This document shows positions 1-64,000 of a DNA stretch of 64,000 bases, piece by piece. Both the position numbers and the translations under genes were made by a program. Position 1 is the stretch's first letter. Each line of letters starts with the position of its first letter. The stretch spans positions 1 to 64,000 of the forward strand of contig NZ_SCTC01000021.1 in the NCBI RefSeq assembly GCF_004299445.1. Reading direction: 5' to 3'. The DNA is from Phenylobacterium sp. (lineage in GTDB: Bacteria; Pseudomonadota; Alphaproteobacteria; Caulobacterales; Caulobacteraceae). The notes beneath the pieces were generated by a model, which ran no database searches, was not told where the DNA came from, and saw only the letters and a program-made list of their open reading frames with translations.

Positions 1-522
1 GGTCAACGCCTCGATCACCTGGCCGACGGTGATGTGATGGGCGGCGTCGCCGGTCTCCACGGTCACGTCGGCCTGGGCGTAGACCGGATAGCGGACGGCG
101 GCCTGCTCTTTCAGCACCTCCATCGGGTCCTTGCCGGCGATCAGGGGGCGGCTGTCCTTGCGGCCCACACGACGCGCCAGGATGTCGAGATCGGCCTTCA
201 GCCACACCGAGACGGCGCGCTGCTTGATCAGGCCGCGGGTCTCGTCGTTCATGAACGCGCCGCCGCCGGTGGCCAGCACGTGTGGCGGCCCTTCCAGCAG
301 GCGCGCGATCACCCGGCGCTCGCCGTCGCGGAAGGCGGGTTCACCCAGAGCGGCGAAGATCTCGGGAATCGAGCGGCCGGCCGCAGCCTCCACCTCGGCG
401 TCCGCATCGCGGAAGGGAAGGTTCAGGGCGCTGGCCAGGCGTCGGCCCACGCTGGACTTGCCGACGCCCATGAGGCCCACAAGCGCGATCGTGCGGCGGC
501 GTAGTGGTTCGTAGCGATCCAT
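1..522 (-). CDS. aroK: Shikimate kinase, 3' end cut by window edge
   Basis: Phosphorylates shikimate at O3 with ATP in the chorismate pathway (cytoplasm). The reverse strand from the ATG at 522 is open to base 1 (174 codons), close to full length for the family. The product begins MDRYEPLRRRTIALVGLMGV; residues 16-23 form the P-loop GLMGVGKS. It is followed by the acidic DADAE shikimate-site region, FRDGERR and the glycine stretch ATGGGA, all in the expected order. Only a few C-terminal residues seem to be missing. In alphaproteobacteria aroB usually follows aroK and would lie beyond the left edge (inference). It is divergent from the secreted-protein gene at 590, with a 67-bp shared upstream region. 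Confidence 0.93.
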   Translation of the reverse strand, partial: MDRYEPLRRRTIALVGLMGVGKSSVGRRLASALNLPFRDADAEVEAAAGRSIPEIFAALGEPAFRDGERRVIARLLEGPPHVLATGGGAFMNDETRGLIKQRAVSVWLKADLDILARRVGRKDSRPLIAGKDPMEVLKEQAAVRYPVYAQADVTVETGDAAHHITVGQVIEALT

Positions 523-589
523 CGACGGCGCAGCCTTTACACGACCCTGTGTGCTCGCGCCAACGGGACACCGTGAGTAAGCTGTCGTC

Positions 590-1780
590 ATGTTGCGTCT
601 GACCCTCCTCGCCGCCGCCCTTACCGTCGCCTGCGCGCCTGCCGTGGCCCAGGTCGAAGTGACCCAGCTCGCCGCCCCCGACGCCTTCTCGGTGCCCGGC
701 CGCGACACCGGATTGCCCCAGGACCTTTGGCGCGGGACGCCGCTGGACACCGCCCGGGTGGTGCTGCCGATGCTGAGCACGCGTCCGCTGTCGCCGGCGG
801 CCGCCGCGCTTGCCCGGCGTCTGCTGGCCACCGGCGCGCCCGGTCCCACCGGGGCTGCAAACGACGAGATGCTGGCCGGAGCCCGGGTCAACACCCTGAT
901 CTCACTGGGAGATGTGAAGGCCGCGAGCCGCGTCCTGGAACGCACGCCCGGTCTCGACCGCAGCGCCGAGCTGTCTCGCGCCGCCGCTGAAAGCGCGCTC
1001 CTGGCCGGCGATGTCGCCCGCGCCTGCCAGCTGGCCGGCGGCCTCTCGACGGGGCGCGGCGACATCTACTGGCTGCGTCTGCGCGCGCTCTGCCAGGCCG
1101 AGGCGGGGCAGGGCGCCCAGGCCCAACTGACCTTCGACCTGGCCCAAGCCCAGGCCCGGGACGCCGTCTACGGCCGGCTGATGTCCGCGAAGCTGTCAGG
1201 CACGCCCGCCGGCGCCGCCTCGCTGCGCAATGGCCTGGACCTCGCGCTCTCGCGCGGCCTGAATCTCGATCTTGCGGCTGCGAAGCCTGCGGCAGCGGTG
1301 GCGGCCGTGCTCTCCGGCGCCGAGCCGGGCCTACCGACCTACGACACCACCGCCATCGACGCCCAGATCGGCGGGCTGGCCGCCTCGGTCGTGGCGGGCC
1401 TGCCGCCGCCGGCGGGCGTCTCGGCCCTGATCGCCGCGGCCAGCGAGGGGGATCCCAAGACCAAGGGCCGGCTGCAGTCCGCCGCCCTGCTGGTCGCCGC
1501 GCTGGCCAATGACCTGCCGCCGGCGGATCGGGCGCGGATCAGCGGCTTCCCGATCGGCGAGGGCAAGGCGCCCGTCGGCCGCAACCTCGCCCTCGAGACC
1601 GCCGCCGACTCGCGCCGCACGGGCGAGGCTGCGCTCCTGGCGCTGTGGACCTGCGCAGAGGCGGGGGCGAGCGGCCCGGCGCTGGCGGACCGGGTACGAA
1701 TGATCCGGGTCCTGTCGCGGGTGGGTCTTGTCGACGAAGCACGGCTGCTCGCCCTCGAAGGGCTGGCGGGGCTCAAGTGA
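590..1780 (+). CDS. Secreted alpha-helical repeat-like protein of unknown function
   Basis: A 396-residue protein that I cannot assign to a named family. It starts with a clear Sec signal peptide (MLRLTLLAAALTVACAPAVAQ), so it is exported. A cysteine at residue 15 is not in a convincing lipobox, so a soluble periplasmic form is more likely. The rest is Ala/Leu-rich and predicted helical, with spacing that looks like a TPR or SEL1-type alpha-solenoid (for example around residues 100-180), but no canonical TPR consensus is clear. The stop overlaps the GTG start of xerD by 4 bp (GTGA), so the two are probably translationally coupled. Confidence 0.8.
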   Translation: MLRLTLLAAALTVACAPAVAQVEVTQLAAPDAFSVPGRDTGLPQDLWRGTPLDTARVVLPMLSTRPLSPAAAALARRLLATGAPGPTGAANDEMLAGARVNTLISLGDVKAASRVLERTPGLDRSAELSRAAAESALLAGDVARACQLAGGLSTGRGDIYWLRLRALCQAEAGQGAQAQLTFDLAQAQARDAVYGRLMSAKLSGTPAGAASLRNGLDLALSRGLNLDLAAAKPAAAVAAVLSGAEPGLPTYDTTAIDAQIGGLAASVVAGLPPPAGVSALIAAASEGDPKTKGRLQSAALLVAALANDLPPADRARISGFPIGEGKAPVGRNLALETAADSRRTGEAALLALWTCAEAGASGPALADRVRMIRVLSRVGLVDEARLLALEGLAGLK

Positions 1781-2691
1781 GCAAGGGGGCCGACTGGGCC
1801 GAGGCCTTCCTGGAGATGATGGCCGTCGAGCGCGCCGCGGCCCGCAACACGCTGTCAGCGTATGCCCGAGACCTGACGGACGCCTCCGGTTACCTGGCGG
1901 CGCGTGGCACAGGCCTGGCCGAAGCCGGCGCTGAGCACATCGAAGCCTACTTCGCCGACCTGGGCGTCCGCGGCTTGTCGCCGGCCACCGCGGCGCGGCG
2001 GCGCGCGGCGGTGCGGCAGTTCTATCGCTTCGTGCTGGGCGAGGGCTGGCGTGACGACGATCCGTCGCGCCGGGTCGAGGCGCCGAAAAAGGGCCGTCCG
2101 CTGCCGAAGGTGCTGTCGCGGGACGAGATGGACCGCCTGATCGCCGCCGCCGGCGCTCGCGACGGGGCCCAGGGGCTGCGGTTCGGCTGCATGGTGGAGC
2201 TGGCCTACGCCTCGGGGCTGCGCATCTCGGAACTCACGGCTTTGCCGCTTTCGGCGCTGGCGCGCGACCCAGCCTACCTGATCATCAAAGGCAAGGGCGG
2301 CAAGGAACGGCTGGCGCCCTTGAACGATGCGGCGCGCGCCGCCGTAAAGGCCTATATCGCCGCGCGTCCGGCCTTCCTGCCCAAGGGCGACAAGGCCAAT
2401 CCATGGCTGTTCCCGTCACGCGGCAAAGCCGGTCGCCTCACGCCGCGACGCTTCGCACAGGTGCTGGACGAGGCGGCGGCGCGCGCCGGCATTGATCCCG
2501 AGCGGGTAAGTCCGCACGTCCTGCGCCATGCCTTCGCCACTCACCTACTCGAAGGCGGCGCAGACCTGCGCGTGGTCCAGAAGCTTCTCGGGCACGCCGA
2601 TATCGCAACCACCCAGATCTATACCCACGTCGCCTCAGACCGCCTGCGCGAGATCGTGCAGACCCGCCATCCGCTGGCGAAGAAGCGCTGA
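1777..2691 (+). CDS. xerD: Tyrosine recombinase XerD
   Basis: Site-specific tyrosine recombinase of 304 residues that with XerC resolves chromosome dimers at dif. It has an N-terminal SAM-like core-binding domain (about 5-90) and a C-terminal catalytic domain (about 110-295). The catalytic set is complete: Arg149 (GLRISEL), Lys173 (GKG), His247 and Arg250 (HVLRH), His273 (LGHAD) and nucleophile Tyr282 (IYTHV). I chose the GTG at 1777, which overlaps the preceding stop and gives the usual family length; a longer open frame upstream only shadows the previous gene. XerD rather than XerC is inferred from the length and the LLEGGADLRVVQKLLGHA region. Confidence 0.93.
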   Translation: MSKGADWAEAFLEMMAVERAAARNTLSAYARDLTDASGYLAARGTGLAEAGAEHIEAYFADLGVRGLSPATAARRRAAVRQFYRFVLGEGWRDDDPSRRVEAPKKGRPLPKVLSRDEMDRLIAAAGARDGAQGLRFGCMVELAYASGLRISELTALPLSALARDPAYLIIKGKGGKERLAPLNDAARAAVKAYIAARPAFLPKGDKANPWLFPSRGKAGRLTPRRFAQVLDEAAARAGIDPERVSPHVLRHAFATHLLEGGADLRVVQKLLGHADIATTQIYTHVASDRLREIVQTRHPLAKKR

Positions 2692-2706
2692 GCGGGCGCG
2701 GCCAGA

Positions 2707-2771
2707 GGGGGAAGCCGGAGGCTCCCCCACCCTGATCGCTTCGCGATCCGTCCCTCCCCGGCGGGGAGGGA
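2707..2771. repeat. GC-rich palindromic intergenic repeat (CCTCCCC family)
   Basis: Between the convergent xerD and glycine-zipper genes lie two hairpins. The first is an imperfect stem around 2707-2729 (AGCC/GGCT with flanking G/C runs). The second is a perfect 9-bp stem, TCCCTCCCC (2751-2759), loop GGC, GGGGAGGGA (2763-2771). Related motifs recur at 9366, 12739, 47482 and 57477. It may also end transcription from both sides, although it lacks a U tract. Confidence 0.6.
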
Positions 2772-2777
2772 AAGGAC

Positions 2778-3776
2778 CTAGCCGGTGATCCGATAGCGAC
2801 CGTCGCTGTCCGGGCAGACCCGGACGTAGCGGACATCGCGGCCATAGGCGTCCACGGGCGCCGCGGCCAGACGGCACCGCTCGCGGGTGTAGTAGCTGCT
2901 GTCATAGGCCGACGAGTAGCGGCGGCGGCCCTCGCGGTATTCCACGGTGTCGTCGTAGCTGAAGTACGGGCCGCGGCTGTCGCACTTGTACTTGTCGTTG
3001 GCGTTGCCGACGGCGCCGCCGACGACCGCGCCCGCAACGCCGCCCAGCACGGCGCCTTCGGTCCGGTCACCGCGACCGGCGATCTGCGATCCCAGAACCG
3101 CGCCGGCCAGAGCGCCGATCAGGCCGCCCGCGACGGTCGAGTTGTTCGAGCGGGCGCCGCTGCCGCAGGGAATCGCCGTGGCCGTGGCTGGACGACCATA
3201 GTAGCCCGCGTAGGGCGGCGGCTGATTGGTGGTCCAGTAGGCCTGATCCCACGTCGGGCGCGGATACATGCGAGCATAGGCGCCGTACCCATAGCGGCGG
3301 TCGTAGATGGCCCGTGCACGGTTCCATTCCGCCAGGCGTCGATCGTAGTCGGCCCGCGCGGCGCGATAGTCGCGACGCGACTGGCGGGATTCGTATGTGG
3401 CCTGGCGATCATAGCGATCGGCGGACTCGGGCATTCGGTCCCATCCGGCGTCGTCCCAGGTCGGTCGGGCATAGACCCGAGCGTAGGCGCCGTATCCGTT
3501 GCGGGCGTCATAGGCGGCTCGGGCGTTCTCCCAGTCGGCCAGTCGGCGCTCGTAGTCGGCGCGCGCCACGGCGTAGTCCTGTCGGGCCTCGCGGTAGTTC
3601 TCTCGGGCGCCCTCGTTCTGGGCCTTCCGGTCTTCGTACCGCTCGCGCTCGTGATTGTAGTCCTGCTGCTGTCGCTGGTACTCGTCGGTGGGACGATACT
3701 GCTGAGCTGCGGCCATCGGCGCGGCGGTCGCGAGGGCGAGCGCCGAGGCCATTCCGATCTTCAGATGCATGTTCAT
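2778..3776 (-). CDS. Glycine-zipper envelope protein with internal duplication
   Basis: A 332-residue exported protein. The start at 3776 has a good ribosome-binding site (GGAG, 7-nt spacer) and gives a signal peptide (MNMHLKIGMASALALATAAP, cleavage probably after about residue 25). Residues 30-70 are rich in Tyr, Arg, Gln and Glu and probably helical. Residues 71-112 and 140-181 are two copies of one module (ARADYxRRLAxW, then GYGAYAR and RPTWD). Residues about 216-258 form a 2TM glycine zipper (GGLIGALAGAVLGS, GAVLGGVAGAVVGG) like that of 17-kDa surface-antigen/SlyB-type proteins, suggesting outer-membrane association. The C-terminal part has several Cys and Tyr residues. Exact function is unknown. 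Confidence 0.85.
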   Translation of the reverse strand: MNMHLKIGMASALALATAAPMAAAQQYRPTDEYQRQQQDYNHERERYEDRKAQNEGARENYREARQDYAVARADYERRLADWENARAAYDARNGYGAYARVYARPTWDDAGWDRMPESADRYDRQATYESRQSRRDYRAARADYDRRLAEWNRARAIYDRRYGYGAYARMYPRPTWDQAYWTTNQPPPYAGYYGRPATATAIPCGSGARSNNSTVAGGLIGALAGAVLGSQIAGRGDRTEGAVLGGVAGAVVGGAVGNANDKYKCDSRGPYFSYDDTVEYREGRRRYSSAYDSSYYTRERCRLAAAPVDAYGRDVRYVRVCPDSDGRYRITG

Positions 3777-3937
3777 GTGTGGGCTCCGGTCTCCTCGAGG
3801 CCACACAAACGGCCAGCAGGCTTGAGTGTTCCGCCGCGCCGGAACCGCTGCGATTTCTCATGCCTTGTGAGCGGGGCCGTTCCCGCCTAATTTCCGCCGC
3901 TTCCCGAGGCGGCTCGCCTCCCTGGACGGATCCCTGA

Positions 3938-4900
3938 ATGGCTGCGCACTACCTCGAGTTCGAGCGCCCGATCGCCGACCTCGAAGCGAAGATCGAGGAG
4001 CTCTCCAAGCTCTCGGAAACCGCCAGTCCAGGCTCGTTCGACGACGAGATCGAGGCTCTGCGCTCGCGGGCCCAGGACATGCGCCGTGAGGCCTACGCCA
4101 ACCTGGACGCCTGGCAGAAAACGCAGGTCGCCCGCCATCCCGACCGTCCGCATTTTGTGGACTATGTCGGCGCGCTGATCGACGAATTCCAGGAGCTGCG
4201 CGGCGACCGCAAGTTCGCCGACGACCAGGCGATCATGGGCGGCCTGGGCCGCTTCCGGGGCCGCGCGGTCGTGGTCATGGGCAACGAGAAGGGCCGCGAC
4301 ACCCAGAGCCGGGTGAAGCACAACTTCGGCTATGCCCGCCCCGAGGCCTACCGCAAGACGGTGCGCCTGATGGAGTTGGCCGAGCGCTTCACCCTGCCAG
4401 TGATCTCGTTCGTCGACACCCCGGCGGCCTATCCCGGCATGGCGTCGGAAGAACGCGGCGTCGCCGAGGCGATCGCGCGCTCCACCGAGAAGGCGCTGAT
4501 GCTGTCGGTGCCGATGGTGGCCGTGGTGACGGGCGAGGGTGGTTCGGGTGGGGCCATCGCGACCGCCTGCGGCAGCCGCGTGCTGATCATGGAGCACGCC
4601 ATCTATTCGGTGATCCCGCCCGAGGGCGCGAACTCGATCCTGTGGCGCGGCGCGCGAACCGCGGCCGAGGCGGCCAAGGCGATGAAGATCACCGCCCAGG
4701 ACCTGCTGCAGATGAAGATCGTGGACCGGATCATCCCCGAGCCGCCGGGCGGCGCGCACTCGGCGCCGGAAGCGGCGATGGCCGCCGTGGGCGACGCCGT
4801 GGAGGAAGAACTGAAGGCGCTGGAAGGCCTGTCGGCCGAGGAACTCAAGGTGCGCCGCTCTGAACGCTTCTACGCCATCGGCCGCAGCGGGCTGCAGTAG
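3938..4900 (+). CDS. accA: Acetyl-CoA carboxylase carboxyltransferase subunit alpha
   Basis: AccA, 320 residues, the usual length. With AccD it transfers the carboxyl group from biotin-BCCP to acetyl-CoA to make malonyl-CoA, the committed step of fatty acid synthesis. Family landmarks are the N-terminal helical section (MAAHYLEFERPIADLEAKIE), GDRKFADDQAIMGG, GRDTQSRVKHNFGYARPEAY, FVDTPAAYPG and the crotonase-fold oxyanion region GEGGSGGAIA, followed by YSVIPPEGANSILWR. It is transcribed alone here and ends at a strong hairpin (4949-4980). The 160-bp region upstream is shared with the divergent glycine-zipper gene. Confidence 0.97.
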   Translation: MAAHYLEFERPIADLEAKIEELSKLSETASPGSFDDEIEALRSRAQDMRREAYANLDAWQKTQVARHPDRPHFVDYVGALIDEFQELRGDRKFADDQAIMGGLGRFRGRAVVVMGNEKGRDTQSRVKHNFGYARPEAYRKTVRLMELAERFTLPVISFVDTPAAYPGMASEERGVAEAIARSTEKALMLSVPMVAVVTGEGGSGGAIATACGSRVLIMEHAIYSVIPPEGANSILWRGARTAAEAAKAMKITAQDLLQMKIVDRIIPEPPGGAHSAPEAAMAAVGDAVEEELKALEGLSAEELKVRRSERFYAIGRSGLQ

Positions 4901-4948
4901 GGGGCGCGCCCGCTTACATCCCGCCGCTCCGCGGGGAGGCAGACATAG

Positions 4949-4980
4949 AAAGAGCCGCCGGGGTCGCCCGGCGGCTCTTT
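4949..4980. terminator. Bidirectional rho-independent terminator after accA
   Basis: A perfect 14-bp stem, AAAGAGCCGCCGGG (4949-4962), loop GTCG, CCCGGCGGCTCTTT (4967-4980). The A-rich left and T-rich right ends let it act in both directions, so it can end accA and also protect against read-through from the convergent receptor gene. Confidence 0.88.
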
Positions 4981-4996
4981 CCGTATCTGCAGGAAC

Positions 4997-5020
4997 CGGC
5001 CGGGTCCGGAGACCCGGCCG
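4997..5020 (-). terminator. Hairpin just downstream of the TonB-dependent receptor gene
   Basis: A perfect 10-bp stem CGGCCGGGTC (4997-5006), loop CGGA, GACCCGGCCG (5011-5020), 6 nt beyond the stop codon of the minus-strand receptor. There is no clear U tract; the stronger hairpin at 4949-4980 lies immediately behind it. Confidence 0.6.
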
Positions 5021-5026
5021 AAGCCC

Positions 5027-7993
5027 TTAGAACTCCATGTTCGCGCCGACGAAGAAGAACCGGCCGGCGTTGTCGTACTGCGACGAACCGGTGCCCGTGC
5101 CCGCGAAGGTCTCGGGCAGTTGCGGGGGCTTCTTGTTGAACGCGTTCACGACGCCCGCGCGGAGGCGGATATCGTCGTTCAGGCGGTAGGTGGCGCGGAT
5201 GTCGTGACGGAAGTAGTCGCCCGTCTTGAAGGGATCGATGACGCCCGCTTGCTGCGCCTGGTTCGCGATCATGGAGCCGAAGTAGAGAGTGCTCCAGGTG
5301 AACGAGAACTTGTCGTAGGTCCAGCGCAGCGAGGCGTTGCCCTTCCACTCCGGCGTGGCGTTCGTGATGGTGTTCGCGAACTGGGTGTAAGCCTGGGTGG
5401 GCAGCCCTTGCAGGGCCCACTGGTACATCCAGGTGGCGTCGACGCGCATGGCGATCGAGCCATAGTCCTTGCCGAACAGATCTTCGGTCTGGAAGCCGTA
5501 GCTGACCGAGTAGTCCCAGCCCTCGACCTTCACCGACGCCACGTTCTGCTGAACGAGGACGACTTCGAAGATGCCGCCTTGCAGGCCGCCGGTGGTGGCG
5601 CCGGTGCGGTCACGACGAATCTGCTGACAGAACTGGTTCTGCTCGATCGGACGCGACGCGTCGTCATAGCAGAGGGCGCCGAGCAGCGTGTTGATCGGGA
5701 TCGAACCCACCTGGTCGGTGATGTTGTATTTGAAGAAGTCCGCCGAGATCTGCAGGTTCGGCACCCAGCGCGGGTTGATCACGACGCCGTACTGGAAGGT
5801 GTGCGCCTTTTCCGCACCGAGGTCCGGGTTGCCGCCTTGCAGAAGGGCCAGCGAGGGACGGCCCGTGCCGATGTTCGACACGAAGGTCGTCGGGTTGTAG
5901 CCGGGGATCGCCGCCGCGCAGGTGACCCGGCGGGCCGCCTGTTGGGCCGCCGTGGCGGCACGGAAGTTGGCCGAGTCGCAGGGGTCGAGCGCCGTGGTCG
6001 TGAAGTTCCGGCCTTGCGGCGCGAAGAGTTCCACGATGTTCGGCGCGCGGACGGCGGTCGATTCCGTCGCCCGGAAGCGGACGTCCTTCACCGGGGCCCA
6101 GGTGACGTTGACGCGCCACTGATCGGTGCCGCCGATCGTCGAGTAGTCCGACACGCGGCCGGCGGCCTCGACGGTCAGTTCTTCGGCGAACGGCACGTCC
6201 TTCAGGAGCGGGATGCGGACTTCCGCGTAGGCTTCGCGAACGTCGTACTCGCCCTGACGGGTGCCGATGGCGTTGAAGAACAGCGCGCCCGAGGCCGACA
6301 GCGCGTCCTGGACGAACTGGCTCTTTTCCTTGCGGTATTCGCCGCCGAACGCGACGCCCACCGGGCCGGCCGGCAGATCGAACAGGTCGGTGGCGAAGTT
6401 GATGCCGGCGACCGTCTGGCTCAGCTTCTGGTCGGACGAGGCGACGCCGTTGGTCCACAGGATCGCTTCACGGCTGGCGCCGTTGACCAGGTCCCAGGGG
6501 GTGCAGCCGGCGGCGCGGGCGGCCGCGTCGCGGCAGACGACGGCGCCGTTCAGCAGCACCGCATCGGTCGCCTGCTGGACGCGGGCGACGTTCGGCACGT
6601 TGAACGAGATCGTGGTGCCCGTCACTTCCGAGTACTGGACGTAGCTGTCCATGCTCACGTCGCGACCGAAGGTCTGGAACTTGCCTTCGATGCCGCCCGT
6701 GTACTTGACCTGCTCGCGCTCGGCCTTCACGTCACGGCCGCCGAACTCCTGCCAGAACTTGCCGACCTGAGCGGTCGAGCCCTGGGTGAAGGTCTTGCCG
6801 GCGGCGAGCCATTCCGCACGCAGCGCCGCGGCGGTGGCGCCGGCGCCGTTCAGGTAGGCGTTGTCGCCGCGCAGGACGACCGGCATCGTGCCGCCGCCCG
6901 CGGCCGACGAGAACGCCGGCTGGAAGATGCCGTAGCCCGAGCCATGCAGGTACGACAGGTCGACAAAGGCCTTCCAGGTGTCGGTGATCTTGTAGTCGGC
7001 ATAGCCGCGGATCACCTGGCGGTTACTCTTGCCCTGCAGCGTGTTGTACGCCGGGCCCGAGTAGAACAGCGCGGGGTCCTGGCAGTCCGGCTGGACCGTG
7101 GCGGTCGAGCAGGCGGCCGACAGGCGAACCACGTTGGTGGGGTTGCGGGCGTCCAGGGTGACGGAACGCGCGGTGCCCAGGGCGCCGCCGATCAGCTGGA
7201 AGGTCGCGAAGGGCGAGGTGTTGGCGCGCGAAGCCGGGATGATCGGCTGCGGCGTCACGCGGGTGTCGCGACGGATGCCCGGATTACCGAAGCTCCGGTC
7301 ACGCTGCATGATCGTGTCCTGGCTGGCGACTTCACCGCCGATCAGGATGTTCAGCTTGTCGTCGAAGAACTTGGAGCCCCAGTTGAAGCCGGCGCGATAC
7401 TCCTCGCCGTCGCCTTCCTGGGTGACGCCGCCCTGGATGTCGAGTTCCAGGCCGTCCTGTTCCTTCTTCATGATGAAGTTGACGACGCCCGCGATGGCTT
7501 CCGAGCCGTACACGGCCGACACGCCGCCGGCGATCGTCTCGATCCGCTCGACCATCAGCGAGGGGATGGTGTTGAGGTCGACCGCGGGCGAGCTGGCGTC
7601 CGAGAACGGCAGGCGGCGGTTGTCCATCAGCACCAGGGTGCGCGTCGGGCCCAGGCCGCGGATGTCGGCGCGGGTCTGACCGGCGAGGAACAGGGTGCCC
7701 GACGAGTTTTGCGAGTTCGTCGCGGGGTTGATCACCGGTTGATCGAGCAGGAGGTCGCCCAGCGACACCTGGCCCTGCTCGCGGATGGCCTCGGCCGACA
7801 CGACGGCCAGCGGCTGCGGCGAAGAGAAGGTGTCGCGGCGGATCCGCGAACCGGTGACCACGATTTCGCCGACGTCGACCGTCGCTTCACCGGCGGTCTG
7901 AGCTTGGGCGATGGACGGCGCAGCGAGCAGGCTGGCCGAGGCGGCTGACATCAGCAGCGCGCTTCGAAGCATGGTGTTCATCTGGACTTTCAT
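5027..7993 (-). CDS. TonB-dependent outer-membrane receptor
   Basis: A 988-residue TonB-dependent receptor that imports a ligand across the outer membrane using TonB-ExbBD energy. I chose the ATG at 7993 because it begins the signal peptide (MKVQMNTMLRSALLMSAASA, cleavage near AQAQ). Next come a TonB-box-like segment (VGEIVVTGSRI, about residues 40-50), the plug domain (about 50-165, with VERIETIAGGVSAVYGSEAI and a GVVNFIMKK end) and a long beta-barrel ending in a terminal Phe (FFVGANMEF). The VVTGSRIRR start and the long barrel resemble the oligopeptide/carbohydrate-type receptors abundant in Caulobacterales. The substrate cannot be read from the sequence. Two hairpins lie just downstream. 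Confidence 0.95.
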   Translation of the reverse strand: MKVQMNTMLRSALLMSAASASLLAAPSIAQAQTAGEATVDVGEIVVTGSRIRRDTFSSPQPLAVVSAEAIREQGQVSLGDLLLDQPVINPATNSQNSSGTLFLAGQTRADIRGLGPTRTLVLMDNRRLPFSDASSPAVDLNTIPSLMVERIETIAGGVSAVYGSEAIAGVVNFIMKKEQDGLELDIQGGVTQEGDGEEYRAGFNWGSKFFDDKLNILIGGEVASQDTIMQRDRSFGNPGIRRDTRVTPQPIIPASRANTSPFATFQLIGGALGTARSVTLDARNPTNVVRLSAACSTATVQPDCQDPALFYSGPAYNTLQGKSNRQVIRGYADYKITDTWKAFVDLSYLHGSGYGIFQPAFSSAAGGGTMPVVLRGDNAYLNGAGATAAALRAEWLAAGKTFTQGSTAQVGKFWQEFGGRDVKAEREQVKYTGGIEGKFQTFGRDVSMDSYVQYSEVTGTTISFNVPNVARVQQATDAVLLNGAVVCRDAAARAAGCTPWDLVNGASREAILWTNGVASSDQKLSQTVAGINFATDLFDLPAGPVGVAFGGEYRKEKSQFVQDALSASGALFFNAIGTRQGEYDVREAYAEVRIPLLKDVPFAEELTVEAAGRVSDYSTIGGTDQWRVNVTWAPVKDVRFRATESTAVRAPNIVELFAPQGRNFTTTALDPCDSANFRAATAAQQAARRVTCAAAIPGYNPTTFVSNIGTGRPSLALLQGGNPDLGAEKAHTFQYGVVINPRWVPNLQISADFFKYNITDQVGSIPINTLLGALCYDDASRPIEQNQFCQQIRRDRTGATTGGLQGGIFEVVLVQQNVASVKVEGWDYSVSYGFQTEDLFGKDYGSIAMRVDATWMYQWALQGLPTQAYTQFANTITNATPEWKGNASLRWTYDKFSFTWSTLYFGSMIANQAQQAGVIDPFKTGDYFRHDIRATYRLNDDIRLRAGVVNAFNKKPPQLPETFAGTGTGSSQYDNAGRFFFVGANMEF

Positions 7994-8304
7994 TGTTACG
8001 GCCCCCCGGCCTGGGAAACGTTTTTTGCAAGCGCGCCGGGCGGCGCCGACGCTTGTCCCCGACAGCGCGAATTCCTCCTCGCGGCGCCGCGTGAACGACG
8101 ACGAATGAAGGGCTTCGCACCAGAAACGGTGAGCGCGGAAGCTGTCACGCAGGGGTCGGGCGAGCAACGAAAAGGCGTCACACTCGCGACGAGTGGTCGG
8201 GGAATGTTACGGATTTTCCACGATGTGCGGCGAAAGCGCCACACATTGGCCTGAATTCGGCAAGGGTTTGCCCGTAATCGGTAACAAACGCCGAAGCGTT
8301 GCCG
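7994..8304. other. Intergenic region upstream of the receptor; no gene seen
   Basis: About 310 bp that must hold the receptor promoter on the minus strand. I saw no tRNA, no convincing ORF and no clear riboswitch. Near its right end, AACGC (8287-8291), loop CGAA, GCGTT (8296-8300) forms a short tetraloop hairpin followed on the minus strand by a T-containing tail (TGTTACC); it may be a weak terminator for the threonine-aldolase-like gene, whose stop is at 8305. Confidence 0.45.
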
Positions 8305-9315
8305 TCAGACGATCCCGCGGAGGGCTTCCGCCAGTTCCTCGACCGCCGCTTCGGTTGTCGCCCACGAACACATGAACCGCACCGAGCCGTCGAGGAAACG
8401 GTAGACGAACCAGCCGGCCGCGTGCAGCGCCGAGAGCCTCTCCTCGTCCATCTGGACGAAGATCCCGTTGGCCTCGACCGGGTGCAGGATGGGGAACGGC
8501 ATCGCCGCGGCCAGCTTCTTCGCCATGGCGTTGGCGTGGGCCGCGTGGCGGATATACGCGCCGTCTTCCAGCATGCCGATGAAGGGCGCGGCGTAGAACC
8601 GGCCCTTGGACGGCAGCTGGCCCGACTGCTTGAGGCGCGCGTCGAACCGCCGGGTCAGGGACTTGTCGAACAGCACGATGGCCTCGGTGGGCGTCATGCC
8701 GGCCTTGGTGCCGCCGATGACCAGCAGATCGACGCCCAGGGTCCTGATGGCCTTCAGGTCGAATCCGGCCGCCGCCGCATTGGCCAGCCGGGCGCCGTCC
8801 AGGTGAACGCCGTAGCCCATGGCCTTCACCGGATCGATCAGCGCCTTCAGAGTCGCTGCGTCGTACACCGTGCCGTACTCGGTGGAGTTGGTGACCGACA
8901 GCGCCGCCGGCGGCTGCCAGTGCGGCTGGTCGGGGGCGGCGAGGGGGGCGGCGAGGCTCGCGGGGTCGATCCGGCCGGATGCGCCCGGCAGCCCGGCGAT
9001 CCGCAGGCCGTGCCCGAAGAATCCGGGCGCGCCGGTCTCGTCGGTGGCCACGTGGCTGTGTTCGTGCGCCAGCACCGCCTCGAACGGCCGGCACAGGGTG
9101 GCGAGGCAGATGGCGTTGGCCGCCGTGCCCGAGGTCACGAACCGTACGTCGGCGTCGGCGTCCAGCAACGTCCGCACCAGATCAGCGGCCCGCGCGCTGA
9201 CCGTGTCGCTGCCATAGCCGGAGGTGAAGCCGGCCCCATTGGCGGCGATCAGCGCCGCCATCGCTTCAGGCGTGGCGGGGGCGGTGTTGTCGGACGCGAA
9301 ATCGTAGCGGGCCAT
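8305..9315 (-). CDS. Threonine aldolase family (beta-eliminating lyase) PLP enzyme
   Basis: A 336-residue fold-type I PLP enzyme of the low-specificity L-threonine aldolase family, which cleaves L-threonine or allo-threonine to glycine and acetaldehyde. Landmarks are the N-terminal FASDNTAPATPEAM, the SGYGSD substrate region, the cofactor-holding VTSGTAANAICLA, EHSHVATDE, the aspartate in GVHLDGARLANA and the Schiff-base lysine in IGGTKAGM. Length fits the family (about 340). The ATG at 9315 is the only start that retains the N-terminal motif. It stands alone, with no obvious operon partner. Related beta-hydroxyamino-acid aldolases with other substrates cannot be excluded. Confidence 0.9.
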   Translation of the reverse strand: MARYDFASDNTAPATPEAMAALIAANGAGFTSGYGSDTVSARAADLVRTLLDADADVRFVTSGTAANAICLATLCRPFEAVLAHEHSHVATDETGAPGFFGHGLRIAGLPGASGRIDPASLAAPLAAPDQPHWQPPAALSVTNSTEYGTVYDAATLKALIDPVKAMGYGVHLDGARLANAAAAGFDLKAIRTLGVDLLVIGGTKAGMTPTEAIVLFDKSLTRRFDARLKQSGQLPSKGRFYAAPFIGMLEDGAYIRHAAHANAMAKKLAAAMPFPILHPVEANGIFVQMDEERLSALHAAGWFVYRFLDGSVRFMCSWATTEAAVEELAEALRGIV

Positions 9316-9365
9316 GCGCGCGGTTGTACGGCGTTGGACCGCGCGGACAAGCCGTCGCGATAACG

Positions 9366-9395
9366 TCCCTCCCGCCGCGGAGGCGGAGGGGGCGG
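9366..9395. repeat. Imperfect CCTCCC palindrome between minus-strand genes
   Basis: CCCTCCCGCC (9367-9376) faces GGCGGAGGG (9383-9391) with a short GC loop. It looks like a degraded member of the intergenic palindrome family seen better at 2751, 12739, 47482 and 57477. It lies just past the epoxide hydrolase stop (9400) on the minus strand. Confidence 0.4.
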
Positions 9396-9399
9396 AAGA

Positions 9400-10551
9400 T
9401 CAGCCGTGCTCGCGGCCCCAGGCCCGCACCTCGTCCACGAACAGGTCCGGCTCCTCCATCGCGGCGAAGTGGCCACCCTGGGGCATCTCGGTCCAGCGGA
9501 CGATGTTGTAGGCGCGCTCGGCGAAGGCGCGCGGTGGAGCCGAGTACAGCGGCTCGCCGGGGAAGTTGGCGAAGGCCGTGGGCGTCTCTACGCGCTCGCC
9601 AGGGCCGAACGCGACCCCACCTTCCTCGACCAGGCCGCGATAGTACCAGGCGCCAGTCGTGAAGCTGTTGGTCATCACGTAGATCATGATGTTCGTCAGC
9701 AGCCGGTCCTTCGGGTAGACCTCGTCCAGCGGCTTCTTCCGCAGGTCGGACCAGTCGTGGAAGCGCTCGGCGATCCAGGCCGCCTGACCCACGGGGTTGC
9801 CCGCCGCCATCCAGGCCAGCGACTGCGGCTTGGAGACCTGCAGGCGGAAATAGGCGCCCATCATCTCCATCGCCGCGGCGGATTTCTGGGCCCAGGCCAC
9901 CTCGTCCTCGGCCTGTGGACCGCCGTGGGGCCGGAAGCCCATCATGTTGAGGTGGATGGCGCGGGCATGTTTGCCGTGGTCGCGACCCAGCCACGAGGTG
10001 ACCATGGCGCCCCAGTCGCCGCCCTGGGCCAGATAGCTGTCATACCCCAGCACTTGCGTCATCAGCGTGTTGAACAGCCGCGCCGTCGAGCGCTGGCCGA
10101 TCGGCCGCTTCGGCTTGGACGAGAACCCGAAGCCGGGGAGGGACGGGACCACCAGGTCGAAGGCGTCGGCCGCGTCGCCGCCGAACCGCGACGGGAACGC
10201 CAGCTTCTCGATCGATTGCCAGAACTCGTAGTGCGAGCCTGGCCAGCCGTGCGTGACGATGAGCGGGCGCTTGCCGCCGGCCTCGCCCACCACGTGCAGG
10301 AAGTGGAGGTCGAAGTCCTCGACGCGGGCCGTGTACTGCGGAAACCGGTTCAGATCGGCCACGGCGGCGCGCCAGTCGTAGGCGTTCGTCCAGTGCTCGC
10401 AGAGCCCCTTCAGCCAGGCTCCATCGGTTCCATAGGTCCAGCCGTCCGGCACATCGGGCTGCAGCGGCCACGGATAGGCCCGCACCTGATCCAGGACGCG
10501 GCCGACCTCGGCCTCGGTCCAGGTCACTTCAAAGGGTTTGATATCCGCCAT
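9400..10551 (-). CDS. Epoxide hydrolase (alpha/beta hydrolase)
   Basis: A 383-residue epoxide hydrolase of the microsomal EH-like family, opening epoxides to vicinal diols. The N-terminal EHN domain is about residues 1-105 (KPFEVTWTEAEVGRVLDQVR). Then come the oxyanion motif HGWPGS, VPSLPGFGFS, the nucleophile elbow GGDWGA (Asp nucleophile) and the C-terminal catalytic His in GGHFAAMEEPD. I chose the ATG at 10551 because of its strong ribosome-binding site (GGGAGG, 5-nt spacer); no signal peptide is seen, so it is cytoplasmic. It lies downstream of the TetR gene on the same strand (60-bp gap) and may be under the same control. Confidence 0.93.
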   Translation of the reverse strand: MADIKPFEVTWTEAEVGRVLDQVRAYPWPLQPDVPDGWTYGTDGAWLKGLCEHWTNAYDWRAAVADLNRFPQYTARVEDFDLHFLHVVGEAGGKRPLIVTHGWPGSHYEFWQSIEKLAFPSRFGGDAADAFDLVVPSLPGFGFSSKPKRPIGQRSTARLFNTLMTQVLGYDSYLAQGGDWGAMVTSWLGRDHGKHARAIHLNMMGFRPHGGPQAEDEVAWAQKSAAAMEMMGAYFRLQVSKPQSLAWMAAGNPVGQAAWIAERFHDWSDLRKKPLDEVYPKDRLLTNIMIYVMTNSFTTGAWYYRGLVEEGGVAFGPGERVETPTAFANFPGEPLYSAPPRAFAERAYNIVRWTEMPQGGHFAAMEEPDLFVDEVRAWGREHG

Positions 10552-10611
10552 GCGCGCCTCCCGTGAGGCCGTCACCCTCACAGGGTTCCCCGTGGGGCGG
10601 TCAAGCGGGCT

Positions 10612-11214
10612 TCACGCCCCCGGCTTCAGCCCCTTCGCCAGGGTCGAGCTGATCTGGTGGTGCAACTGGCGGGCCGCGCCTGGGGGCAGCTTGCCGGCCA
10701 TCTCCAGCACCACCACCCCATGGGTCGCGGCCCAGAACATGGCGCCGATGGCCTCGGGGTCGCCGGCCATCTCGCCGGCGGCGATCTGGTCCTTGACCCA
10801 GGCGGTCTGGGTCTCGTGCGCGCGGCGGCCCGCCGCTTCCAGTTCGGGATAGTGGCTGTCGGCGATCGGCTGGTTCAGATCGAACATCAGCTTGTAGGTG
10901 TGGGGGTGGTCGAAGGCGAAACGGACATAGGCCTCGCCCACGGCTGCGGCTTTGGCCCGCGCGCTCTTGGCCCCCGCCCGCGCCGTCTCCAGCGCCGCGG
11001 CGAACTGGTTGAAGCCGTTCGTGCGCACGGCGGCCAGGATGTCGTCCTTGTCCTGGAAGTAGCGGTAAGGCGTCATCGGCGAGACGCCCAGCTCGGCCGC
11101 CAGCTGGCGCATGGTCACCGCGTCCGGGCCCCGCTCGGCGAACAGCCGCTCGGCCGCCGCGCAAAGGCGTTCGCGGAAGTCGGCGACGTCGGTCTCGGTC
11201 AGTACGCGTGGCAT
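10612..11214 (-). CDS. TetR/AcrR family transcriptional regulator
   Basis: A 200-residue TetR-type repressor. The N-terminal helix-turn-helix is typical: LCAAAERLFAERGPDAVTMR, QLAAELGVSPMTPYRYFQDK (about residues 16-60). It is followed by a helical ligand-binding domain with a WHG-type C-terminal region (FWAATHGVVVLEMAG). I prefer the ATG at 11214; an in-frame TTG at 11223 is possible. It is divergent from the carotenoid oxygenase gene and upstream of the epoxide hydrolase, so it probably controls one or both (inference). Small inverted repeats near 11273-11295 are operator candidates. Confidence 0.92.
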   Translation of the reverse strand: MPRVLTETDVADFRERLCAAAERLFAERGPDAVTMRQLAAELGVSPMTPYRYFQDKDDILAAVRTNGFNQFAAALETARAGAKSARAKAAAVGEAYVRFAFDHPHTYKLMFDLNQPIADSHYPELEAAGRRAHETQTAWVKDQIAAGEMAGDPEAIGAMFWAATHGVVVLEMAGKLPPGAARQLHHQISSTLAKGLKPGA

Positions 11215-11272
11215 TCGACTCAAGCCCCAAGAAAGCCCTTGCCAAGGGGTACGGCCTGCATCATGAATTTAC

Positions 11273-11295
11273 AACGTAAGTTGCACAAGTGCGAC
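11273..11295. promoter_or_regulatory. Candidate TetR operator in the divergent promoter region
   Basis: The 117-bp gap between the TetR and carotenoid oxygenase genes holds two adjoining dyads: CAAC-GTAA-GTTG (11272-11283) and GTTGCAC-AA-GTGCGAC (11280-11295, one mismatch in 7). This spot is AT-richer than its surroundings. Dyads in this place are where a TetR protein would repress both directions. The assignment is inference only. Confidence 0.4.
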
Positions 11296-11331
11296 GTAAC
11301 CAGCACGTAGCGACAAGGGAAGGGAACGGCG

Positions 11332-12726
11332 ATGGACGGCGATGCACGCATCAATCCGTATCTGGCGGGCAATTTCGCCCCGATCCGCTCGGAGGACGAT
11401 TTCGACCTTGTCGTAAAGGGCGAGATTCCGGCGGGCCTGCGCGGCGCCTTGTTCCGTATCGGGCCGAACCCGCAGTTCGACCCCCGCGATCCCAACCACC
11501 ACTGGTTCGCCGGCGACGGCATGGTCCACGCCTTCTATGTTGCCGACGGCAAGGTGGGCTATCGCAACCGCTATGTCCGCACGCCCAAGTGGGAGCTGGA
11601 GCACGAGCACGGCCGCTCGCTGTTCGGCACGTTCGGCAACCCGATGACCACCGACCCGCTGGCCATGGGCAACGAGGGCGGGGTAGCCAACACGAACATC
11701 GTCTGGCACGCCGGTAAGCTCTTGGCGCTGGAAGAGGGCCATCACCCGTTCGCCATGGACCCGCATACGCTCGAGTCCAAGGGTTACGACCGCGAGTTCA
11801 AGGGCAAGGTCACTGCCCACCCCAAGATCGACCCGGTCACCGGCGAGATGATCTGGTTCGCCTACAACGTGGGCGAGATGCCGTTCTCGAAGGGCGTCAG
11901 CTACGGAGTCACCGCCGCCGACGGCCGCCTGGTCAGCCGCCAGGACCTCGAGGCGCCGTTCTCGTCCATGGTCCACGACTTTATGGTCACCCAGAACCAC
12001 GTGCTGTTCCCGATCCTCCCGCTGACCGGCAGCCTGGAACGCGCGATGACCGGCAAGCCGCCGTTCGCCTGGGAGCCGGAGAAGGGCTCGTGGGTGGGCG
12101 TGATGCGCCGTGACGCCGACGTGTCGACCGTCCGCTGGTTCAACACCGAGGCCTGCTACGTCTTCCACCCGCTGAACGCCTGGGAGGAGGACGGCAAGAT
12201 CCACTGCGACGTGATGCGCTACGACGTGGCGCCGCTGTTCCCGAAGGCCGACGGCTCGCCGGGAGAGAAGGCGGCGGCGCGGCTGGTGCGCTGGACCTTC
12301 GATCTGAACGGCGCGTCGGACGCGATCCAGGAGACCAAGCTGGACGACCTGGACGGCGAGTTCCCGCGGGTCGATCCGCGGGTGGAGACGCTGAAGCACC
12401 GCCACGGCTGGTACGCGGCCGACCCGACCGGCAGTGGCACGATCCGCCAGTGCGCCATCGCCCACCTCGACCTTTCCACCGGCAAGCGCCAAGTCTACGA
12501 GCTCAACGGCGGCGACCTGACCTCGGAACCCGTCTTCGTGCCCCGCTCGGCCGATGCGCCCGAGGGCGACGGCTGGCTGACGGCCACGATCTACCGCGCC
12601 GCCGAGAACCGGACCGACCTGGCGATCTTCGAGGCCCAGGACGTGGCCAAGGGCCCCATCGCCATCGCCGAGGTGCCGCGCCGCGTACCGTTCGGCTTCC
12701 ACGGCAACTGGGCGGCCATCGACTAG
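11332..12726 (+). CDS. Carotenoid oxygenase family (carotenoid/stilbene cleavage dioxygenase)
   Basis: A 464-residue seven-bladed propeller Fe(II) dioxygenase of the RPE65/CCD/lignostilbene family, which splits a C=C bond with O2 to give two carbonyls. The four iron-binding histidines sit in expected contexts: KVTAHPKID, SMVHDFM, YVFHPLNA and the C-terminal GFHGNWAA. Other landmarks are GxLFRIGPNPQF and HWFAGDGMVHAF. There is no signal peptide. It could cleave a carotenoid, apocarotenoid or lignin-type stilbene; the sequence alone does not tell. It is divergent from a TetR gene, suggesting substrate-inducible expression. Confidence 0.94.
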   Translation: MDGDARINPYLAGNFAPIRSEDDFDLVVKGEIPAGLRGALFRIGPNPQFDPRDPNHHWFAGDGMVHAFYVADGKVGYRNRYVRTPKWELEHEHGRSLFGTFGNPMTTDPLAMGNEGGVANTNIVWHAGKLLALEEGHHPFAMDPHTLESKGYDREFKGKVTAHPKIDPVTGEMIWFAYNVGEMPFSKGVSYGVTAADGRLVSRQDLEAPFSSMVHDFMVTQNHVLFPILPLTGSLERAMTGKPPFAWEPEKGSWVGVMRRDADVSTVRWFNTEACYVFHPLNAWEEDGKIHCDVMRYDVAPLFPKADGSPGEKAAARLVRWTFDLNGASDAIQETKLDDLDGEFPRVDPRVETLKHRHGWYAADPTGSGTIRQCAIAHLDLSTGKRQVYELNGGDLTSEPVFVPRSADAPEGDGWLTATIYRAAENRTDLAIFEAQDVAKGPIAIAEVPRRVPFGFHGNWAAID

Positions 12727-12738
12727 GCTTTCGTTTGC

Positions 12739-12870
12739 GGCCCTCCTCCCCGCCGGGGGAGGGGGACAATGCGCAGCATGTGGAGGGGGCTTCGCCGAGA
12801 ATGCGAGCTCTGGCCTTGCCCCTTTCCACCCCTTTGGGCGGTCCCCCTCCCCTGTGGCTGAGGAGGGGCC
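12739..12870. repeat. Paired inverted CCTCC/GGAGG repeat element
   Basis: Left arm about 12739-12766 (GGCCCTCCTCCCC, then a G-rich half) and right arm about 12841-12870 (GTCCCCCTCCCC, then GAGGAGGGGCC) form a large inverted pair. An inner pair is TGTGGAGGGGGC (12779-12790) against GCCCCTTTCCACC (12818-12830). This nested design matches the element at 47482-47619. It fills the gap between the carotenoid oxygenase and DUF2855 genes. Confidence 0.6.
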
Positions 12871-12893
12871 GTCGTCATTCTGGAGACTGTCTG

Positions 12894-13943
12894 ATGCGTG
12901 GCTGGGATCTGCTCGTAGACCGGGGCGACCTGACGAAGACGGCCCTGGCCGAAACCGACCTGCAGGTTCCGCTCAGTGAGGGCGAGGCGCTGCTCGAAGT
13001 CGAGAGCTTCGCGCTCACCGCCAACAACATCACCTACGGCGCTGTGGGCGACCAGATCGGCTACTGGAAGTTCTTCCCTGCGCCGGCCGGGCAGGGGCGG
13101 ATTCCGGTCTGGGGTTTCGCGCGCGTTGTGCGCTCCAACGCCGCCGATGCGCCGGAGGGCCTGCGTCTGTTCGGCTACTGGCCGATGTCGAGCCACACCG
13201 TGGCCCGGCTCCAGAAGCGGCCGTCCGGCTACGTCGAGACCTCGGCCCACCGCGCCGAGCTGCCCCCGACCTACAACGCCTACCAGGAGGCTGAGCCCAG
13301 CGACGACGACGACTGGCGCTCGCTGTTGCGACCGTTGTTCATGACCAGCTTCCTGCTGGACGACCAGCTGTCGGACACTCAGCTCGCCACGCTGGTGCTC
13401 TCGAGCGCCTCATCGAAGACGGCGATGGGCCTGGCTTGGCTGGCCCGCCGACGGGGCGTGAAGGTGATCGGCCTGACGTCGCCCGGCCACGCCGGCCTGC
13501 TGCGCGGCACGGGACTCTACGACCAGGTCGTGACCTACGAAGACATCGATGGCCTGAAGGGCGCGGGCCCCGCCGGCTACGTCGATTTCGCCGGCCGCGC
13601 CGCGGTCACCCGCGACGTGCATGCGGCCCTGGGCGATGCGCTGGTGCTCAGCCTCGGTGTCGGCGTCACGCACTGGGACGCCCTTGCGGCGCCCCGGCCG
13701 CAGGTTCCCGGTGTCGCGCCGGTGTTCTTCTTCGCCCCCGACCGCATCCGCCAGCGCGCCCAGGAGTGGGGCATGGCCGAGCTGGACGCCCGCTTCCAGG
13801 CGGCGCTGAAGGCCTTCGTCGCCGACAACGCCTGGCTCAAGCTGCGCCGCCACACCGGCCCAGAGGCGCTGCAGGCGCTCTATGCGGACGTCGTGGCGGG
13901 GGCGGTGAAACCCGACGAAGGCCACATCGTCCTCCCTGGCTAA
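12894..13943 (+). CDS. DUF2855 family protein (MDR-like)
   Basis: A 349-residue protein resembling the DUF2855 family, which has an alcohol-dehydrogenase-like (MDR) fold but unproven activity. Seen: a GroES-like N-terminal half (SFALTANNITYGAVGD, VWGFARVVRS), then a Rossmann-like segment (LVLSSASSKTAMGLAWLARR, KVIGLTSPGHAGLLRGTGLYDQVVTY), which in MDR enzymes binds NAD(P). The zinc ligands of classic alcohol dehydrogenases are not visible. The ATG at 12894 has GGAGA 7 nt upstream; a longer open frame reading back into the previous gene is not credible. It may act on products of the neighbouring oxygenase, but this is inference from position. Confidence 0.82.
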   Translation: MRGWDLLVDRGDLTKTALAETDLQVPLSEGEALLEVESFALTANNITYGAVGDQIGYWKFFPAPAGQGRIPVWGFARVVRSNAADAPEGLRLFGYWPMSSHTVARLQKRPSGYVETSAHRAELPPTYNAYQEAEPSDDDDWRSLLRPLFMTSFLLDDQLSDTQLATLVLSSASSKTAMGLAWLARRRGVKVIGLTSPGHAGLLRGTGLYDQVVTYEDIDGLKGAGPAGYVDFAGRAAVTRDVHAALGDALVLSLGVGVTHWDALAAPRPQVPGVAPVFFFAPDRIRQRAQEWGMAELDARFQAALKAFVADNAWLKLRRHTGPEALQALYADVVAGAVKPDEGHIVLPG

Positions 13944-14036
13944 CGAGGTTCATAAAAACGTATTGCATAATTACTGGACTCGTTGATCGAGCTAAGGCAC
14001 AGCTCCTCCCACATTCTTTTCCGTGTGTGAGGCTTC

Positions 14037-14627
14037 ATGTCCCTGCTCGTCCTGTCCAACATCGTGTCGTCCGGCCGCCCGCTGCCGGCCGGTGACACCG
14101 TGATCCCGGTCGACGCGGTTCCCATGCCGCTGCCCATCGCCGCCGGCGAGCCCAACCCCGGCGGCCGGGTCCGCGCCGTCGTGGGTACGGAGGGCGACGA
14201 CACGCTCGTCCTCGAGGGTGGCGCGACCGGCATCGGCGGGGGCGGCGACGATACTTTTGTGCTGGTCTCGAACGGCGACGCCAAGGGCGTTGAGCGCCTG
14301 GGCGCCATCCTTGATTTCAACGCCGGCGACACGCTGGACCTCAGCCGCCTGGGCGCAAACGCCCGCATCCTGGGCCGCGAGGACGACGACGGCGGCACGC
14401 GCATCTCGATCGACTACGACGGCGACGGCAAGGAGGACGGCTTCGTCCTGACCTTCGAGACCGGCCAGATCGCCCCGTCACCCGACGACGGCGAGTTCCA
14501 CATCCTGCCGTTCCCGATGCCCGGCGACGGCGAAGTCGTCATCCTGCCCGTCGATTTCGATGGCGGCATCGGCGACGGCGAGTTCCACATCCTGCCGTTC
14601 CCGATGCCCGGCGACGGCTGGATCTAA
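14037..14627 (+). CDS. Small RTX-like calcium-binding protein with a perfect repeat
   Basis: A 196-residue acidic protein rich in Gly and Asp. Residues about 50-80 hold RTX/hemolysin-type nonapeptide-like text (GTEGDDTLVLEGGATGIGGG, then GGDDTFVLVSNGD). This is followed by an FNAGDTLDLSRLG stretch of the kind that follows RTX repeats in type I secreted proteins. There is no Sec signal. The C-terminus carries two copies of DGEFHILPFPMPGDG, encoded by a 46-bp perfect repeat. Only about one RTX turn exists, far fewer than in toxins or adhesins. A type I secretion substrate is possible; no transporter is nearby. An AT-rich segment at 13951-13975 probably holds its promoter. Confidence 0.75.
   Translation: MSLLVLSNIVSSGRPLPAGDTVIPVDAVPMPLPIAAGEPNPGGRVRAVVGTEGDDTLVLEGGATGIGGGGDDTFVLVSNGDAKGVERLGAILDFNAGDTLDLSRLGANARILGREDDDGGTRISIDYDGDGKEDGFVLTFETGQIAPSPDDGEFHILPFPMPGDGEVVILPVDFDGGIGDGEFHILPFPMPGDGWI
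14486..14618 (+). repeat. 46-bp perfect direct repeat within the RTX-like gene
   Basis: Copies at 14486-14531 and 14573-14618 are identical over 46 bp, 87 bp (29 codons) apart, in the same reading frame. Identity also at third codon positions points to recent duplication or strong homogenisation. Confidence 0.9.
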
Positions 14628-16132
14628 GGGGCGATCCGGAACTCCAGGGTCTGCATCGAGGGCTTGGCTGTCGGCGCGAGGATCACCCGCGCCTGCAGCA
14701 CCCCCTTGTCGCAGGGGAACGACAGGACCGTCGACATCGCGTTGTCGGCCACGATCGGGTCGGCGGCGCGGCAGGCGCCCAATTTGCCCTTCAGCGCCGC
14801 GATGTCGGCGTTGCGGCGCGCGGCGTCGCGGTCCAGCAGCATGTTCATGGCGAGCGCATCGCGCGCGGACAGCACGTCGCCTGACGCGTAGATCCGCTGC
14901 ACGGTCGCCGCCATGGACTGAAGGGCGGGGCTCACCGGAGTGGTGCGAACCGGGAAGGCCCCGCTCTTCACCAGCGACACGGTCGCGGCCCGCACCGTCA
15001 CGCTGACCGGCGCATAGGTCAGGTTCGAGAACGCGAACACGCCCACGCCCCGCTCAGGCAGCATCAGCACGTTCGAACCATAGCCCGGCAGCCCGCCCGA
15101 GTGGGTGAAGTGCGGGCCCAGCACGCAGTCCGCAAAGGCGATGGTGCCCATCCCGTAGGTTCGCGCCCGGTCGCAGTCGTCGGGGTTGCTTCGGTCCGCT
15201 CGCGTCACCACGCCGGCGAAGTTCTGCCCGCGCACGATCTCGCGCACGCTGGACCGCTTCAGGATGCCATCCTCGGCGCCGTCGCGCGGGGGCCATGCGG
15301 CCAGCTCCCAGGCCATGTAGCGGGCGTAGTCGCTGGCGCTGGTCATCAGCCCGCCCATCGCCCCGAAGGCGCCCGGCCCCAGCGCCGGTTCCTCGACCCA
15401 GCGCCCATCCTCCCAGCGATAGCCAACGGCCAGGCGTCCGGCCGGGGCCTTGGCCAGGTCGTAGCCGGTCGAGGCCATGCCCAGCGGCTTCAGGAACGCG
15501 CCTTCGATGTAGTCGGCGTAGTTCGCGCCCGAGACGTTGGTCACCACCCGTCCGGCCAGGGCATAGCCGTAGTTCGAGTATTCGAACGCCATCCCCGGCG
15601 CCCGCGAGAACGGGACGCCCGCCGCCATGAACCGCGAGAACTCGGCCTCGCTCATCGGCAGCTGCCGGTCGCCCCAAGGGTCGTCCGTCACGAACCCGCC
15701 CACGTGGTTGAGCAGGTCGCGCACGGTGATCTTGGGGCTGTCGGTGGTGGGGTACTTCAGTCCCTTCAGTTCGGGGATGATCGTCTCAGCGGGCGCATCA
15801 AGCGACAGCTTGCCCTCGTCCCGCAGCTTCAGCGCCGCCAGCGCTGTGAAGTTCTTCGACATCGAGGCGATGCGGAAGACCGTGTCGCGGTTCACCGGCG
15901 CGTTCGTTTTCGTATCCTGGACACCCAGGCTGCGCACGTAGGCCAGCTTGCCGTCCACCACGACGCCATAGACCAGGCCGGGCGCATGCCGCTCCTCCAT
16001 GAAGCTCTCGAACAGCGGGTCGATCGCCGCGAAGGCCGCCTTCTGGGCATCCGTCTGCGCCAGCGCCGGCGGGGCCCACAGGACCAGAGGGAGGGCGCAG
16101 GCCAGGCCCGCCCATGACGTTCGCATACCCAT
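14624..16132 (-). CDS. Secreted serine hydrolase, class C beta-lactamase/PBP-like
   Basis: A 502-residue member of the beta-lactamase (serine hydrolase) superfamily. A signal peptide follows the ATG at 16132 (MGMRTSWAGLACALPLVLWA, then PPALAQ), which has GGGGGAG upstream. Catalytic motifs: SxxK in FRIASMSKNF, YxN in YSNYGYAL and the KTG-equivalent HSGGLPGYG. A C-terminal extension of over 100 residues follows the catalytic domain. Such enzymes include D-aminopeptidases, esterases and lactamases; activity cannot be told from the motifs. Its stop overlaps the stop of the convergent RTX-like gene by 4 bp. Confidence 0.9.
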   Translation of the reverse strand: MGMRTSWAGLACALPLVLWAPPALAQTDAQKAAFAAIDPLFESFMEERHAPGLVYGVVVDGKLAYVRSLGVQDTKTNAPVNRDTVFRIASMSKNFTALAALKLRDEGKLSLDAPAETIIPELKGLKYPTTDSPKITVRDLLNHVGGFVTDDPWGDRQLPMSEAEFSRFMAAGVPFSRAPGMAFEYSNYGYALAGRVVTNVSGANYADYIEGAFLKPLGMASTGYDLAKAPAGRLAVGYRWEDGRWVEEPALGPGAFGAMGGLMTSASDYARYMAWELAAWPPRDGAEDGILKRSSVREIVRGQNFAGVVTRADRSNPDDCDRARTYGMGTIAFADCVLGPHFTHSGGLPGYGSNVLMLPERGVGVFAFSNLTYAPVSVTVRAATVSLVKSGAFPVRTTPVSPALQSMAATVQRIYASGDVLSARDALAMNMLLDRDAARRNADIAALKGKLGACRAADPIVADNAMSTVLSFPCDKGVLQARVILAPTAKPSMQTLEFRIAP

Positions 16133-16256
16133 CCGCGTCTCCCCCGAAATGTAACCCGCGTTGCGTTTGCGCCGCGACGCACCAGTCAAACTGGGTCGCC
16201 GCGCTGTTGCCAAGGGGCCTCGTCGGCGCGACCGATGGTCCGGGGAGGAAACGCAC

Positions 16257-18131
16257 ATGAAGTCGACGATTCTGGGGGCGCTGGCCGCCCTGGCTCTCAC
16301 CGCGCCCGCCGTCGCCGCGCCGGACTTCGCCAACCGCCAGGACTTCGACTTCGCCGAGCGGGGCTTCGTCGGCACGCGCAGCGACCCCAAGATCCTCGCC
16401 GCCGACGGCCGAGTGGTCTGGGATCTGTCGGCTTACGATTTTCTGAAAGGCCCGGCGCCGGCCAGCGTGAACCCCAGCCTGTGGCGGCAGTCGCAGCTAC
16501 TGGCCAAGCACGGCCTTTTCGAGGTGGCCAAGGGTGTGTGGCAGGTGCGAGGCTTCGACGTCTCGAACGCCACCTTCATCGCCGGCAAGACGGGCTGGAT
16601 CGTCATCGACCCGCTGACGTCGGCCGAGGTCGGCAAGGCTGCGCTCGACCTCGCCAACGAGAAACTGGGCGCCCGCCCCGTGGTCGCGCTGATCTACACC
16701 CACAGCCACGCCGACCACTTCGGCGGCGCGCGCGGCATGGTCGCCCAGGCCGACGTCGATGCGGGCAAGGTCCAGGTGATCGCACCCGAGGGCTTTCTGG
16801 AGCACGCCGTCAGCGAGAACGTCATCGCCGGCGCCGCCATGCAGCGTCGCGCCACCTATCAGTTCGGATCGTACCTGCCGAGGGGTCCGATGGGTCAGGT
16901 CAGCTCGGGCATCGGTCCGGGCGTCTCCGCCGGGACCCAGACCCTGATCCCGCCCACGCTCAACATCGAACGCACCGGCCAGACCCTGACCGTCGACGGC
17001 GTGAAGATGGAGTTCCAGCTCACGCCGGGCACGGAAGCCCCGGCAGAGATGAACCTGTATCTGCCCGACCTGCGCATCCTGTGCCTGGCCGAGAACGCCA
17101 ACCCCTCGATGCACAACGTGCTGACCCCGCGCGGCGCGCTGGTCCGCGACGCCAAGGAATGGGCGAGCTATCTGGGCGAGGCCGGGCGGCTGTACGGCGA
17201 CCGTTCGGACGTGCTGTTCACCAGCCACGGCTGGCCGCGCTTCGGCCGAGCCGAGATCGCCGACTACATCGACAAGCACCGCGACGCCTACAAGTACCTC
17301 CACGACCAGTCGGTGCGGCTGATGAACGAGGGGCTGCTGCCGGCCGAGATCGCCAACCGGATCAAGCTGCCCGAGGCGCTGGATCGCGAGTGGTACAACC
17401 GCGGCTACTACGGGACGATGAGCTTCAACAGCCGCGCGGTCTACCAGCGCTACATGGGCTGGTATGACGCCAATCCGGTTCACCTGGCCCCGCTTGAGCC
17501 GGCCGACGAGGCGCGGCGCTACGTGGAGATCATGGGCGGCGCCGCCAAGGTCCAGGCCGCGGCCCAGGCCGCCTTCGACGCCGGCGATGACCGCTGGGCG
17601 GGAGAGCTTCTGAACCGACTGGTCACCGCCGATGCGGGGAACACCGCCGCGCGTGAACTGCTCGCCCGCGCCTACGAGCGTCAGGCCGCCACCGTCGAGA
17701 GCGCCATCTGGCGGAACATGTATCTGTCCGGCGCTCAGGAGTTGCGGGGCGGGGTGCGCACCAGCCCGGCGCAGGGGGCCTCGCTCGATTTCGTACGCAA
17801 CACGCCCACGCCGATGCTGCTCGACCTGATGGCCGTGCGCGTCGATCCCGAGAAGGCCAAGGACGGCGATGTCGTGGTCGACCTGATCTTCCCCGACCGC
17901 AAGGAGCGCTTCCGCATCCGTATCCGGCGATCGGTCCTGACCTATGAAGCGGACCCGCCGGCCGGCAAGGTCGATGCGGTCCTCACCATGCCCCGCGCCC
18001 AGTTCCTGTCGGGCGCCTTGGCCGGCGCCGACCTCTCGGGGGCGACGACCTCGGGCGACCGGACCGCGCTGGCCCGGCTCCTCAGTTGGCTCACCCCGCC
18101 GAAGCCCGGATTCCCGATCGTGACACGATAG
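16257..18131 (+). CDS. Alkyl sulfatase-like metallo-beta-lactamase (SdsA1/YjcS type)
   Basis: A 624-residue exported enzyme of the type III linear alkyl sulfatase family, which hydrolyses sulfate esters such as SDS to alcohol plus sulfate. Signal peptide MKSTILGALAALALTAPAVA; start chosen by GGGGAGG upstream. The dinuclear zinc site reads THSHADHFGG, with further ligands expected in GTEAPAEMN, LAENANPSMHN and TSHGWPRFG. A helical dimerisation region follows (to about residue 500), then an SCP2-like C-terminal domain (PTPMLLDLMAVRVDPEKAKD to the end). Length fits SdsA1 (about 650). It is divergent from the serine hydrolase gene. The sulfate released could feed the ABC operon at 58-62 kb, but they are not linked. 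Confidence 0.92.
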   Translation: MKSTILGALAALALTAPAVAAPDFANRQDFDFAERGFVGTRSDPKILAADGRVVWDLSAYDFLKGPAPASVNPSLWRQSQLLAKHGLFEVAKGVWQVRGFDVSNATFIAGKTGWIVIDPLTSAEVGKAALDLANEKLGARPVVALIYTHSHADHFGGARGMVAQADVDAGKVQVIAPEGFLEHAVSENVIAGAAMQRRATYQFGSYLPRGPMGQVSSGIGPGVSAGTQTLIPPTLNIERTGQTLTVDGVKMEFQLTPGTEAPAEMNLYLPDLRILCLAENANPSMHNVLTPRGALVRDAKEWASYLGEAGRLYGDRSDVLFTSHGWPRFGRAEIADYIDKHRDAYKYLHDQSVRLMNEGLLPAEIANRIKLPEALDREWYNRGYYGTMSFNSRAVYQRYMGWYDANPVHLAPLEPADEARRYVEIMGGAAKVQAAAQAAFDAGDDRWAGELLNRLVTADAGNTAARELLARAYERQAATVESAIWRNMYLSGAQELRGGVRTSPAQGASLDFVRNTPTPMLLDLMAVRVDPEKAKDGDVVVDLIFPDRKERFRIRIRRSVLTYEADPPAGKVDAVLTMPRAQFLSGALAGADLSGATTSGDRTALARLLSWLTPPKPGFPIVTR

Positions 18132-18168
18132 GCGGAGGATCGGGCGCCCGCGGGGCGAGCCGGTAACA

Positions 18169-19014
18169 TCAGAAAGCGCAGATGGGCCGCCGACGACGTA
18201 GTATGGCTCCGACACCGCCAAATCCCAGGATCATGAGAGCCCAGGTCCCGGGCTCCGGGACGACGCCCGGACCATCGTCATCGTCGCCCTCGCCCTCGTG
18301 ATCGGGCACGTCTCTGTCGCCGACCTTGATGCCCGCGAAAGCGAGGCCGGTGTCGTAGACCTCGTCCCCCCAGTTGGAGACCCCGAACAGAAGCCTGTAG
18401 TTTCCATCCTCGGTGATCCTGTAGTCCGCGGCCACCCAGCCGGTGAGGCCGCATCCCGGACCCCAGCACTCGCCCGAGAATCCGCCGAGAGGCGACCAGA
18501 CCGGTCCGCCATTGGCGCCCGTGCCCAGCGTCAGCGGCGACGTGGGCGGGGTCAGGGTGACGCCGGGATCGATGGGAGGCAGCCCCGCGCCCGGGGAGAT
18601 CAGGCCCGCCGGTTCCGTGCGGGCGTTGAAGAGCATTGCGATCAGATCGCCGCTCACCGCGTCGATCAACTGCACGAAGGCGTAGTCTTCGTAGATGAAG
18701 TTCCCCTCGCCGCTCTGGCCGTCCGACGAGACGAAGTTGAAATTGTAATGGAGGTTGTCCCCGGCCGTCGCCGAGAACGGGGAGGTGATGAAGCTGGAAC
18801 CGTTGGTGCCGCCGACGGACGCGATCTGGCCCTCGCCCGTGACCCCACCGAACGTGGAAATCCACCCGTAACTGCCGCCCCCGGGCGGCGCAGTGACATC
18901 TCCGTCCGCGCCCAGTACGCCGCAGGCGCCGACGCAGACTGCGGCTTGGGCGCTGCCGCCGAGCAGCAGGGCCGCGGCGGTTGAGGCGATGATCGATTTG
19001 CGCAAGCGTGACAT
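18169..19014 (-). CDS. PEPxxWA-CTERM sorting-domain protein
   Basis: A 281-residue exported protein. N-terminal signal peptide (MSRLRKSIIASTAAALLLGG, then SAQA). The C-terminus is a full PEP-CTERM tail: VPEPGTWALMILGFGGVGAI followed by RRRR, matching the PEPxxWA subclass common in alphaproteobacteria, which is recognised by an exosortase and leads to surface or matrix delivery. The middle is Gly/Ser/Asn-rich with a predicted beta-sandwich and four cysteines near the start and the middle. The ATG has GGAGG 4 nt upstream. No exosortase gene lies in this window, so sorting must be served from elsewhere. Confidence 0.9.
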   Translation of the reverse strand: MSRLRKSIIASTAAALLLGGSAQAAVCVGACGVLGADGDVTAPPGGGSYGWISTFGGVTGEGQIASVGGTNGSSFITSPFSATAGDNLHYNFNFVSSDGQSGEGNFIYEDYAFVQLIDAVSGDLIAMLFNARTEPAGLISPGAGLPPIDPGVTLTPPTSPLTLGTGANGGPVWSPLGGFSGECWGPGCGLTGWVAADYRITEDGNYRLLFGVSNWGDEVYDTGLAFAGIKVGDRDVPDHEGEGDDDDGPGVVPEPGTWALMILGFGGVGAILRRRRPICAF

Positions 19015-19380
19015 ATGACCTCCGTGGGGGGTTCCTAAAATATTTCCAAACTTCTGGAATCTTCGGTCTTATGCCGCGTTGATGTGCATCAAGGTTTCGA
19101 TTTTTCGGTATGCTCTGGCCAGATATTGATCGGCTCGCCTGTCGAGCTGGATGGCGCAGGGTGTGGCCACTCTGCTCTGACTGGCCCGTGACAACGCCGT
19201 TCGGTTTGCCTAGGATGACGTCGATGAGCCCGCGCCACGCCCTCGCTTCGAAGGTAGCCGCCCCCCTTTCCGGGGCTCGCGAGGTCGTGCGCGTCTAGCG
19301 ACGCAAGCGCCCCGATCCCCGCCAACAGCGGATGGATCGGCCAGCTCCTCTCCATCCGAACATCCCGATGGAGACACCCG
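19015..19380. other. 366-bp divergent intergenic region, no gene seen
   Basis: It separates the PEP-CTERM gene (minus) from the aminotransferase gene (plus). The left third is AT-rich by local standards and contains TTCCA-N6-TGGAA (19044-19059), a perfect FNR/FixK-type palindrome (19079-19092) and a possible plus-strand -10 TATGCT (19109-19114). The right half is GC-rich; a short open frame there shows no protein-like features. A small RNA starting near 19120 cannot be excluded. Confidence 0.5.
19079..19092. promoter_or_regulatory. FNR/FixK-type binding site
   Basis: TTGATGTGCATCAA matches the consensus TTGAT-N4-ATCAA exactly in both half-sites. Its centre is about 71 bp upstream of the PEP-CTERM start codon and about 296 bp upstream of the aminotransferase start. 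In Caulobacterales such sites are bound by FixK/FNR-type regulators under low oxygen. A match by chance is unlikely in DNA of this GC content, but binding is not shown. Confidence 0.6.
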
Positions 19381-20604
19381 ATGACTTCGCCCAATCCGCC
19401 CAGCCCCTTTTGGGAAGACCGCTTCAGCCCGCGGATGGCGCACGTCCGCGCCTCCGAGATCCGTGAACTCCTGAAGCTGTTGGATCAGCCCGACATCCTC
19501 AGCTTCGCGGGCGGCATCCCCGACCCCACGCTGTTCCCGGTGGAGCGGATTCAGTCATTCTATGCCGAGATCCTCGCCGACTCCGGCCAGCAGGCGCTGC
19601 AGTACTCGGTGTCCGAGGGCCTGCCCGCGCTGCGCCGCTGGGTGGCCGAGCGGATGACCCGAGCGGGCGCACCCTGCGACGCCGAGAACATCGTCATCAC
19701 CGCCGGCTCGCAACAGGCGCTGGATCTGCTGGGCAAGCTGTTCCTGGCGGCGGGCGACACGGTGCTGGTCGAGCGGCCCACCTACCTGGGCGCGCTGGGC
19801 GCCTTCAACGCCTACGAGCCCACCTATGCCGACCTGGGCGGCGAGACCCCGAGCGGCGCGCGGCTGGCGTACGTGGTTCCCGACTTCGCGAACCCAACGG
19901 GCAGGACGCTGACCCGCCTGGAGCGGCTCAAGCTCCTGGACCGAGCCTCCGAGGGCGAGTTCCTGATCATCGAGGACGGCGCCTACCGTGAGCTGCGCTT
20001 CGCCGGAACCGACGAGCCGATGCTGCTCGCCCTGGACATCGCCCGCACGGGGTCCATCGAGCATGCCCGGACCATATTCTGCGGCACCTTCTCCAAGACC
20101 CTGTCGCCGGCGCTGCGGCTGGGCTGGATCTGCGCGCCTACGCCCGTGGTCGACAGGATCGTTCTGCTGAAGCAAGGCGCCGACCTGCACGCCTCCACCA
20201 TCAATCAGATGGTCGCAGAGCGGATCGTGTCCGAGGGCTACGACCAGCACCTGGGTCGCCTGCGGGCGGCCTACCGCGAGCGCAATTCGGCCATCCAGGA
20301 CGCGCTGGCGCGGCACATGCCCATGGGCGTCACCTGGACGAAGCCCCAGGGCGGCATGTTCGTCTGGGTGACGCTGCCTGAAGGCCTTGACGGCGCCCGG
20401 CTGCTGGAAGCGGCGCTGGCCGAGGCCCGCGTGGCCTTCGTCCCCGGGGCGCCGTTCTTCGCCGTGGGGGCCCAGGCCAACACGCTGCGTCTCAGCTACT
20501 CGCTGCCGCCCCTGGACGCCATCGACGAGGGCGTGCGCCGCCTGGCCCGCGTGATCGAGGACCGCATGGCGTCACGTTACTCGGCTGCGATGGTCGCCGG
20601 CTGA
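19381..20604 (+). CDS. PLP-dependent aminotransferase, class I/II (LysN/2-aminoadipate-like)
   Basis: A 407-residue fold-type I aminotransferase transferring amino groups from an amino acid to a 2-oxo acid. Seen: SFAGGIPDPTLFP (substrate loop typical of the LysN/kynurenine-aminotransferase group), ALQYSVSEGLPALRRW, TAGSQQALDLLGKLF (phosphate cup), PDFANPTG, EDGAYRELRF and the Schiff-base lysine in TFSKTLSPALRLGW. There is no DNA-binding domain, so it is not a MocR regulator. The ATG at 19381 has GGAG 7 nt upstream. The 3' end overlaps the convergent monooxygenase gene by 28 bp. Confidence 0.92.
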   Translation: MTSPNPPSPFWEDRFSPRMAHVRASEIRELLKLLDQPDILSFAGGIPDPTLFPVERIQSFYAEILADSGQQALQYSVSEGLPALRRWVAERMTRAGAPCDAENIVITAGSQQALDLLGKLFLAAGDTVLVERPTYLGALGAFNAYEPTYADLGGETPSGARLAYVVPDFANPTGRTLTRLERLKLLDRASEGEFLIIEDGAYRELRFAGTDEPMLLALDIARTGSIEHARTIFCGTFSKTLSPALRLGWICAPTPVVDRIVLLKQGADLHASTINQMVAERIVSEGYDQHLGRLRAAYRERNSAIQDALARHMPMGVTWTKPQGGMFVWVTLPEGLDGARLLEAALAEARVAFVPGAPFFAVGAQANTLRLSYSLPPLDAIDEGVRRLARVIEDRMASRYSAAMVAG

Positions 20605-21953
20605 GCTGCGCGCGCCGGGACGGGCAGGGCGTTGCCGGCCGCCTTCGCCCGCTTCGCGCCGCGCTCGATCTCCTTCATCAGGTCGTGGACGTAGATGCCG
20701 AAGTCGACCTGGATCGTGTGGCGGGCGGCCTTGTAGTAGGGCTCCAGGTGCAGGGCCTCGTCGTCCTTGATCACCTGCGCCATCTCGGCCGGCGACGGCG
20801 GCAGGTAGCGGCCCGTCAGGTAGGCGCCTGCCAGCTTGGCCTGCTGCTCGGCGAAGTTCACCAGCGTCGGCAGCGGCTGGGCCAGGCCCATGAAGAACAG
20901 GTTCGGGACGCCCGGCTGCATCATCCGCTTGAACAGCGGGAAGCGGTTCTCTGCGTCGGGCGACAGCGCGGGGTCGTCGAAGAAGGGGAAAGTGATGTTG
21001 TAGCCGGTGGCGTAGACGATGGCGTCCACGTCCTCGATGCTGCCGTCCTCGAACCGCACCTGCTTGCCCATCAGTTCGGCGATGTTGGGCTTGAACTTCA
21101 CGTCGCCGCAGCCGGCCCGGGTCAGGAACTCGCCCGAGACGCTGGGATGCGCCTCCAGCGGTTCATGGTCGGGTTTGGGCAGGCCATAGTCCTCCATGTT
21201 GCCCAGCGCCCGCTTGATGGCCCGGCGCGCCAGCGCCAGCCCCAGCTTGCGCGGGAACCACGGGGGCATGGCGGCTTTGTCGGCGACCTTGCCGTTCATG
21301 TACTTGGGCAACACCCAGACGCCGCGGCGCGCCGCCACCCACAGCTTGCCCGCGATCGGCCGCTGCGACAGCTCGGAGGCGATATCCATCGCCGAGTTGC
21401 CCATGCCGACCACCACGATGGACTTGCCGCGCATGTCCACCGGATCGAACGGGCTGCGGTAGTCGTGGGCGTGGAACGCGGGCCCGTCGAACGTCCCGGG
21501 ATAGTCGGGGATGCGCGCGTCCCAGTGGTGACCGTTGCAGACGAACAGCACGTCGTAGGTCCGCGTCTCGCCGTTCGACAGCCGCACCGACCACAGGCCG
21601 TCGGCCGTGCGTCCGGCATGCTCGACGCGGGTGTTGAACGTGATCCGCGAGCGAAGGCCGAAGTGGTCCACGTAGTCGCGGAAGTACTGCAGGAGTTGGC
21701 CGTGGTGGGGGAAGTCGGGCCAGTCGGCCGGGACCGGATAGTCCTCGAACGCCAGCCGCCACTTGGACGTGTCGATGTGCAGGCTCTCGTAGCAGGCCGA
21801 CATCCCGTTCGGGTTCTTGAAGTACCAGTTGCCGCCGACATCGTCCGACATCTCGAAGCAGTCGAACGGCACGCCCAGATCCTGCAGCCGCTTGGCGGTG
21901 GTGAAGCCGGAGCAGCCGGCGCCGATGATGCAGGCCTTGGGGAGCGCGGTCAT
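20577..21953 (-). CDS. Flavin-containing monooxygenase (FMO type)
   Basis: A 458-residue class B flavoprotein monooxygenase inserting oxygen using NADPH and O2. It has an N-terminal FAD motif GAGCSG (residues 12-17), the FMO signature FDGPAFHAHDY (FxGxxxHxxxY; Baeyer-Villiger enzymes usually end in Trp), a second Rossmann motif for NADPH (VVVGMGNSAMDIA) and the ATGYN segment near residue 325. No signal peptide. Substrate unknown; FMOs oxidise N or S atoms, some also ketones. Neighbours are other oxidative enzymes (GMC oxidoreductase, carotenoid oxygenase), suggesting a role in breaking down hydrophobic compounds. Confidence 0.92.
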   Translation of the reverse strand: MTALPKACIIGAGCSGFTTAKRLQDLGVPFDCFEMSDDVGGNWYFKNPNGMSACYESLHIDTSKWRLAFEDYPVPADWPDFPHHGQLLQYFRDYVDHFGLRSRITFNTRVEHAGRTADGLWSVRLSNGETRTYDVLFVCNGHHWDARIPDYPGTFDGPAFHAHDYRSPFDPVDMRGKSIVVVGMGNSAMDIASELSQRPIAGKLWVAARRGVWVLPKYMNGKVADKAAMPPWFPRKLGLALARRAIKRALGNMEDYGLPKPDHEPLEAHPSVSGEFLTRAGCGDVKFKPNIAELMGKQVRFEDGSIEDVDAIVYATGYNITFPFFDDPALSPDAENRFPLFKRMMQPGVPNLFFMGLAQPLPTLVNFAEQQAKLAGAYLTGRYLPPSPAEMAQVIKDDEALHLEPYYKAARHTIQVDFGIYVHDLMKEIERGAKRAKAAGNALPVPARAAQPATIAAE

Positions 21954-22076
21954 ATCGGATCCACTTGATGAGGTCGCGCGGAGTGTGGCCGGCTTGCCGC
22001 CACGTCCGGCAAGGCTCCGCGACTTGCCTGTCTCGCTGGGTCAGCCAAACTCGCCGGAATGGGGGAGAACCGCTTC

Positions 22077-22742
22077 ATGTTCCGGACGCTCGTGGTCGCC
22101 GCCTTGAGCCTGGGCCTGATGGGCGCCGGGCCGCCGCCTCTGATGCCGGATCGCGTCGAGCCGGTGGGAAACCTGGCGGTCGCGGCGAAGACGTTCCAGG
22201 GCCGGGCCGCACTGCAGGTCACCGACCTTGGCCCGCCCAACGGTCACACCGACAAGCTGGTGGTGCTGCCCGGCACTGACTTCGGCGATGGCGAGATCGA
22301 GCTGTGGGTGGCGGGCGAGCCCGGGGCGGTGGGCGCGAACCCCGGGGCGCGGGGCTTCGTCGGCGTGATGTTCCGCCTGTCCGACGACCGCAAGACCGGC
22401 GAGGCCTTCTACGTCAGGCCGACGAACGGCCGGGCCGAGGACCAGGAGCGGCGCAACCATACGGCCCAGTACATCTCGGCTCCGGACTGGCCCTGGGAGC
22501 GGTTGCGGCGCGAGACGCCATCCCGTTACGAAGCCTATGTCGACATGCAACCGGCCCGATGGGTGCGGCTGCGGATCGTGGTGAAGGGCGAGCGCGCCCG
22601 GCTCTTCGTCGATGGGGCCGAACAGCCCACTCTGATCGTCAACGACCTCAAGGGCGGCGCCGGTCGCCGGGGCGCCATCGCCCTGTGGATTGGTCCGGGC
22701 ACCGTCGCGCATTTCGCCGGCCTCACGGTGAAGCCGTCCTAG
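22077..22742 (+). CDS. Secreted LamG/DUF1080-like beta-sandwich protein
   Basis: A 221-residue exported protein with signal peptide (MFRTLVVAALSLGLMGAG). I chose the ATG at 22077 because GGGAG lies about 9 nt upstream and the signal peptide follows at once; an in-frame ATG at 22059 is also possible. The mature part looks like a concanavalin-like/3-keto-disaccharide hydrolase (DUF1080) fold: FQGRAALQVTD, DFGDGEIELWVAG, RGFVGVMFRLSDD, FYVRPTNGRAEDQERRNH, WVRLRIVVKGERARLFVDGA. That fold often binds or cleaves carbohydrates, but no catalytic residues can be named. It lies 40 bp before the GMC oxidoreductase gene on the same strand, probably in one operon. Confidence 0.78.
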   Translation: MFRTLVVAALSLGLMGAGPPPLMPDRVEPVGNLAVAAKTFQGRAALQVTDLGPPNGHTDKLVVLPGTDFGDGEIELWVAGEPGAVGANPGARGFVGVMFRLSDDRKTGEAFYVRPTNGRAEDQERRNHTAQYISAPDWPWERLRRETPSRYEAYVDMQPARWVRLRIVVKGERARLFVDGAEQPTLIVNDLKGGAGRRGAIALWIGPGTVAHFAGLTVKPS

Positions 22743-22782
22743 CGGGCTGGTCCCGTCACGCGGATTCGAGCATGGAAGCGCC

Positions 22783-24408
22783 ATGGCGGCTCAATCCCTC
22801 GACGGCGAGTACGACTACATCGTGGTCGGTGCGGGCTCGGCCGGCTGCGTGGTGGCCAACCGCCTGTCGCAGGATCCTCGCAACCGCGTCCTCCTGCTGG
22901 AAGCGGGCGGGCAGGACGACTGGATCTGGTTCCACATCCCCGTCGGCTACCTGTTCGCCATCGGCAATCCGCGCTCGGATTGGCTGTACGAGACCGAGCC
23001 CCAGCCGGGCCTGAACGGCCGGGCGCTGAAGTACCCGCGGGGCAAGGTGGTCGGCGGCTCGTCGGCCATCAACGCGATGATCTCGATGCGCGGCCAGGCG
23101 GCCGACTACGACCACTGGCGCCAGCTGGGCCTGACCGGCTGGGGCTGGGAAGATGTGCTGCCCGCCTTTCGCCGGCTGGATAACCACTTCCTGGGCGAGA
23201 CCGAGCATCATGGCGCGGGCGGCGAGTGGCGGGTCGAGCAGCCGCGCGTCCGCTGGGCGGTGCTGGACGCCATCGCCCGCGCGGCCGTCGAGATGGGCGT
23301 CCCGGCCACCGACAACTTCAACACCGGCGACAACGCCGGCGTCGGCCTCTTCCACGTGAACCAGCGCCGGGGCCTCCGCTGGTCGTCGGCCACGGGGTTT
23401 CTCAAGCCGGTGCTGAAGCGGCCGAACCTGCGCCTCGAAACCGGCGTCACGGTCGAGCGCGTGCTGTTCGACGGCCGGCGAGCGACGGGCGTCGCGTTCC
23501 GGCGGGGCGGCGTTCACGTCGAGGCGAGGGCAGGGCGCGAGGTGATCCTCTGCGCCGGCGCGATCGGCTCGACCCAGATCCTGCAGCTCTCGGGCGTCGG
23601 TCCGGCCGAATGGCTGGGTGCGATGAACGTGCCCGTCGTCGCCGACCGCCAGGGCGTCGGGCGCAACCTTCAGGACCATCTGCAGCAGCGGGCGATCTAC
23701 AAGGTCAGCGGGGTCCGCACCCTCAACGAGACCTACCACAACCTCATCCGCCGCGGCCTGATGGGCGCGGAGTACGCCCTGTTCCGCACCGGCCCGCTGA
23801 CCATGGCGCCGTCGCAGCTGGGCCTGTTCACGACCTCGTCGCCCGAGCACGAGCGGGCCAACATCCAGTTTCACGTTCAGCCGCTCTCGCTGGACCGCTT
23901 CGGCGAGCCGCTGCACCGGTTCCCCGCCGTGACCGTGGCCGCGTGCAACCTGCGCCCCACCTCGCGCGGGACCATCCGCCTGCGCTCGCCCGATCCCGCG
24001 GACGCCCCGCGGATCGCTCCCAACTACCTCGACACCCCCGAGGACCGCCGCGTCGCCGCCGACGCCATCCGCGTCACGCGCCGCCTGATGTCCCAGAAGG
24101 CCCTGTCAGGCTTTCGGCCGCAGGAGCACCTCCCCGGACCCTCGGTCGGCGACGACGAGGCCTCACTGGCCCGCGCCGCCGGCGACATCGGCACGACCAT
24201 CTTCCATCCCGTGGGCACGGCGAAGATGGGCCTGCCGTCCGACCCCCAAGCCGTGGTGGACGCCCGCCTGCGGGTGATCGGCTTGGAGGGCCTGCGCGTC
24301 ATCGACGCCTCGGTGATGCCCACCATCACCTCCGGCAACACCAACACCCCCACCATCATGATCGCCGACCGCGGCGCGCGGTTCGTGCTGGAGGATGCCG
24401 CGGGTTAG
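22783..24408 (+). CDS. GMC family FAD-dependent oxidoreductase (choline dehydrogenase-like)
   Basis: A 541-residue glucose-methanol-choline oxidoreductase that oxidises an alcohol to an aldehyde. It has the N-terminal FAD motif YIVVGAGSAGCVVANRLS, both GMC signatures (KVVGGSSAINAM near residue 95 and the GAIGSTQILQLSGVG region near 260), and the active-site pair His in FHPVGTAKMG and Asn in TSGNTNTPTIMIAD. Length and order match the alcohol/choline dehydrogenase group. Genuine choline dehydrogenase is not proven, as no betaine genes are nearby. It converges on secA with a hairpin at 24415-24433. Confidence 0.94.
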   Translation: MAAQSLDGEYDYIVVGAGSAGCVVANRLSQDPRNRVLLLEAGGQDDWIWFHIPVGYLFAIGNPRSDWLYETEPQPGLNGRALKYPRGKVVGGSSAINAMISMRGQAADYDHWRQLGLTGWGWEDVLPAFRRLDNHFLGETEHHGAGGEWRVEQPRVRWAVLDAIARAAVEMGVPATDNFNTGDNAGVGLFHVNQRRGLRWSSATGFLKPVLKRPNLRLETGVTVERVLFDGRRATGVAFRRGGVHVEARAGREVILCAGAIGSTQILQLSGVGPAEWLGAMNVPVVADRQGVGRNLQDHLQQRAIYKVSGVRTLNETYHNLIRRGLMGAEYALFRTGPLTMAPSQLGLFTTSSPEHERANIQFHVQPLSLDRFGEPLHRFPAVTVAACNLRPTSRGTIRLRSPDPADAPRIAPNYLDTPEDRRVAADAIRVTRRLMSQKALSGFRPQEHLPGPSVGDDEASLARAAGDIGTTIFHPVGTAKMGLPSDPQAVVDARLRVIGLEGLRVIDASVMPTITSGNTNTPTIMIADRGARFVLEDAAG

Positions 24409-24421
24409 GCGGCCGCCCTGA

Positions 24422-27178
<2,757 letters not shown>

Positions 27179-27249
27179 GGAAGGTATCCGTCCGGCGGCG
27201 ATGTGGCCCTTCGCCCGCCGGTAAGAAGGCGCTATTTTGGGGCGTGGCT

Positions 27250-27278
27250 GACTTAAGGACTGCCCCCGCTCAAGTCAA
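27250..27278 (-). promoter_or_regulatory. Candidate housekeeping promoter of secA
   Basis: On the minus strand, -35 TTGACT (27278-27273) and -10-like TAAGTC (27255-27250) are exactly 17 bp apart. Transcription would begin near 27243 and give a leader of about 65 nt before the TTG start at 27178. The -35 is close to consensus; the -10 is weak. Confidence 0.4.
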
Positions 27279-27441
27279 CGCAGCGCACCCGTGACGGGTT
27301 GACCTGTCCCCAGAGGCGAGTGACCCTTTCGCCACCATGAAGGCCTAGTCGCTCATAAGCGCCGCGGACACCGCCGGCCCCTGCGACGCCCCAGAGCACC
27401 ATCCGGCGCCGGGGCGACCCATTCCTGTTCCCGAGGTCTTC

Positions 27442-28209
27442 ATGCCCGACACCACGGTCCTGAACCGCTATGGCTCGATAGCGGCTGAAATCTACGACAT
27501 CGACAAACCCGCCTTCGCGCTGCCGGACACCCGCTTTCATTTGGAGCGGTTCGAAGGCTTCGGACGGCCGATCCTGGAGCCGGCCTGCGGCTCCGGGCGG
27601 ACGCTGATCCCGTTCCTGCAGGCGGGACTGGACGTGACCGGCTTCGATTCGAGCCCGGAGATGCTGGACCGCTGCCGGGCGGGGGCGGCCGAGGCGGGTT
27701 ACTCGCCCGACCTTTCCCGTCAGCGCTACGAGGACTTCGCTTACGACCGCCGGTTTGGCGCGATCCTGATCCCGGTGGGGTCGTTCACACTGATCGACGA
27801 CTTCGCTGTGGCGATGTCTGTGTTGCGTCGCTTCTACGACCACCTGGAGCCGGGCGGAGTGCTGGTCATCGACCTGCAGGGCCTGAACTTCCTGACCGCC
27901 CGTGGCGAGGATCGGCGCCGCTGGACCGCGCCGAATGGCGACCTTCTCACGTGCGAGGGCATCCGCACGGGCACGGACCTGCTGCGGCAGCGGGCCGAGA
28001 CGACCTATCGCTACGAGCGCTGGCGCGACCACCGCCTGATCGAGACCGAGATCGACGTCATGGCCCAGCGCTACTGGGGCCTGGACGAGTTCCGGCTGGC
28101 GCTGGAGGCGGTCGGGTTCGGCGGTGTGACGGCATGCGGCGGCTACGATCGGCGCCGCGGTCCGCGCGAGGCCGACCGGGTTTGGACGTTTGAGGCGGTG
28201 AGGGCCTGA
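27442..28209 (+). CDS. Class I SAM-dependent methyltransferase
   Basis: A 255-residue methyltransferase. Motif I is ILEPACGSGRTLIPFLQ (about residues 49-65), then VTGFDSSPEMLDRCR (acidic ribose-binding residue), FGAILIPVGSFTLID (motif IV area) and LEPGGVLVIDLQGLNF. The N-terminus VLNRYGSIAAEIYDIDKP resembles bacterial methyltransferases placed in the methyltransferase_25 group. The substrate (small molecule, protein or RNA) is unknown. The gene stands alone, divergent from secA and convergent with the secreted protein gene at 28226. Confidence 0.88.
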   Translation: MPDTTVLNRYGSIAAEIYDIDKPAFALPDTRFHLERFEGFGRPILEPACGSGRTLIPFLQAGLDVTGFDSSPEMLDRCRAGAAEAGYSPDLSRQRYEDFAYDRRFGAILIPVGSFTLIDDFAVAMSVLRRFYDHLEPGGVLVIDLQGLNFLTARGEDRRRWTAPNGDLLTCEGIRTGTDLLRQRAETTYRYERWRDHRLIETEIDVMAQRYWGLDEFRLALEAVGFGGVTACGGYDRRRGPREADRVWTFEAVRA

Positions 28210-28225
28210 TCCGGCCGCGGCGCGC

Positions 28226-28828
28226 CTATTTCAGGCGCGTCGCGTCCAGGAAGCGCTTGTGTAGCGCCCGCATTTCGTCGGTGACGTTATTGCCCACGTG
28301 GTAGGTGACGGCCTGGACGGTCGATTTCTTGTCCATGGCAATGGTGTTCAGGAATACGAACGACATGCCATCCGAATTGGCCACGTAGATCACTGTTTCG
28401 GAGGGCAGGCCGTCCACCTTGGCCGGTTCGATGCCTAGCACGGGGACGTCCTTGCCTTCGCCGCCGGAGAGTTTGGCCGCGTTCTCGAGGATGGCTGAGC
28501 GCATCATCTTCGCCGAAATGCCGTCTTCCAGGCCCAGGCCCTCCACGATGAAGAGGCCGTAGGTGCGGTCGTTCAGCCGATACATGGCGGCCGCATCGCC
28601 GCTACCGCTCGAGGTGCGTCGCCAACCCGCGTCCTGACCGCAGAACGAGACCTGATCCTGCACCGACTGGCAGCTGGTCCCCGTCTGTGACACGTACTTC
28701 CAGCTGAAGTCGGACATCAACTGGACCGGCCGGCCGTCCACCAGTGAAGTCCCGACCACCTGCTGCGCCGCAGCGGGGAACCCCAGCGCCACCGTGGCCA
28801 AGCCTGCCACAAGCCACATCCGCTTCAA
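28226..28828 (-). CDS. Secreted protein of unknown function
   Basis: About 200 residues. I favour the TTG at 28828: it has GGGGGA 7 nt upstream and gives a compact signal peptide (MKRMWLVAGLATVALGFPAA, then AQQ). The ATG at 28819 and a TTG at 28843 are alternatives. The mature protein has a short N-terminal VVGTSLVDGRPVQLMSDFSW segment, two cysteines near residues 50-60 that could form a disulfide, and a Ser/Gly-rich stretch. No named family is recognised. It probably acts in the periplasm. Confidence 0.75.
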   Translation of the reverse strand: MKRMWLVAGLATVALGFPAAAQQVVGTSLVDGRPVQLMSDFSWKYVSQTGTSCQSVQDQVSFCGQDAGWRRTSSGSGDAAAMYRLNDRTYGLFIVEGLGLEDGISAKMMRSAILENAAKLSGGEGKDVPVLGIEPAKVDGLPSETVIYVANSDGMSFVFLNTIAMDKKSTVQAVTYHVGNNVTDEMRALHKRFLDATRLK

Positions 28829-28946
28829 GTCTTGATCCCCCAATACCCCTTTTACGAGCGATCAGGCTTAGCTGCTCGCGGGACGCGCGGTCAACCTGGG
28901 CGAAGCTTGACGCCGGACAACGCGAAGCCGTGCCTCGCAAAGCAAA

Positions 28947-28968
28947 ACGGGGCGCCGAAGCGCCCCGT
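28947..28968 (-). terminator. Rho-independent terminator of the thiolase gene
   Basis: Read on the minus strand: stem ACGGGGCGC, loop TTCG, GCGCCCCGT, then TTTTGCTTTG. A perfect 9-bp stem with a stable UUCG tetraloop and a U-rich tail, 26 nt after the thiolase stop codon (28995). Confidence 0.88.
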
Positions 28969-28994
28969 CCGCAAAGTCGAATTGTCGGTTGTCC

Positions 28995-30164
28995 TTAGAA
29001 GACCTCGAACAGGCCCGCGCCGCCCATGCCGCCGCCGATGCACATGGAGACCACCACGTGCTTGGCGCCGCGGCGCTTGCCTTCCTGCAGCACGTGGCCC
29101 GCGAGGCGCGCGCCGGTCATGCCGAAGGGGTGACCGATGGCGATGGAGCCGCCGTTGACGTTGTACTTGGCCGGATCGATGCCCAGCTTGTCGCGGCTGT
29201 AGAGGCACTGCGAGGCGAAGGCCTCGTTCAGTTCCCAGAGGTCGATGTCGTCGACCTTCAGGCCGTGGCGCTCCAGCAGGCGCGGGATCGCGAAGACCGG
29301 GCCGATGCCCATTTCGTCGGGCTCGCAGCCGGCGACAGCCCAGCCCTTGAAGACGCCCAGGGGCGTCAGGCCGCGGCGCTCGGCTTCCTTGCCTTCCATC
29401 AGCACGACGGCGGCGGCGCCGTCCGACAGCTGCGAGGCGTTGCCGGCCGTGATGAAGTTGCCGGGGCCCTTCACCGGCTCGAGCTTGGCGAGGCCTTCGG
29501 CGGTCGTGTCGGGGCGATTGCACTCGTCGCGGTCGACCACGTAGTCGACGATGGACTCGGCCTTCGTCGCCTTGTCGACCACCTTCATCTTGGTCTTCAT
29601 CGGGACGATCTCGTCCGCGAACTTGTTGGCCTGCTGGGCGGCGGCCATGCGGCGCTGGCTCTCCAGCGAGTACTCGTCCTGGTACTCGCGGCTCAGATTG
29701 TAGCGCTTGGCCACGATGTCGGCCGTGTCGATCATGGCCATGAAGATATCCGGGGCCACCTTGAGCAGCTCGGGATCGAAGTTGTCCTTGCCGACGCCCG
29801 GGTTCGGCATGGAGATCGACTCGACGCCGCCGGCGACCACAGCGCTGGCTCCGTCGTTGCGGATGTAGTTGGCCGCCATGGCGATCGTCTGCAGGCCCGA
29901 CGAGCAGAAGCGGTTGACCGTCACGCCCGAGGTGGTGATCGGCAGGCCGCCAAGCAGGCCCGCCTGGCGGGCGACGTTGCCGCCGCCGTGCGCGACGTTG
30001 CCCATGACCACGTCTTCGATATCGGCCGGGTCGACGCCCGACTTGGCCACGGCGTGCTTCACGGCGTGCGCGGCCATGGAGACCGTGGGGGTCATGTTGA
30101 ACCCGCCGCGTCCCGACTTGGCGAGACCCGTACGGGCATAGGAAACGACAACGGCTTCACGCAT
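28995..30164 (-). CDS. Acetyl-CoA C-acyltransferase (thiolase)
   Basis: A 389-residue thiolase, which condenses or cleaves acyl-CoAs. The nucleophilic Cys is in [15 protein letters not shown]; the catalytic His is in [17 protein letters not shown] and the second Cys in [19 protein letters not shown] appears as ELNEAFAS. The N-terminus [20 protein letters not shown] and the insert pattern suggest a degradative (FadA/FadI-like) 3-ketoacyl-CoA thiolase rather than a biosynthetic acetoacetyl-CoA thiolase. The start at 30164 has GGGAGG upstream. It is monocistronic, ending at a strong terminator. Confidence 0.94.
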
Positions 30165-30299
30165 AGGGCAATCCTCCCAACGAAATGGATTTTTTGAGCC
30201 CTCGGTCGGGCCCGGAAATACGCGGGCGCAACCTTTGCATCCCGAGATGCGATTGACCAGCGTGCCGCGACAGCCGCACGCAAACTCTTGCAGGAAACA

Positions 30300-30349
30300 A
30301 GCGCGCCGAGGACGCTTGAAAAGTGGCTTCCACTTTGCTGGACCGCGCT
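30300..30349. repeat. Palindromic intergenic element
   Basis: An outer pair AGCGCG (30300-30305) and CGCGCT (30344-30349) encloses a perfect 7-bp hairpin AAAGTGG-CTT-CCACTTT (30320-30336). The AAAGTGG/CCACTTT core resembles small dispersed palindromes I know from alphaproteobacterial intergenic regions. It lies 45 bp upstream of the parvulin-like gene and could form in its leader or separate it from the divergent thiolase. Confidence 0.55.
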
Positions 30350-30394
30350 CTAGGGACGGGCTGCGCTGCCTCGCCGATTTCAAAGGACGATCGC

Positions 30395-31339
30395 ATGACG
30401 GCCAAGAGGCCCTTCCGCATCGCCGTCATGGCCGTCGTCGTCGCGCTGAGCGTTACGGCCTGCGGTCGCGACGCCGGCGGGGACAGTCCGCCCGAGCGGG
30501 GCGACAAGGCGGTGGCCAAGGTCGACGGCAAGATCATCTGGGCGTCCGACGTGAAGCATGAGGCGGTGGCCCAGGGGCTGGTGGGCGAGGGCGAGCCGCT
30601 GGACACCTCGTCGGACCTGTTCCGCCGGATGATGGACGAGGTGATCGACCAGAAGCTGCTGGCGGCCGAGGCGCGCCGGCGCAAGCTGGACAAGGATCCG
30701 GCGGCCCAACGTCGGCTGATCGCGGCCGAAGACCGGGTCCTGGGCGACATGCTGGTCGAGAATCAGGTGGCCGATGCGGTCACCGAGAACGCCATCCGCG
30801 GCCTCTACGAGGAGCAGCAGAAGCTGTCGCGCCGGTCGATGGAGATTCGGGCGCGTCAGATCGTTCTCGCCACCGCCGCCGAAGCCGACCAGGTCAAGAA
30901 GCTGCTGGCCGCTGGCGCCGCCTTCGAGGCGCTGGCGATGGAGCGTTCGCGCGATGCGGCCACGCGGTTCAACGGCGGCGACCTGGGCTACTTCACCACC
31001 GACGTGATGCCCGAGGCCTACGAGACGGCGCTGAACGGCGCGCGGGTCGGCCAGGTGGTGGGGCCTGTGGCGGTCGAGGGCGGATTCGCCCTGGTGAAGG
31101 TTGAGGACGTGCGCGAGGAGCAACCGATCGCTCTGGACGCCGCCCGCCCGCAGATCGTTCGCTTCCTGACCTACGACCGCATCCGCGACCTGTTGGAAAA
31201 GCTGCGCGCCAAGGCCAAGGTCGAGACCCTGATCAAGCCCGAGGCCGGCGCGCCGAAGGCTGTTCCGCCCGCCGACGCGCCGAAGGTCGCGCCAGTCCCG
31301 GCCGCCGCCCAGCCCCAGACCAAGGGAACAGCCAAATGA
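30395..31339 (+). CDS. Parvulin-type peptidyl-prolyl isomerase lipoprotein (SurA/PpiC-like)
   Basis: A 314-residue lipoprotein: [20 protein letters not shown] followed by TAC, a lipobox with the lipidated Cys at residue 23. The chaperone-like N-terminal helices ([18 protein letters not shown] to about residue 150) precede a parvulin domain (about 155-255: [77 protein letters not shown]). It probably helps fold exported proteins. The C-terminus is a Pro/Ala/Lys-rich tail. The start has AAGGA 7 nt upstream. Its stop overlaps the argJ start by 4 bp (ATGA), so the two are coupled. Confidence 0.93.
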
Positions 31340-32772
31340 GCCGCAAGCCCGCCAAGCCCGCGGCCAAGACGCCGGCCGCCAAGTCCGCCAAGCCGGTTGA
31401 GGTCGTGGGTCATACGATCGAGCGCGCGCTCGAGCCCCTGACCTCGGCCGTGAAGCGCGCCGCCGACAAGACCTCGCGGGCTCTCGACCATGGCAAGCCG
31501 GCCGCCAAGGCTGCGCCGGCCAAGGTCGACAAGGCGGCTATGCCCGTCTCGCCGCTGGCCGTGCCGTTCCCGCGGATGAAGCCGATCCGGGGTGTGACGC
31601 TGGGGACCGGCCGGGCCGGCTTCTACAAGCACGATCGCGAAGACCTGCTGGTCATGAGCTTCCCCGAGGGCGCCAGCTGCGCGGGGGTCTTCACCCGCCA
31701 CGCCGTGGGCTCGGCGCCGGTGGACTGGTGCAAGCGCCAGCTGGAGGCGACCAAGGGCGAGGGCGTGAAGGCGCTGGTGGTCAACGCCGGCTGCGCCAAC
31801 TCCTTCACCGGCCGCCCCGGCGCCGACGCGGTGCGGCGCGTGGCTTCGGCTGTCGGCAAGCGCTTCGACTGCCGCCAGCGCGACGTCATGGTCGCCTCGA
31901 CCGGCGTCATCGGCGTGCTGTTGGACGACGCCAAGATCACCGCACGCCTGCCCGAGGTGGAGGGCCGGCTGGAGGCCGACGGCTGGGGCGGCGCAGCGCG
32001 CGCCATCATGACTACCGACACCTTCCCGAAGGGCGCCTACGCCGAGGCCAAGATCGACGGCGTGACGGTGCGCATCGGCGGTATCTGCAAGGGCTCGGGC
32101 ATGATCGCGCCCGACATGGCGACCATGCTGGCCTTCGTGGTGACCGACGCCAACATCTCGCCGCGCGCCCTGCAGGCCCTGGTCAGCCTCTACACCCGCA
32201 ACACCTTCAACGCGGTGACGGTGGACGGCGACCGTTCGACCAACGACACCCTGTTGCTGTTCGCGACCGGCCAGTCGGGGGCGCCCAAGATATCCCGCGC
32301 CGGCGAGCACCGCCTCGCCGACTTCCGCGACAAGCTGGAGGCGGTGCTGATGAACCTGGCCCACCAGCTGGTCCGCGACGGCGAGGGCGCCACGAAGTTC
32401 ATCAAGATCACCGTCACGGGCGCGCAGAGCGCCGCCTCGGCCCGCAAGATTGCGCGGTCGGTGGCTGACAGCCCCCTGGTGAAAACCGCCTTCGCCGGCG
32501 AGGACGCGAACTGGGGCCGCATCGTGATGGCCGTGGGCAAGGCCGACGAGCCGGTGGATCGCGACTCCCTGAGCGTGAAGTTCGGCCCGCACTGGGCGGC
32601 GCAGGACGGCCTGATTGCGGCCTCGTACGACGAGGCTAAGATGAGCGCCTACATGAAGAAGGCCGAGCTGGAAGTGACCATAGACGTGGGGGTCGGCCGG
32701 GCCAGCTCCACCGTCTGGACCTGCGATCTCACGAAGCGGTACGTCGAAATCAACGGCGACTATCGCTCATGA
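31336..32772 (+). CDS. argJ: Bifunctional glutamate N-acetyltransferase/amino-acid acetyltransferase
   Basis: ArgJ, 478 residues. It recycles acetyl from N-acetylornithine to glutamate (and in bifunctional forms uses acetyl-CoA) in arginine synthesis. The self-cleavage site is visible as KGSGMIAPDMATMLAF, with the Thr that becomes the beta-chain nucleophile. Other landmarks are VVNAGCANSFTGRPG, STGVIGVLL, TTDTFPKGA and the C-terminal SSTVWTCDLTKRYVEINGDY. The first 68 residues are an extra Lys/Ala/Pro-rich extension; normal ArgJ text begins around residue 69 (MPVSPLAVPFPRMKPIRGV). Translation might instead start at the ATG at 31540. The 3' end overlaps the convergent glycosyltransferase by 23 bp. 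Confidence 0.96.
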   Translation: MSRKPAKPAAKTPAAKSAKPVEVVGHTIERALEPLTSAVKRAADKTSRALDHGKPAAKAAPAKVDKAAMPVSPLAVPFPRMKPIRGVTLGTGRAGFYKHDREDLLVMSFPEGASCAGVFTRHAVGSAPVDWCKRQLEATKGEGVKALVVNAGCANSFTGRPGADAVRRVASAVGKRFDCRQRDVMVASTGVIGVLLDDAKITARLPEVEGRLEADGWGGAARAIMTTDTFPKGAYAEAKIDGVTVRIGGICKGSGMIAPDMATMLAFVVTDANISPRALQALVSLYTRNTFNAVTVDGDRSTNDTLLLFATGQSGAPKISRAGEHRLADFRDKLEAVLMNLAHQLVRDGEGATKFIKITVTGAQSAASARKIARSVADSPLVKTAFAGEDANWGRIVMAVGKADEPVDRDSLSVKFGPHWAAQDGLIAASYDEAKMSAYMKKAELEVTIDVGVGRASSTVWTCDLTKRYVEINGDYRS

Positions 32773-34657
32773 CCCACGGCGGCTTGCGCGGCGGCGGACT
32801 TGCCAGCTTGTAGTCGCTGTACCGGAGGTCGAAGAGCGGGTTGTGGAAGGGGTCCTGGTCCAGCGCCCGGCCCCAGCGGGACTGCATCGCGGCGATCTCG
32901 GCGTTGAAGCGCGCCTGCGCCTCGGGTTCGCGATCCTCGCCGCGGGAGGCGGACTCGTGGTGGACCAGCTCGGCGTGGGGCGTCCAGACGATGTCGTAGC
33001 CGGCGGCGCGCACTTTCAGGCACAGGTCGACGTCGTTGAAGGCCACGGTCAGGCGTTCCGCGTCGAGCCCGCCAACCTCATCATAGACGGACTTGCGGAT
33101 GGCCAGGCAGGCGGCCGTCACGGCCGTGACGTTCCGGGGCGTGAGGAGGTGGCGGTAGTAGCCGCCGTTATCGCCCGGCGCGCCGTAGCAGAGGTGGCCG
33201 GCCACGCCGCCCATGCCGATCACCACGCCGGCGTGCTGCACGGTGCCGTCGGGAAACAGCAGTCTCGCACCGACGGCGCCGACATTCGGCCGCACGACCT
33301 GGGCCACCATCTCGTCGAGCCAATCGTCGCGCAGCATCGAGATGTCGTTGTTGAGCAGCACCAGGATTTCGCCGCGCGCCTCGGCGGCGGCCAGGTTGTT
33401 CAGCGCCGAGAAGTTGAAGGGGCCGGGCGCGGGGAGGATCCGTACGCGCGCGTCCTTCCGCAGACGCTCGAACAGGGCCGCGGTCTCGGGTTCGACGCTG
33501 CCGTTGTCGACGATCAACAGTTCCAGCGGGGCGTAGGCCGTCTTGGTCAGCACGCCGTCGGCGCACTGGGCCAGCAGTTCGGCGCGGTCGCGTGTGGGCA
33601 CGATGATCGAGACCAGCGGCCGGGGTTCCGGCGGCGCGCGGCGCACGCCGACCCAGCCGGGGGAGTCTTCGAGGTTCGCAACGGTCACTCGCGTTTGTCC
33701 CGTGCGGACCAGGTGTTCGTCCACGGCCCGACGGGCGGCGTCGGCGCAGCGGTCCATGAAGGCCTGCGAGAAGGTCTCGGGCCCGCCCTCCTGGCGCCAG
33801 TGATAGAGCACCCAGGGAATGTGATGGATGCGCGAGGCTGACGATTGCTCGCTGACCCGCAGGGCCAGGTCATAGTCCTGGCTGCCTTCGAAACCGACCC
33901 GAAGCCCGCCGATCGCCTCCACGATGCTGCGCCGATAGACGCCCAGATGGCTGACGAAGTTCTGGCTGAGGATCAGCTCGGGATTCCAGGCGGTCTTGAA
34001 GTAGGGCTCGTAGCGTCGCCCGCTCGTGTCGATCTTGTCCTCGTCGGAGTAGATCAGATCGGCGTCGGGATGCTCCTGCAGCAGGGCCGCGACCTCGTAG
34101 AGCGCGCGTTCGGGCAGGATGTCGTCATGATCCATCAGGGCCACGAACTCGCCGGTCGCCAGCGTGAGGGCCGTGTTGGTGGCGGCGCAGATGTTGCCGT
34201 TCTCGGGGCGGCGGACCACCTTGATCCGAGAGTCGGCGGCGGCCTGCTTCTGTAGCGCCTTCCAGACCGCCGGCTCAGGCGACGCGTCGTCGGCGATGCA
34301 CAGCTCCCAGTGCGGATAGAGTTGGGCGCGCACCGAGGCGATGGCCTTGACGATCAGGTCGGGCGATTTCGCATAGACCGGCATCACCACCGAGATCAGC
34401 GGCGTGTACGTCATCCGCGCCACGTGCGCGCGGATGGACTTGCGGTCGGTGGGGGACAGCGTGTCGTAGGTCGCCACCCAGTCCAGGTAGTCGCCGTAAC
34501 TCAGCGCCTCGGGTTCCAGCACCGAGCGGATGTAGCGCGCGCCCCAGCGTGTCTTGGCCATACGCTCGGCGGCCGCGTGCACGACCCGGTGGATCAGCGG
34601 CACGCGGCGCACAGCATTCAGCGCATGGATGGACAGGGTGCGGACGAGGGCGTGCAT
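32750..34657 (-). CDS. Two-domain family 2 glycosyltransferase
   Basis: A 635-residue protein with two GT-A domains in tandem. Domain 1 (about 85-320): PLISVVMPVYAKSPDLIVKA, IADDASPEP, ALMDHDDILPERALYEVA, LIYSDEDKID and a QDYDLALRV acceptor loop. Domain 2 (about 345-600): PLVSIIVPTRDRAELLAQCA, LLIVDNGS, LLNNDISMLRDDW and FNDVDLCLKV. This layout is known from polysaccharide/O-antigen (rhamnosyl-type) transferases. It has no membrane segments except a weakly amphipathic N-terminus. No polysaccharide cluster surrounds it, so the target glycan is unknown. Convergent overlap with argJ. Confidence 0.92.
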   Translation of the reverse strand: MHALVRTLSIHALNAVRRVPLIHRVVHAAAERMAKTRWGARYIRSVLEPEALSYGDYLDWVATYDTLSPTDRKSIRAHVARMTYTPLISVVMPVYAKSPDLIVKAIASVRAQLYPHWELCIADDASPEPAVWKALQKQAAADSRIKVVRRPENGNICAATNTALTLATGEFVALMDHDDILPERALYEVAALLQEHPDADLIYSDEDKIDTSGRRYEPYFKTAWNPELILSQNFVSHLGVYRRSIVEAIGGLRVGFEGSQDYDLALRVSEQSSASRIHHIPWVLYHWRQEGGPETFSQAFMDRCADAARRAVDEHLVRTGQTRVTVANLEDSPGWVGVRRAPPEPRPLVSIIVPTRDRAELLAQCADGVLTKTAYAPLELLIVDNGSVEPETAALFERLRKDARVRILPAPGPFNFSALNNLAAAEARGEILVLLNNDISMLRDDWLDEMVAQVVRPNVGAVGARLLFPDGTVQHAGVVIGMGGVAGHLCYGAPGDNGGYYRHLLTPRNVTAVTAACLAIRKSVYDEVGGLDAERLTVAFNDVDLCLKVRAAGYDIVWTPHAELVHHESASRGEDREPEAQARFNAEIAAMQSRWGRALDQDPFHNPLFDLRYSDYKLASPPPRKPPWVMSDSRR

Positions 34658-34693
34658 GGACTGCGTCTTGTCGCCCGCGTCACGCCCTCTCGT

Positions 34694-36118
34694 CTAGCGG
34701 TTGCTCCAGACGCCCGTCGGGCGGTCGCCGCCGCCCGCGTTACCCCCGCCGCTACGACGGCGCCGGCTCGGACCCTTGAAGCCCGGCTTGGCGTTCTCGC
34801 CCTGGGGCCGGCCCTCGGAGCGGCCGCCGTCCTGGCGGTGAGCCGGCTTGGCGTCGGCGTGGTTGCGGTTGCGCTTGGCCGCGTGAGCCCCGCGATGCGG
34901 CTGGGCCTTGCCCTGCGGGCGCGCGGCCTGCGAGCGCTCGGGCTTGCCGGTGTCGGGCATGGCCGCGGTGGCCGCGCCCAGGTGACGGTCGTTGCGGCGG
35001 TCGAAGCTGGGGATCCGCTGACGGGTCACCTTTTCGATGTCCTTCAGCAGGTTCCGCTCATCGTCGGCGCAGAACGCCACCGCCGAGCCGTCAGCGCCGG
35101 CGCGGGCCGTACGGCCGATCCGGTGGACGTAGCTTTCCGGCACGTTGGGCAGTTCGAACTGCACGACGTGGGTGACCGCATCGACGTCGATGCCGCGCGC
35201 GGCGATGTCGGTGGCCACCAGGGCGCGGACTTCGCCGGCCTTGAACGCGGCCAGGGCGCGTTCGCGCTGGCCCTGGCTCTTGTCGCCATGGATCGAGGCC
35301 GCCTCGACGCCGGCCTGCTCCAGGCCCTTGGCGACGCGGTCGGCGCCGCGCTTGGTGCGGGTGAAGACGATGACGCGCTTGAAGCTGCCATCATCGAACA
35401 GTTCGGCCAGCAGGGCGCGCTTGCGTTGCTGCTCGACGAACACGACGCGCTGGTTGACGCGGTCCACCGTGGTGGCCTGCGGGGTCACCGAGACCTTCAG
35501 CGGGTTCGGGTTGAGGATTTCGGCCGACAGCTTTTCGATCTCGCTGGGCATGGTGGCCGAGAAGAACAGGTTCTGGCGGACCCGCGGGACGAACTTGATG
35601 ATCTTCCGGATGGGGACGATGAAGCCCATGTCCAGCATCTGGTCGGCTTCGTCGAGAACCAGGATCTCGACGCCCTCGAGGGTCATCGATTTCTCGCCAA
35701 GGTGGTCGAGCAGGCGGCCGGGCGTGGCGACGAGGATGTCGACGCCGGGCGCCATGGCGCGCATCTGGCCGCCATACTTCACGCCGCCGAAGATCACCGC
35801 GACGGTGACGCCGATGTGCTTGCCATAGGTCTTGAAGCTCTCGCCGATCTGGGTCGCCAGCTCGCGGGTCGGCGCCAGCACCAGCACACGGGCACTGCGG
35901 CGCGGGGCGGGCTTCTTGTTCTCGGCCAGGCGGTGGAGGATCGGCAGGGCGAAGGCGGCCGTCTTGCCGGTGCCCGTCTGGGCGATGCCCAGAAGATCCT
36001 TGCCCGACATCACGCCGGGGATGGCCTGCGCCTGGATCGGCGTCGGCTGGGTGTAGCCCTCGTCGGCCAGCGCCTTGAGCAGCGGCTTGGCCAGGCCAAG
36101 GTCGATAAATTGGGTCAA
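34694..36118 (-). CDS. rhlE: DEAD-box RNA helicase, RhlE type
   Basis: A 474-residue ATP-dependent RNA helicase. Q motif (FIDLGLAKPLLKALADEGYT, PTPIQ), Walker A AQTGTGKT, Ia PTRELATQI, GG, Ib TPGRLLDH, DEAD box VLDEADQML, SAT (FFSATMP), IV (VIVFTRTKRGAD), V (VATDIAARGIDVD) and VI (YVHRIGRTARAG) all appear in order up to about residue 360. The last ~100 residues are a low-complexity Arg/Lys/Gly/Asn-rich tail typical of RhlE proteins, likely to bind RNA. The start is a TTG at 36118 (LTQFIDLG); no ATG fits. A structured leader is possible upstream. Confidence 0.93.
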   Translation of the reverse strand: MTQFIDLGLAKPLLKALADEGYTQPTPIQAQAIPGVMSGKDLLGIAQTGTGKTAAFALPILHRLAENKKPAPRRSARVLVLAPTRELATQIGESFKTYGKHIGVTVAVIFGGVKYGGQMRAMAPGVDILVATPGRLLDHLGEKSMTLEGVEILVLDEADQMLDMGFIVPIRKIIKFVPRVRQNLFFSATMPSEIEKLSAEILNPNPLKVSVTPQATTVDRVNQRVVFVEQQRKRALLAELFDDGSFKRVIVFTRTKRGADRVAKGLEQAGVEAASIHGDKSQGQRERALAAFKAGEVRALVATDIAARGIDVDAVTHVVQFELPNVPESYVHRIGRTARAGADGSAVAFCADDERNLLKDIEKVTRQRIPSFDRRNDRHLGAATAAMPDTGKPERSQAARPQGKAQPHRGAHAAKRNRNHADAKPAHRQDGGRSEGRPQGENAKPGFKGPSRRRRSGGGNAGGGDRPTGVWSNR

Positions 36119-36410
36119 ACGAATAGTCTTTCGCGTATGCGACGAACGCGCCGGCTCGGAACCTTCCGAGGGCGCGGGGATCGCTGTCTTTGGGGAGCGC
36201 CCCGCGTGATGGGCGATCTATGAGAAGTCTCTCACTGCGCTCGACAGGCTGGGTCTTCGGAAAGACCCCACGCGGCTGGAGCGTCGCTAGCACTCAGGAG
36301 GAGCGCAACCCGCAAATCGGGGTTCCGGGCGTTAATGTCAACCCACGTGGTCGGAATGGGGCCCGGCTGGCCCCGATTGCCATTCGGCGGCCGGTGGGGG
36401 AAACCAGACC
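36119..36410. other. Divergent region between the rhlE-type gene and a serine hydrolase gene; hairpins
   Basis: No gene is seen in about 290 bp. A perfect hairpin GGGTCTT (36251-36257), loop CGGA, AAGACCC (36262-36268) would lie in the 5' leader of the helicase mRNA if transcription starts upstream of it. A second hairpin GGGGCC-CGGCT-GGCCCC sits at about 36358-36374, close to the serine hydrolase start. Helicase genes of this type often have long leaders, but no regulatory RNA family is recognised. Confidence 0.4.
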
Positions 36411-37640
36411 ATGATCAGGCTTCTGCTTCTCGGGGCCACGTTGTCCTTGAGCCTGGGCGCGGCCGCCGCGGCGGCGATCGCGCCGGTCGATCGGGCGGCG
36501 ATCGAGGCCTATGAAGTCCGGCTGCCGGCCGGGCCGACGGCAGCGCCCGGAGCGCCCCCCAAGACGCTGGCGGCCCGCATGGCCGAGCTCAAGGTCCCGG
36601 CGGTCAGCGTGGCCTTCTTCGAGAACGGCAGAGTGAAATGGGCGCGGGCCTACGGGGTTGCCCAGGCGGGGGGCGGGCAGGCCGTCACACCTCAGACGCT
36701 GTTCCAGGCCGCCTCGATGAGCAAGGCGCTGGCCGCCGTAGCCGCGCTGCGGCTGGTCGAGCAGGGCCGGTTGGACCTCGACGGCGACGTCAACGGACGG
36801 CTGAAGGCCTGGACGGTTCCCGCCAGCGACTACACCGGCGAGCAGAAGGTTACGCTGCGCCGCCTGCTCAGCCACACCGCCGGCCTGACCGTGAGCGGTT
36901 TCCCAGGCTATGCGGCCGGCCGGCCGGTCCCGAGCACCGTGCAGATCCTGAACGGCGCGCCGCCTTCGAACACGCCCGCCGTTCGATCGTTCGAGGCGCC
37001 CGGCGGCGCCTACGCCTATTCCGGCGGCGGCTTCACGGTCGCCCAACTGCTGATCGAGGAGGCGCAGGGCAAGCCCTATCCGGATGTGCTGCAAGCCCTG
37101 GTGCTACGGCCCGCCGGCATGCGCCGCTCCACCTTCGACCAGCCCTTGCCGGCCCGCCTGGCGCGTCGTGCCGCCAGCGGCCACGACAGCAAGGGCGCGT
37201 TGATCCTCGGCGCCCGAAACACCTATCCCGAGTACGCCGCCGCCGGCCTGTGGACGACGCCGTCCGACTACAGCCGGTTCATGATCGCGCTTCAGGACGC
37301 CTACGCCGGCCGCCCTGGCGTGGTCCTCAGCCAGGCCAGTGCGCGGACGATGATGACGCCCGTCGATGCTGGCTACGGTCTGGGGGTCGTGCTGGGACGG
37401 CGCGGGGGGCATGGCTACTTCCAGCACAGCGGCAGCAATATGGGTTTCCAGTGCGCCTCGTTCGCGTTCCTCGACGGGTCGCGGCAGGGCGTGGTGGTGA
37501 TGACCAATGGCGACCTTGGCGGGCGGCTTGCGGGAGAGATTCTGTCGGCCCTGGGCGACGCCTATGGCTGGGGCCCCTACGACCCCGCCAATAAGGTCTC
37601 GCCCCGCCGCGCTCCGATGGCGCCGCCGTCGCCCCGGTGA
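36411..37640 (+). CDS. Secreted serine hydrolase, beta-lactamase/PBP superfamily
   Basis: A 409-residue exported serine hydrolase. Signal peptide MIRLLLLGATLSLSLGAAAA. Catalytic motifs: SxxK in FQAASMSKAL, a Tyr motif in YAYSGGGFTVAQ (YSG instead of the commoner YxN), LLSHTAGLTVSGF and a KTG-like HSGSNMGFQC. It is not closely similar to the enzyme at 14624. It may be an esterase, D-amino-acid peptidase or lactamase; function unproven. It precedes the second TonB-dependent receptor and ggt on the same strand (162-bp gap), suggesting a link with peptide or amino-acid use in the periplasm. Confidence 0.9.
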   Translation: MIRLLLLGATLSLSLGAAAAAAIAPVDRAAIEAYEVRLPAGPTAAPGAPPKTLAARMAELKVPAVSVAFFENGRVKWARAYGVAQAGGGQAVTPQTLFQAASMSKALAAVAALRLVEQGRLDLDGDVNGRLKAWTVPASDYTGEQKVTLRRLLSHTAGLTVSGFPGYAAGRPVPSTVQILNGAPPSNTPAVRSFEAPGGAYAYSGGGFTVAQLLIEEAQGKPYPDVLQALVLRPAGMRRSTFDQPLPARLARRAASGHDSKGALILGARNTYPEYAAAGLWTTPSDYSRFMIALQDAYAGRPGVVLSQASARTMMTPVDAGYGLGVVLGRRGGHGYFQHSGSNMGFQCASFAFLDGSRQGVVVMTNGDLGGRLAGEILSALGDAYGWGPYDPANKVSPRRAPMAPPSPR

Positions 37641-37802
37641 CTGTCAGGTCGCCTTTCCGGCCTCCACCCGTGCATCCGGGACACAAAAGGTCGCAGCCGC
37701 ACCGACCGGGCGCCCCGCAGGCTTGACGGTCTGGGCGGGAACCCGAAGAAGAGGCGCGGGGGACCGGGCGCAGCGCGTCTGGCGAAGGAGGGGGTTCACA
37801 AC

Positions 37803-40800
37803 ATGAGGTTTTCGCCAACCCGCGGGCGCGTGCGCCTGCTGGCCACCAGCGCGCTCTGCGCCGCCGCGGCGCTCTCGACGCAGGCCTGGGCCCAGGACGC
37901 CAAGACCGATACCGAAGTCGGCGAGATCGTCGTGGTCGGCTCGCAGATCCAGGGCTCGAAGGTCACCGCCGCGCTGCCCGTGACCCTGCTCACGACCGAC
38001 CAGATCCGGGGCGCCGCCGCCGGTTCGGGCGACGAGCTGTTCCGCACCATCCCGCAGGCCGGGAACGTGACGTTCAACTCGAGCTTCCTGCCGGGCTCGT
38101 CGAATTCCGCGCGGGGCGACGTCAACTCGGTCAGCCTGCGCAACCTCGGGGCGGGCAATACGCTGGTGCTGATCAACGGCCGGCGCACCGTCTACCATCC
38201 GACGACCCAGGCGGAATCGCTGGTTCCGACCTTCACCTACAACACCAACGCCATTCCCGTGGCGGGCCTGAAGAGCATCGAGGTGCTGCGCGATGGCGCG
38301 GCGGCGATCTACGGGACCGACGCGGTGGCCGGCGTCATCAACACAGTCCTGCAGGACGACCTGGACGGCGGCTCGGCCGAGTTCCAGTACGGCACGGCGC
38401 CGGGCACCAACCTGCGCGAGGGCCGCCTGACCGGCGTCTACGGCGAGAACTTCGCCGACGGCCGCGGCAACATCACGATCTTCGGGTCGCTGGAGCGGCG
38501 TTCGGCCCTGCTGGCGTCCGACCAGGACTACACCGCCTCGTCCAACCGCCAGTCGCTGTTCGCCGGGACCGAGTTCGCCACGGCGGTGGGCCTCGACAAT
38601 CGGGCGACCACGTCGGGCTTTGGCGCCTTCCAGGCCGTCGGCGTGACCAGCGCGATCCGCCAGGGAACGACGGCGATCACCGGCGCGACCGGCATCTTCC
38701 ACACCTCGCCGCAGTCGGTGAGCTGCACCGTGGTGATCGGCCCCGGCCTCTGCGTCGTACCGGGCGCCTTCAACACCACCACCGACCGGGCCTTCCGCCC
38801 CGACACCGTGGCCCAGACCAAATCCTCGGTCATCCCGCAGGCGGCCCGGACCAACATCTTCCTCACTGGCCATTACGACATCGCCGAGGGTCTCACGGTG
38901 TTCGGCGAGGCCGGCTACTACCACGCCCGCACCGAGGGCAATGTCTCGGGCTTCAATGCGCTGGGCACCTCGCCCGCGATCAGCATCGGGCCGAACGCCT
39001 TCTACAACCCCTTCGGCGCGGCGACGCTGGCCAACGGCCAGCCCAACCCGAACCGCCTGCCGAACCTTGTCGGCGTGCCCGCGGGTGGCCTGCGGCTGAC
39101 CTTCAACGCCTACGGCCTGCTGGACCTGGGCGCCTCGCAGGTGATCGTCAACAACGACCAGTATCGGATCCTGGGCGGCCTGAAGGGCCGCAAGTTCGGC
39201 TTCCGGTGGGAAAGCGCCGCCCTCTATTCCGAAGCGACCGTGGACGACCTGTCCTACGCGCTGAACGGCACGGCCTTCTCGGCGGCGGTCAACCGCACGA
39301 CGGCCGACGCCTACAACCCGTTCAACGGCATCGGCGCGGGCACGAACCTGGTCACCGGCGGCGACCAGACCCCGTCGAGCGCCGCGGCGATCGCCGGGCT
39401 GATCATCCCGATCACGCGCTCGAACAAGACCACGCTGGCGCTGTGGGACTTCAAGATCAGCCGCCCCGACCTGTTCACCATCTGGGCGGGCGATATCGGT
39501 CTGGCCGCCGGCATTGAGGTGCGCCGCGAGACCTATCGCGACAACCGCGACGACAACGTCGACGGGACCATCCCGTACATCGACGCGATCACCGGTCCCA
39601 TCGTCGGCGGCACGGTGGCGCTCAGCAACATCCCGGGCACCTCGGTGTCGCCGGACGTGAGCGGCCACCGCACCGTGAAGTCGGCCTACGCCGAGCTGGC
39701 CATCCCGCTGGTCTCGCCCGAGATGAACATCCCGCTGGTCGATCGCGTCGAGGTGCAGCTGGCCGGGCGCGCCGAGGACTACAGCGACGTCGGCAGCGTG
39801 GCCAAGCCGAAGGTCGCGGCGGCCTGGGACATCATCCCCGGCTTCCGTCTTCGCGGGTCATGGTCGAAGGGCTTCAAGGCGCCGAACCTGGAACAGATCA
39901 ACGTCAGCCAGGTCAGCCGCACCAACAACCGGCAGGACTACTACTTCTGCGAGGCCGACCTGCGCGCCCGGCGGATCACCAGCTTCACCCAGTGCGCCCA
40001 GTCGCGCACCACCCGCGCCGTGCGGGCCGGCAATCCGGACCTGAAGCCTGAAACGTCGGAATCCCTGTCCTACGGCATCGTTCTGCAGCCCGAGTTCATC
40101 CCGCCGGAATTCGGCCGCCTGACCCTGACCGCCGACGTCTGGAAGATCCGCCAGAAGGGCATCGTGGGCCTGTTCGGCGAGGGCAACGCGGTGATCCTCG
40201 ACTACCTGCTGCGCCTGCAGGGCTCGTCCAACCCGGCCGTGCACCGCCTGGCGCCGACGCCGGACAACATCGCGGTGTTCGCGGGCACCGGCCTCGCGCC
40301 GGTCGGCTTCGTGGACTTCGCCGACGACAAGTACGTGAACCAGCTGCCGCAGGTGGCCCAGGGCGTCGACCTCGGCCTCAACTACCGTTTGGGTACCGAT
40401 CGCCTCGGCGACTTCACCCTCGACGTGAACGTCGCGCGTCTGGACAAGCTCTATCAGTCGCCGACCGAAGGTCTTGCGGCCCTGCTCGCGGCCCGCGCGG
40501 CCGGCCAGATCAACGCCGGCACCATCATCACCGGCGGCCAGGATATCGTCGGCCAGAACGGCACGCCCGAATGGCGCGGGACGGGGTCGTTCACCTGGCG
40601 CAAGGACGGCTTCGCGGTGAACTGGTTCTCGACCTACACCGGCAAGTACTACGACACCGGCCTGACCTACGCGGCGGGCGGCTTCTACAACGTGCCCTCG
40701 ACGATGGTGCACAATGTGTCGCTGGCCTACACCTTCGACGAGGGCAAGTACCTGGAGGGAACGCGCGTGCTCGTGGGCGCCCGCAACGTGTTCGACAAGG

Positions 40801-40889
40801 ACCCGCCGCTGGTGCCGGGCGGCTACACGGCCACGGTCTACAACCCCTACGGCCGGTACCTCTATTTCAACGTCAGGAAGTCCTTCTAG
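37803..40889 (+). CDS. TonB-dependent outer-membrane receptor (second)
   Basis: A 1028-residue receptor. Signal peptide MRFSPTRGRVRLLATSALCA, then AAALSTQAWAQ; TonB-box-like VGEIVVVGSQI; plug domain about 45-180 (SVSLRNLGAGNTLVLINGRR, IEVLRDGAAAIYGTDAVAGV); long barrel ending in YGRYLYFNVRKSF with a terminal Phe. AGGAGG lies about 11 nt upstream of the ATG. The plug style (NGRR, GSQIQGS) is that of the large oligopeptide/oligosaccharide-type receptors. The ggt gene 54 bp downstream suggests the cargo could be a glutathione-like or gamma-glutamyl peptide, which is inference from position only. Confidence 0.95.
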   Translation: MRFSPTRGRVRLLATSALCAAAALSTQAWAQDAKTDTEVGEIVVVGSQIQGSKVTAALPVTLLTTDQIRGAAAGSGDELFRTIPQAGNVTFNSSFLPGSSNSARGDVNSVSLRNLGAGNTLVLINGRRTVYHPTTQAESLVPTFTYNTNAIPVAGLKSIEVLRDGAAAIYGTDAVAGVINTVLQDDLDGGSAEFQYGTAPGTNLREGRLTGVYGENFADGRGNITIFGSLERRSALLASDQDYTASSNRQSLFAGTEFATAVGLDNRATTSGFGAFQAVGVTSAIRQGTTAITGATGIFHTSPQSVSCTVVIGPGLCVVPGAFNTTTDRAFRPDTVAQTKSSVIPQAARTNIFLTGHYDIAEGLTVFGEAGYYHARTEGNVSGFNALGTSPAISIGPNAFYNPFGAATLANGQPNPNRLPNLVGVPAGGLRLTFNAYGLLDLGASQVIVNNDQYRILGGLKGRKFGFRWESAALYSEATVDDLSYALNGTAFSAAVNRTTADAYNPFNGIGAGTNLVTGGDQTPSSAAAIAGLIIPITRSNKTTLALWDFKISRPDLFTIWAGDIGLAAGIEVRRETYRDNRDDNVDGTIPYIDAITGPIVGGTVALSNIPGTSVSPDVSGHRTVKSAYAELAIPLVSPEMNIPLVDRVEVQLAGRAEDYSDVGSVAKPKVAAAWDIIPGFRLRGSWSKGFKAPNLEQINVSQVSRTNNRQDYYFCEADLRARRITSFTQCAQSRTTRAVRAGNPDLKPETSESLSYGIVLQPEFIPPEFGRLTLTADVWKIRQKGIVGLFGEGNAVILDYLLRLQGSSNPAVHRLAPTPDNIAVFAGTGLAPVGFVDFADDKYVNQLPQVAQGVDLGLNYRLGTDRLGDFTLDVNVARLDKLYQSPTEGLAALLAARAAGQINAGTIITGGQDIVGQNGTPEWRGTGSFTWRKDGFAVNWFSTYTGKYYDTGLTYAAGGFYNVPSTMVHNVSLAYTFDEGKYLEGTRVLVGARNVFDKDPPLVPGGYTATVYNPYGRYLYFNVRKSF

Positions 40890-40943
40890 CCACGGTCAAG
40901 GCGGCGTCCGGCCCTTGGTCGGGCGTTCGCCCCGGAGTTCCGC

Positions 40944-42713
40944 ATGAACCTTCGCAAACTGGTCCGGCACGCGGTGGTTCGCGTTGCGCTCTCGGGCGCC
41001 CTGGCGCTGTCCCTGGCGGTCGGTGCTCCGGCCCTGGCGCAGGACGAGACGGCTGCGCCCGATATCTCCCGAACGGGCGGCGACCTGATCGGCTATCGCT
41101 CGATCCACCACCCCGTGATCGGACGTGACGGCATGGTGGTGGCCCAGAGCCGCTCCGCCGCGCGGATCGGGGCCGATATCCTGGCCCGGGGCGGCAACGC
41201 GGTAGACGCGGCGGTGGCGGTGGGGCTGGCCGAGGCCATGACCCTTCCCAGGGCGGGCAACATCGGCGGCGGCGGCTACATGCTGGTCTATGACGCCGCC
41301 TCCAAGAAGACAGTCGCCATCGAGTACTACGGCCAGGCGCCGCTGGGCGTGACGCCGGACTTCCTGCTGGGACCTGACCAGAAGGTCTCGGAGGCCAAGG
41401 TCATGTCCTTCAAGGGCGTGACCGTGCCAGGCACGGTGGCCGGGCTCTATGAGGCTCACAAGCGTTTCGGGCGGCTTCCCTGGGCCCGGCTGGTCCAGCC
41501 GGCCATCGACCTGGCCGCGAAGGGCGTGGTCATGACCGACGACGAGGCCGCCGCCCTGGCCCAGCGTAAGGCCGTTATGGCCCAGGACCCGGGCGGCGCC
41601 CGGAAGGTCTATTTCAAGGCGGACGGCTCGGCCTACCAGCCCGGCGACGTGTTCCGGAACCCGGACCTGGCGTGGACCCTGAAGCAGATTCAAGCGCGCG
41701 GCGCCGACGGTTTCTACAAGGGGCCCGTCGCGGACCGGCTGGTCGCCGGGATCAAGGCCGGCGGTGGCATCATCACTCGCGAGGACCTGGCGGCCTATCG
41801 CGCCAACGTGCTGGAGCCCGTCTGGTCCGACTACCGCGGCCACCGCATCGCCTACATGCCCCCGACGTCGGCGGCGTCCAGCGTGGCCGAGGCCATGAAC
41901 ATCCTGGAACAGTTCCCGGTCGCCGACATGGGGCAGGGCAATGTCGCCACGATGCATCTCCTCGCCGAGACGATGAAGATCGTGAATGTCGACCGTCGCT
42001 ACTCCGGCGGCGGCCCGCAGTGGACGACGCCGGCCCGGGGGATCGCCAGCAAGGCCTTCGCCGCCGAACGGGCCAAGCTGATCTCGATGTACAAGTCGCT
42101 GGACAGCAAGTCGCTGCCTGGCCTCGACCCGCGCCCCTACGAGAGCCCCGACACCACCCACTATTCGATCGCTGACAAGGACGGGAACGTCGTCGCCAAC
42201 ACCTACACCCTGACCGCCTCGTTCGGGGCGCATGTGGTGGCGCCCGGCACCGGGTTCCTGCTGAACAATTCGCTGGGCAACTTCGACTGGAGCCCCAAGC
42301 CGACCAGCATCGGCAACCGGATCGAGCCGGGCAAGCGGGCCATATCGACCATCTCGCCCATCATCGTGTTCAAGGACGGCAAGCCCTGGGTGGCCACCGG
42401 CACGCCCGGCGGCGGCACCATCATCGCCACCATGACCCAGATGCTGAGCAACCTCATCGACTTCCGGCTGAACGTCGCGGAGGCCGCCCAGCGCCCGCGG
42501 ATCTATCAGGCCGGCGTCGACGGGCCGCTGCAGGTGGAGGAGTCCATTCCCCAGGATCTGGTGGCCGGCCTGCAGGCCAAGGGGCACAAGGTGGAACGCT
42601 CGCAAATCCTGGGCAGCACCCAGTCGATCATGATCGGCCCCGACGGGGTCATGTACGGCGCCGCCGACACCCGCCGTCCTGACGCGGGCGTCGCCGCCGT
42701 CCGGCAGTACTAG
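40944..42713 (+). CDS. ggt: Gamma-glutamyltransferase
   Basis: A 589-residue periplasmic gamma-glutamyltranspeptidase which hydrolyses or transfers the gamma-glutamyl group of glutathione and related peptides. Signal peptide MNLRKLVRHAVVRVALSGAL, ending near ALAQ. Landmarks are GGNAVDAAVAVGLAEAMTLP, GNIGGGGYMLVYD and the autoprocessing site PDTTHYSIADKDGN (Thr becomes the nucleophile of the small subunit). These are followed by the oxyanion and substrate residues in SPIIVFKDGKPWVATGTPGG and TIIATMTQML. Length is typical (about 580). Probably transcribed with the receptor upstream; only 13 bp separate its stop from the mutT start. Confidence 0.95.
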   Translation: MNLRKLVRHAVVRVALSGALALSLAVGAPALAQDETAAPDISRTGGDLIGYRSIHHPVIGRDGMVVAQSRSAARIGADILARGGNAVDAAVAVGLAEAMTLPRAGNIGGGGYMLVYDAASKKTVAIEYYGQAPLGVTPDFLLGPDQKVSEAKVMSFKGVTVPGTVAGLYEAHKRFGRLPWARLVQPAIDLAAKGVVMTDDEAAALAQRKAVMAQDPGGARKVYFKADGSAYQPGDVFRNPDLAWTLKQIQARGADGFYKGPVADRLVAGIKAGGGIITREDLAAYRANVLEPVWSDYRGHRIAYMPPTSAASSVAEAMNILEQFPVADMGQGNVATMHLLAETMKIVNVDRRYSGGGPQWTTPARGIASKAFAAERAKLISMYKSLDSKSLPGLDPRPYESPDTTHYSIADKDGNVVANTYTLTASFGAHVVAPGTGFLLNNSLGNFDWSPKPTSIGNRIEPGKRAISTISPIIVFKDGKPWVATGTPGGGTIIATMTQMLSNLIDFRLNVAEAAQRPRIYQAGVDGPLQVEESIPQDLVAGLQAKGHKVERSQILGSTQSIMIGPDGVMYGAADTRRPDAGVAAVRQY

Positions 42714-42726
42714 ACAGGCCGCCTTC

Positions 42727-43140
42727 GTGAATGAGACCGGAAAGCCGATCGTGCTGGTGGCCGCCGCGGCGCTGGTGGACATCGACGGCCGCGTGCTGAT
42801 CTGCCAGCGGCCCGAAGGCAAGCAACTGGCCGGCCTGTGGGAGTTTCCCGGCGGCAAGGTCGAGTCTGGCGAGACGCCCGAGGCCTGCCTGATCCGCGAA
42901 CTGGACGAGGAGTTGGGGATCAAGGTGAGCCATGCGTGCCTCGCGCCCTTCGTGTTCGCGAGCCACGAGTACGAGACGTTCCACCTGCTGATGCCTCTGT
43001 ATCTGGTCCGGCGCTGGGAAGGGACGGTGCGGGCGCTGGAGCACAAGGGGCTGGCCTGGGTGAAGCCCAAGGACATGGACCGCTACCCGATGCCGCCGGC
43101 CGACGCGCCGCTGGTGGCCTGGCTGCGCGACCTGCTGTGA
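42727..43140 (+). CDS. mutT: 8-oxo-dGTP diphosphatase (MutT/NUDIX)
   Basis: A 137-residue Nudix hydrolase that removes oxidised nucleotides from the pool. The Nudix box is complete: GGKVESGETPEACLIRELDE followed by ELGI. VAAAALVDIDGRVLICQRPE and the GLWEFPGGK lead-in are typical of MutT. It starts with GTG at 42727. Its stop overlaps the next start (TGATG), giving coupled translation with yjbQ. MutT is favoured over other Nudix enzymes by length and the C-terminal AWVKPKDMDRYPMPPAD. Confidence 0.92.
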   Translation: MNETGKPIVLVAAAALVDIDGRVLICQRPEGKQLAGLWEFPGGKVESGETPEACLIRELDEELGIKVSHACLAPFVFASHEYETFHLLMPLYLVRRWEGTVRALEHKGLAWVKPKDMDRYPMPPADAPLVAWLRDLL

Positions 43141-43556
43141 TGCGCCAGGCGGCCCAGACGCTGAGCCTTCAGACGCCGGGCCCGGGGTTGCACGAGATCA
43201 CCCGCGAGGTCGTGGCGTGGACCGCCGCGCAGGGTATGACGACGGGCCTGCTGACCCTCTTTTGCCGCCATACCTCGGCGTCCCTGACCATCCAGGAGAA
43301 CGCCGACCCGGACGTGCGACGCGACCTTGAGGACTGGGTCGCCGCGGTGGCGCCCGAGAGCGCGGCCTACCGCCACCAGGACGAGGGCCCCGACGACATG
43401 CCCGCCCATCTGCGCAGCGTGCTGACCGGCGTGCAGCTGTCCGTGCCGCTGATCGGCGGGCGGCTGGCGCTGGGGACCTGGCAGGGGATCTACCTGTTCG
43501 AACACCGCCGCCGGCCCCACCGGCGCGAGGTGGCCCTGCACCTGTTGGGGGACTGA
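43140..43556 (+). CDS. YjbQ family protein (secondary thiamine-phosphate synthase-like, UPF0047)
   Basis: A 138-residue UPF0047/YjbQ protein. Signature text: GLLTLFCRHTSASLTIQENA (conserved His), DPDVRRDLEDW, HQDEGPDDMPAHLRSVLTG and LGTWQGIYLFEHRRRPHRRE. Members weakly replace thiamine phosphate synthase in E. coli mutants, but the true role is unsettled. The ATG at 43140 overlaps the mutT stop by 1 bp; a longer frame reaching back to 42837 is only the overlap of mutT in another frame. The next gene starts 2 bp after its stop, so this is a tight operon. Confidence 0.92.
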   Translation: MRQAAQTLSLQTPGPGLHEITREVVAWTAAQGMTTGLLTLFCRHTSASLTIQENADPDVRRDLEDWVAAVAPESAAYRHQDEGPDDMPAHLRSVLTGVQLSVPLIGGRLALGTWQGIYLFEHRRRPHRREVALHLLGD

Positions 43557-43558
43557 CG

Positions 43559-44578
43559 ATGCGCTGGATCCTGCTCGCCGTCGCCCTGCTTGCCACGCCG
43601 GCTGAGGCGAGTTGGACGCCGATCAGCCTTTCGAACGAGGTCACCCTGCGGGCGGTGGCGGTGGTCGACGCCAAGACCTTTCACGTTGCGGGTTCGAAGG
43701 GCACCCATGCGGTCACCGAGGACGGCGGCAAGACCTGGCGCAACCTGGCGCCCACGGATGGCGCGGCGCTCGACTTCCGGGGCGTGGCCACGCCGGGCCC
43801 GCGCACGACGGTGCTGATGAGCGCCGGCGACGGGCCGGCCGGGCAGGCGCGGATCTATCGATCCTCTGACGCCGGGAAGACGTGGACGCTGGCTTTCGAG
43901 ACGAAGCTGCCCGGCAGCTTCCTCGACGCGGTCGCCTTCCGTGACGCCCGGCGCGGGTTCGTGCTGGGCGACCCGATCGACGGTCGCTGGTTTCTGCTGA
44001 CGACGTCCGACGGCGGGCGGACCTGGACGCGGCTTGAAGGGGCCGCCGTGGAGAAGGGGGAGGCAGCCTTCGCCGCCAGCAACTCGGCCCTTTTCGTGGG
44101 GCCCAAGAAGGACGTCTGGATCGTGTCGGGCGGCCTCGCCCAGGGTCGCGTCTTCCGTTCACGCGACGACGGCAAGACCTGGACCGTGACCGAAACTCCG
44201 ATCGCGGGCGGATCGACGTCGGGGCTGTTCGGCGGCTTCGCGGTCGGGGCGCGTGCTGTGATCGTCGGCGGTGACTACAAGGACGAGCTGCGGAGTGGGC
44301 CCAACCTCGCGCTGACGGATGGGCGAACGACGACGATCCCGCCCAACGATGGGACGCCGCGCCTGATCGAGGGCGTCGGCCGCCTTGACGCCACAACGCT
44401 GCTGGCCGTGGGACCCCGCGGGACATCCTTCAGCCCGGACAACGGCAGGACCTGGCATCAGTCCGACACCGAGGCCCTTCACGCCATATCGTGCTTGCGG
44501 AAGACCTGCGTGGCCGTCGGCGCTAAGGGCAAGGTCGCGGTCTGGACTCCGCCCGGGAAGCTGTCGTCAATCGAGTGA
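43559..44578 (+). CDS. Secreted BNR/Asp-box beta-propeller protein (YCF48-like)
   Basis: A 339-residue exported beta-propeller. Signal peptide MRWILLAVALLATPAEA. At least five Asp-box turns are visible: EDGGKTWRN, SDAGKTWTL, SDGGRTWTR, RDDGKTWTV and DNGRTWHQ, spaced about 50-70 residues apart, as in YCF48/sialidase-like or oxidoreductase-like photosystem assembly factor folds. No sialidase active-site Arg triad is evident, so a binding or assembly role is more likely than catalysis. It is the last gene of the mutT-yjbQ run; its end overlaps the convergent lipoprotein gene by 12 bp. Confidence 0.88.
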   Translation: MRWILLAVALLATPAEASWTPISLSNEVTLRAVAVVDAKTFHVAGSKGTHAVTEDGGKTWRNLAPTDGAALDFRGVATPGPRTTVLMSAGDGPAGQARIYRSSDAGKTWTLAFETKLPGSFLDAVAFRDARRGFVLGDPIDGRWFLLTTSDGGRTWTRLEGAAVEKGEAAFAASNSALFVGPKKDVWIVSGGLAQGRVFRSRDDGKTWTVTETPIAGGSTSGLFGGFAVGARAVIVGGDYKDELRSGPNLALTDGRTTTIPPNDGTPRLIEGVGRLDATTLLAVGPRGTSFSPDNGRTWHQSDTEALHAISCLRKTCVAVGAKGKVAVWTPPGKLSSIE

Positions 44579-45466
44579 CGCCCGCCGCACCCGCGCGGGC
44601 TTCGTCGCCTCGACCACGCACTGGCCCGGGTCGCTCATGGCGTGGACGCCCAGGCAGTAGATGTCCTCGTAGTGCGTGCCCGAGGCGGCGAGGCACTGGT
44701 GGTAGTTGAGCTTGGCCGAGCGCAGGCACATGCCGGCGTTGCGCTCGCTCATCAGACCCCGCGCGGCGGCGTCCTGGCCCAGGACCGTCAGCGCGGCTAC
44801 CGCGACGCCGCGCGAGATCACGGGACTGGTCCCGCCACGTCGGCCGCTCTCGGAGATGGCCGCCGAGAGCCGGGCGCGGTCGGCGGGTTCGGCGCGGTAG
44901 CCCGCCGCCTGCTTCACGGCCGCCAGCCGTTGCGGGCCGTTGGGGATGCGGGCGCGCGACCAGGCCTGGCGCTGGATTGAGTAAGAGGTCTTCTTCACCC
45001 GCGCGCCGGCGGCGGCCAAAGCCTCGCCGCGACGGGCGAGGGCGGCGTTGGCCCGCGCCGCCGCCGCCGCGCCGCCCGGCAGGTCCACGGCGGCGTTCGG
45101 GTCCGCGGCCAGCCGGCGGCCCAGGTCGCGGCCCCCCGCCTTCACGGTCTGCACGAAGCGCGGCTCCTGCATCGCGGCCATGGCGGCATAGGCGATCATC
45201 GCCGCCTCCAGCTGCCGGGGCTCATACCCTGCGGCGGTGCGCAGCTGGACCCCGATCTCGGACGGATTGGCGAACTCGGCGTCGATGTCGGCGGCGCGGC
45301 GCGTATAGGCCTCGAACGCGGCGGCCTGCCCGGCGAGGCCCACGTCGAACACGCCAGTCGCAGCGGTGCTGCTGCCGCGAAGCGGCGGTGCGGAGCTCGA
45401 GGCGCAGCCGGCGAGCACGATGGCGATCATGGCGGCCGTGAAGCCGCGGGCAGTCCCTGGGCGCAT
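44567..45466 (-). CDS. Lipoprotein of unknown function
   Basis: A 299-residue lipoprotein: MRPGTARGFTAAMIAIVLAG followed by the lipidated Cys (LAGC lipobox, Cys21). The mature part is helical and Ala-rich (FEAYTRRAADIDAEFANPSE, EPRQLEAAMIAYAAMAAMQE). It ends with a conserved-looking Cys-rich segment (MCLRSAKLNYHQCLAASGTH, YEDIYCLGVHAMSDPGQCV) with four cysteines that could form two disulfides in the periplasm. I do not recognise a named family. It overlaps the BNR-repeat gene tail to tail. Confidence 0.82.
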   Translation of the reverse strand: MRPGTARGFTAAMIAIVLAGCASSSAPPLRGSSTAATGVFDVGLAGQAAAFEAYTRRAADIDAEFANPSEIGVQLRTAAGYEPRQLEAAMIAYAAMAAMQEPRFVQTVKAGGRDLGRRLAADPNAAVDLPGGAAAAARANAALARRGEALAAAGARVKKTSYSIQRQAWSRARIPNGPQRLAAVKQAAGYRAEPADRARLSAAISESGRRGGTSPVISRGVAVAALTVLGQDAAARGLMSERNAGMCLRSAKLNYHQCLAASGTHYEDIYCLGVHAMSDPGQCVVEATKPARVRRASLD

Positions 45467-45576
45467 GTCAGTTCCCCCTGACGAATCCGCCCCCCAGCAG
45501 ACGCGAGCTTAGCCGGAAGGCAGCGACCCGCGCCGCGGCGGACTGTCACACCCTCAATATTATCAAAGGCTTATGG

Positions 45577-46419
45577 CTAAGCTTGCGGCGAGGCCTGCGG
45601 CGCCCATCCGGTCAGGGTGATGATCTCGAAGCTGGCCGGGACGCGGCCGTCCGGCGTGCCGAAGCGCTCGAAGTAGATTTCGGCCATGCGGTTCAGGAGC
45701 TGGCGGGTCAGCTTCTTCGGATGACGGTCAGCCAGGACGCCGGTCTCGCCCATCTGGCGCAGGTCGAGGAGCAGCTTGAGCGGGTGGTCGTAAGTCACGG
45801 TCACCTTGTCGACGTCGCTCACCGTCTGGACGAAGCCGGCGCGTGACAACAGGCCCGCCGCGTCCTGCAGGTCGGCGAAGGGTGAGACCCGGCTGCCGGC
45901 GCCGCCCAGGATCTCGCTTTCGGCCGCCACCAGCGACTGGCGCAGTTCGGTCAGGGTGACGCCGCCCAGGAATGCGGCGATGAACAGGCCGTCGGGCTTC
46001 AGCACCAGCCGCGCCTGGATCAGCGCGCCCACCACGTCGTTGGTCCAGTGCAGGCCCAGGGTGGAGACGATCAGGTCCAGGCTGCCCGGCGCGAACGGCA
46101 GCCGCTCCTCATCGGCCACGACGCGCAGGCCGCCCCGTCCCGCCAGCATCCGACCCGACAGGTCGGCCTCGATCAGCGTCTCGACCTTGCCCGGCGTCTC
46201 CTCAACCAGAGCCTGTGCAAACGCCCCGCCACGCGCGGAGAGGTCGACGGCCAAGCTGAAGGTGCGCATGATGGGCGCCAGGCGCTCGGCGATGTCATAG
46301 GCCGCGCGTCGCTGGAGGAAGTCCGCGCCCGCGTAGCCGCTCGCCGCCCGGTCCAGGCGCTTGCGGTGCAGGTCGCGGTCGAAGAGCCGTGGAGGCGCGT
46401 GATGGGAAGGGGCGGGCAT
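45577..46419 (-). CDS. SAM-dependent methyltransferase, BioC/NDUFAF5-like
   Basis: A 280-residue methyltransferase. The N-terminus LFDRDLHRKRLDRAASGYAG, then FLQRRAAYDIAERL matches the NDUFAF5 group; mitochondrial NDUFAF5 hydroxylates an Arg in complex I. Then ADEERLPFAPGSLDLIVSTL and LHWTNDVVGALIQARLVLKP (motif IV/post-I areas) and FIAAFLGGVTLTELRQSL. Motif I is degenerate: VDLSARGGAFAQAL instead of DxGxGxG. A role in complex I assembly or biotin synthesis is inferred from family resemblance only. Its ATG (46419) shares a base with the likely start of the divergent comF gene. Confidence 0.85.
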   Translation of the reverse strand: MPAPSHHAPPRLFDRDLHRKRLDRAASGYAGADFLQRRAAYDIAERLAPIMRTFSLAVDLSARGGAFAQALVEETPGKVETLIEADLSGRMLAGRGGLRVVADEERLPFAPGSLDLIVSTLGLHWTNDVVGALIQARLVLKPDGLFIAAFLGGVTLTELRQSLVAAESEILGGAGSRVSPFADLQDAAGLLSRAGFVQTVSDVDKVTVTYDHPLKLLLDLRQMGETGVLADRHPKKLTRQLLNRMAEIYFERFGTPDGRVPASFEIITLTGWAPQASPQA

Positions 46420-47192
46420 TGAGCGCGGATGAAGCGGATTTCGTCGCGCGATGGAAGCCGAAAGCCCAGGCGGGCCTGCGCACCGCCCTTGATCTGCTGT
46501 TCCCGCCCCAGGCCATCGATGGCGGGCCCCGGCCGATGGCGGGCGGCTTCTCGGCCGACGCCTGGGGCCGAATCCGCTTCCTGGACGGGCCGGTCTGCGA
46601 CGGCTGCGGCGTGCCCTTCGAGTTCGATCCGGGCGACCGCTGCGCCGCCTGCCTGGCCAAGCCGCGGGCGTTCGACGCCGCCCGCGCGGCCTGCCTCTAC
46701 GACGAGACCTCGCGCGATCCGATCCTCAAGCTGAAGCACGCCGACCGGCTGGACCTGGCGCCCATGCTGGCCCGCTGGATCAGCCGCGCCGCGCGCGACC
46801 TGATCGAGGACGCCGACGCCATCGCGCCGGTGCCCCTGCACCGCTTCCGCCTGCTGCATCGCCGCTACAATCAGGCCGCGGAGATCGCTCGCCCCTTGGC
46901 GGCGATGACCGGCACGCCCTACTTGCCCGACGCGCTGGTCCGGCGGCGCGACACCGCCACCCAGGCGGGCAAGTCGGGGTCCGGCCGCAAGCGAAACGTG
47001 GCGGCGGCGTTCGAAGTGCCGGCTTCGCGGCGGAAACAGGTGGACGGTCTGCGCATTCTGTTGATCGATGACGTGCTCACCACCGGCGCCACCGCCGAGG
47101 GTTGCGCCAGGGCCCTCAAGGCCGCAGGCGCCGCCCGCGTCGATCTGGCCGTCGTCGCCCGCGTGCAGGCCGCGGCAGGACTCACCATATGA
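46419..47192 (+). CDS. ComF family phosphoribosyltransferase-like protein
   Basis: A 257-residue ComF-like protein linked to DNA uptake in competent bacteria, whose precise role is unclear. It has a double zinc ribbon near residues 50-75 (CDGCGVPFEFDPGDRCAACL) and a phosphoribosyltransferase fold: IAPVPLHRFRLLHRRYNQAA, RNVAAAFEVP and the PRPP loop LLIDDVLTTGATAEG. I favour the TTG at 46419 (AAGGGG upstream, spacer about 6); a GTG at 46389 would add 10 residues. Either start overlaps the divergent methyltransferase. grxC follows 33 bp downstream. Confidence 0.9.
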   Translation: MSADEADFVARWKPKAQAGLRTALDLLFPPQAIDGGPRPMAGGFSADAWGRIRFLDGPVCDGCGVPFEFDPGDRCAACLAKPRAFDAARAACLYDETSRDPILKLKHADRLDLAPMLARWISRAARDLIEDADAIAPVPLHRFRLLHRRYNQAAEIARPLAAMTGTPYLPDALVRRRDTATQAGKSGSGRKRNVAAAFEVPASRRKQVDGLRILLIDDVLTTGATAEGCARALKAAGAARVDLAVVARVQAAAGLTI

Positions 47193-47225
47193 TCTGCTAA
47201 CCCAGACCGTGTTATCTGAGAGGCC

Positions 47226-47480
47226 ATGACCCAGGTCACCATCTACACCAAGCCGTACTGCCCCTACTGCATCCGCGCCGTGGATCTGCTGGAGAAGAAG
47301 GGCGTCGCCTTCACCGAGATCGAGGCGGCCTTCGACGCCGAGAAGCGGCAGGAGATGATGCGGCGCTCGGGCCGCGCGACGTTCCCGCAGATCTTCGTGG
47401 GCGACCGCCACATCGGCGGTTGCGACGACATGATGGCGCTGGAGCGCGAGGGAAAGCTGGACCCGCTCCTGGCGGCCTGA
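47226..47480 (+). CDS. grxC: Glutaredoxin 3
   Basis: Glutaredoxin of 84 residues, a small thiol-disulfide reductase using glutathione. The dithiol active site is CPYC (Cys12, Cys15) in YTKPYCPYCIRA. The glutathione-binding TFPQIFVGDRHIGGCDD motif follows. Length is exactly that of GrxC. It follows comF closely on the same strand; a repeat element separates it from the nitrilase gene. Confidence 0.96.
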   Translation: MTQVTIYTKPYCPYCIRAVDLLEKKGVAFTEIEAAFDAEKRQEMMRRSGRATFPQIFVGDRHIGGCDDMMALEREGKLDPLLAA

Positions 47481-47481
47481 T

Positions 47482-47619
47482 CCCTCCCCTTCATGGGGAG
47501 GGTGGCTCGCACAGCGAGCCGGGTGGGGAAGTCACGATCCTCACCCACCTCAGAGTTCCGGCCCACACTTCCCCACCCTGGCCGCTGGCGCGGCCTGTCC
47601 CTCCCCATTAAGGGGAGGG
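47482..47619. repeat. Composite inverted-repeat element with four hairpins
   Basis: Order: hairpin 1 CCCTCCCC-TTCAT-GGGGAGGG (47482-47502); hairpin 2 GGCTCGC-ACA-GCGAGCC (47504-47520); outer arm GGGTGGGGAAGT (47521-47532); unique spacer; matching arm ACTTCCCCACCC (47567-47578); hairpin 3 GGCCGC-TGGC-GCGGCC (47580-47595); hairpin 4 CCCTCCCC-ATTAA-GGGGAGGG (47599-47619). Thus the left half is mirrored by the right, and hairpins 2 and 3 differ in sequence but keep pairing. The last GGGGAGGG is the ribosome-binding site of the next gene. Confidence 0.85.
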
Positions 47620-47621
47620 AG

Positions 47622-48437
47622 ATGCGCGTAGCCCTCATCCAGACCCGCACGCCCGCCACCCATGCCGCGGCGCTGGCTCATGTCCTGCCACTGGTGAGGG
47701 ACGCCGCCGCCCAGGGCGCGCGGTTCATCCTGACGCCCGAGGGCACGAACATCCTGCAGAAGGATCGCGGGACCCTGCTGCCGCAGCTGACCCTTCTCGC
47801 GGACGATCCCGTGGTGAACGGCCTGCGCGAGGCGGCCCGAGATCTGTCGGTGTGGATCGATGTCGGTTCGGCCCTGGTGAAGCGTGAGGATGGCAAGGCG
47901 GCCAACCGCCAGGTGCTGATCCGCCCGGACGGGACCATCGCCGCCACCTACGACAAGCTGCACATGTTCGACGTCGACCTGCCCACAGGCGAGACGGCGC
48001 GCGAGAGCGAGACCTACGAGCCGGGCGACCGGGCGGTGGTCGCCGACGTGGACAGCGTCCGGTTCGGCCTGACCATCTGCTACGACCTGCGCTTCGCCGC
48101 GCTCTACCGCGCCCTGGCGCTGGCCGGGGCCGAGGTGTTCACGATCCCGGCCGCTTTCACGCGGCCGACCGGTGAGGCCCACTGGGAGGTGCTGATGCGC
48201 GCCCGGGCCATCGAGACCGGCGCTTACGTGCTCGCCGCCGCGCAGGGCGGGTTCCACGAGGACCGGCGCGGCACGTGGGGGCGTTCGCTGGTGGTCGGGC
48301 CCTGGGGCGAGGTGGTCGCCAAGCTTGACCATGACGAGCCCGGCGTGCTTCTGGCCGAACTTGATCCGGCCGCGCCCGCCAAGGCTCGCGCCGCCATTCC
48401 GGCCCTGGCCAACGCGCGCGCCTTCACCGGCCCGTAG
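47622..48437 (+). CDS. Carbon-nitrogen hydrolase (nitrilase superfamily, Nit-like)
   Basis: A 271-residue nitrilase-fold amidase. The catalytic triad is seen: Glu in LTPEGTNILQ, Lys in YDKLHMFDVDLPTG and Cys in GLTICYDLRFAALYRAL. The YDKLHMFDVDLPTG and ESETYEPG text resembles the Nit1/omega-amidase branch, which removes deaminated glutathione or similar by-products; its position after grxC is in line with this (inference). The true start is the ATG at 47622 with GGGGAGGGAG immediately upstream, supplied by the repeat. DUF1178 follows 10 bp downstream. Confidence 0.92.
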   Translation: MRVALIQTRTPATHAAALAHVLPLVRDAAAQGARFILTPEGTNILQKDRGTLLPQLTLLADDPVVNGLREAARDLSVWIDVGSALVKREDGKAANRQVLIRPDGTIAATYDKLHMFDVDLPTGETARESETYEPGDRAVVADVDSVRFGLTICYDLRFAALYRALALAGAEVFTIPAAFTRPTGEAHWEVLMRARAIETGAYVLAAAQGGFHEDRRGTWGRSLVVGPWGEVVAKLDHDEPGVLLAELDPAAPAKARAAIPALANARAFTGP

Positions 48438-48447
48438 AGCAGCTTTG

Positions 48448-48879
48448 ATGATCCGCTACGCCCTGACCTGCGACCACGAGCACGAATTCGAAGGCTGGTT
48501 CGGCTCGTCCGACGACTACGACGACCAGCAGGCTCGCGGGCTCGTGGAATGCCCGGTCTGCGCCTCGAAGCAGGTGCGCAAGCAGATCATGGCGCCCGCC
48601 GTGACCGGGACGAAGCGCACGGTGAAGGACATCGAGCCCGCCAAGATGCAGGCGATGATGATGGAGGCTGCCGGCCGCATCCGCCGCCACGTGGAAGAGA
48701 ACTTCGACGACGTCGGCGACAGCTTCGCCAGCGAGGCCCGCGCCATCCACGAGGGCCGCGCCGAGGACCGGGGCATCTATGGCCAGGCCACCCCGAAGGA
48801 GGTGCGCGAGCTCGTGGAAGACGGCGTCCCCGTCGCCCCGCTGCCAGGCGAGCCCCCGAAGAAGACCGAGGTCAACTAG
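48448..48879 (+). CDS. DUF1178 family protein
   Basis: A 143-residue DUF1178 protein. It starts MIRYALTCDHEHEFEGWFGS, where the CxxxHxFEGWF signature opens the family, followed by CPVCASKQVRKQIMAPAV with a CxxC pair; together these probably bind zinc. The rest is helical and charged. Function is unknown; the family is widespread in alpha- and betaproteobacteria. It is transcribed with the nitrilase gene (10-bp gap). Confidence 0.92.
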   Translation: MIRYALTCDHEHEFEGWFGSSDDYDDQQARGLVECPVCASKQVRKQIMAPAVTGTKRTVKDIEPAKMQAMMMEAAGRIRRHVEENFDDVGDSFASEARAIHEGRAEDRGIYGQATPKEVRELVEDGVPVAPLPGEPPKKTEVN

Positions 48880-48977
48880 CCCGATCTTTTCCCGATCCGG
48901 ACGGTCGGTCCCCTCGACGTCCTTGCGGCGCAGCCTGCCGCGCGGCAATTTCAGATTGCATCGGGGGAAGGGTGTTC

Positions 48978-50924
48978 ATGCGCGTTCTTGGCGTTCTGGC
49001 TGCGCTCGCCGTGGCCTTTGCGGGTGTGTCCGCCATGGCCGCGCCGCTGGCCGCTTATGGCGGCCTGCCGAGCATCGATGCGATCGAGATCTCGCCGGAC
49101 GGCTCGACCCTGGCGGTCATCGTCTCAGACGGAAAGAACCGCGGCATCGTCCTGCGGCCGACGGCGGGCGGACCCCAGAAGACCTATCCTGTCGGCGCCT
49201 CAAAGGTCCGGCGGTTGGACTGGGTGGGGTCGGACCACCTGATCGTCACGACGTCCCAGACCGAGCGACTGATCGGATGGACGGGGGACAAGGGCGAATT
49301 CTCGCTGGGCTACGTGCTCGACGTGAAGGCGCAGAAGGTCTCTCCGCTATTCGAGGAGTCGCTGGAGAAGATGCAGACCGGCACCCACTTCCGTGGCGCC
49401 TCGACGCAGATCACGGATCCTCTGAACATCCTGGCCGGGCCGCCCGAGGTGCGGGTCATCGACGGAAAGCCCACGGTCTTCGTCGAGAAGATCACCTTCA
49501 AGGAAGGTTGGGGCGTGATCACGGTGGTCCGCGCCGACCTGAAGAGCGGTCGCCGCGACATCGTGGAATTCGGCGAGCGGGACACCCGCGCGGTCCTCCT
49601 CGGGCCGGAGGGAACGATCATTGCGCGCTCCGACTACGACGCGAAGTCGGGGCGCTGGGCGCTGAAACTGCGTCAGGGTGGGGGGTGGTTCGATGCGCGG
49701 ACCGCCGTCGCGAAGCTCGACCGACCCTACATGGTCGGGCTGGGCCGTGACGGGACCTCGGTGCTGATCGGCGAACTTGAGGCTGGCGGCTACGTACTTC
49801 GCGAGGTCAGCCCGGATGGCAAAGCCAGCGAGCCGCTCGACGTTCGTAACGGCGACGACGTCATCTTCGACCCTGAGACGCGTCGGCCGATCGGGCTCTA
49901 CGCCCTGGTCGGAGACGAGGGGCGCTACACCTTCTTCGCTGAGCGTGACCAGAAGGTCTGGGCGGCGGTGAAAGCGGCGTTCAAAGGCGATGCGGTCGAC
50001 TTGGCGTCCTGGTCACACGATCGCCAGAAGATCGTCGTGCTCGTCGACTCCGCGGCCGAGGGGCCCGCCTACGCCCTGGTCGACCTGGCGACGCGCAAGG
50101 CCGAATGGCTGGGGCCTCAGTATGAGAAGCTGATGCCCGAGGACCTCTCCAAGGTGCAGCCGGTGCGCTTCAAGGCCCGGGACGGTCTGGACCTCACAGG
50201 CTACCTCACCCTGCCGAACGGCCGCGAGGCCAGGAACCTGCCGCTCGTGGTGCTGGCGCACGGGGGCCCGGAGTCCCGCGACACGCCGGGCTTTGACTGG
50301 TGGTCGCAGGCGATCGCGTCACGAGGCTATGCGGTGCTGCGGGTGAACTATCGCGGGTCGGACGGCTTTGGCCGCGCCTTCGTCGAGGCCGGCTACGGGC
50401 AGTGGGGCCGCAAGATGCAGACCGACCTGTCCGACGGCGCGCGCTATCTCGCGGCCCAGGGGATGATCGATCCGAAGCGCGTCTGTATCGTGGGCGCGAG
50501 CTACGGCGGCTACGCGGCGCTCGCCGGCGCCACGATCGACACGGGCGTGTATCGCTGCGCCGTATCGGTGGCCGGGGTCTCCGACCTGCGTAAGCTGGTC
50601 GAGGACGAAGGGCGCAGCGCCAAGCGCTACTGGAAGCGCTTCATGGGGGTCGAGCGCCTGTCCGATCCGGCCCTCGCCCAAATCTCGCCCATCACGCACG
50701 TGGACAAGGTGTCCATCCCCGTCCTGATGGTCCACGGCCGCGACGACACCGTGGTGCCGCTGGAGCAGAGCGAGATCATGGCGGACGCCCTGCGCAAGGC
50801 CGGCAAGCCGGTCGAGCTGATCGTCCAGAAGGGCGAGGACCACTGGCTCAGCCGCGGCGAGACCCGCAGCGCGATGCTGGAGAGCACCATGGCTTTCGTC
50901 GAAAAGCACAACCCGCCGAATTGA
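48978..50924 (+). CDS. Secreted S9 prolyl oligopeptidase-family peptidase, copy 1
   Basis: A 648-residue exported serine peptidase. Signal peptide MRVLGVLAALAVAFAGVSAM. An N-terminal beta-propeller (about 25-385) has degenerate repeats (SPDGSTLAVIVSDGKNR, FDPETRRPIGLYALVGDEG). The C-terminal alpha/beta hydrolase (about 395-648) contains HGGPESRDTPGFDWW (oxyanion area), the nucleophile Ser508 in GASYGGYAAL, the acidic residue in HGRDDTVVP and His622 in EDHWLSRGE: a complete triad. It is the first of three tandem paralogues, all ending EKHNPPN. It probably hydrolyses peptides in the periplasm. Confidence 0.93.
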   Translation: MRVLGVLAALAVAFAGVSAMAAPLAAYGGLPSIDAIEISPDGSTLAVIVSDGKNRGIVLRPTAGGPQKTYPVGASKVRRLDWVGSDHLIVTTSQTERLIGWTGDKGEFSLGYVLDVKAQKVSPLFEESLEKMQTGTHFRGASTQITDPLNILAGPPEVRVIDGKPTVFVEKITFKEGWGVITVVRADLKSGRRDIVEFGERDTRAVLLGPEGTIIARSDYDAKSGRWALKLRQGGGWFDARTAVAKLDRPYMVGLGRDGTSVLIGELEAGGYVLREVSPDGKASEPLDVRNGDDVIFDPETRRPIGLYALVGDEGRYTFFAERDQKVWAAVKAAFKGDAVDLASWSHDRQKIVVLVDSAAEGPAYALVDLATRKAEWLGPQYEKLMPEDLSKVQPVRFKARDGLDLTGYLTLPNGREARNLPLVVLAHGGPESRDTPGFDWWSQAIASRGYAVLRVNYRGSDGFGRAFVEAGYGQWGRKMQTDLSDGARYLAAQGMIDPKRVCIVGASYGGYAALAGATIDTGVYRCAVSVAGVSDLRKLVEDEGRSAKRYWKRFMGVERLSDPALAQISPITHVDKVSIPVLMVHGRDDTVVPLEQSEIMADALRKAGKPVELIVQKGEDHWLSRGETRSAMLESTMAFVEKHNPPN

Positions 50925-50935
50925 GGATGCCGCTC

Positions 50936-52840
50936 ATGTGGATCGTTGCGCGCCTTGGCGCCCTTGTCCTGATCCTGATCGCCGCGCCTGCGGCGGCGGC
51001 CCCGCTGTCGTCCTACGGCAAGCTGCCGTCGATCGAGGCGGCGACGGTCTCGCCCAGCGGCTCGCTGCTCGCGGTGGTGACCTCCGACGGAGTTAAGCGG
51101 ACGATCGTCGTCCAGGACCTGGCGAAGGGCGCCGTCCTGCTCAGGGGCTTCGTCGGCGCCGAGAAGATACGCAACGTTCAGTGGGCCGGCGATCTGCATC
51201 TGCTCGTGACCACGTCGAAGACGGATACCTCGTTTGTGATCCAGGACGGCCGACGCGAGTGGTTCTTCGGCAATGTGATCGACGTCGCCGGGAAGAAAAT
51301 CCGCCCCCTCATGGGGGCGTCGAAGCAGGCGGATCTTCAAGCGATCCTGGGCGTGCCGGTAGTGCGCGTGGTGGGAGGCAAGCCCTTCATCTTCGCGCGG
51401 GGCGTGATCTTTTCCGGCCCGCGCGGCTACGTCTCGTTGTTTCGGATCGATCCCGTGACCGGGGCGAGCCGTCTGATCGAGCAGGGCGGGGCCGACACGA
51501 TCAACTGGCTTGTCGACGCCGACGGCGAGGTCATGGCGCGCGAGCTCTACAACTCCGGTTCGGGGGAATGGACGCTGCGAATCCGCTCCACGAGCGGCTG
51601 GCGGGATCTCGCCTCGAAGACTGCGCCGCTCGATCGCCCGTATCTGCTGGGCATGGGCCGCACGACGACGTCGGTGCTCTACGCCGACCGGGACGGCGAG
51701 GATCGCTGGGTCTGGAAGGAGGCTCCGCTGGATGGAGGTGCGGTCCGCGAGATTTCGCCGTCCGTGGACAGCCAGGCCACGGTGCGGGCGAGAGACGGCC
51801 GCCTCGTCGGGCAGGTCTCGCTGGTCGGCGATGAACCGCGCTATGTCTTCCACGAGGCCGCCGACGCAGAGGCCTGGAAGCTGGTGACCGACGCCTTCAG
51901 CGGCGCCGTACTCGGCCTGCAGTCCTGGTCGAACGACCGCCAGAAGATCGTGATCTACGTGGACTCGCCGACTGACGGTCCAGCTTACGTGCTCATCGAC
52001 ATGGCCAATCGCGAGGTGACGCGGATCGGGCCCGAGTACGCCGGGATCGAGGCTCGTGACATAGCGTTTCGCACGCCCGTGCGGTTCAAGGCGTCGGATG
52101 GGCTGCCGCTGAGTGGCTACCTCACCGTGCCGCGCGATCGGGCCGCGACGCGTCTGCCCCTCATCGTCTTTCCGCACGGCGGCCCTGAGGCCCGCGACAC
52201 GCCCGGCTTCGATTGGTGGGCCCAGGGCATGGCCTCGCGGGGCTATGCGGTGTTGCAGGTGAACTACAGAGGCTCGGCGGGCCTGGGCCGGCCGCACCTC
52301 GAGGCGGGCTACGGTCAATGGGGTCGCAAGATGCAGACGGACCTCTCCGACGGCGTCCGCCATCTGGTCGGACAGGGAACGGTCGATCCCAAGCGCGTCT
52401 GCATTGTCGGTGCCAGCTACGGCGGCTATGCGGCGCTCGCGGGGGCGACCCTTGACCCGGGAGTCTATCGCTGCGCCGTCGCCGTCTCCGGGCTCTCCGA
52501 CCTTCGGCGACTCGCCGAAAGCGAAGATCCGGGGGCGCGCCGCTACTGGAAGCGCTTCATGGGCGTCACATCGCTGAATGATCCGGCGCTGTCGCAAATC
52601 TCGCCCATCACGCACGTGGACAAGGTGTCCATACCCATCCTGATGATCCATGGCCGTGACGACACGGTGGTGCCGCTGGAGCAGAGCGAGATCATGGCGG
52701 ACGCTCTGCGCAAGGCCGGCAAGCCGGTCGAGCTGATCGTCCAGAAGGGCGAGGACCACTGGCTCAGCCGCGGCGAGACCCGCGGCGCGACGCTGGAGGC
52801 CACCATGGCCTTCGTCGAGAAACACAACCCGCCGAACTGA
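50936..52840 (+). CDS. Secreted S9 prolyl oligopeptidase-family peptidase, copy 2
   Basis: A 634-residue paralogue of the previous gene, 11 bp downstream. I chose the ATG at 50936 (GAGG about 9 nt upstream) which starts the signal peptide MWIVARLGALVLILIAAPAA; 50927 is an alternative. The same propeller-plus-hydrolase layout. The triad is complete: Ser494 (GASYGGYAAL), acidic residue in HGRDDTVVP, His608 (EDHWLSRGE). Its last 250 bp are almost identical to those of copy 1 while the propeller has diverged widely. Together with copies 1 and 3 it forms one operon. Confidence 0.93.
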   Translation: MWIVARLGALVLILIAAPAAAAPLSSYGKLPSIEAATVSPSGSLLAVVTSDGVKRTIVVQDLAKGAVLLRGFVGAEKIRNVQWAGDLHLLVTTSKTDTSFVIQDGRREWFFGNVIDVAGKKIRPLMGASKQADLQAILGVPVVRVVGGKPFIFARGVIFSGPRGYVSLFRIDPVTGASRLIEQGGADTINWLVDADGEVMARELYNSGSGEWTLRIRSTSGWRDLASKTAPLDRPYLLGMGRTTTSVLYADRDGEDRWVWKEAPLDGGAVREISPSVDSQATVRARDGRLVGQVSLVGDEPRYVFHEAADAEAWKLVTDAFSGAVLGLQSWSNDRQKIVIYVDSPTDGPAYVLIDMANREVTRIGPEYAGIEARDIAFRTPVRFKASDGLPLSGYLTVPRDRAATRLPLIVFPHGGPEARDTPGFDWWAQGMASRGYAVLQVNYRGSAGLGRPHLEAGYGQWGRKMQTDLSDGVRHLVGQGTVDPKRVCIVGASYGGYAALAGATLDPGVYRCAVAVSGLSDLRRLAESEDPGARRYWKRFMGVTSLNDPALSQISPITHVDKVSIPILMIHGRDDTVVPLEQSEIMADALRKAGKPVELIVQKGEDHWLSRGETRGATLEATMAFVEKHNPPN

Positions 52841-52847
52841 GGACCGG

Positions 52848-54770
52848 ATGAAGTCACTCGTTGCGCGCCTTGCGGCGGTGTGGATTGCCGGAATGGCGTG
52901 GCCGGGGTGGGCAGCGCCCCTCGAAGCCTACACCCAGCCGCCGGCGATCCATGCCGCCACGCTGTCTCCCAGCGGGCGGCAGATCGCTTTGATGATCCAC
53001 CTGGACGGGGAGACCTCGCTCGTTGTTCAGGATGCGACGAGCAAGGCGCTGATCGCGCGGGCCAGTTTTGGCAAGATCCCGACGACCTCGGCTCGATGGG
53101 TCGGCGAACGTGGGCTTCTCGTAACCACACAGGTTGACCACGATCCTGCCGCCGCGAAGGGCGGGGCGATGAGTTGGCGCCGCGTGCATTTCTTCGATGT
53201 CGCGGCATCGAGACTGACGCCGCTGCACTCGAACGCTGAAAGCGGGATGAACAACATCGTCGGCGCTCCGATGATCCGCGTCGTCGATGGCGAGCCAGCC
53301 GTGTTTCTCGAGGCCTTCGAGTTCATCGACCAGCGTGGCAGTGTCGCCCTGTTTCGCGCGGACCTCGACACCGGCAAGACGAGTCCTGTGGCGCACGCCG
53401 AACAGGGTGTGCGGCGTTGGATCGTAGACGCCTCGGGGAAGCCGGCGGCTCAGGAGGTGTTCGTCGATCGAACGCGGCAAACCAGCATCAAGGTGAAGAC
53501 GGTGGAGGGGTGGCGGACAGCCTATTCGAGCGCTCCAACCGAGAGCGTTAGGCTGGTGAGCCTGAGCGCGGACGGGCGCGGCGTGGTCTACTCCGTAAGG
53601 CGTCCGAATGGTCTCGACGAATGGCGCGAGGCGCGGCTGGACGGTTCACTCGACAAACCGCCGGTCGTGGCCGCGGACGGCCAGGTTCCGTTGACGGACC
53701 CCCAGACCGGTCAACTGATTGGCCACTACGTTATGGACGGGGATGCCGAGCGCTACAGCTACCTCGACAAAGCGTATGAGCAAGTCATTGCAGAGGTTAC
53801 CTCGGCCTTCGAGGCTGTGACCGTCGAGGTCAAGTCATGGTCAGCGGATCGTCGCGCCGTGATCGCGTGGGTCGACAGGCCGCGCGAGAGCCCGGGCTAC
53901 GCCCTGGTTGATGTGGCCGCACGGAAGGCGTCCTGGATCGCGTCGATGTACCCTGGCCTGTCCACGGCCGACGTCGGGCTCAAGACACGCGTGCGCTTCA
54001 AGGCGACAGATGGACTTGAGCTTGTAGGATATCTTACGCGCCCGCCTGGGAGTGAGCACCGGAAGAACCTGCCTCTGATCGTTCTGCCTCACGACGGGCC
54101 CTGGGGGCGCGACACGGTTGACTTCGATTGGTGGGCGCAGGCCATGGCGTCTCGCGGGTACGCCGTCTTGCAGTTGAACTATCGCGGATCGGACGGCTTC
54201 GGGGACGCATTGCGCGAGGCCGGGCGGGGCCAATGGGGCCGCAAGATGCAGACAGACCTTTCCGACGGGGTGGGCGCGCTCGCTTCTGGCGGGCTCATTG
54301 ACCCGAAGCGGGTCTGTATCGTTGGCGAAGGGTACGGCGGCTACGCCGCATTGGCGGGCGCGACGATCAATCCCGGCGTCTATCGCTGCGCCGTGTCGGT
54401 CGACGGTGTTTCTGACCTCGCCAAGCAGATTGCCTACGCCAAGACGAGTGTCGGTGGGCGGCCGCTGACCCTGCTGAACTACTACATTGGACGCGAGGTG
54501 GTTGATGATCCCAGCCAACTCGCTGCGCTGTCCCCCGTGCGGCGGGCGGAACAAGCCGACGTTCCCATATTGCTGCTCCACAATTCCAAGGATCGCGAGG
54601 TCGCGTCCTCACAGAGCCAGGCCATGGCCGACGCTTTGCGTCGGGCCGGGAAAGAGGTGGAACTTGTGCTTCTGCCCGGAGATGGAGACTGGCAGGACCG
54701 CGCCGACGCTCGCCACTACGTCGTGGCCGCCACCATGGCCTTCCTCGAGAAGCACAACCCGCCGAATTGA
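52848..54770 (+). CDS. S9 peptidase paralogue, copy 3: probable pseudoenzyme
   Basis: A 640-residue third paralogue, 7 bp after copy 2, with signal peptide MKSLVARLAAVWIAGMAWPG, then WAA. The fold is kept (propeller, then PHDGPWGRDTVDFDWWAQAM, CIVGEGYGGYAALAGA, EKHNPPN end) and the frame is intact. The nucleophile Ser is Gly495 (GEGYGGY for GASYGGY), the catalytic His is Asp614 (GDGDWQD for GEDHWLS), and the oxyanion HGGP has become HDGP. Two of three triad members are therefore lost, so it is probably inactive as a peptidase and may act as a binding or regulatory partner. It appears richer in A/T-ending codons than copies 1 and 2. Confidence 0.9.
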   Translation: MKSLVARLAAVWIAGMAWPGWAAPLEAYTQPPAIHAATLSPSGRQIALMIHLDGETSLVVQDATSKALIARASFGKIPTTSARWVGERGLLVTTQVDHDPAAAKGGAMSWRRVHFFDVAASRLTPLHSNAESGMNNIVGAPMIRVVDGEPAVFLEAFEFIDQRGSVALFRADLDTGKTSPVAHAEQGVRRWIVDASGKPAAQEVFVDRTRQTSIKVKTVEGWRTAYSSAPTESVRLVSLSADGRGVVYSVRRPNGLDEWREARLDGSLDKPPVVAADGQVPLTDPQTGQLIGHYVMDGDAERYSYLDKAYEQVIAEVTSAFEAVTVEVKSWSADRRAVIAWVDRPRESPGYALVDVAARKASWIASMYPGLSTADVGLKTRVRFKATDGLELVGYLTRPPGSEHRKNLPLIVLPHDGPWGRDTVDFDWWAQAMASRGYAVLQLNYRGSDGFGDALREAGRGQWGRKMQTDLSDGVGALASGGLIDPKRVCIVGEGYGGYAALAGATINPGVYRCAVSVDGVSDLAKQIAYAKTSVGGRPLTLLNYYIGREVVDDPSQLAALSPVRRAEQADVPILLLHNSKDREVASSQSQAMADALRRAGKEVELVLLPGDGDWQDRADARHYVVAATMAFLEKHNPPN

Positions 54771-54785
54771 TCCTGCGCAAGGTCC

Positions 54786-54813
54786 CTTGTGTGGCGCATC
54801 TGCCACACTACAT
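54786..54813 (+). promoter_or_regulatory. Candidate heat-shock (sigma-32) promoter of clpB with dyad
   Basis: CTTGTG (54786-54791), 14-bp spacer, CACTACAT (54806-54813). This follows the CTTGxx-N14-CCCCATxT spacing of heat-shock promoters with an imperfect -10. A 7-bp dyad GTGTGGC-GCATCT-GCCACAC (54789-54808) sits across it. The dyad could instead end transcription of the S9 genes, but it has no U tract. Confidence 0.35.
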
Positions 54814-54877
54814 CGGGTGAGCCGGACGCCGTGCTTCGAAGAAGGCGGCAGCCGAGTTCCGCCTTGATGGGGATCCT

Positions 54878-57463
<2,586 letters not shown>

Positions 57464-57777
57464 GCGCAGGCCCAATCCGACCTCCCCGCCGCGGCGGGGA
57501 GGTCGGCCACCGCGCTCCGAACATCCGCCAGGGGGGTGGCGGACTTTACCTCCCCGCGAAGCGGCGGGAGGGGGACCGGCCGCCGAAGCCGGCGCCGCCG
57601 GCTGAAGAGCGGTTGGTGGAGGGGGCGGGCTCCACCTGCTGAGCCAACTACGGCCAATCGTTCCGCTGAGCCTGAGGCTCGCCCCCACCAGTCGCTCTCC
57701 GCTGCGCTCGGCGACTGGTCCGCCTCACGGCGAGTCAGAGCTTGACTTTGCCCGACAAACATGTTCTTGGTTTGTTC
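57464..57777. repeat. Repeat-rich intergenic region after clpB
   Basis: About 310 bp without a credible gene. Contents: a perfect 30-bp palindrome at 57477-57506 centred on CCGCGG (arms CCGACCTCCCCGCC and complement); another CCTCCCCGC/GCGGGAGG pair near 57552-57577; a GAGCC-TGA-GGCTC hairpin near 57668-57680; and CCAGTCGC (57688-57695) against GCGACTGG (57711-57718). The first palindrome begins 13 bp after the clpB stop and may help end its transcript. These belong to the dispersed CCTCCCC family. Confidence 0.65.
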
Positions 57778-58305
57778 ATGTCGCACGAGGCGGACACCAC
57801 GGCCGAACAGGCCCTCCTCATGGAGCTCGCCCACCTCGGCATGGGTATGGCCCGCAAGGTGCATGAGGCGGCGCTGGCCACCACCGCCAGCGAGACCGAC
57901 AAGCTCCTCGCCCTTGTCACCGCCTACCAGCATATGAGCCGCGGCGTGCGCCAGTCCCTGGCGCTCCGCGCCCGCTTCGCCGCCGGAACCGCCGCTCCGG
58001 CCCTGCGTCCCGAGGCCGACCGCTCCGCCCGATCCGCCGACGATGACGAGCGCGGCGAGAGCGACGACTCCGGTGAACGTCCCGACTGGAACGAACGTCC
58101 CGACTGGCGCATGCGCCTCGAACGGGGCGAGACCCTCCATGCCGACGACGACGTCAACCGCGCCCGTATCGCCCGGGACCTTACCGTCGTGTCCCGCACC
58201 CCGGCGCTTGCCGCCATCCCGGCCCTCCAGGCTCCAGCCGCCACGCTGGCCGGCCGCGCCGCCCTCCTCACCGGCGCCTCGCTGCGGCTCGTCAACACCT
58301 CCTAG
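57778..58305 (+). CDS. Orphan protein of unknown function, bracketed by repeats
   Basis: A 175-residue protein that I cannot assign. I use the ATG at 57778 (MSHEADTTAEQALLMELAHL); an in-frame TTG at 57742 is possible. Residues about 10-70 are helical with a Met/Leu-rich face (GMGMARKVHEAALATTASET, YQHMSRGVRQSLALRARF), followed by a strongly acidic, disordered-looking segment (DDDERGESDDSGERPDWNER) and an Ala/Leu-rich C-terminal part. No signal peptide or membrane helix. Codon usage fits the neighbours, so it is probably a real gene. It is enclosed by repeat elements; the last base of its stop codon is the first base of the downstream inverted repeat. Confidence 0.6.
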   Translation: MSHEADTTAEQALLMELAHLGMGMARKVHEAALATTASETDKLLALVTAYQHMSRGVRQSLALRARFAAGTAAPALRPEADRSARSADDDERGESDDSGERPDWNERPDWRMRLERGETLHADDDVNRARIARDLTVVSRTPALAAIPALQAPAATLAGRAALLTGASLRLVNTS

Positions 58306-58462
58306 GTGTCAGCCCGGTTTCGCCGAAGGCGAAGACCGGGACCCAACCGGCCGGTGCTCCACGTTTCGAACCTTCCCCTCCCGGATGGAGCCATCCTCCA
58401 GCCGCGGAGCACGCGCGCGTTGGGTCCCGGTCTTGGGCTTTCGCCCAAACCGCGATGACACC
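58305..58462. repeat. 158-bp nested inverted-repeat element
   Basis: Outer arms GGTGTCA (58305-58311)/TGACACC (58456-58462); then CGGTTT (58315)/AAACCG (58447); side hairpins TTCGCC-GAA-GGCGAA (58319-58333) and TTGGGC-TTTC-GCCCAA (58433-58448); a 16-bp perfect stem AAGACCGGGACCCAAC (58332-58347)/GTTGGGTCCCGGTCTT (58419-58434); GTGCTCC (58354)/GGAGCAC (58406); and an apical GGATGG-AG-CCATCC (58383-58396). The GGGTCCCGG core resembles dispersed palindromes in alphaproteobacterial genomes. It could be a MITE-like unit or a strong structured terminator. Confidence 0.85.
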
Positions 58463-58532
58463 CGTTGGGGGGCTCGCTAGCTTCCTCTCTCACGCCCCGG
58501 CCATCGCGCCCGGGAGAGGCGCGCGCAAGGCG

Positions 58533-59609
58533 CTACCCCGCCGCGTAGACCTGCGGCCGCGTCGGCCGCACGCGGACCGACAGCCCGGGGCTGACGCCCG
58601 GGGGCAGGGTGGGGCCGTGGCCGATGAGCTCGACCGGCTGGCCTTCGATCCGGCAGTCGATGCGCACGTCCGGGCCGCGCTGAGCCACGGCTTTCACGTC
58701 AGCCGACAGCCCCGCGCCGTCGGCCGGGGCGAAGGTCACCTCGTCGGGACGGAAGAAGACCTCGACCGCGCCCTGCGGCGCGCCGGCCGGCGCCTCGGAG
58801 TCCCAGTCGGCGATCCGCAGTCGGCCGCCTTCGACCACGCCCGGCATGCGGCAGGCCTGGCCCAGGAAGTCGAACACGAACGGCGTCGCCGGATGCTCGT
58901 AGACCTCGTTGGGCGAGCCCAGCTGGATCAGCTGGCCGTCCTTCAGGATCGCGACGCGGTCGGCCAGGTCGAGAGCTTCTTCCTGGTCGTGGGTGACGAA
59001 GACGGTGGTGACGCCGGCGCGGTCATGCAGTTCCCGCAGCCAGCGGCGCAGCTCTCTGCGGACCTGGGCGTCGAGGGCGCCGAACGGCTCGTCCAGCAGC
59101 AGCATCCGGGGCTCGATCGCCAGCGCCCGCGCCAGCGCCACGCGCTGCCGCTGGCCGCCCGACAGCTGCGAGGGGTAGCGCTTGCCCAGGTCTTCCAGCT
59201 GAACCAGCTGCAGCAGCTTGTGGACCCGGTCGGCGATCTCGGACTTGGACGGCTTCTCGGACCGCTTCCGGACCGTCAGCCCGAACGCGATGTTCTGGGC
59301 CACGGTCATGTGCCGGAAGAGGGCGTAGTGCTGGAACACCATGCCCACCTTGCGATGCCGCACGGGCAGGGAGAGGAAGTCCTCGCCCCCGAAACGCACC
59401 TCGCCGGCGTCGGGCGTCTCCAGCCCGGCCAGCACGCGCAGGAGGGTGGTCTTGCCCGAGCCCGACGGCCCCAGCAGCGCCAGGAATTCCTTGTCCCGCG
59501 CCTGGAGCGACACGTCCTTCAGGGCGGGAAAGCGGCCATAGGCCTTGGAGACGCCTTTGATCTCCAGGGCCAGGTTGGCGCTAGTGTCGTCGGCTCGCTG
59601 AAAGTTCAC
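58533..59609 (-). CDS. cysA: Sulfate/thiosulfate ABC transporter ATP-binding subunit
   Basis: CysA, 358 residues, the ATPase that powers sulfate import. Walker [11 protein letters not shown]-loop [13 protein letters not shown], signature [15 protein letters not shown], Walker [13 protein letters not shown] and H-loop [12 protein letters not shown] are all present; a TOBE-like regulatory domain follows (about 240-358, [16 protein letters not shown]). I chose the GTG at 59609 ([20 protein letters not shown]), which overlaps the cysW end by 29 bp; a longer frame upstream lies inside cysW. It is the last gene of the operon. Confidence 0.95.
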
Positions 59610-60417
59610 CGGAATGACGCCATTCGAGGACCGACTTGAGGACGAGGGTGACGAGGCCGAGGCCTGCCAGGATGGAGGCCGCCGCGAAAGCGCCGACGAA
59701 TTCGTAGTCATTGTAGAGCACCTCGACGTGGAGCGGCAAAGTGGTGGTAAGGCCACGGACGCTGCCGGAGACGACAGAGACCGCGCCGAACTCGCCCATG
59801 GCGCGCGCGTTGCAGAGCAGGACGCCGTACAGCAGCGCCCACTTGATGTTGGGCAGGGTGACCCGCCAGAAGGTCGTGAAGCCGCCGGCGCCCAGGGTCA
59901 GCGCGGCCGCTTCCTCGTCGGCCCCCTGGTCCTGCATCAGCGGAATGAGCTCGCGGGCCACGAAGGGCAGGGTGACCAGCACAGTGGCCAGCACGAGGCC
60001 CGAGGTCGCGAAGATGATCTTGATGTTGTGGTCCTGCAGCCAGGGCCCGAACCAGCCCTGAGCTCCGAACAGCAGCACCCAGACCAGGCCCGAAACGACC
60101 GGCGACATCGAGAACGGCAGGTCGATGAAGGTGACCAGCAGGCTCTTGCCCTTGAACTCGAAGCGGGCGATCGCCCAGGCCGCCGCGACTCCGAAGATGG
60201 CGTTCAGCGGCACGGAGATGGCTGCAACCGTCAGCGTCAGCCGGATCGCCGCCAGGGCGTCGGGATGGGTGAGCGGCTCGATGTAGGCGGCCAGGCCCTG
60301 TGACAGGGCGCTCGCGAACACGACGCCCAGCGGGAGCACGATCAGCACGCCCAGGATGGTCAGGGTCAGCACCAGGAAAAGGGGCGCGAGGCCCGGCAGG
60401 CGGATCGTCGGGTTCAT
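59581..60417 (-). CDS. cysW: Sulfate ABC transporter permease CysW
   Basis: A 278-residue inner-membrane permease with about six hydrophobic helices, beginning in [20 protein letters not shown]. The EAA loop that docks on CysA reads [20 protein letters not shown] followed by [22 protein letters not shown] and [15 protein letters not shown] are typical of CysW. It overlaps cysT by 4 bp upstream and cysA by 29 bp downstream, so all are translated in a coupled fashion. Confidence 0.95.
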
Positions 60418-61280
60418 CGGCGGCCTCTCCCGGCCAGGAAGAGCTGCAAACCGTTCACGGCCAGCAGGGCGCCGAACGAAATGGCCAGCATGGCCAGGCC
60501 CACCACCGCGGCCCCGGCGTAGTCGTACTGCTCCAGCCGGATGACGATCAGCAGCGGCGCGATCTCGGACTTCAGCGGCATGTTGCCGGCGATGAAGATC
60601 ACGCTGCCGTACTCGCCGACCGCGCGGGCGAACGCCAGGCTGAAGCCTGAGATGAGCGCCGGGGCCACCGCCGGCATGACGACGTGCGAAAAGCGCTGAA
60701 GGGTGGTCGCGCCCAAGGTGGTGGCGGCTTCCTCGACCTCGATGTCGAGGTCCTGCAGCACGGGCTGCACTGTGCGCACCACGAAGGGCAGGCCGATGAA
60801 CAGGAGCGCGATGTAGACCCCGATAGGGCTGTAGGCGGCCTTGATACCCAGCTTGGCCAGCGGTTCACCCAAGAGGCCGGTCGGGGCGTAGATCGCCGTC
60901 AGCGCGATGCCGGCGACGGCCGTGGGCAGCGCGAAGGGCAGGTCCACGAAGGCGTCGACGATGCGCCGGCCCGGAAACTCGTAGCGGGTCAGGGTCCAGG
61001 CCACGAGCAGACCCAGGGGCACGTTGGTCAGCGCCGCCAGTAGCGCCGCGCCGAACGAGAGGCGCAGGGCCGCCAGCACCCGAGGTTCGGTCAGCGACTC
61101 CCAGACGCCGGCGAGGCCCAGCTCCCAGGGCCGGATGACCAGCGCCGTAAGCGGCAGCACGACGATCAGGCCCAGCCATGTGAGCGTCCAGCCCATGGCC
61201 AGGGGGAAGCCCGGGAGGATGCTGGGCTGGACCCACGCGGTGCGGGGCTTGGGCGCCGAAGCCAGGGTGGCCGCCGTCAT
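60414..61280 (-). CDS. cysT: Sulfate ABC transporter permease CysT (CysU)
   Basis: A 288-residue permease, slightly longer than the usual ~277. Hydrophobic helices begin near residue 28 ([20 protein letters not shown]). [20 protein letters not shown] is a CysT hallmark and the EAA loop is [20 protein letters not shown] followed by P. The start at 61280 lies 5 bp after the binding-protein stop. A longer frame upstream is a shadow of the binding-protein gene. Confidence 0.95.
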
Positions 61281-61285
61281 CGGGG

Positions 61286-62329
61286 CTAGCGCTTGTAGAT
61301 GCGGTCGAAGACACCGCCGTCGGCGAAGTGGACGGCCTGCGCCTTCGTCCAGCCGCCGAACTGGCGATCGATCGTCACCATCGGAATGTCTTTGAACTTG
61401 CTGCGGTACTTGGCCAGCGCGGCAGGGTTGCGCGGCCGGAAGTGGTGCTTGCCGATCAGGTCCTGGGCGCGCGGGCTGTAGAGGAAGCGCAGGTATTGCT
61501 CGGCCGCCGGCTTCGTCCTGTGGCGCTCGGCGTTCTTGTCGATGACCGCGACGGTCGGCTCGGCCAGGATCGAGAGGCTGGGGTAGACGATCTCGAACTT
61601 GCCCGGGCCGAACTCCTCGAGACTGAGGTAGGCCTCGTTCTCCCAGGCCAGCAGCACGTCGCCGATGCCGCGCTCGGCGAACGTGGTGGTCGAGCCCCGG
61701 GCGCCCGTGTCCAGCACCGGCACCTGGGCGAACAGCTTGGACAGGTAGGCCTCGGCCGAGGCGGGCGTTCCGCCCTTCTGCTTCAGCGCCCAGGCGTAGG
61801 CGGCCAGGTAGTTCCAGCGCGCGCCGCCCGAGGTCTTGGGGTTTGGCGTGATCACCTCGACGCCCGGCCGGATCAGGTCGCCCCAGTCTCTGATCGCCTT
61901 GGGATTGCCTTTGCGGACCAGGAACACGATCGTCGAGACGTAGGGAGCCGAGTTGTTGGGCAGGCGGCTCTGCCAGTTGGCGGGCAGCAGCTTGGCGCGG
62001 GTGGCGATTTCGTCGATGTCGCCCCCGAGCGCCAGGGTGACCACATCGGCCTGCAGGCCGTCGATCACCGCCCGGGCCTGCTTGCCCGAGCCGCCGTGGC
62101 TCTGCTGGATGTTGAGGATCTGGCCGCTCTTGGTGTTGGCCTTCCACCAGGCGGCGAAGGCCGTGTTGATGTCCTTGTAGAGCTCGCGCGTCGGGTCGTA
62201 GCTGACGTTCAGCAGATTGACTGTGCCAGGCTGGGCCAGAGCGGCGACAGGCGAGGACGCCGCGCCGGCGGCGAGGCCGGTGGCGATCAGGCGACGGCGG
62301 TTCACAGCGGCTGCAGTCATGTCAGGCAT
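61286..62329 (-). CDS. Periplasmic sulfate-binding protein (Sbp/CysP)
   Basis: A 347-residue solute-binding protein that captures sulfate for CysTWA. The N-terminus has [20 protein letters not shown], ending near ALAQ, with consecutive arginines that could direct it to the Tat path as well as Sec. The family signature [20 protein letters not shown] is present, then [20 protein letters not shown], a ligand-binding segment. It starts at the ATG at 62329 (or 62320, which has GGGA 8 nt upstream). Whether it is the Sbp (sulfate) or CysP (thiosulfate) type cannot be told. It is the first gene of the operon. Confidence 0.93.
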
Positions 62330-62400
62330 CCCGAGATCAGGGCCGGTTACGCCAAGTGGGGCGCACCGGGCCGATGACGGGCGTCACGGTCCCGCGAGAT

Positions 62401-62443
62401 CTCGATAGTTGTCTTTTTATCCCATCGAGTAACTAGGAATAAA
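62401..62443 (-). promoter_or_regulatory. AT-rich operator/promoter region of the sulfate operon
   Basis: An AT-rich island in very GC-rich DNA, 70-115 bp upstream of the binding-protein start. It holds two dyads: TTTATCCC (62416-62423) against GGAATAAA (62436-62443), one mismatch over 8 bp with a 12-bp gap, and CTCGAT (62401-62406) against ATCGAG (62424-62429). This is the expected place and type for a sulfur-responsive activator such as a CysB-like LysR protein. The regulator is not in this window. Confidence 0.5.
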
Positions 62444-62489
62444 TTTCAGGCGGCGTCAGTTTTTCTGAAGGCCTGGAAGGCGCGCGGTT

Positions 62490-63044
62490 CTAGAGGACGG
62501 CGGGCGTCGTGCGGCCGCCGCGCACGACCACGCGCTTCATCAGCGCGACGGTGGCGCCGCCTGCGGGGCCGACGGGGCGGGCGATGGTGATGGCGTACCA
62601 GGCGCCGTCCGGCAGGCCGCCGAAGGCGAACTGGTCGGCGTCGTCGCAGGTGGTGCGCTTCACATAGGGGCCGGCGTCGCCGGCGGGCGCGCTGGGCGTG
62701 CGGCGGCGAACCTCGTCGGCGGGGAGGGCGGCCCGCTCAGTGGAGCCATACAGCGCGGTCATGCGGCGGGCCGACCATGCGGTCTCGGGCGTCAGCACCA
62801 CGGCCGAGCCGGCGCAGGTGTAGCGCGTGGGGCCCTGCCTGTAGGCGACCTTGCCCGCGATGACGTTGGCGCCCGACCGCTGCGACCACGCGAAGTCGCC
62901 GGCGTTGAACTGGGCGTTGCCGCTCGCCGGCGGCTGAGGTGGGCTGCCGCCGGGCGGCGGCGGGCCCAGCGTCGGGGCGCAGGCGGTGGCGGTGAGGGCG
63001 GAAAGCGTGGCCGCAAGGGCGAGCGAGCGTCGGGGGGCGAGCAT
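62490..63044 (-). CDS. Probable lipoprotein of unknown function
   Basis: A 184-residue exported protein. The N-terminus MLAPRRSLALAATLSALTAT is followed by AC, a fair lipobox (TATAC, Cys22) and then a Pro/Gly-rich linker (APTLGPPPPGGSPPQPPASG). The folded part starts near residue 45 (NAQFNAGDFAWSQRSGANVI) and contains two cysteines (RYTCAG, TTCDDAD) that may pair. I do not recognise a family. Upstream is the divergent DUF1508 gene. Confidence 0.78.
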   Translation of the reverse strand: MLAPRRSLALAATLSALTATACAPTLGPPPPGGSPPQPPASGNAQFNAGDFAWSQRSGANVIAGKVAYRQGPTRYTCAGSAVVLTPETAWSARRMTALYGSTERAALPADEVRRRTPSAPAGDAGPYVKRTTCDDADQFAFGGLPDGAWYAITIARPVGPAGGATVALMKRVVVRGGRTTPAVL

Positions 63045-63167
63045 GGGCGCACCTTATAGGCGAATGCGGCCAAACCTTGAAAGCAGGACAGTGTATGTCG
63101 GCTTGACCACATCCGCCGGGCCGGCCCCAATGGGCCCGTTCGGGGACAAATCACCAGGGAGGCCCGC

Positions 63168-63347
63168 GTGGCCCACAAGTTCGAAATCTACAAGGACAAG
63201 GCCGGGGAATTCCGCGTCCGGTTCAAATACAACAGCGAAGTGATGTTCTCGACCGAGGGCTACGCGTCCAAGGCGGGCGCCAAGAGCGCCATCGAGAGCA
63301 TCAAGAAAAACGCGCCCGGCGCGGAAATCGACGACACGACCGATTGA
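63168..63347 (+). CDS. Small DUF1508 (YegP-like) protein
   Basis: A 59-residue protein starting at GTG 63168 with GGGAGG 5 nt upstream. The sequence KFEIYKDKAGEFRVRFKY, NSEVMFSTEGYASKAGAKSA and IESIKKNAPGAEI is a single DUF1508 repeat; E. coli YegP has two. The fold is a small beta-alpha unit that pairs; function unknown. It is easily missed because of its short length and GTG start. Confidence 0.9.
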   Translation: MAHKFEIYKDKAGEFRVRFKYNSEVMFSTEGYASKAGAKSAIESIKKNAPGAEIDDTTD

Positions 63348-63368
63348 TGGTTGGGCCCTGGCGGCGGC

Positions 63369-63797
63369 CTAATCGTCGCCGCTGGGACGCCCGCGCATCG
63401 CCTTCACCCCTGACCGCTTGGTCTTGCCCTCCAGCCGGCGCAGCTTCGAGGCGTAGGTAGGCCGGGTCTTCTTGCGCGGCGGCGGCGGCGGTTCGGCCGC
63501 CTTGCGGATCAGGTCCAGCAGACGTTCCAGCGCCTCCTGACGGTTCATCTCCTGCGACCGCCGTGACTGGGCCACCAGCACGATCACGCCCTCCAGGGTG
63601 AGCCGGCTGCCCGCCAGTTTCTCCAGCCGCCCCTGCACATAGGGCGTCAGGCTCTGCGACCCGCGGACGTCGAAGCGCAGCTCGATCGCCGTCGAAACCT
63701 TGTTCACATGCTGCCCGCCCGGCCCCGAGGCGCGAACGGCGCGAATCTGCACCTCGTCGTCGGCGAGGGTGATGGCGGGGGTGACCTCGATCGGCAT
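63369..63797 (-). CDS. arfB: Ribosome rescue peptidyl-tRNA hydrolase ArfB (YaeJ)
   Basis: ArfB, 142 residues, which frees ribosomes stalled on non-stop mRNA by hydrolysing peptidyl-tRNA. The release-factor GGQ motif is in RASGPGGQHVNKVSTAIELR; the C-terminus is a basic, Lys/Arg-rich tail (RKKTRPTYASKLRRLEGKTK, ending RGRPSGDD) that enters the empty mRNA channel. The ATG at 63797 (MPIEVTPAITLADDEVQIRA) gives the family length; a longer frame to 63971 is not needed. Confidence 0.95.
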   Translation of the reverse strand: MPIEVTPAITLADDEVQIRAVRASGPGGQHVNKVSTAIELRFDVRGSQSLTPYVQGRLEKLAGSRLTLEGVIVLVAQSRRSQEMNRQEALERLLDLIRKAAEPPPPPRKKTRPTYASKLRRLEGKTKRSGVKAMRGRPSGDD

Positions 63798-64000
63798 CGC
63801 CGCCGCATGCCACAGTTCGGCCCGCGCGGCGATCACGGCTTTACCGTAGCGGCGTGGTCGCGCTATCCAACCGCCATGCGCGCCTTCGCCATGCAGCTCG
63901 TAAATCTTCTTCCGACCGCCTCCGGTGGGCCGGTGAGGGATGTTGCGCGCTAGCAGACGAAGCCAGAGCACAGACCGAACACCAGCCCCGCCGGGATCCG
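63798..64000. other. Right-edge region with no certain gene
   Basis: About 200 bp upstream of arfB. On the minus strand a frame from the edge ends at a stop at 63950-63952 after reading IPAGLVFGLCSGFVC, which could be the last residues of a small membrane protein running in from the right. Too little is visible to call a gene. Confidence 0.3.

Follow-up and report, generated by a model that had tools for sequence, protein, structure and literature searches.

A tandem S9 peptidase array of Phenylobacterium very probably maintains a catalytically dead copy behind active-type paralogues

Pseudoenzymes of the S9 peptidase family that have been described include the animal S9B proteins DPP6 and DPP10, which are subunits of Kv4 channels (PMC4350108, PMC4873792). 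Both keep the S9 arrangement of a propeller and a hydrolase domain, have the nucleophile replaced (by Asp in DPP6 and by Gly in DPP10), and serve a non-catalytic role with partner proteins. One further S9 pseudoenzyme, of the BEM46-like type, has been described in Trypanosoma brucei (PMC4376731). In bacteria, active and degenerate protease paralogues have been paired after gene duplication more than once in magnetotactic species, as MamE/MamO and MamE1/MamE2; MamO is non-catalytic and promotes the activity of MamE, and the paper on them reports that no physical interaction with MamE was detected (PMC4794232). In Clostridioides difficile, the active CspB and the pseudoproteases CspA and CspC take part in one process, and two triad residues are changed in the dead copies (PMC6636752). 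A survey of prokaryotic prolyl oligopeptidases describes the catalytic triad as highly conserved in all subtypes, and the word 'inactive' is absent from its main text (PMC4522959). Among the matches listed in the open-licence PMC literature, no bacterial S9 pseudoenzyme was found. An earlier note on the locus treated here knew of no described system of two active and one dead exported S9 peptidases; this stands for bacterial S9 proteins among the matches listed, but active and dead paralogues have been described in other bacterial protease families. Hence the combination is of a known kind, of which the bacterial S9 case would be a variant.

The window, by which we mean the whole stretch of 64,000 nucleotides of Phenylobacterium sp. 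that was analysed, carries three S9 reading frames in tandem, followed by clpB:

48978..50924, + strand: copy 1, exported-type S9 peptidase, Ser/Asp/His intact (PF00326, E 2.9e-49)
50921..52840, + strand: copy 2, exported-type S9 peptidase, Ser/Asp/His intact (alternative starts TTG 50921 and ATG 50927)
52848..54770, + strand: copy 3, putative S9 pseudoenzyme (PF00326, E 1.4e-38; AGGA before the ATG)
54093..54095, + strand: codon 416 of copy 3, GAC (Asp), with the Gly of HGGP replaced
54330..54332, + strand: codon 495 of copy 3, GGG (Gly), with the nucleophile Ser replaced
54591..54593, + strand: codon 582 of copy 3, GAT (Asp), catalytic Asp kept
54687..54689, + strand: codon 614 of copy 3, GAC (Asp), with the catalytic His replaced
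54878..57463, + strand: clpB, syntenic landmark downstream of the S9 array

The motifs HGGP (the oxyanion motif), GASYGGY and GEDHW of copies 1 and 2 correspond to HDGP, GEGYGGY and GDGDW in copy 3; the catalytic-Asp motif of copies 1 and 2 is HGRDD. These codons and translations agree with the motif losses in copy 3, and with the intact Ser and His motifs in the other two copies, that the earlier note had reported. The same note took the frame, the signal peptide and the C-terminal end of copy 3 to be intact: the frame is indeed stop-free over 640 amino acids and its translation ends in EKHNPPN, and the resemblance of the N-terminus to a signal peptide is a judgement by eye. Compared with an active S9 peptidase, copy 3 thus lacks Ser and His and has retained Asp (Asp582). 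This is not the DPP10 pattern, in which the nucleophile is replaced and His and Asp are kept, because His has been lost too.

If TTG 50921 is the start of copy 2, that copy shares 4 bases with the end of copy 1; gaps of 7 and 107 bases separate copy 2 from copy 3 and copy 3 from clpB, respectively. A promoter scan at the S9 array gave zero matches, and the number of terminator-like matches there was 3, against 2.4 expected; the basis for a putative S9 operon is the gene spacing. Copies 1 and 2 are the best-scoring paralogues of copy 3 in the genome, with 41-43% identity.

All three copies clearly exceed the gathering score of the Pfam Peptidase_S9 profile (PF00326), copy 3 with 133.0 bits against 22.6. 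An AlphaFold model of copy 3 built with 44 sequences has a mean pLDDT of 90.2 and a pTM of 0.89, and its best Foldseek matches in the PDB are S9 enzymes, with TM values of ~0.65-0.75 to 7c72, 5l8s and 8wt1. Copy 3 is thus predicted to keep the S9 fold of a propeller and an alpha/beta-hydrolase domain. The nearest solved structures (7c72 and 3azo, puromycin hydrolases; 5l8s, acylaminoacyl peptidase; 8wt1, carboxypeptidase) are like copy 3 in fold and hydrolase domain; all are titled as enzymes, and identity to copy 3 over the aligned fold is 16-20%. Lasso-peptide isopeptidases of the Atxe2 type, which are exported S9 proteins, occur in Caulobacteraceae. Copies 1, 2 and 3 are not members of this group, as their scores of 86.1, 70.1 and 74.2 bits against NF033523 (Atxe2 type) fall below the cut-off of 400, and in searches of solved structures, which gave 86 matches for copy 3 and 133 for copy 2, the 60 listed for each include none named as a lasso-peptide isopeptidase. 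A part in anti-phage defence was likewise set aside, since none of the three copies had a PADLOC match up to E 0.01.

Orthologues were sought in an alignment set made up of the window and 40 regions, 36 of the same genus and 4 of other genera; the same-genus regions had been picked by their match to copy 3 and are not a random sample. Of its 66 S9 frames and fragments, 60 span the Ser and His positions (6 fragments do not), and 55 of these 60 have Ser/Asp/His. The other five are copy 3 of the window, L053, L054, L059 and the gene of L086 (G215), which represents a separate loss of Ser. The first four, here called the dead clade, are monophyletic with support of 100/100 in an IQ-TREE C20 tree of 57 rows, and again with 100 in a tree of 29 rows. 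A private mutation, which the earlier note had named as the finding that would speak against it, is not borne out, as the three further orthologues also lack Ser and His; with the orthologue present in four assemblies, an assembly error is ruled out together with it.

Within the dead clade (in the order window copy 3, L053 (G006), L054 (G169), L059 (G171)), position 495 is G, G, G, A and position 614 is D, R, W, K, where the W of L054 becomes D if a gap is allowed. Ser and His are therefore absent from all four members. The catalytic Asp at position 582 (D, D, D, A) is kept in three and lost in L059. Gly495 and Asp614, singled out in the earlier note, are consequently not conserved as such; all four members instead share the lack of Ser and His and the change of Gly416 to Asp. 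Because positions 416, 495 and 614 are invariant in the active copies (39 of 39 aligned), the changes in copy 3 exceed drift at a variable site.

The losses extend beyond the triad. When the 132 positions that are at least 95% conserved in the 39 active copies are considered, 86 are kept in all four dead copies and 12 in none of them, namely K78, R80, E109, F305, W314, G416, S495, Y542, W543, F546, H614 and G619. Apart from S495, H614 and G416, the Gly of the oxyanion motif, three of these (Y542, W543, F546) form an aromatic patch 47-51 residues past the nucleophile, a region that we take to be the location of the S1 pocket in S9 enzymes, and five (K78, R80, E109, F305, W314) lie in the propeller part, defined by our own division as the part before position 380. 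Because the patch and these five propeller residues are lost, binding of the ancestral peptide substrate, which would be one form of the peptide binding suggested earlier for copy 3, is less likely. Across the dead clade, 403 of 508 conserved cells are retained in the hydrolase part versus 119 of 180 in the propeller part. Also retained are G493, G497, G498 and Y499, which belong to the elbow at the lost Ser, and the C-terminal KHNPPN. Moreover, 19 residues that are rare (<15%) in active copies are fixed in the four dead copies, for example Asp416, Ala619, Pro78 and Tyr305.

Selection was estimated with GY codon models over 608-622 aligned codons, in which the alternative of omega = 1 was run with kappa fixed at 2. 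Omega is 0.063 for the dead genes (n=4), 0.051 for the active copies of the same species (n=4) and 0.053 for the copy-1 genes (n=5), and fixing omega at 1 costs 433, 451 and 738 log-likelihood units, respectively. Of the six pairs of dead genes, three are saturated at fourfold sites and the other three lie 0.06-0.10 above saturation; for the window and L053, for example, fourfold identity is 0.360 observed and 0.354 expected. This degree of saturation makes the absolute values of omega rough but leaves the conclusion of purifying selection unaffected. The proteins of the dead clade are 46-55% identical. Between the hosts, clpB has a fourfold identity of 0.67-0.72, which by our arithmetic corresponds to at least ~0.2 changes per site per lineage, and in a neutral simulation that included substitutions only, 0 of 200 frames stayed open from 0.2 substitutions per site upwards. 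A decaying pseudogene is rejected on account of omega, the retained conserved positions and the breakage of frames in the neutral simulation, and the suggestion of the earlier note that copy 3 is kept, with dN/dS below 1, agrees with these results. Copy 3 is very probably a maintained, catalytically dead pseudoenzyme.

The dead gene is present in four of 101 Phenylobacterium genomes, as judged with a profile built from those four; its members score 1124-1163 bits and the next protein in the 101 genomes scores 787, and only this gap is informative. With the same profile, a sample of 398 genomes from the order yielded no fifth member (best other protein, 757 bits). Three of the four hosts are metagenome assemblies (titled MAG). 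In a 35-row tree of five proteins, the carriers are scattered among non-carrier relatives through a subclade whose inner branches often have weak support. In the C20 tree the dead clade evolves faster, with a stem of ~0.55 changes per site and tips that are long too. As for decayed remnants of the dead gene in species that lack it, no tblastn match (E up to 1e-3) in the window and the 40 regions lay mostly outside known S9 frames. In our view, these observations are best accounted for by a single old origin followed by repeated loss; transfer between species is also possible. Because its carriers are so few and scattered, the dead gene is dispensable or often lost.

In 34 of the 36 same-genus regions, clpB is flanked by one to three S9 genes or pieces of them. 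The distance from the end of the closest S9 frame to the clpB frame was taken in 35 rows, one of which is the window; it is at most 450 bases in 23 of them and 0.7-5.4 kb in the other 12. A gene for an outer-membrane channel of the FadL/OmpP1 type stands between the S9 array and clpB in L057 and L087 (Pfam-tested), and one of the FadL type was recognized by eye at this place in L064, L072 and L079; an M20 peptidase gene occupies the gap in L084; and in L056 (G170) other genes come after the S9 array. In L061, L063, L076, L079 and L088, the S9 copies upstream of clpB are broken or fragmentary, with internal stops and split frames, some of which may be assembly faults. The array thus gives the impression of a place where genes arise and decay.

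The dead gene of each of the four hosts lies directly downstream of an active-type S9 gene and in the same direction, at distances of about 7, 69, 3 and 5 bases as counted from the coordinates. The number of active-type copies is two in the window and in L059 and one in the other two hosts. The unit of two active copies and one dead copy that the earlier note described is thus conserved in only two of the four, but at least one active-type copy accompanies the dead one in each.

Separate losses are seen in other S9 arrays. In a wider set of 173 distinct S9 frames, 154 span both sites (some of them are one gene cut twice) and 146 of these have Ser/Asp/His; the remaining 8 frames represent 7 genes, which are the four dead-clade members, L086, L119 9903-11867 and L146. 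The Phenylobacterium gene of L086 (7369-9447, - strand) has Asp in place of Ser (GEDYGGY) and reads HPGP, with His and Asp kept; a gene that looks M20-like by eye lies directly upstream, and one that looks sulfatase-like by eye lies ~1.8 kb downstream. It was joined to the dead clade by FastTree (SH-like 97) but not by the C20 tree, its branch is long, and its membership was rejected by an AU test (p 0.0009, 29 rows). On the strength of the AU test and the C20 tree it is not regarded as kin of the dead clade and is counted as a separate loss. The frame L119 9903-11867, from the Alphaproteobacteria MAG ULC179bin3, is a full-length S9 frame with the motif GEDTKAH, in which HGGP and each of the three triad residues have been lost. 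It adjoins an active-type copy (L119 7857-9860), was placed by FastTree only, on a long branch, and is apparently another, separate pseudoenzyme. In the S9 gene of Asticcacaulis solisilvae (L146 5935-7893), one extra residue in the nucleophile elbow gives GWSAYGGY; since the Ser is one residue away, this gene was counted as ambiguous and not as a loss.

The pattern of residues in copy 3 fits a protein in which the ancestral chemistry would have been given up and the shell kept. Because every host has the dead gene close behind an active-type gene and on the same strand, the two are likely to be co-expressed. These two points together lead us to favour, tentatively and at a level a little short of probable, a role of copy 3 as a non-catalytic partner or regulator that acts on or with its active paralogue. 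Copy 3 would be exported together with the active neighbour and would be unable to hydrolyse peptides itself. It might then use surfaces retained from the ancestral protein to associate with the active S9 enzyme encoded next to it, or compete for a partner of that enzyme, and might thereby set the activity, stability or localisation of the active enzyme. Analogues would be MamO, which promotes the activity of MamE without catalysis, and CspA and CspC, which work with CspB. Several observations count against this role: the carriers are few and scattered, the dead clade evolves faster, its propeller part is less well retained than its hydrolase part, and in the analogous case of MamO no physical interaction with MamE was detected and activation requires an extra domain.

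An unlikely but serious alternative is that copy 3 is a binding protein in its own right, an S9 shell re-tooled for the uptake, sensing or sequestration of a periplasmic peptide or ligand, for which an active copy would be unneeded. The predicted retention of the propeller and hydrolase shell is compatible with such a function, as is the fact that residues of the pocket type are altered and the whole fold is not lost. In L054 (G169), moreover, the dead S9 gene is separated from clpB by a gene for a TonB-dependent receptor (6320-8788, + strand), and the receptor gene and the dead gene are convergent. However, this neighbour is found in only one of the four hosts, the aromatic patch and the five propeller residues are changed in all four, and positions 495 and 614 vary within the clade. 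A competition without contact is rather improbable: copy 3 would act as a decoy or through dosage, drawing on an export route, a substrate or an inhibitor that it shares with the active copies. The close placement of the dead gene behind an active-type copy in every host would suit this as well, but a decoy for substrate is hard to reconcile with the changed pocket-type residues.

We consider it very unlikely that copy 3 is a repurposed enzyme which, with the old triad gone, catalyses another reaction at the old site or elsewhere. The 19 newly fixed residues common to the four dead copies would suit such an enzyme, but the residues at the former nucleophile and His positions differ among the clade members, and L059 has lost the Asp as well. 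That copy 3 is a redundant duplicate which is drifting towards loss and has stayed intact by luck is barely credible and already largely refuted, for although its presence is patchy and tandem S9 copies decay in five other arrays (some perhaps through assembly faults), four frames are intact at large synonymous divergence, omega is low, most of the conserved positions are kept and simulated neutral frames break.

The favoured role as a partner of the active paralogue can be set beside the known systems. As in the MamE/MamO and Csp cases, a dead paralogue stands beside an active-type one in several species, here in four of four hosts. The systems also differ. MamE and MamO are trypsin-like proteins of the HtrA kind, and MamO has a metal site and an extra, transporter-like domain that is required for activation (PMC4794232). 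The Csp proteins are subtilisin-like spore proteins, and CspB is produced fused to CspA (PMC6636752). DPP6 and DPP10 are animal proteins anchored in the membrane, with a channel as partner instead of the product of a neighbouring gene, and DPP10 keeps His and Asp, whereas copy 3 has lost Ser, His and other conserved residues and is encoded beside active-type paralogues.

For annotation, copy 3 is a warning, because it passes the S9 profile and would be named a peptidase. In the papers cited here, the S9 pseudoenzymes whose role is known serve as channel subunits in animals (PMC4350108, PMC4873792); copy 3, with its active-type sisters and kept across species, offers a genetically simple system for studying the function of a dead peptidase and for following the dismantling of active sites after tandem duplication. 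It is possible, if doubtful, that the exported S9 proteins of Phenylobacterium form mixed complexes of active and dead members, in which the dead paralogue, lacking the catalytic residues and with its oxyanion motif altered, would regulate the active enzyme as a subunit, by gating or targeting it. If so, such complexes would be a bacterial counterpart, independently reached, of the DPP6/DPP10 solution, and tandem S9 arrays, with the further losses in G215 and ULC179bin3, would be a recurrent source of regulatory subunits.
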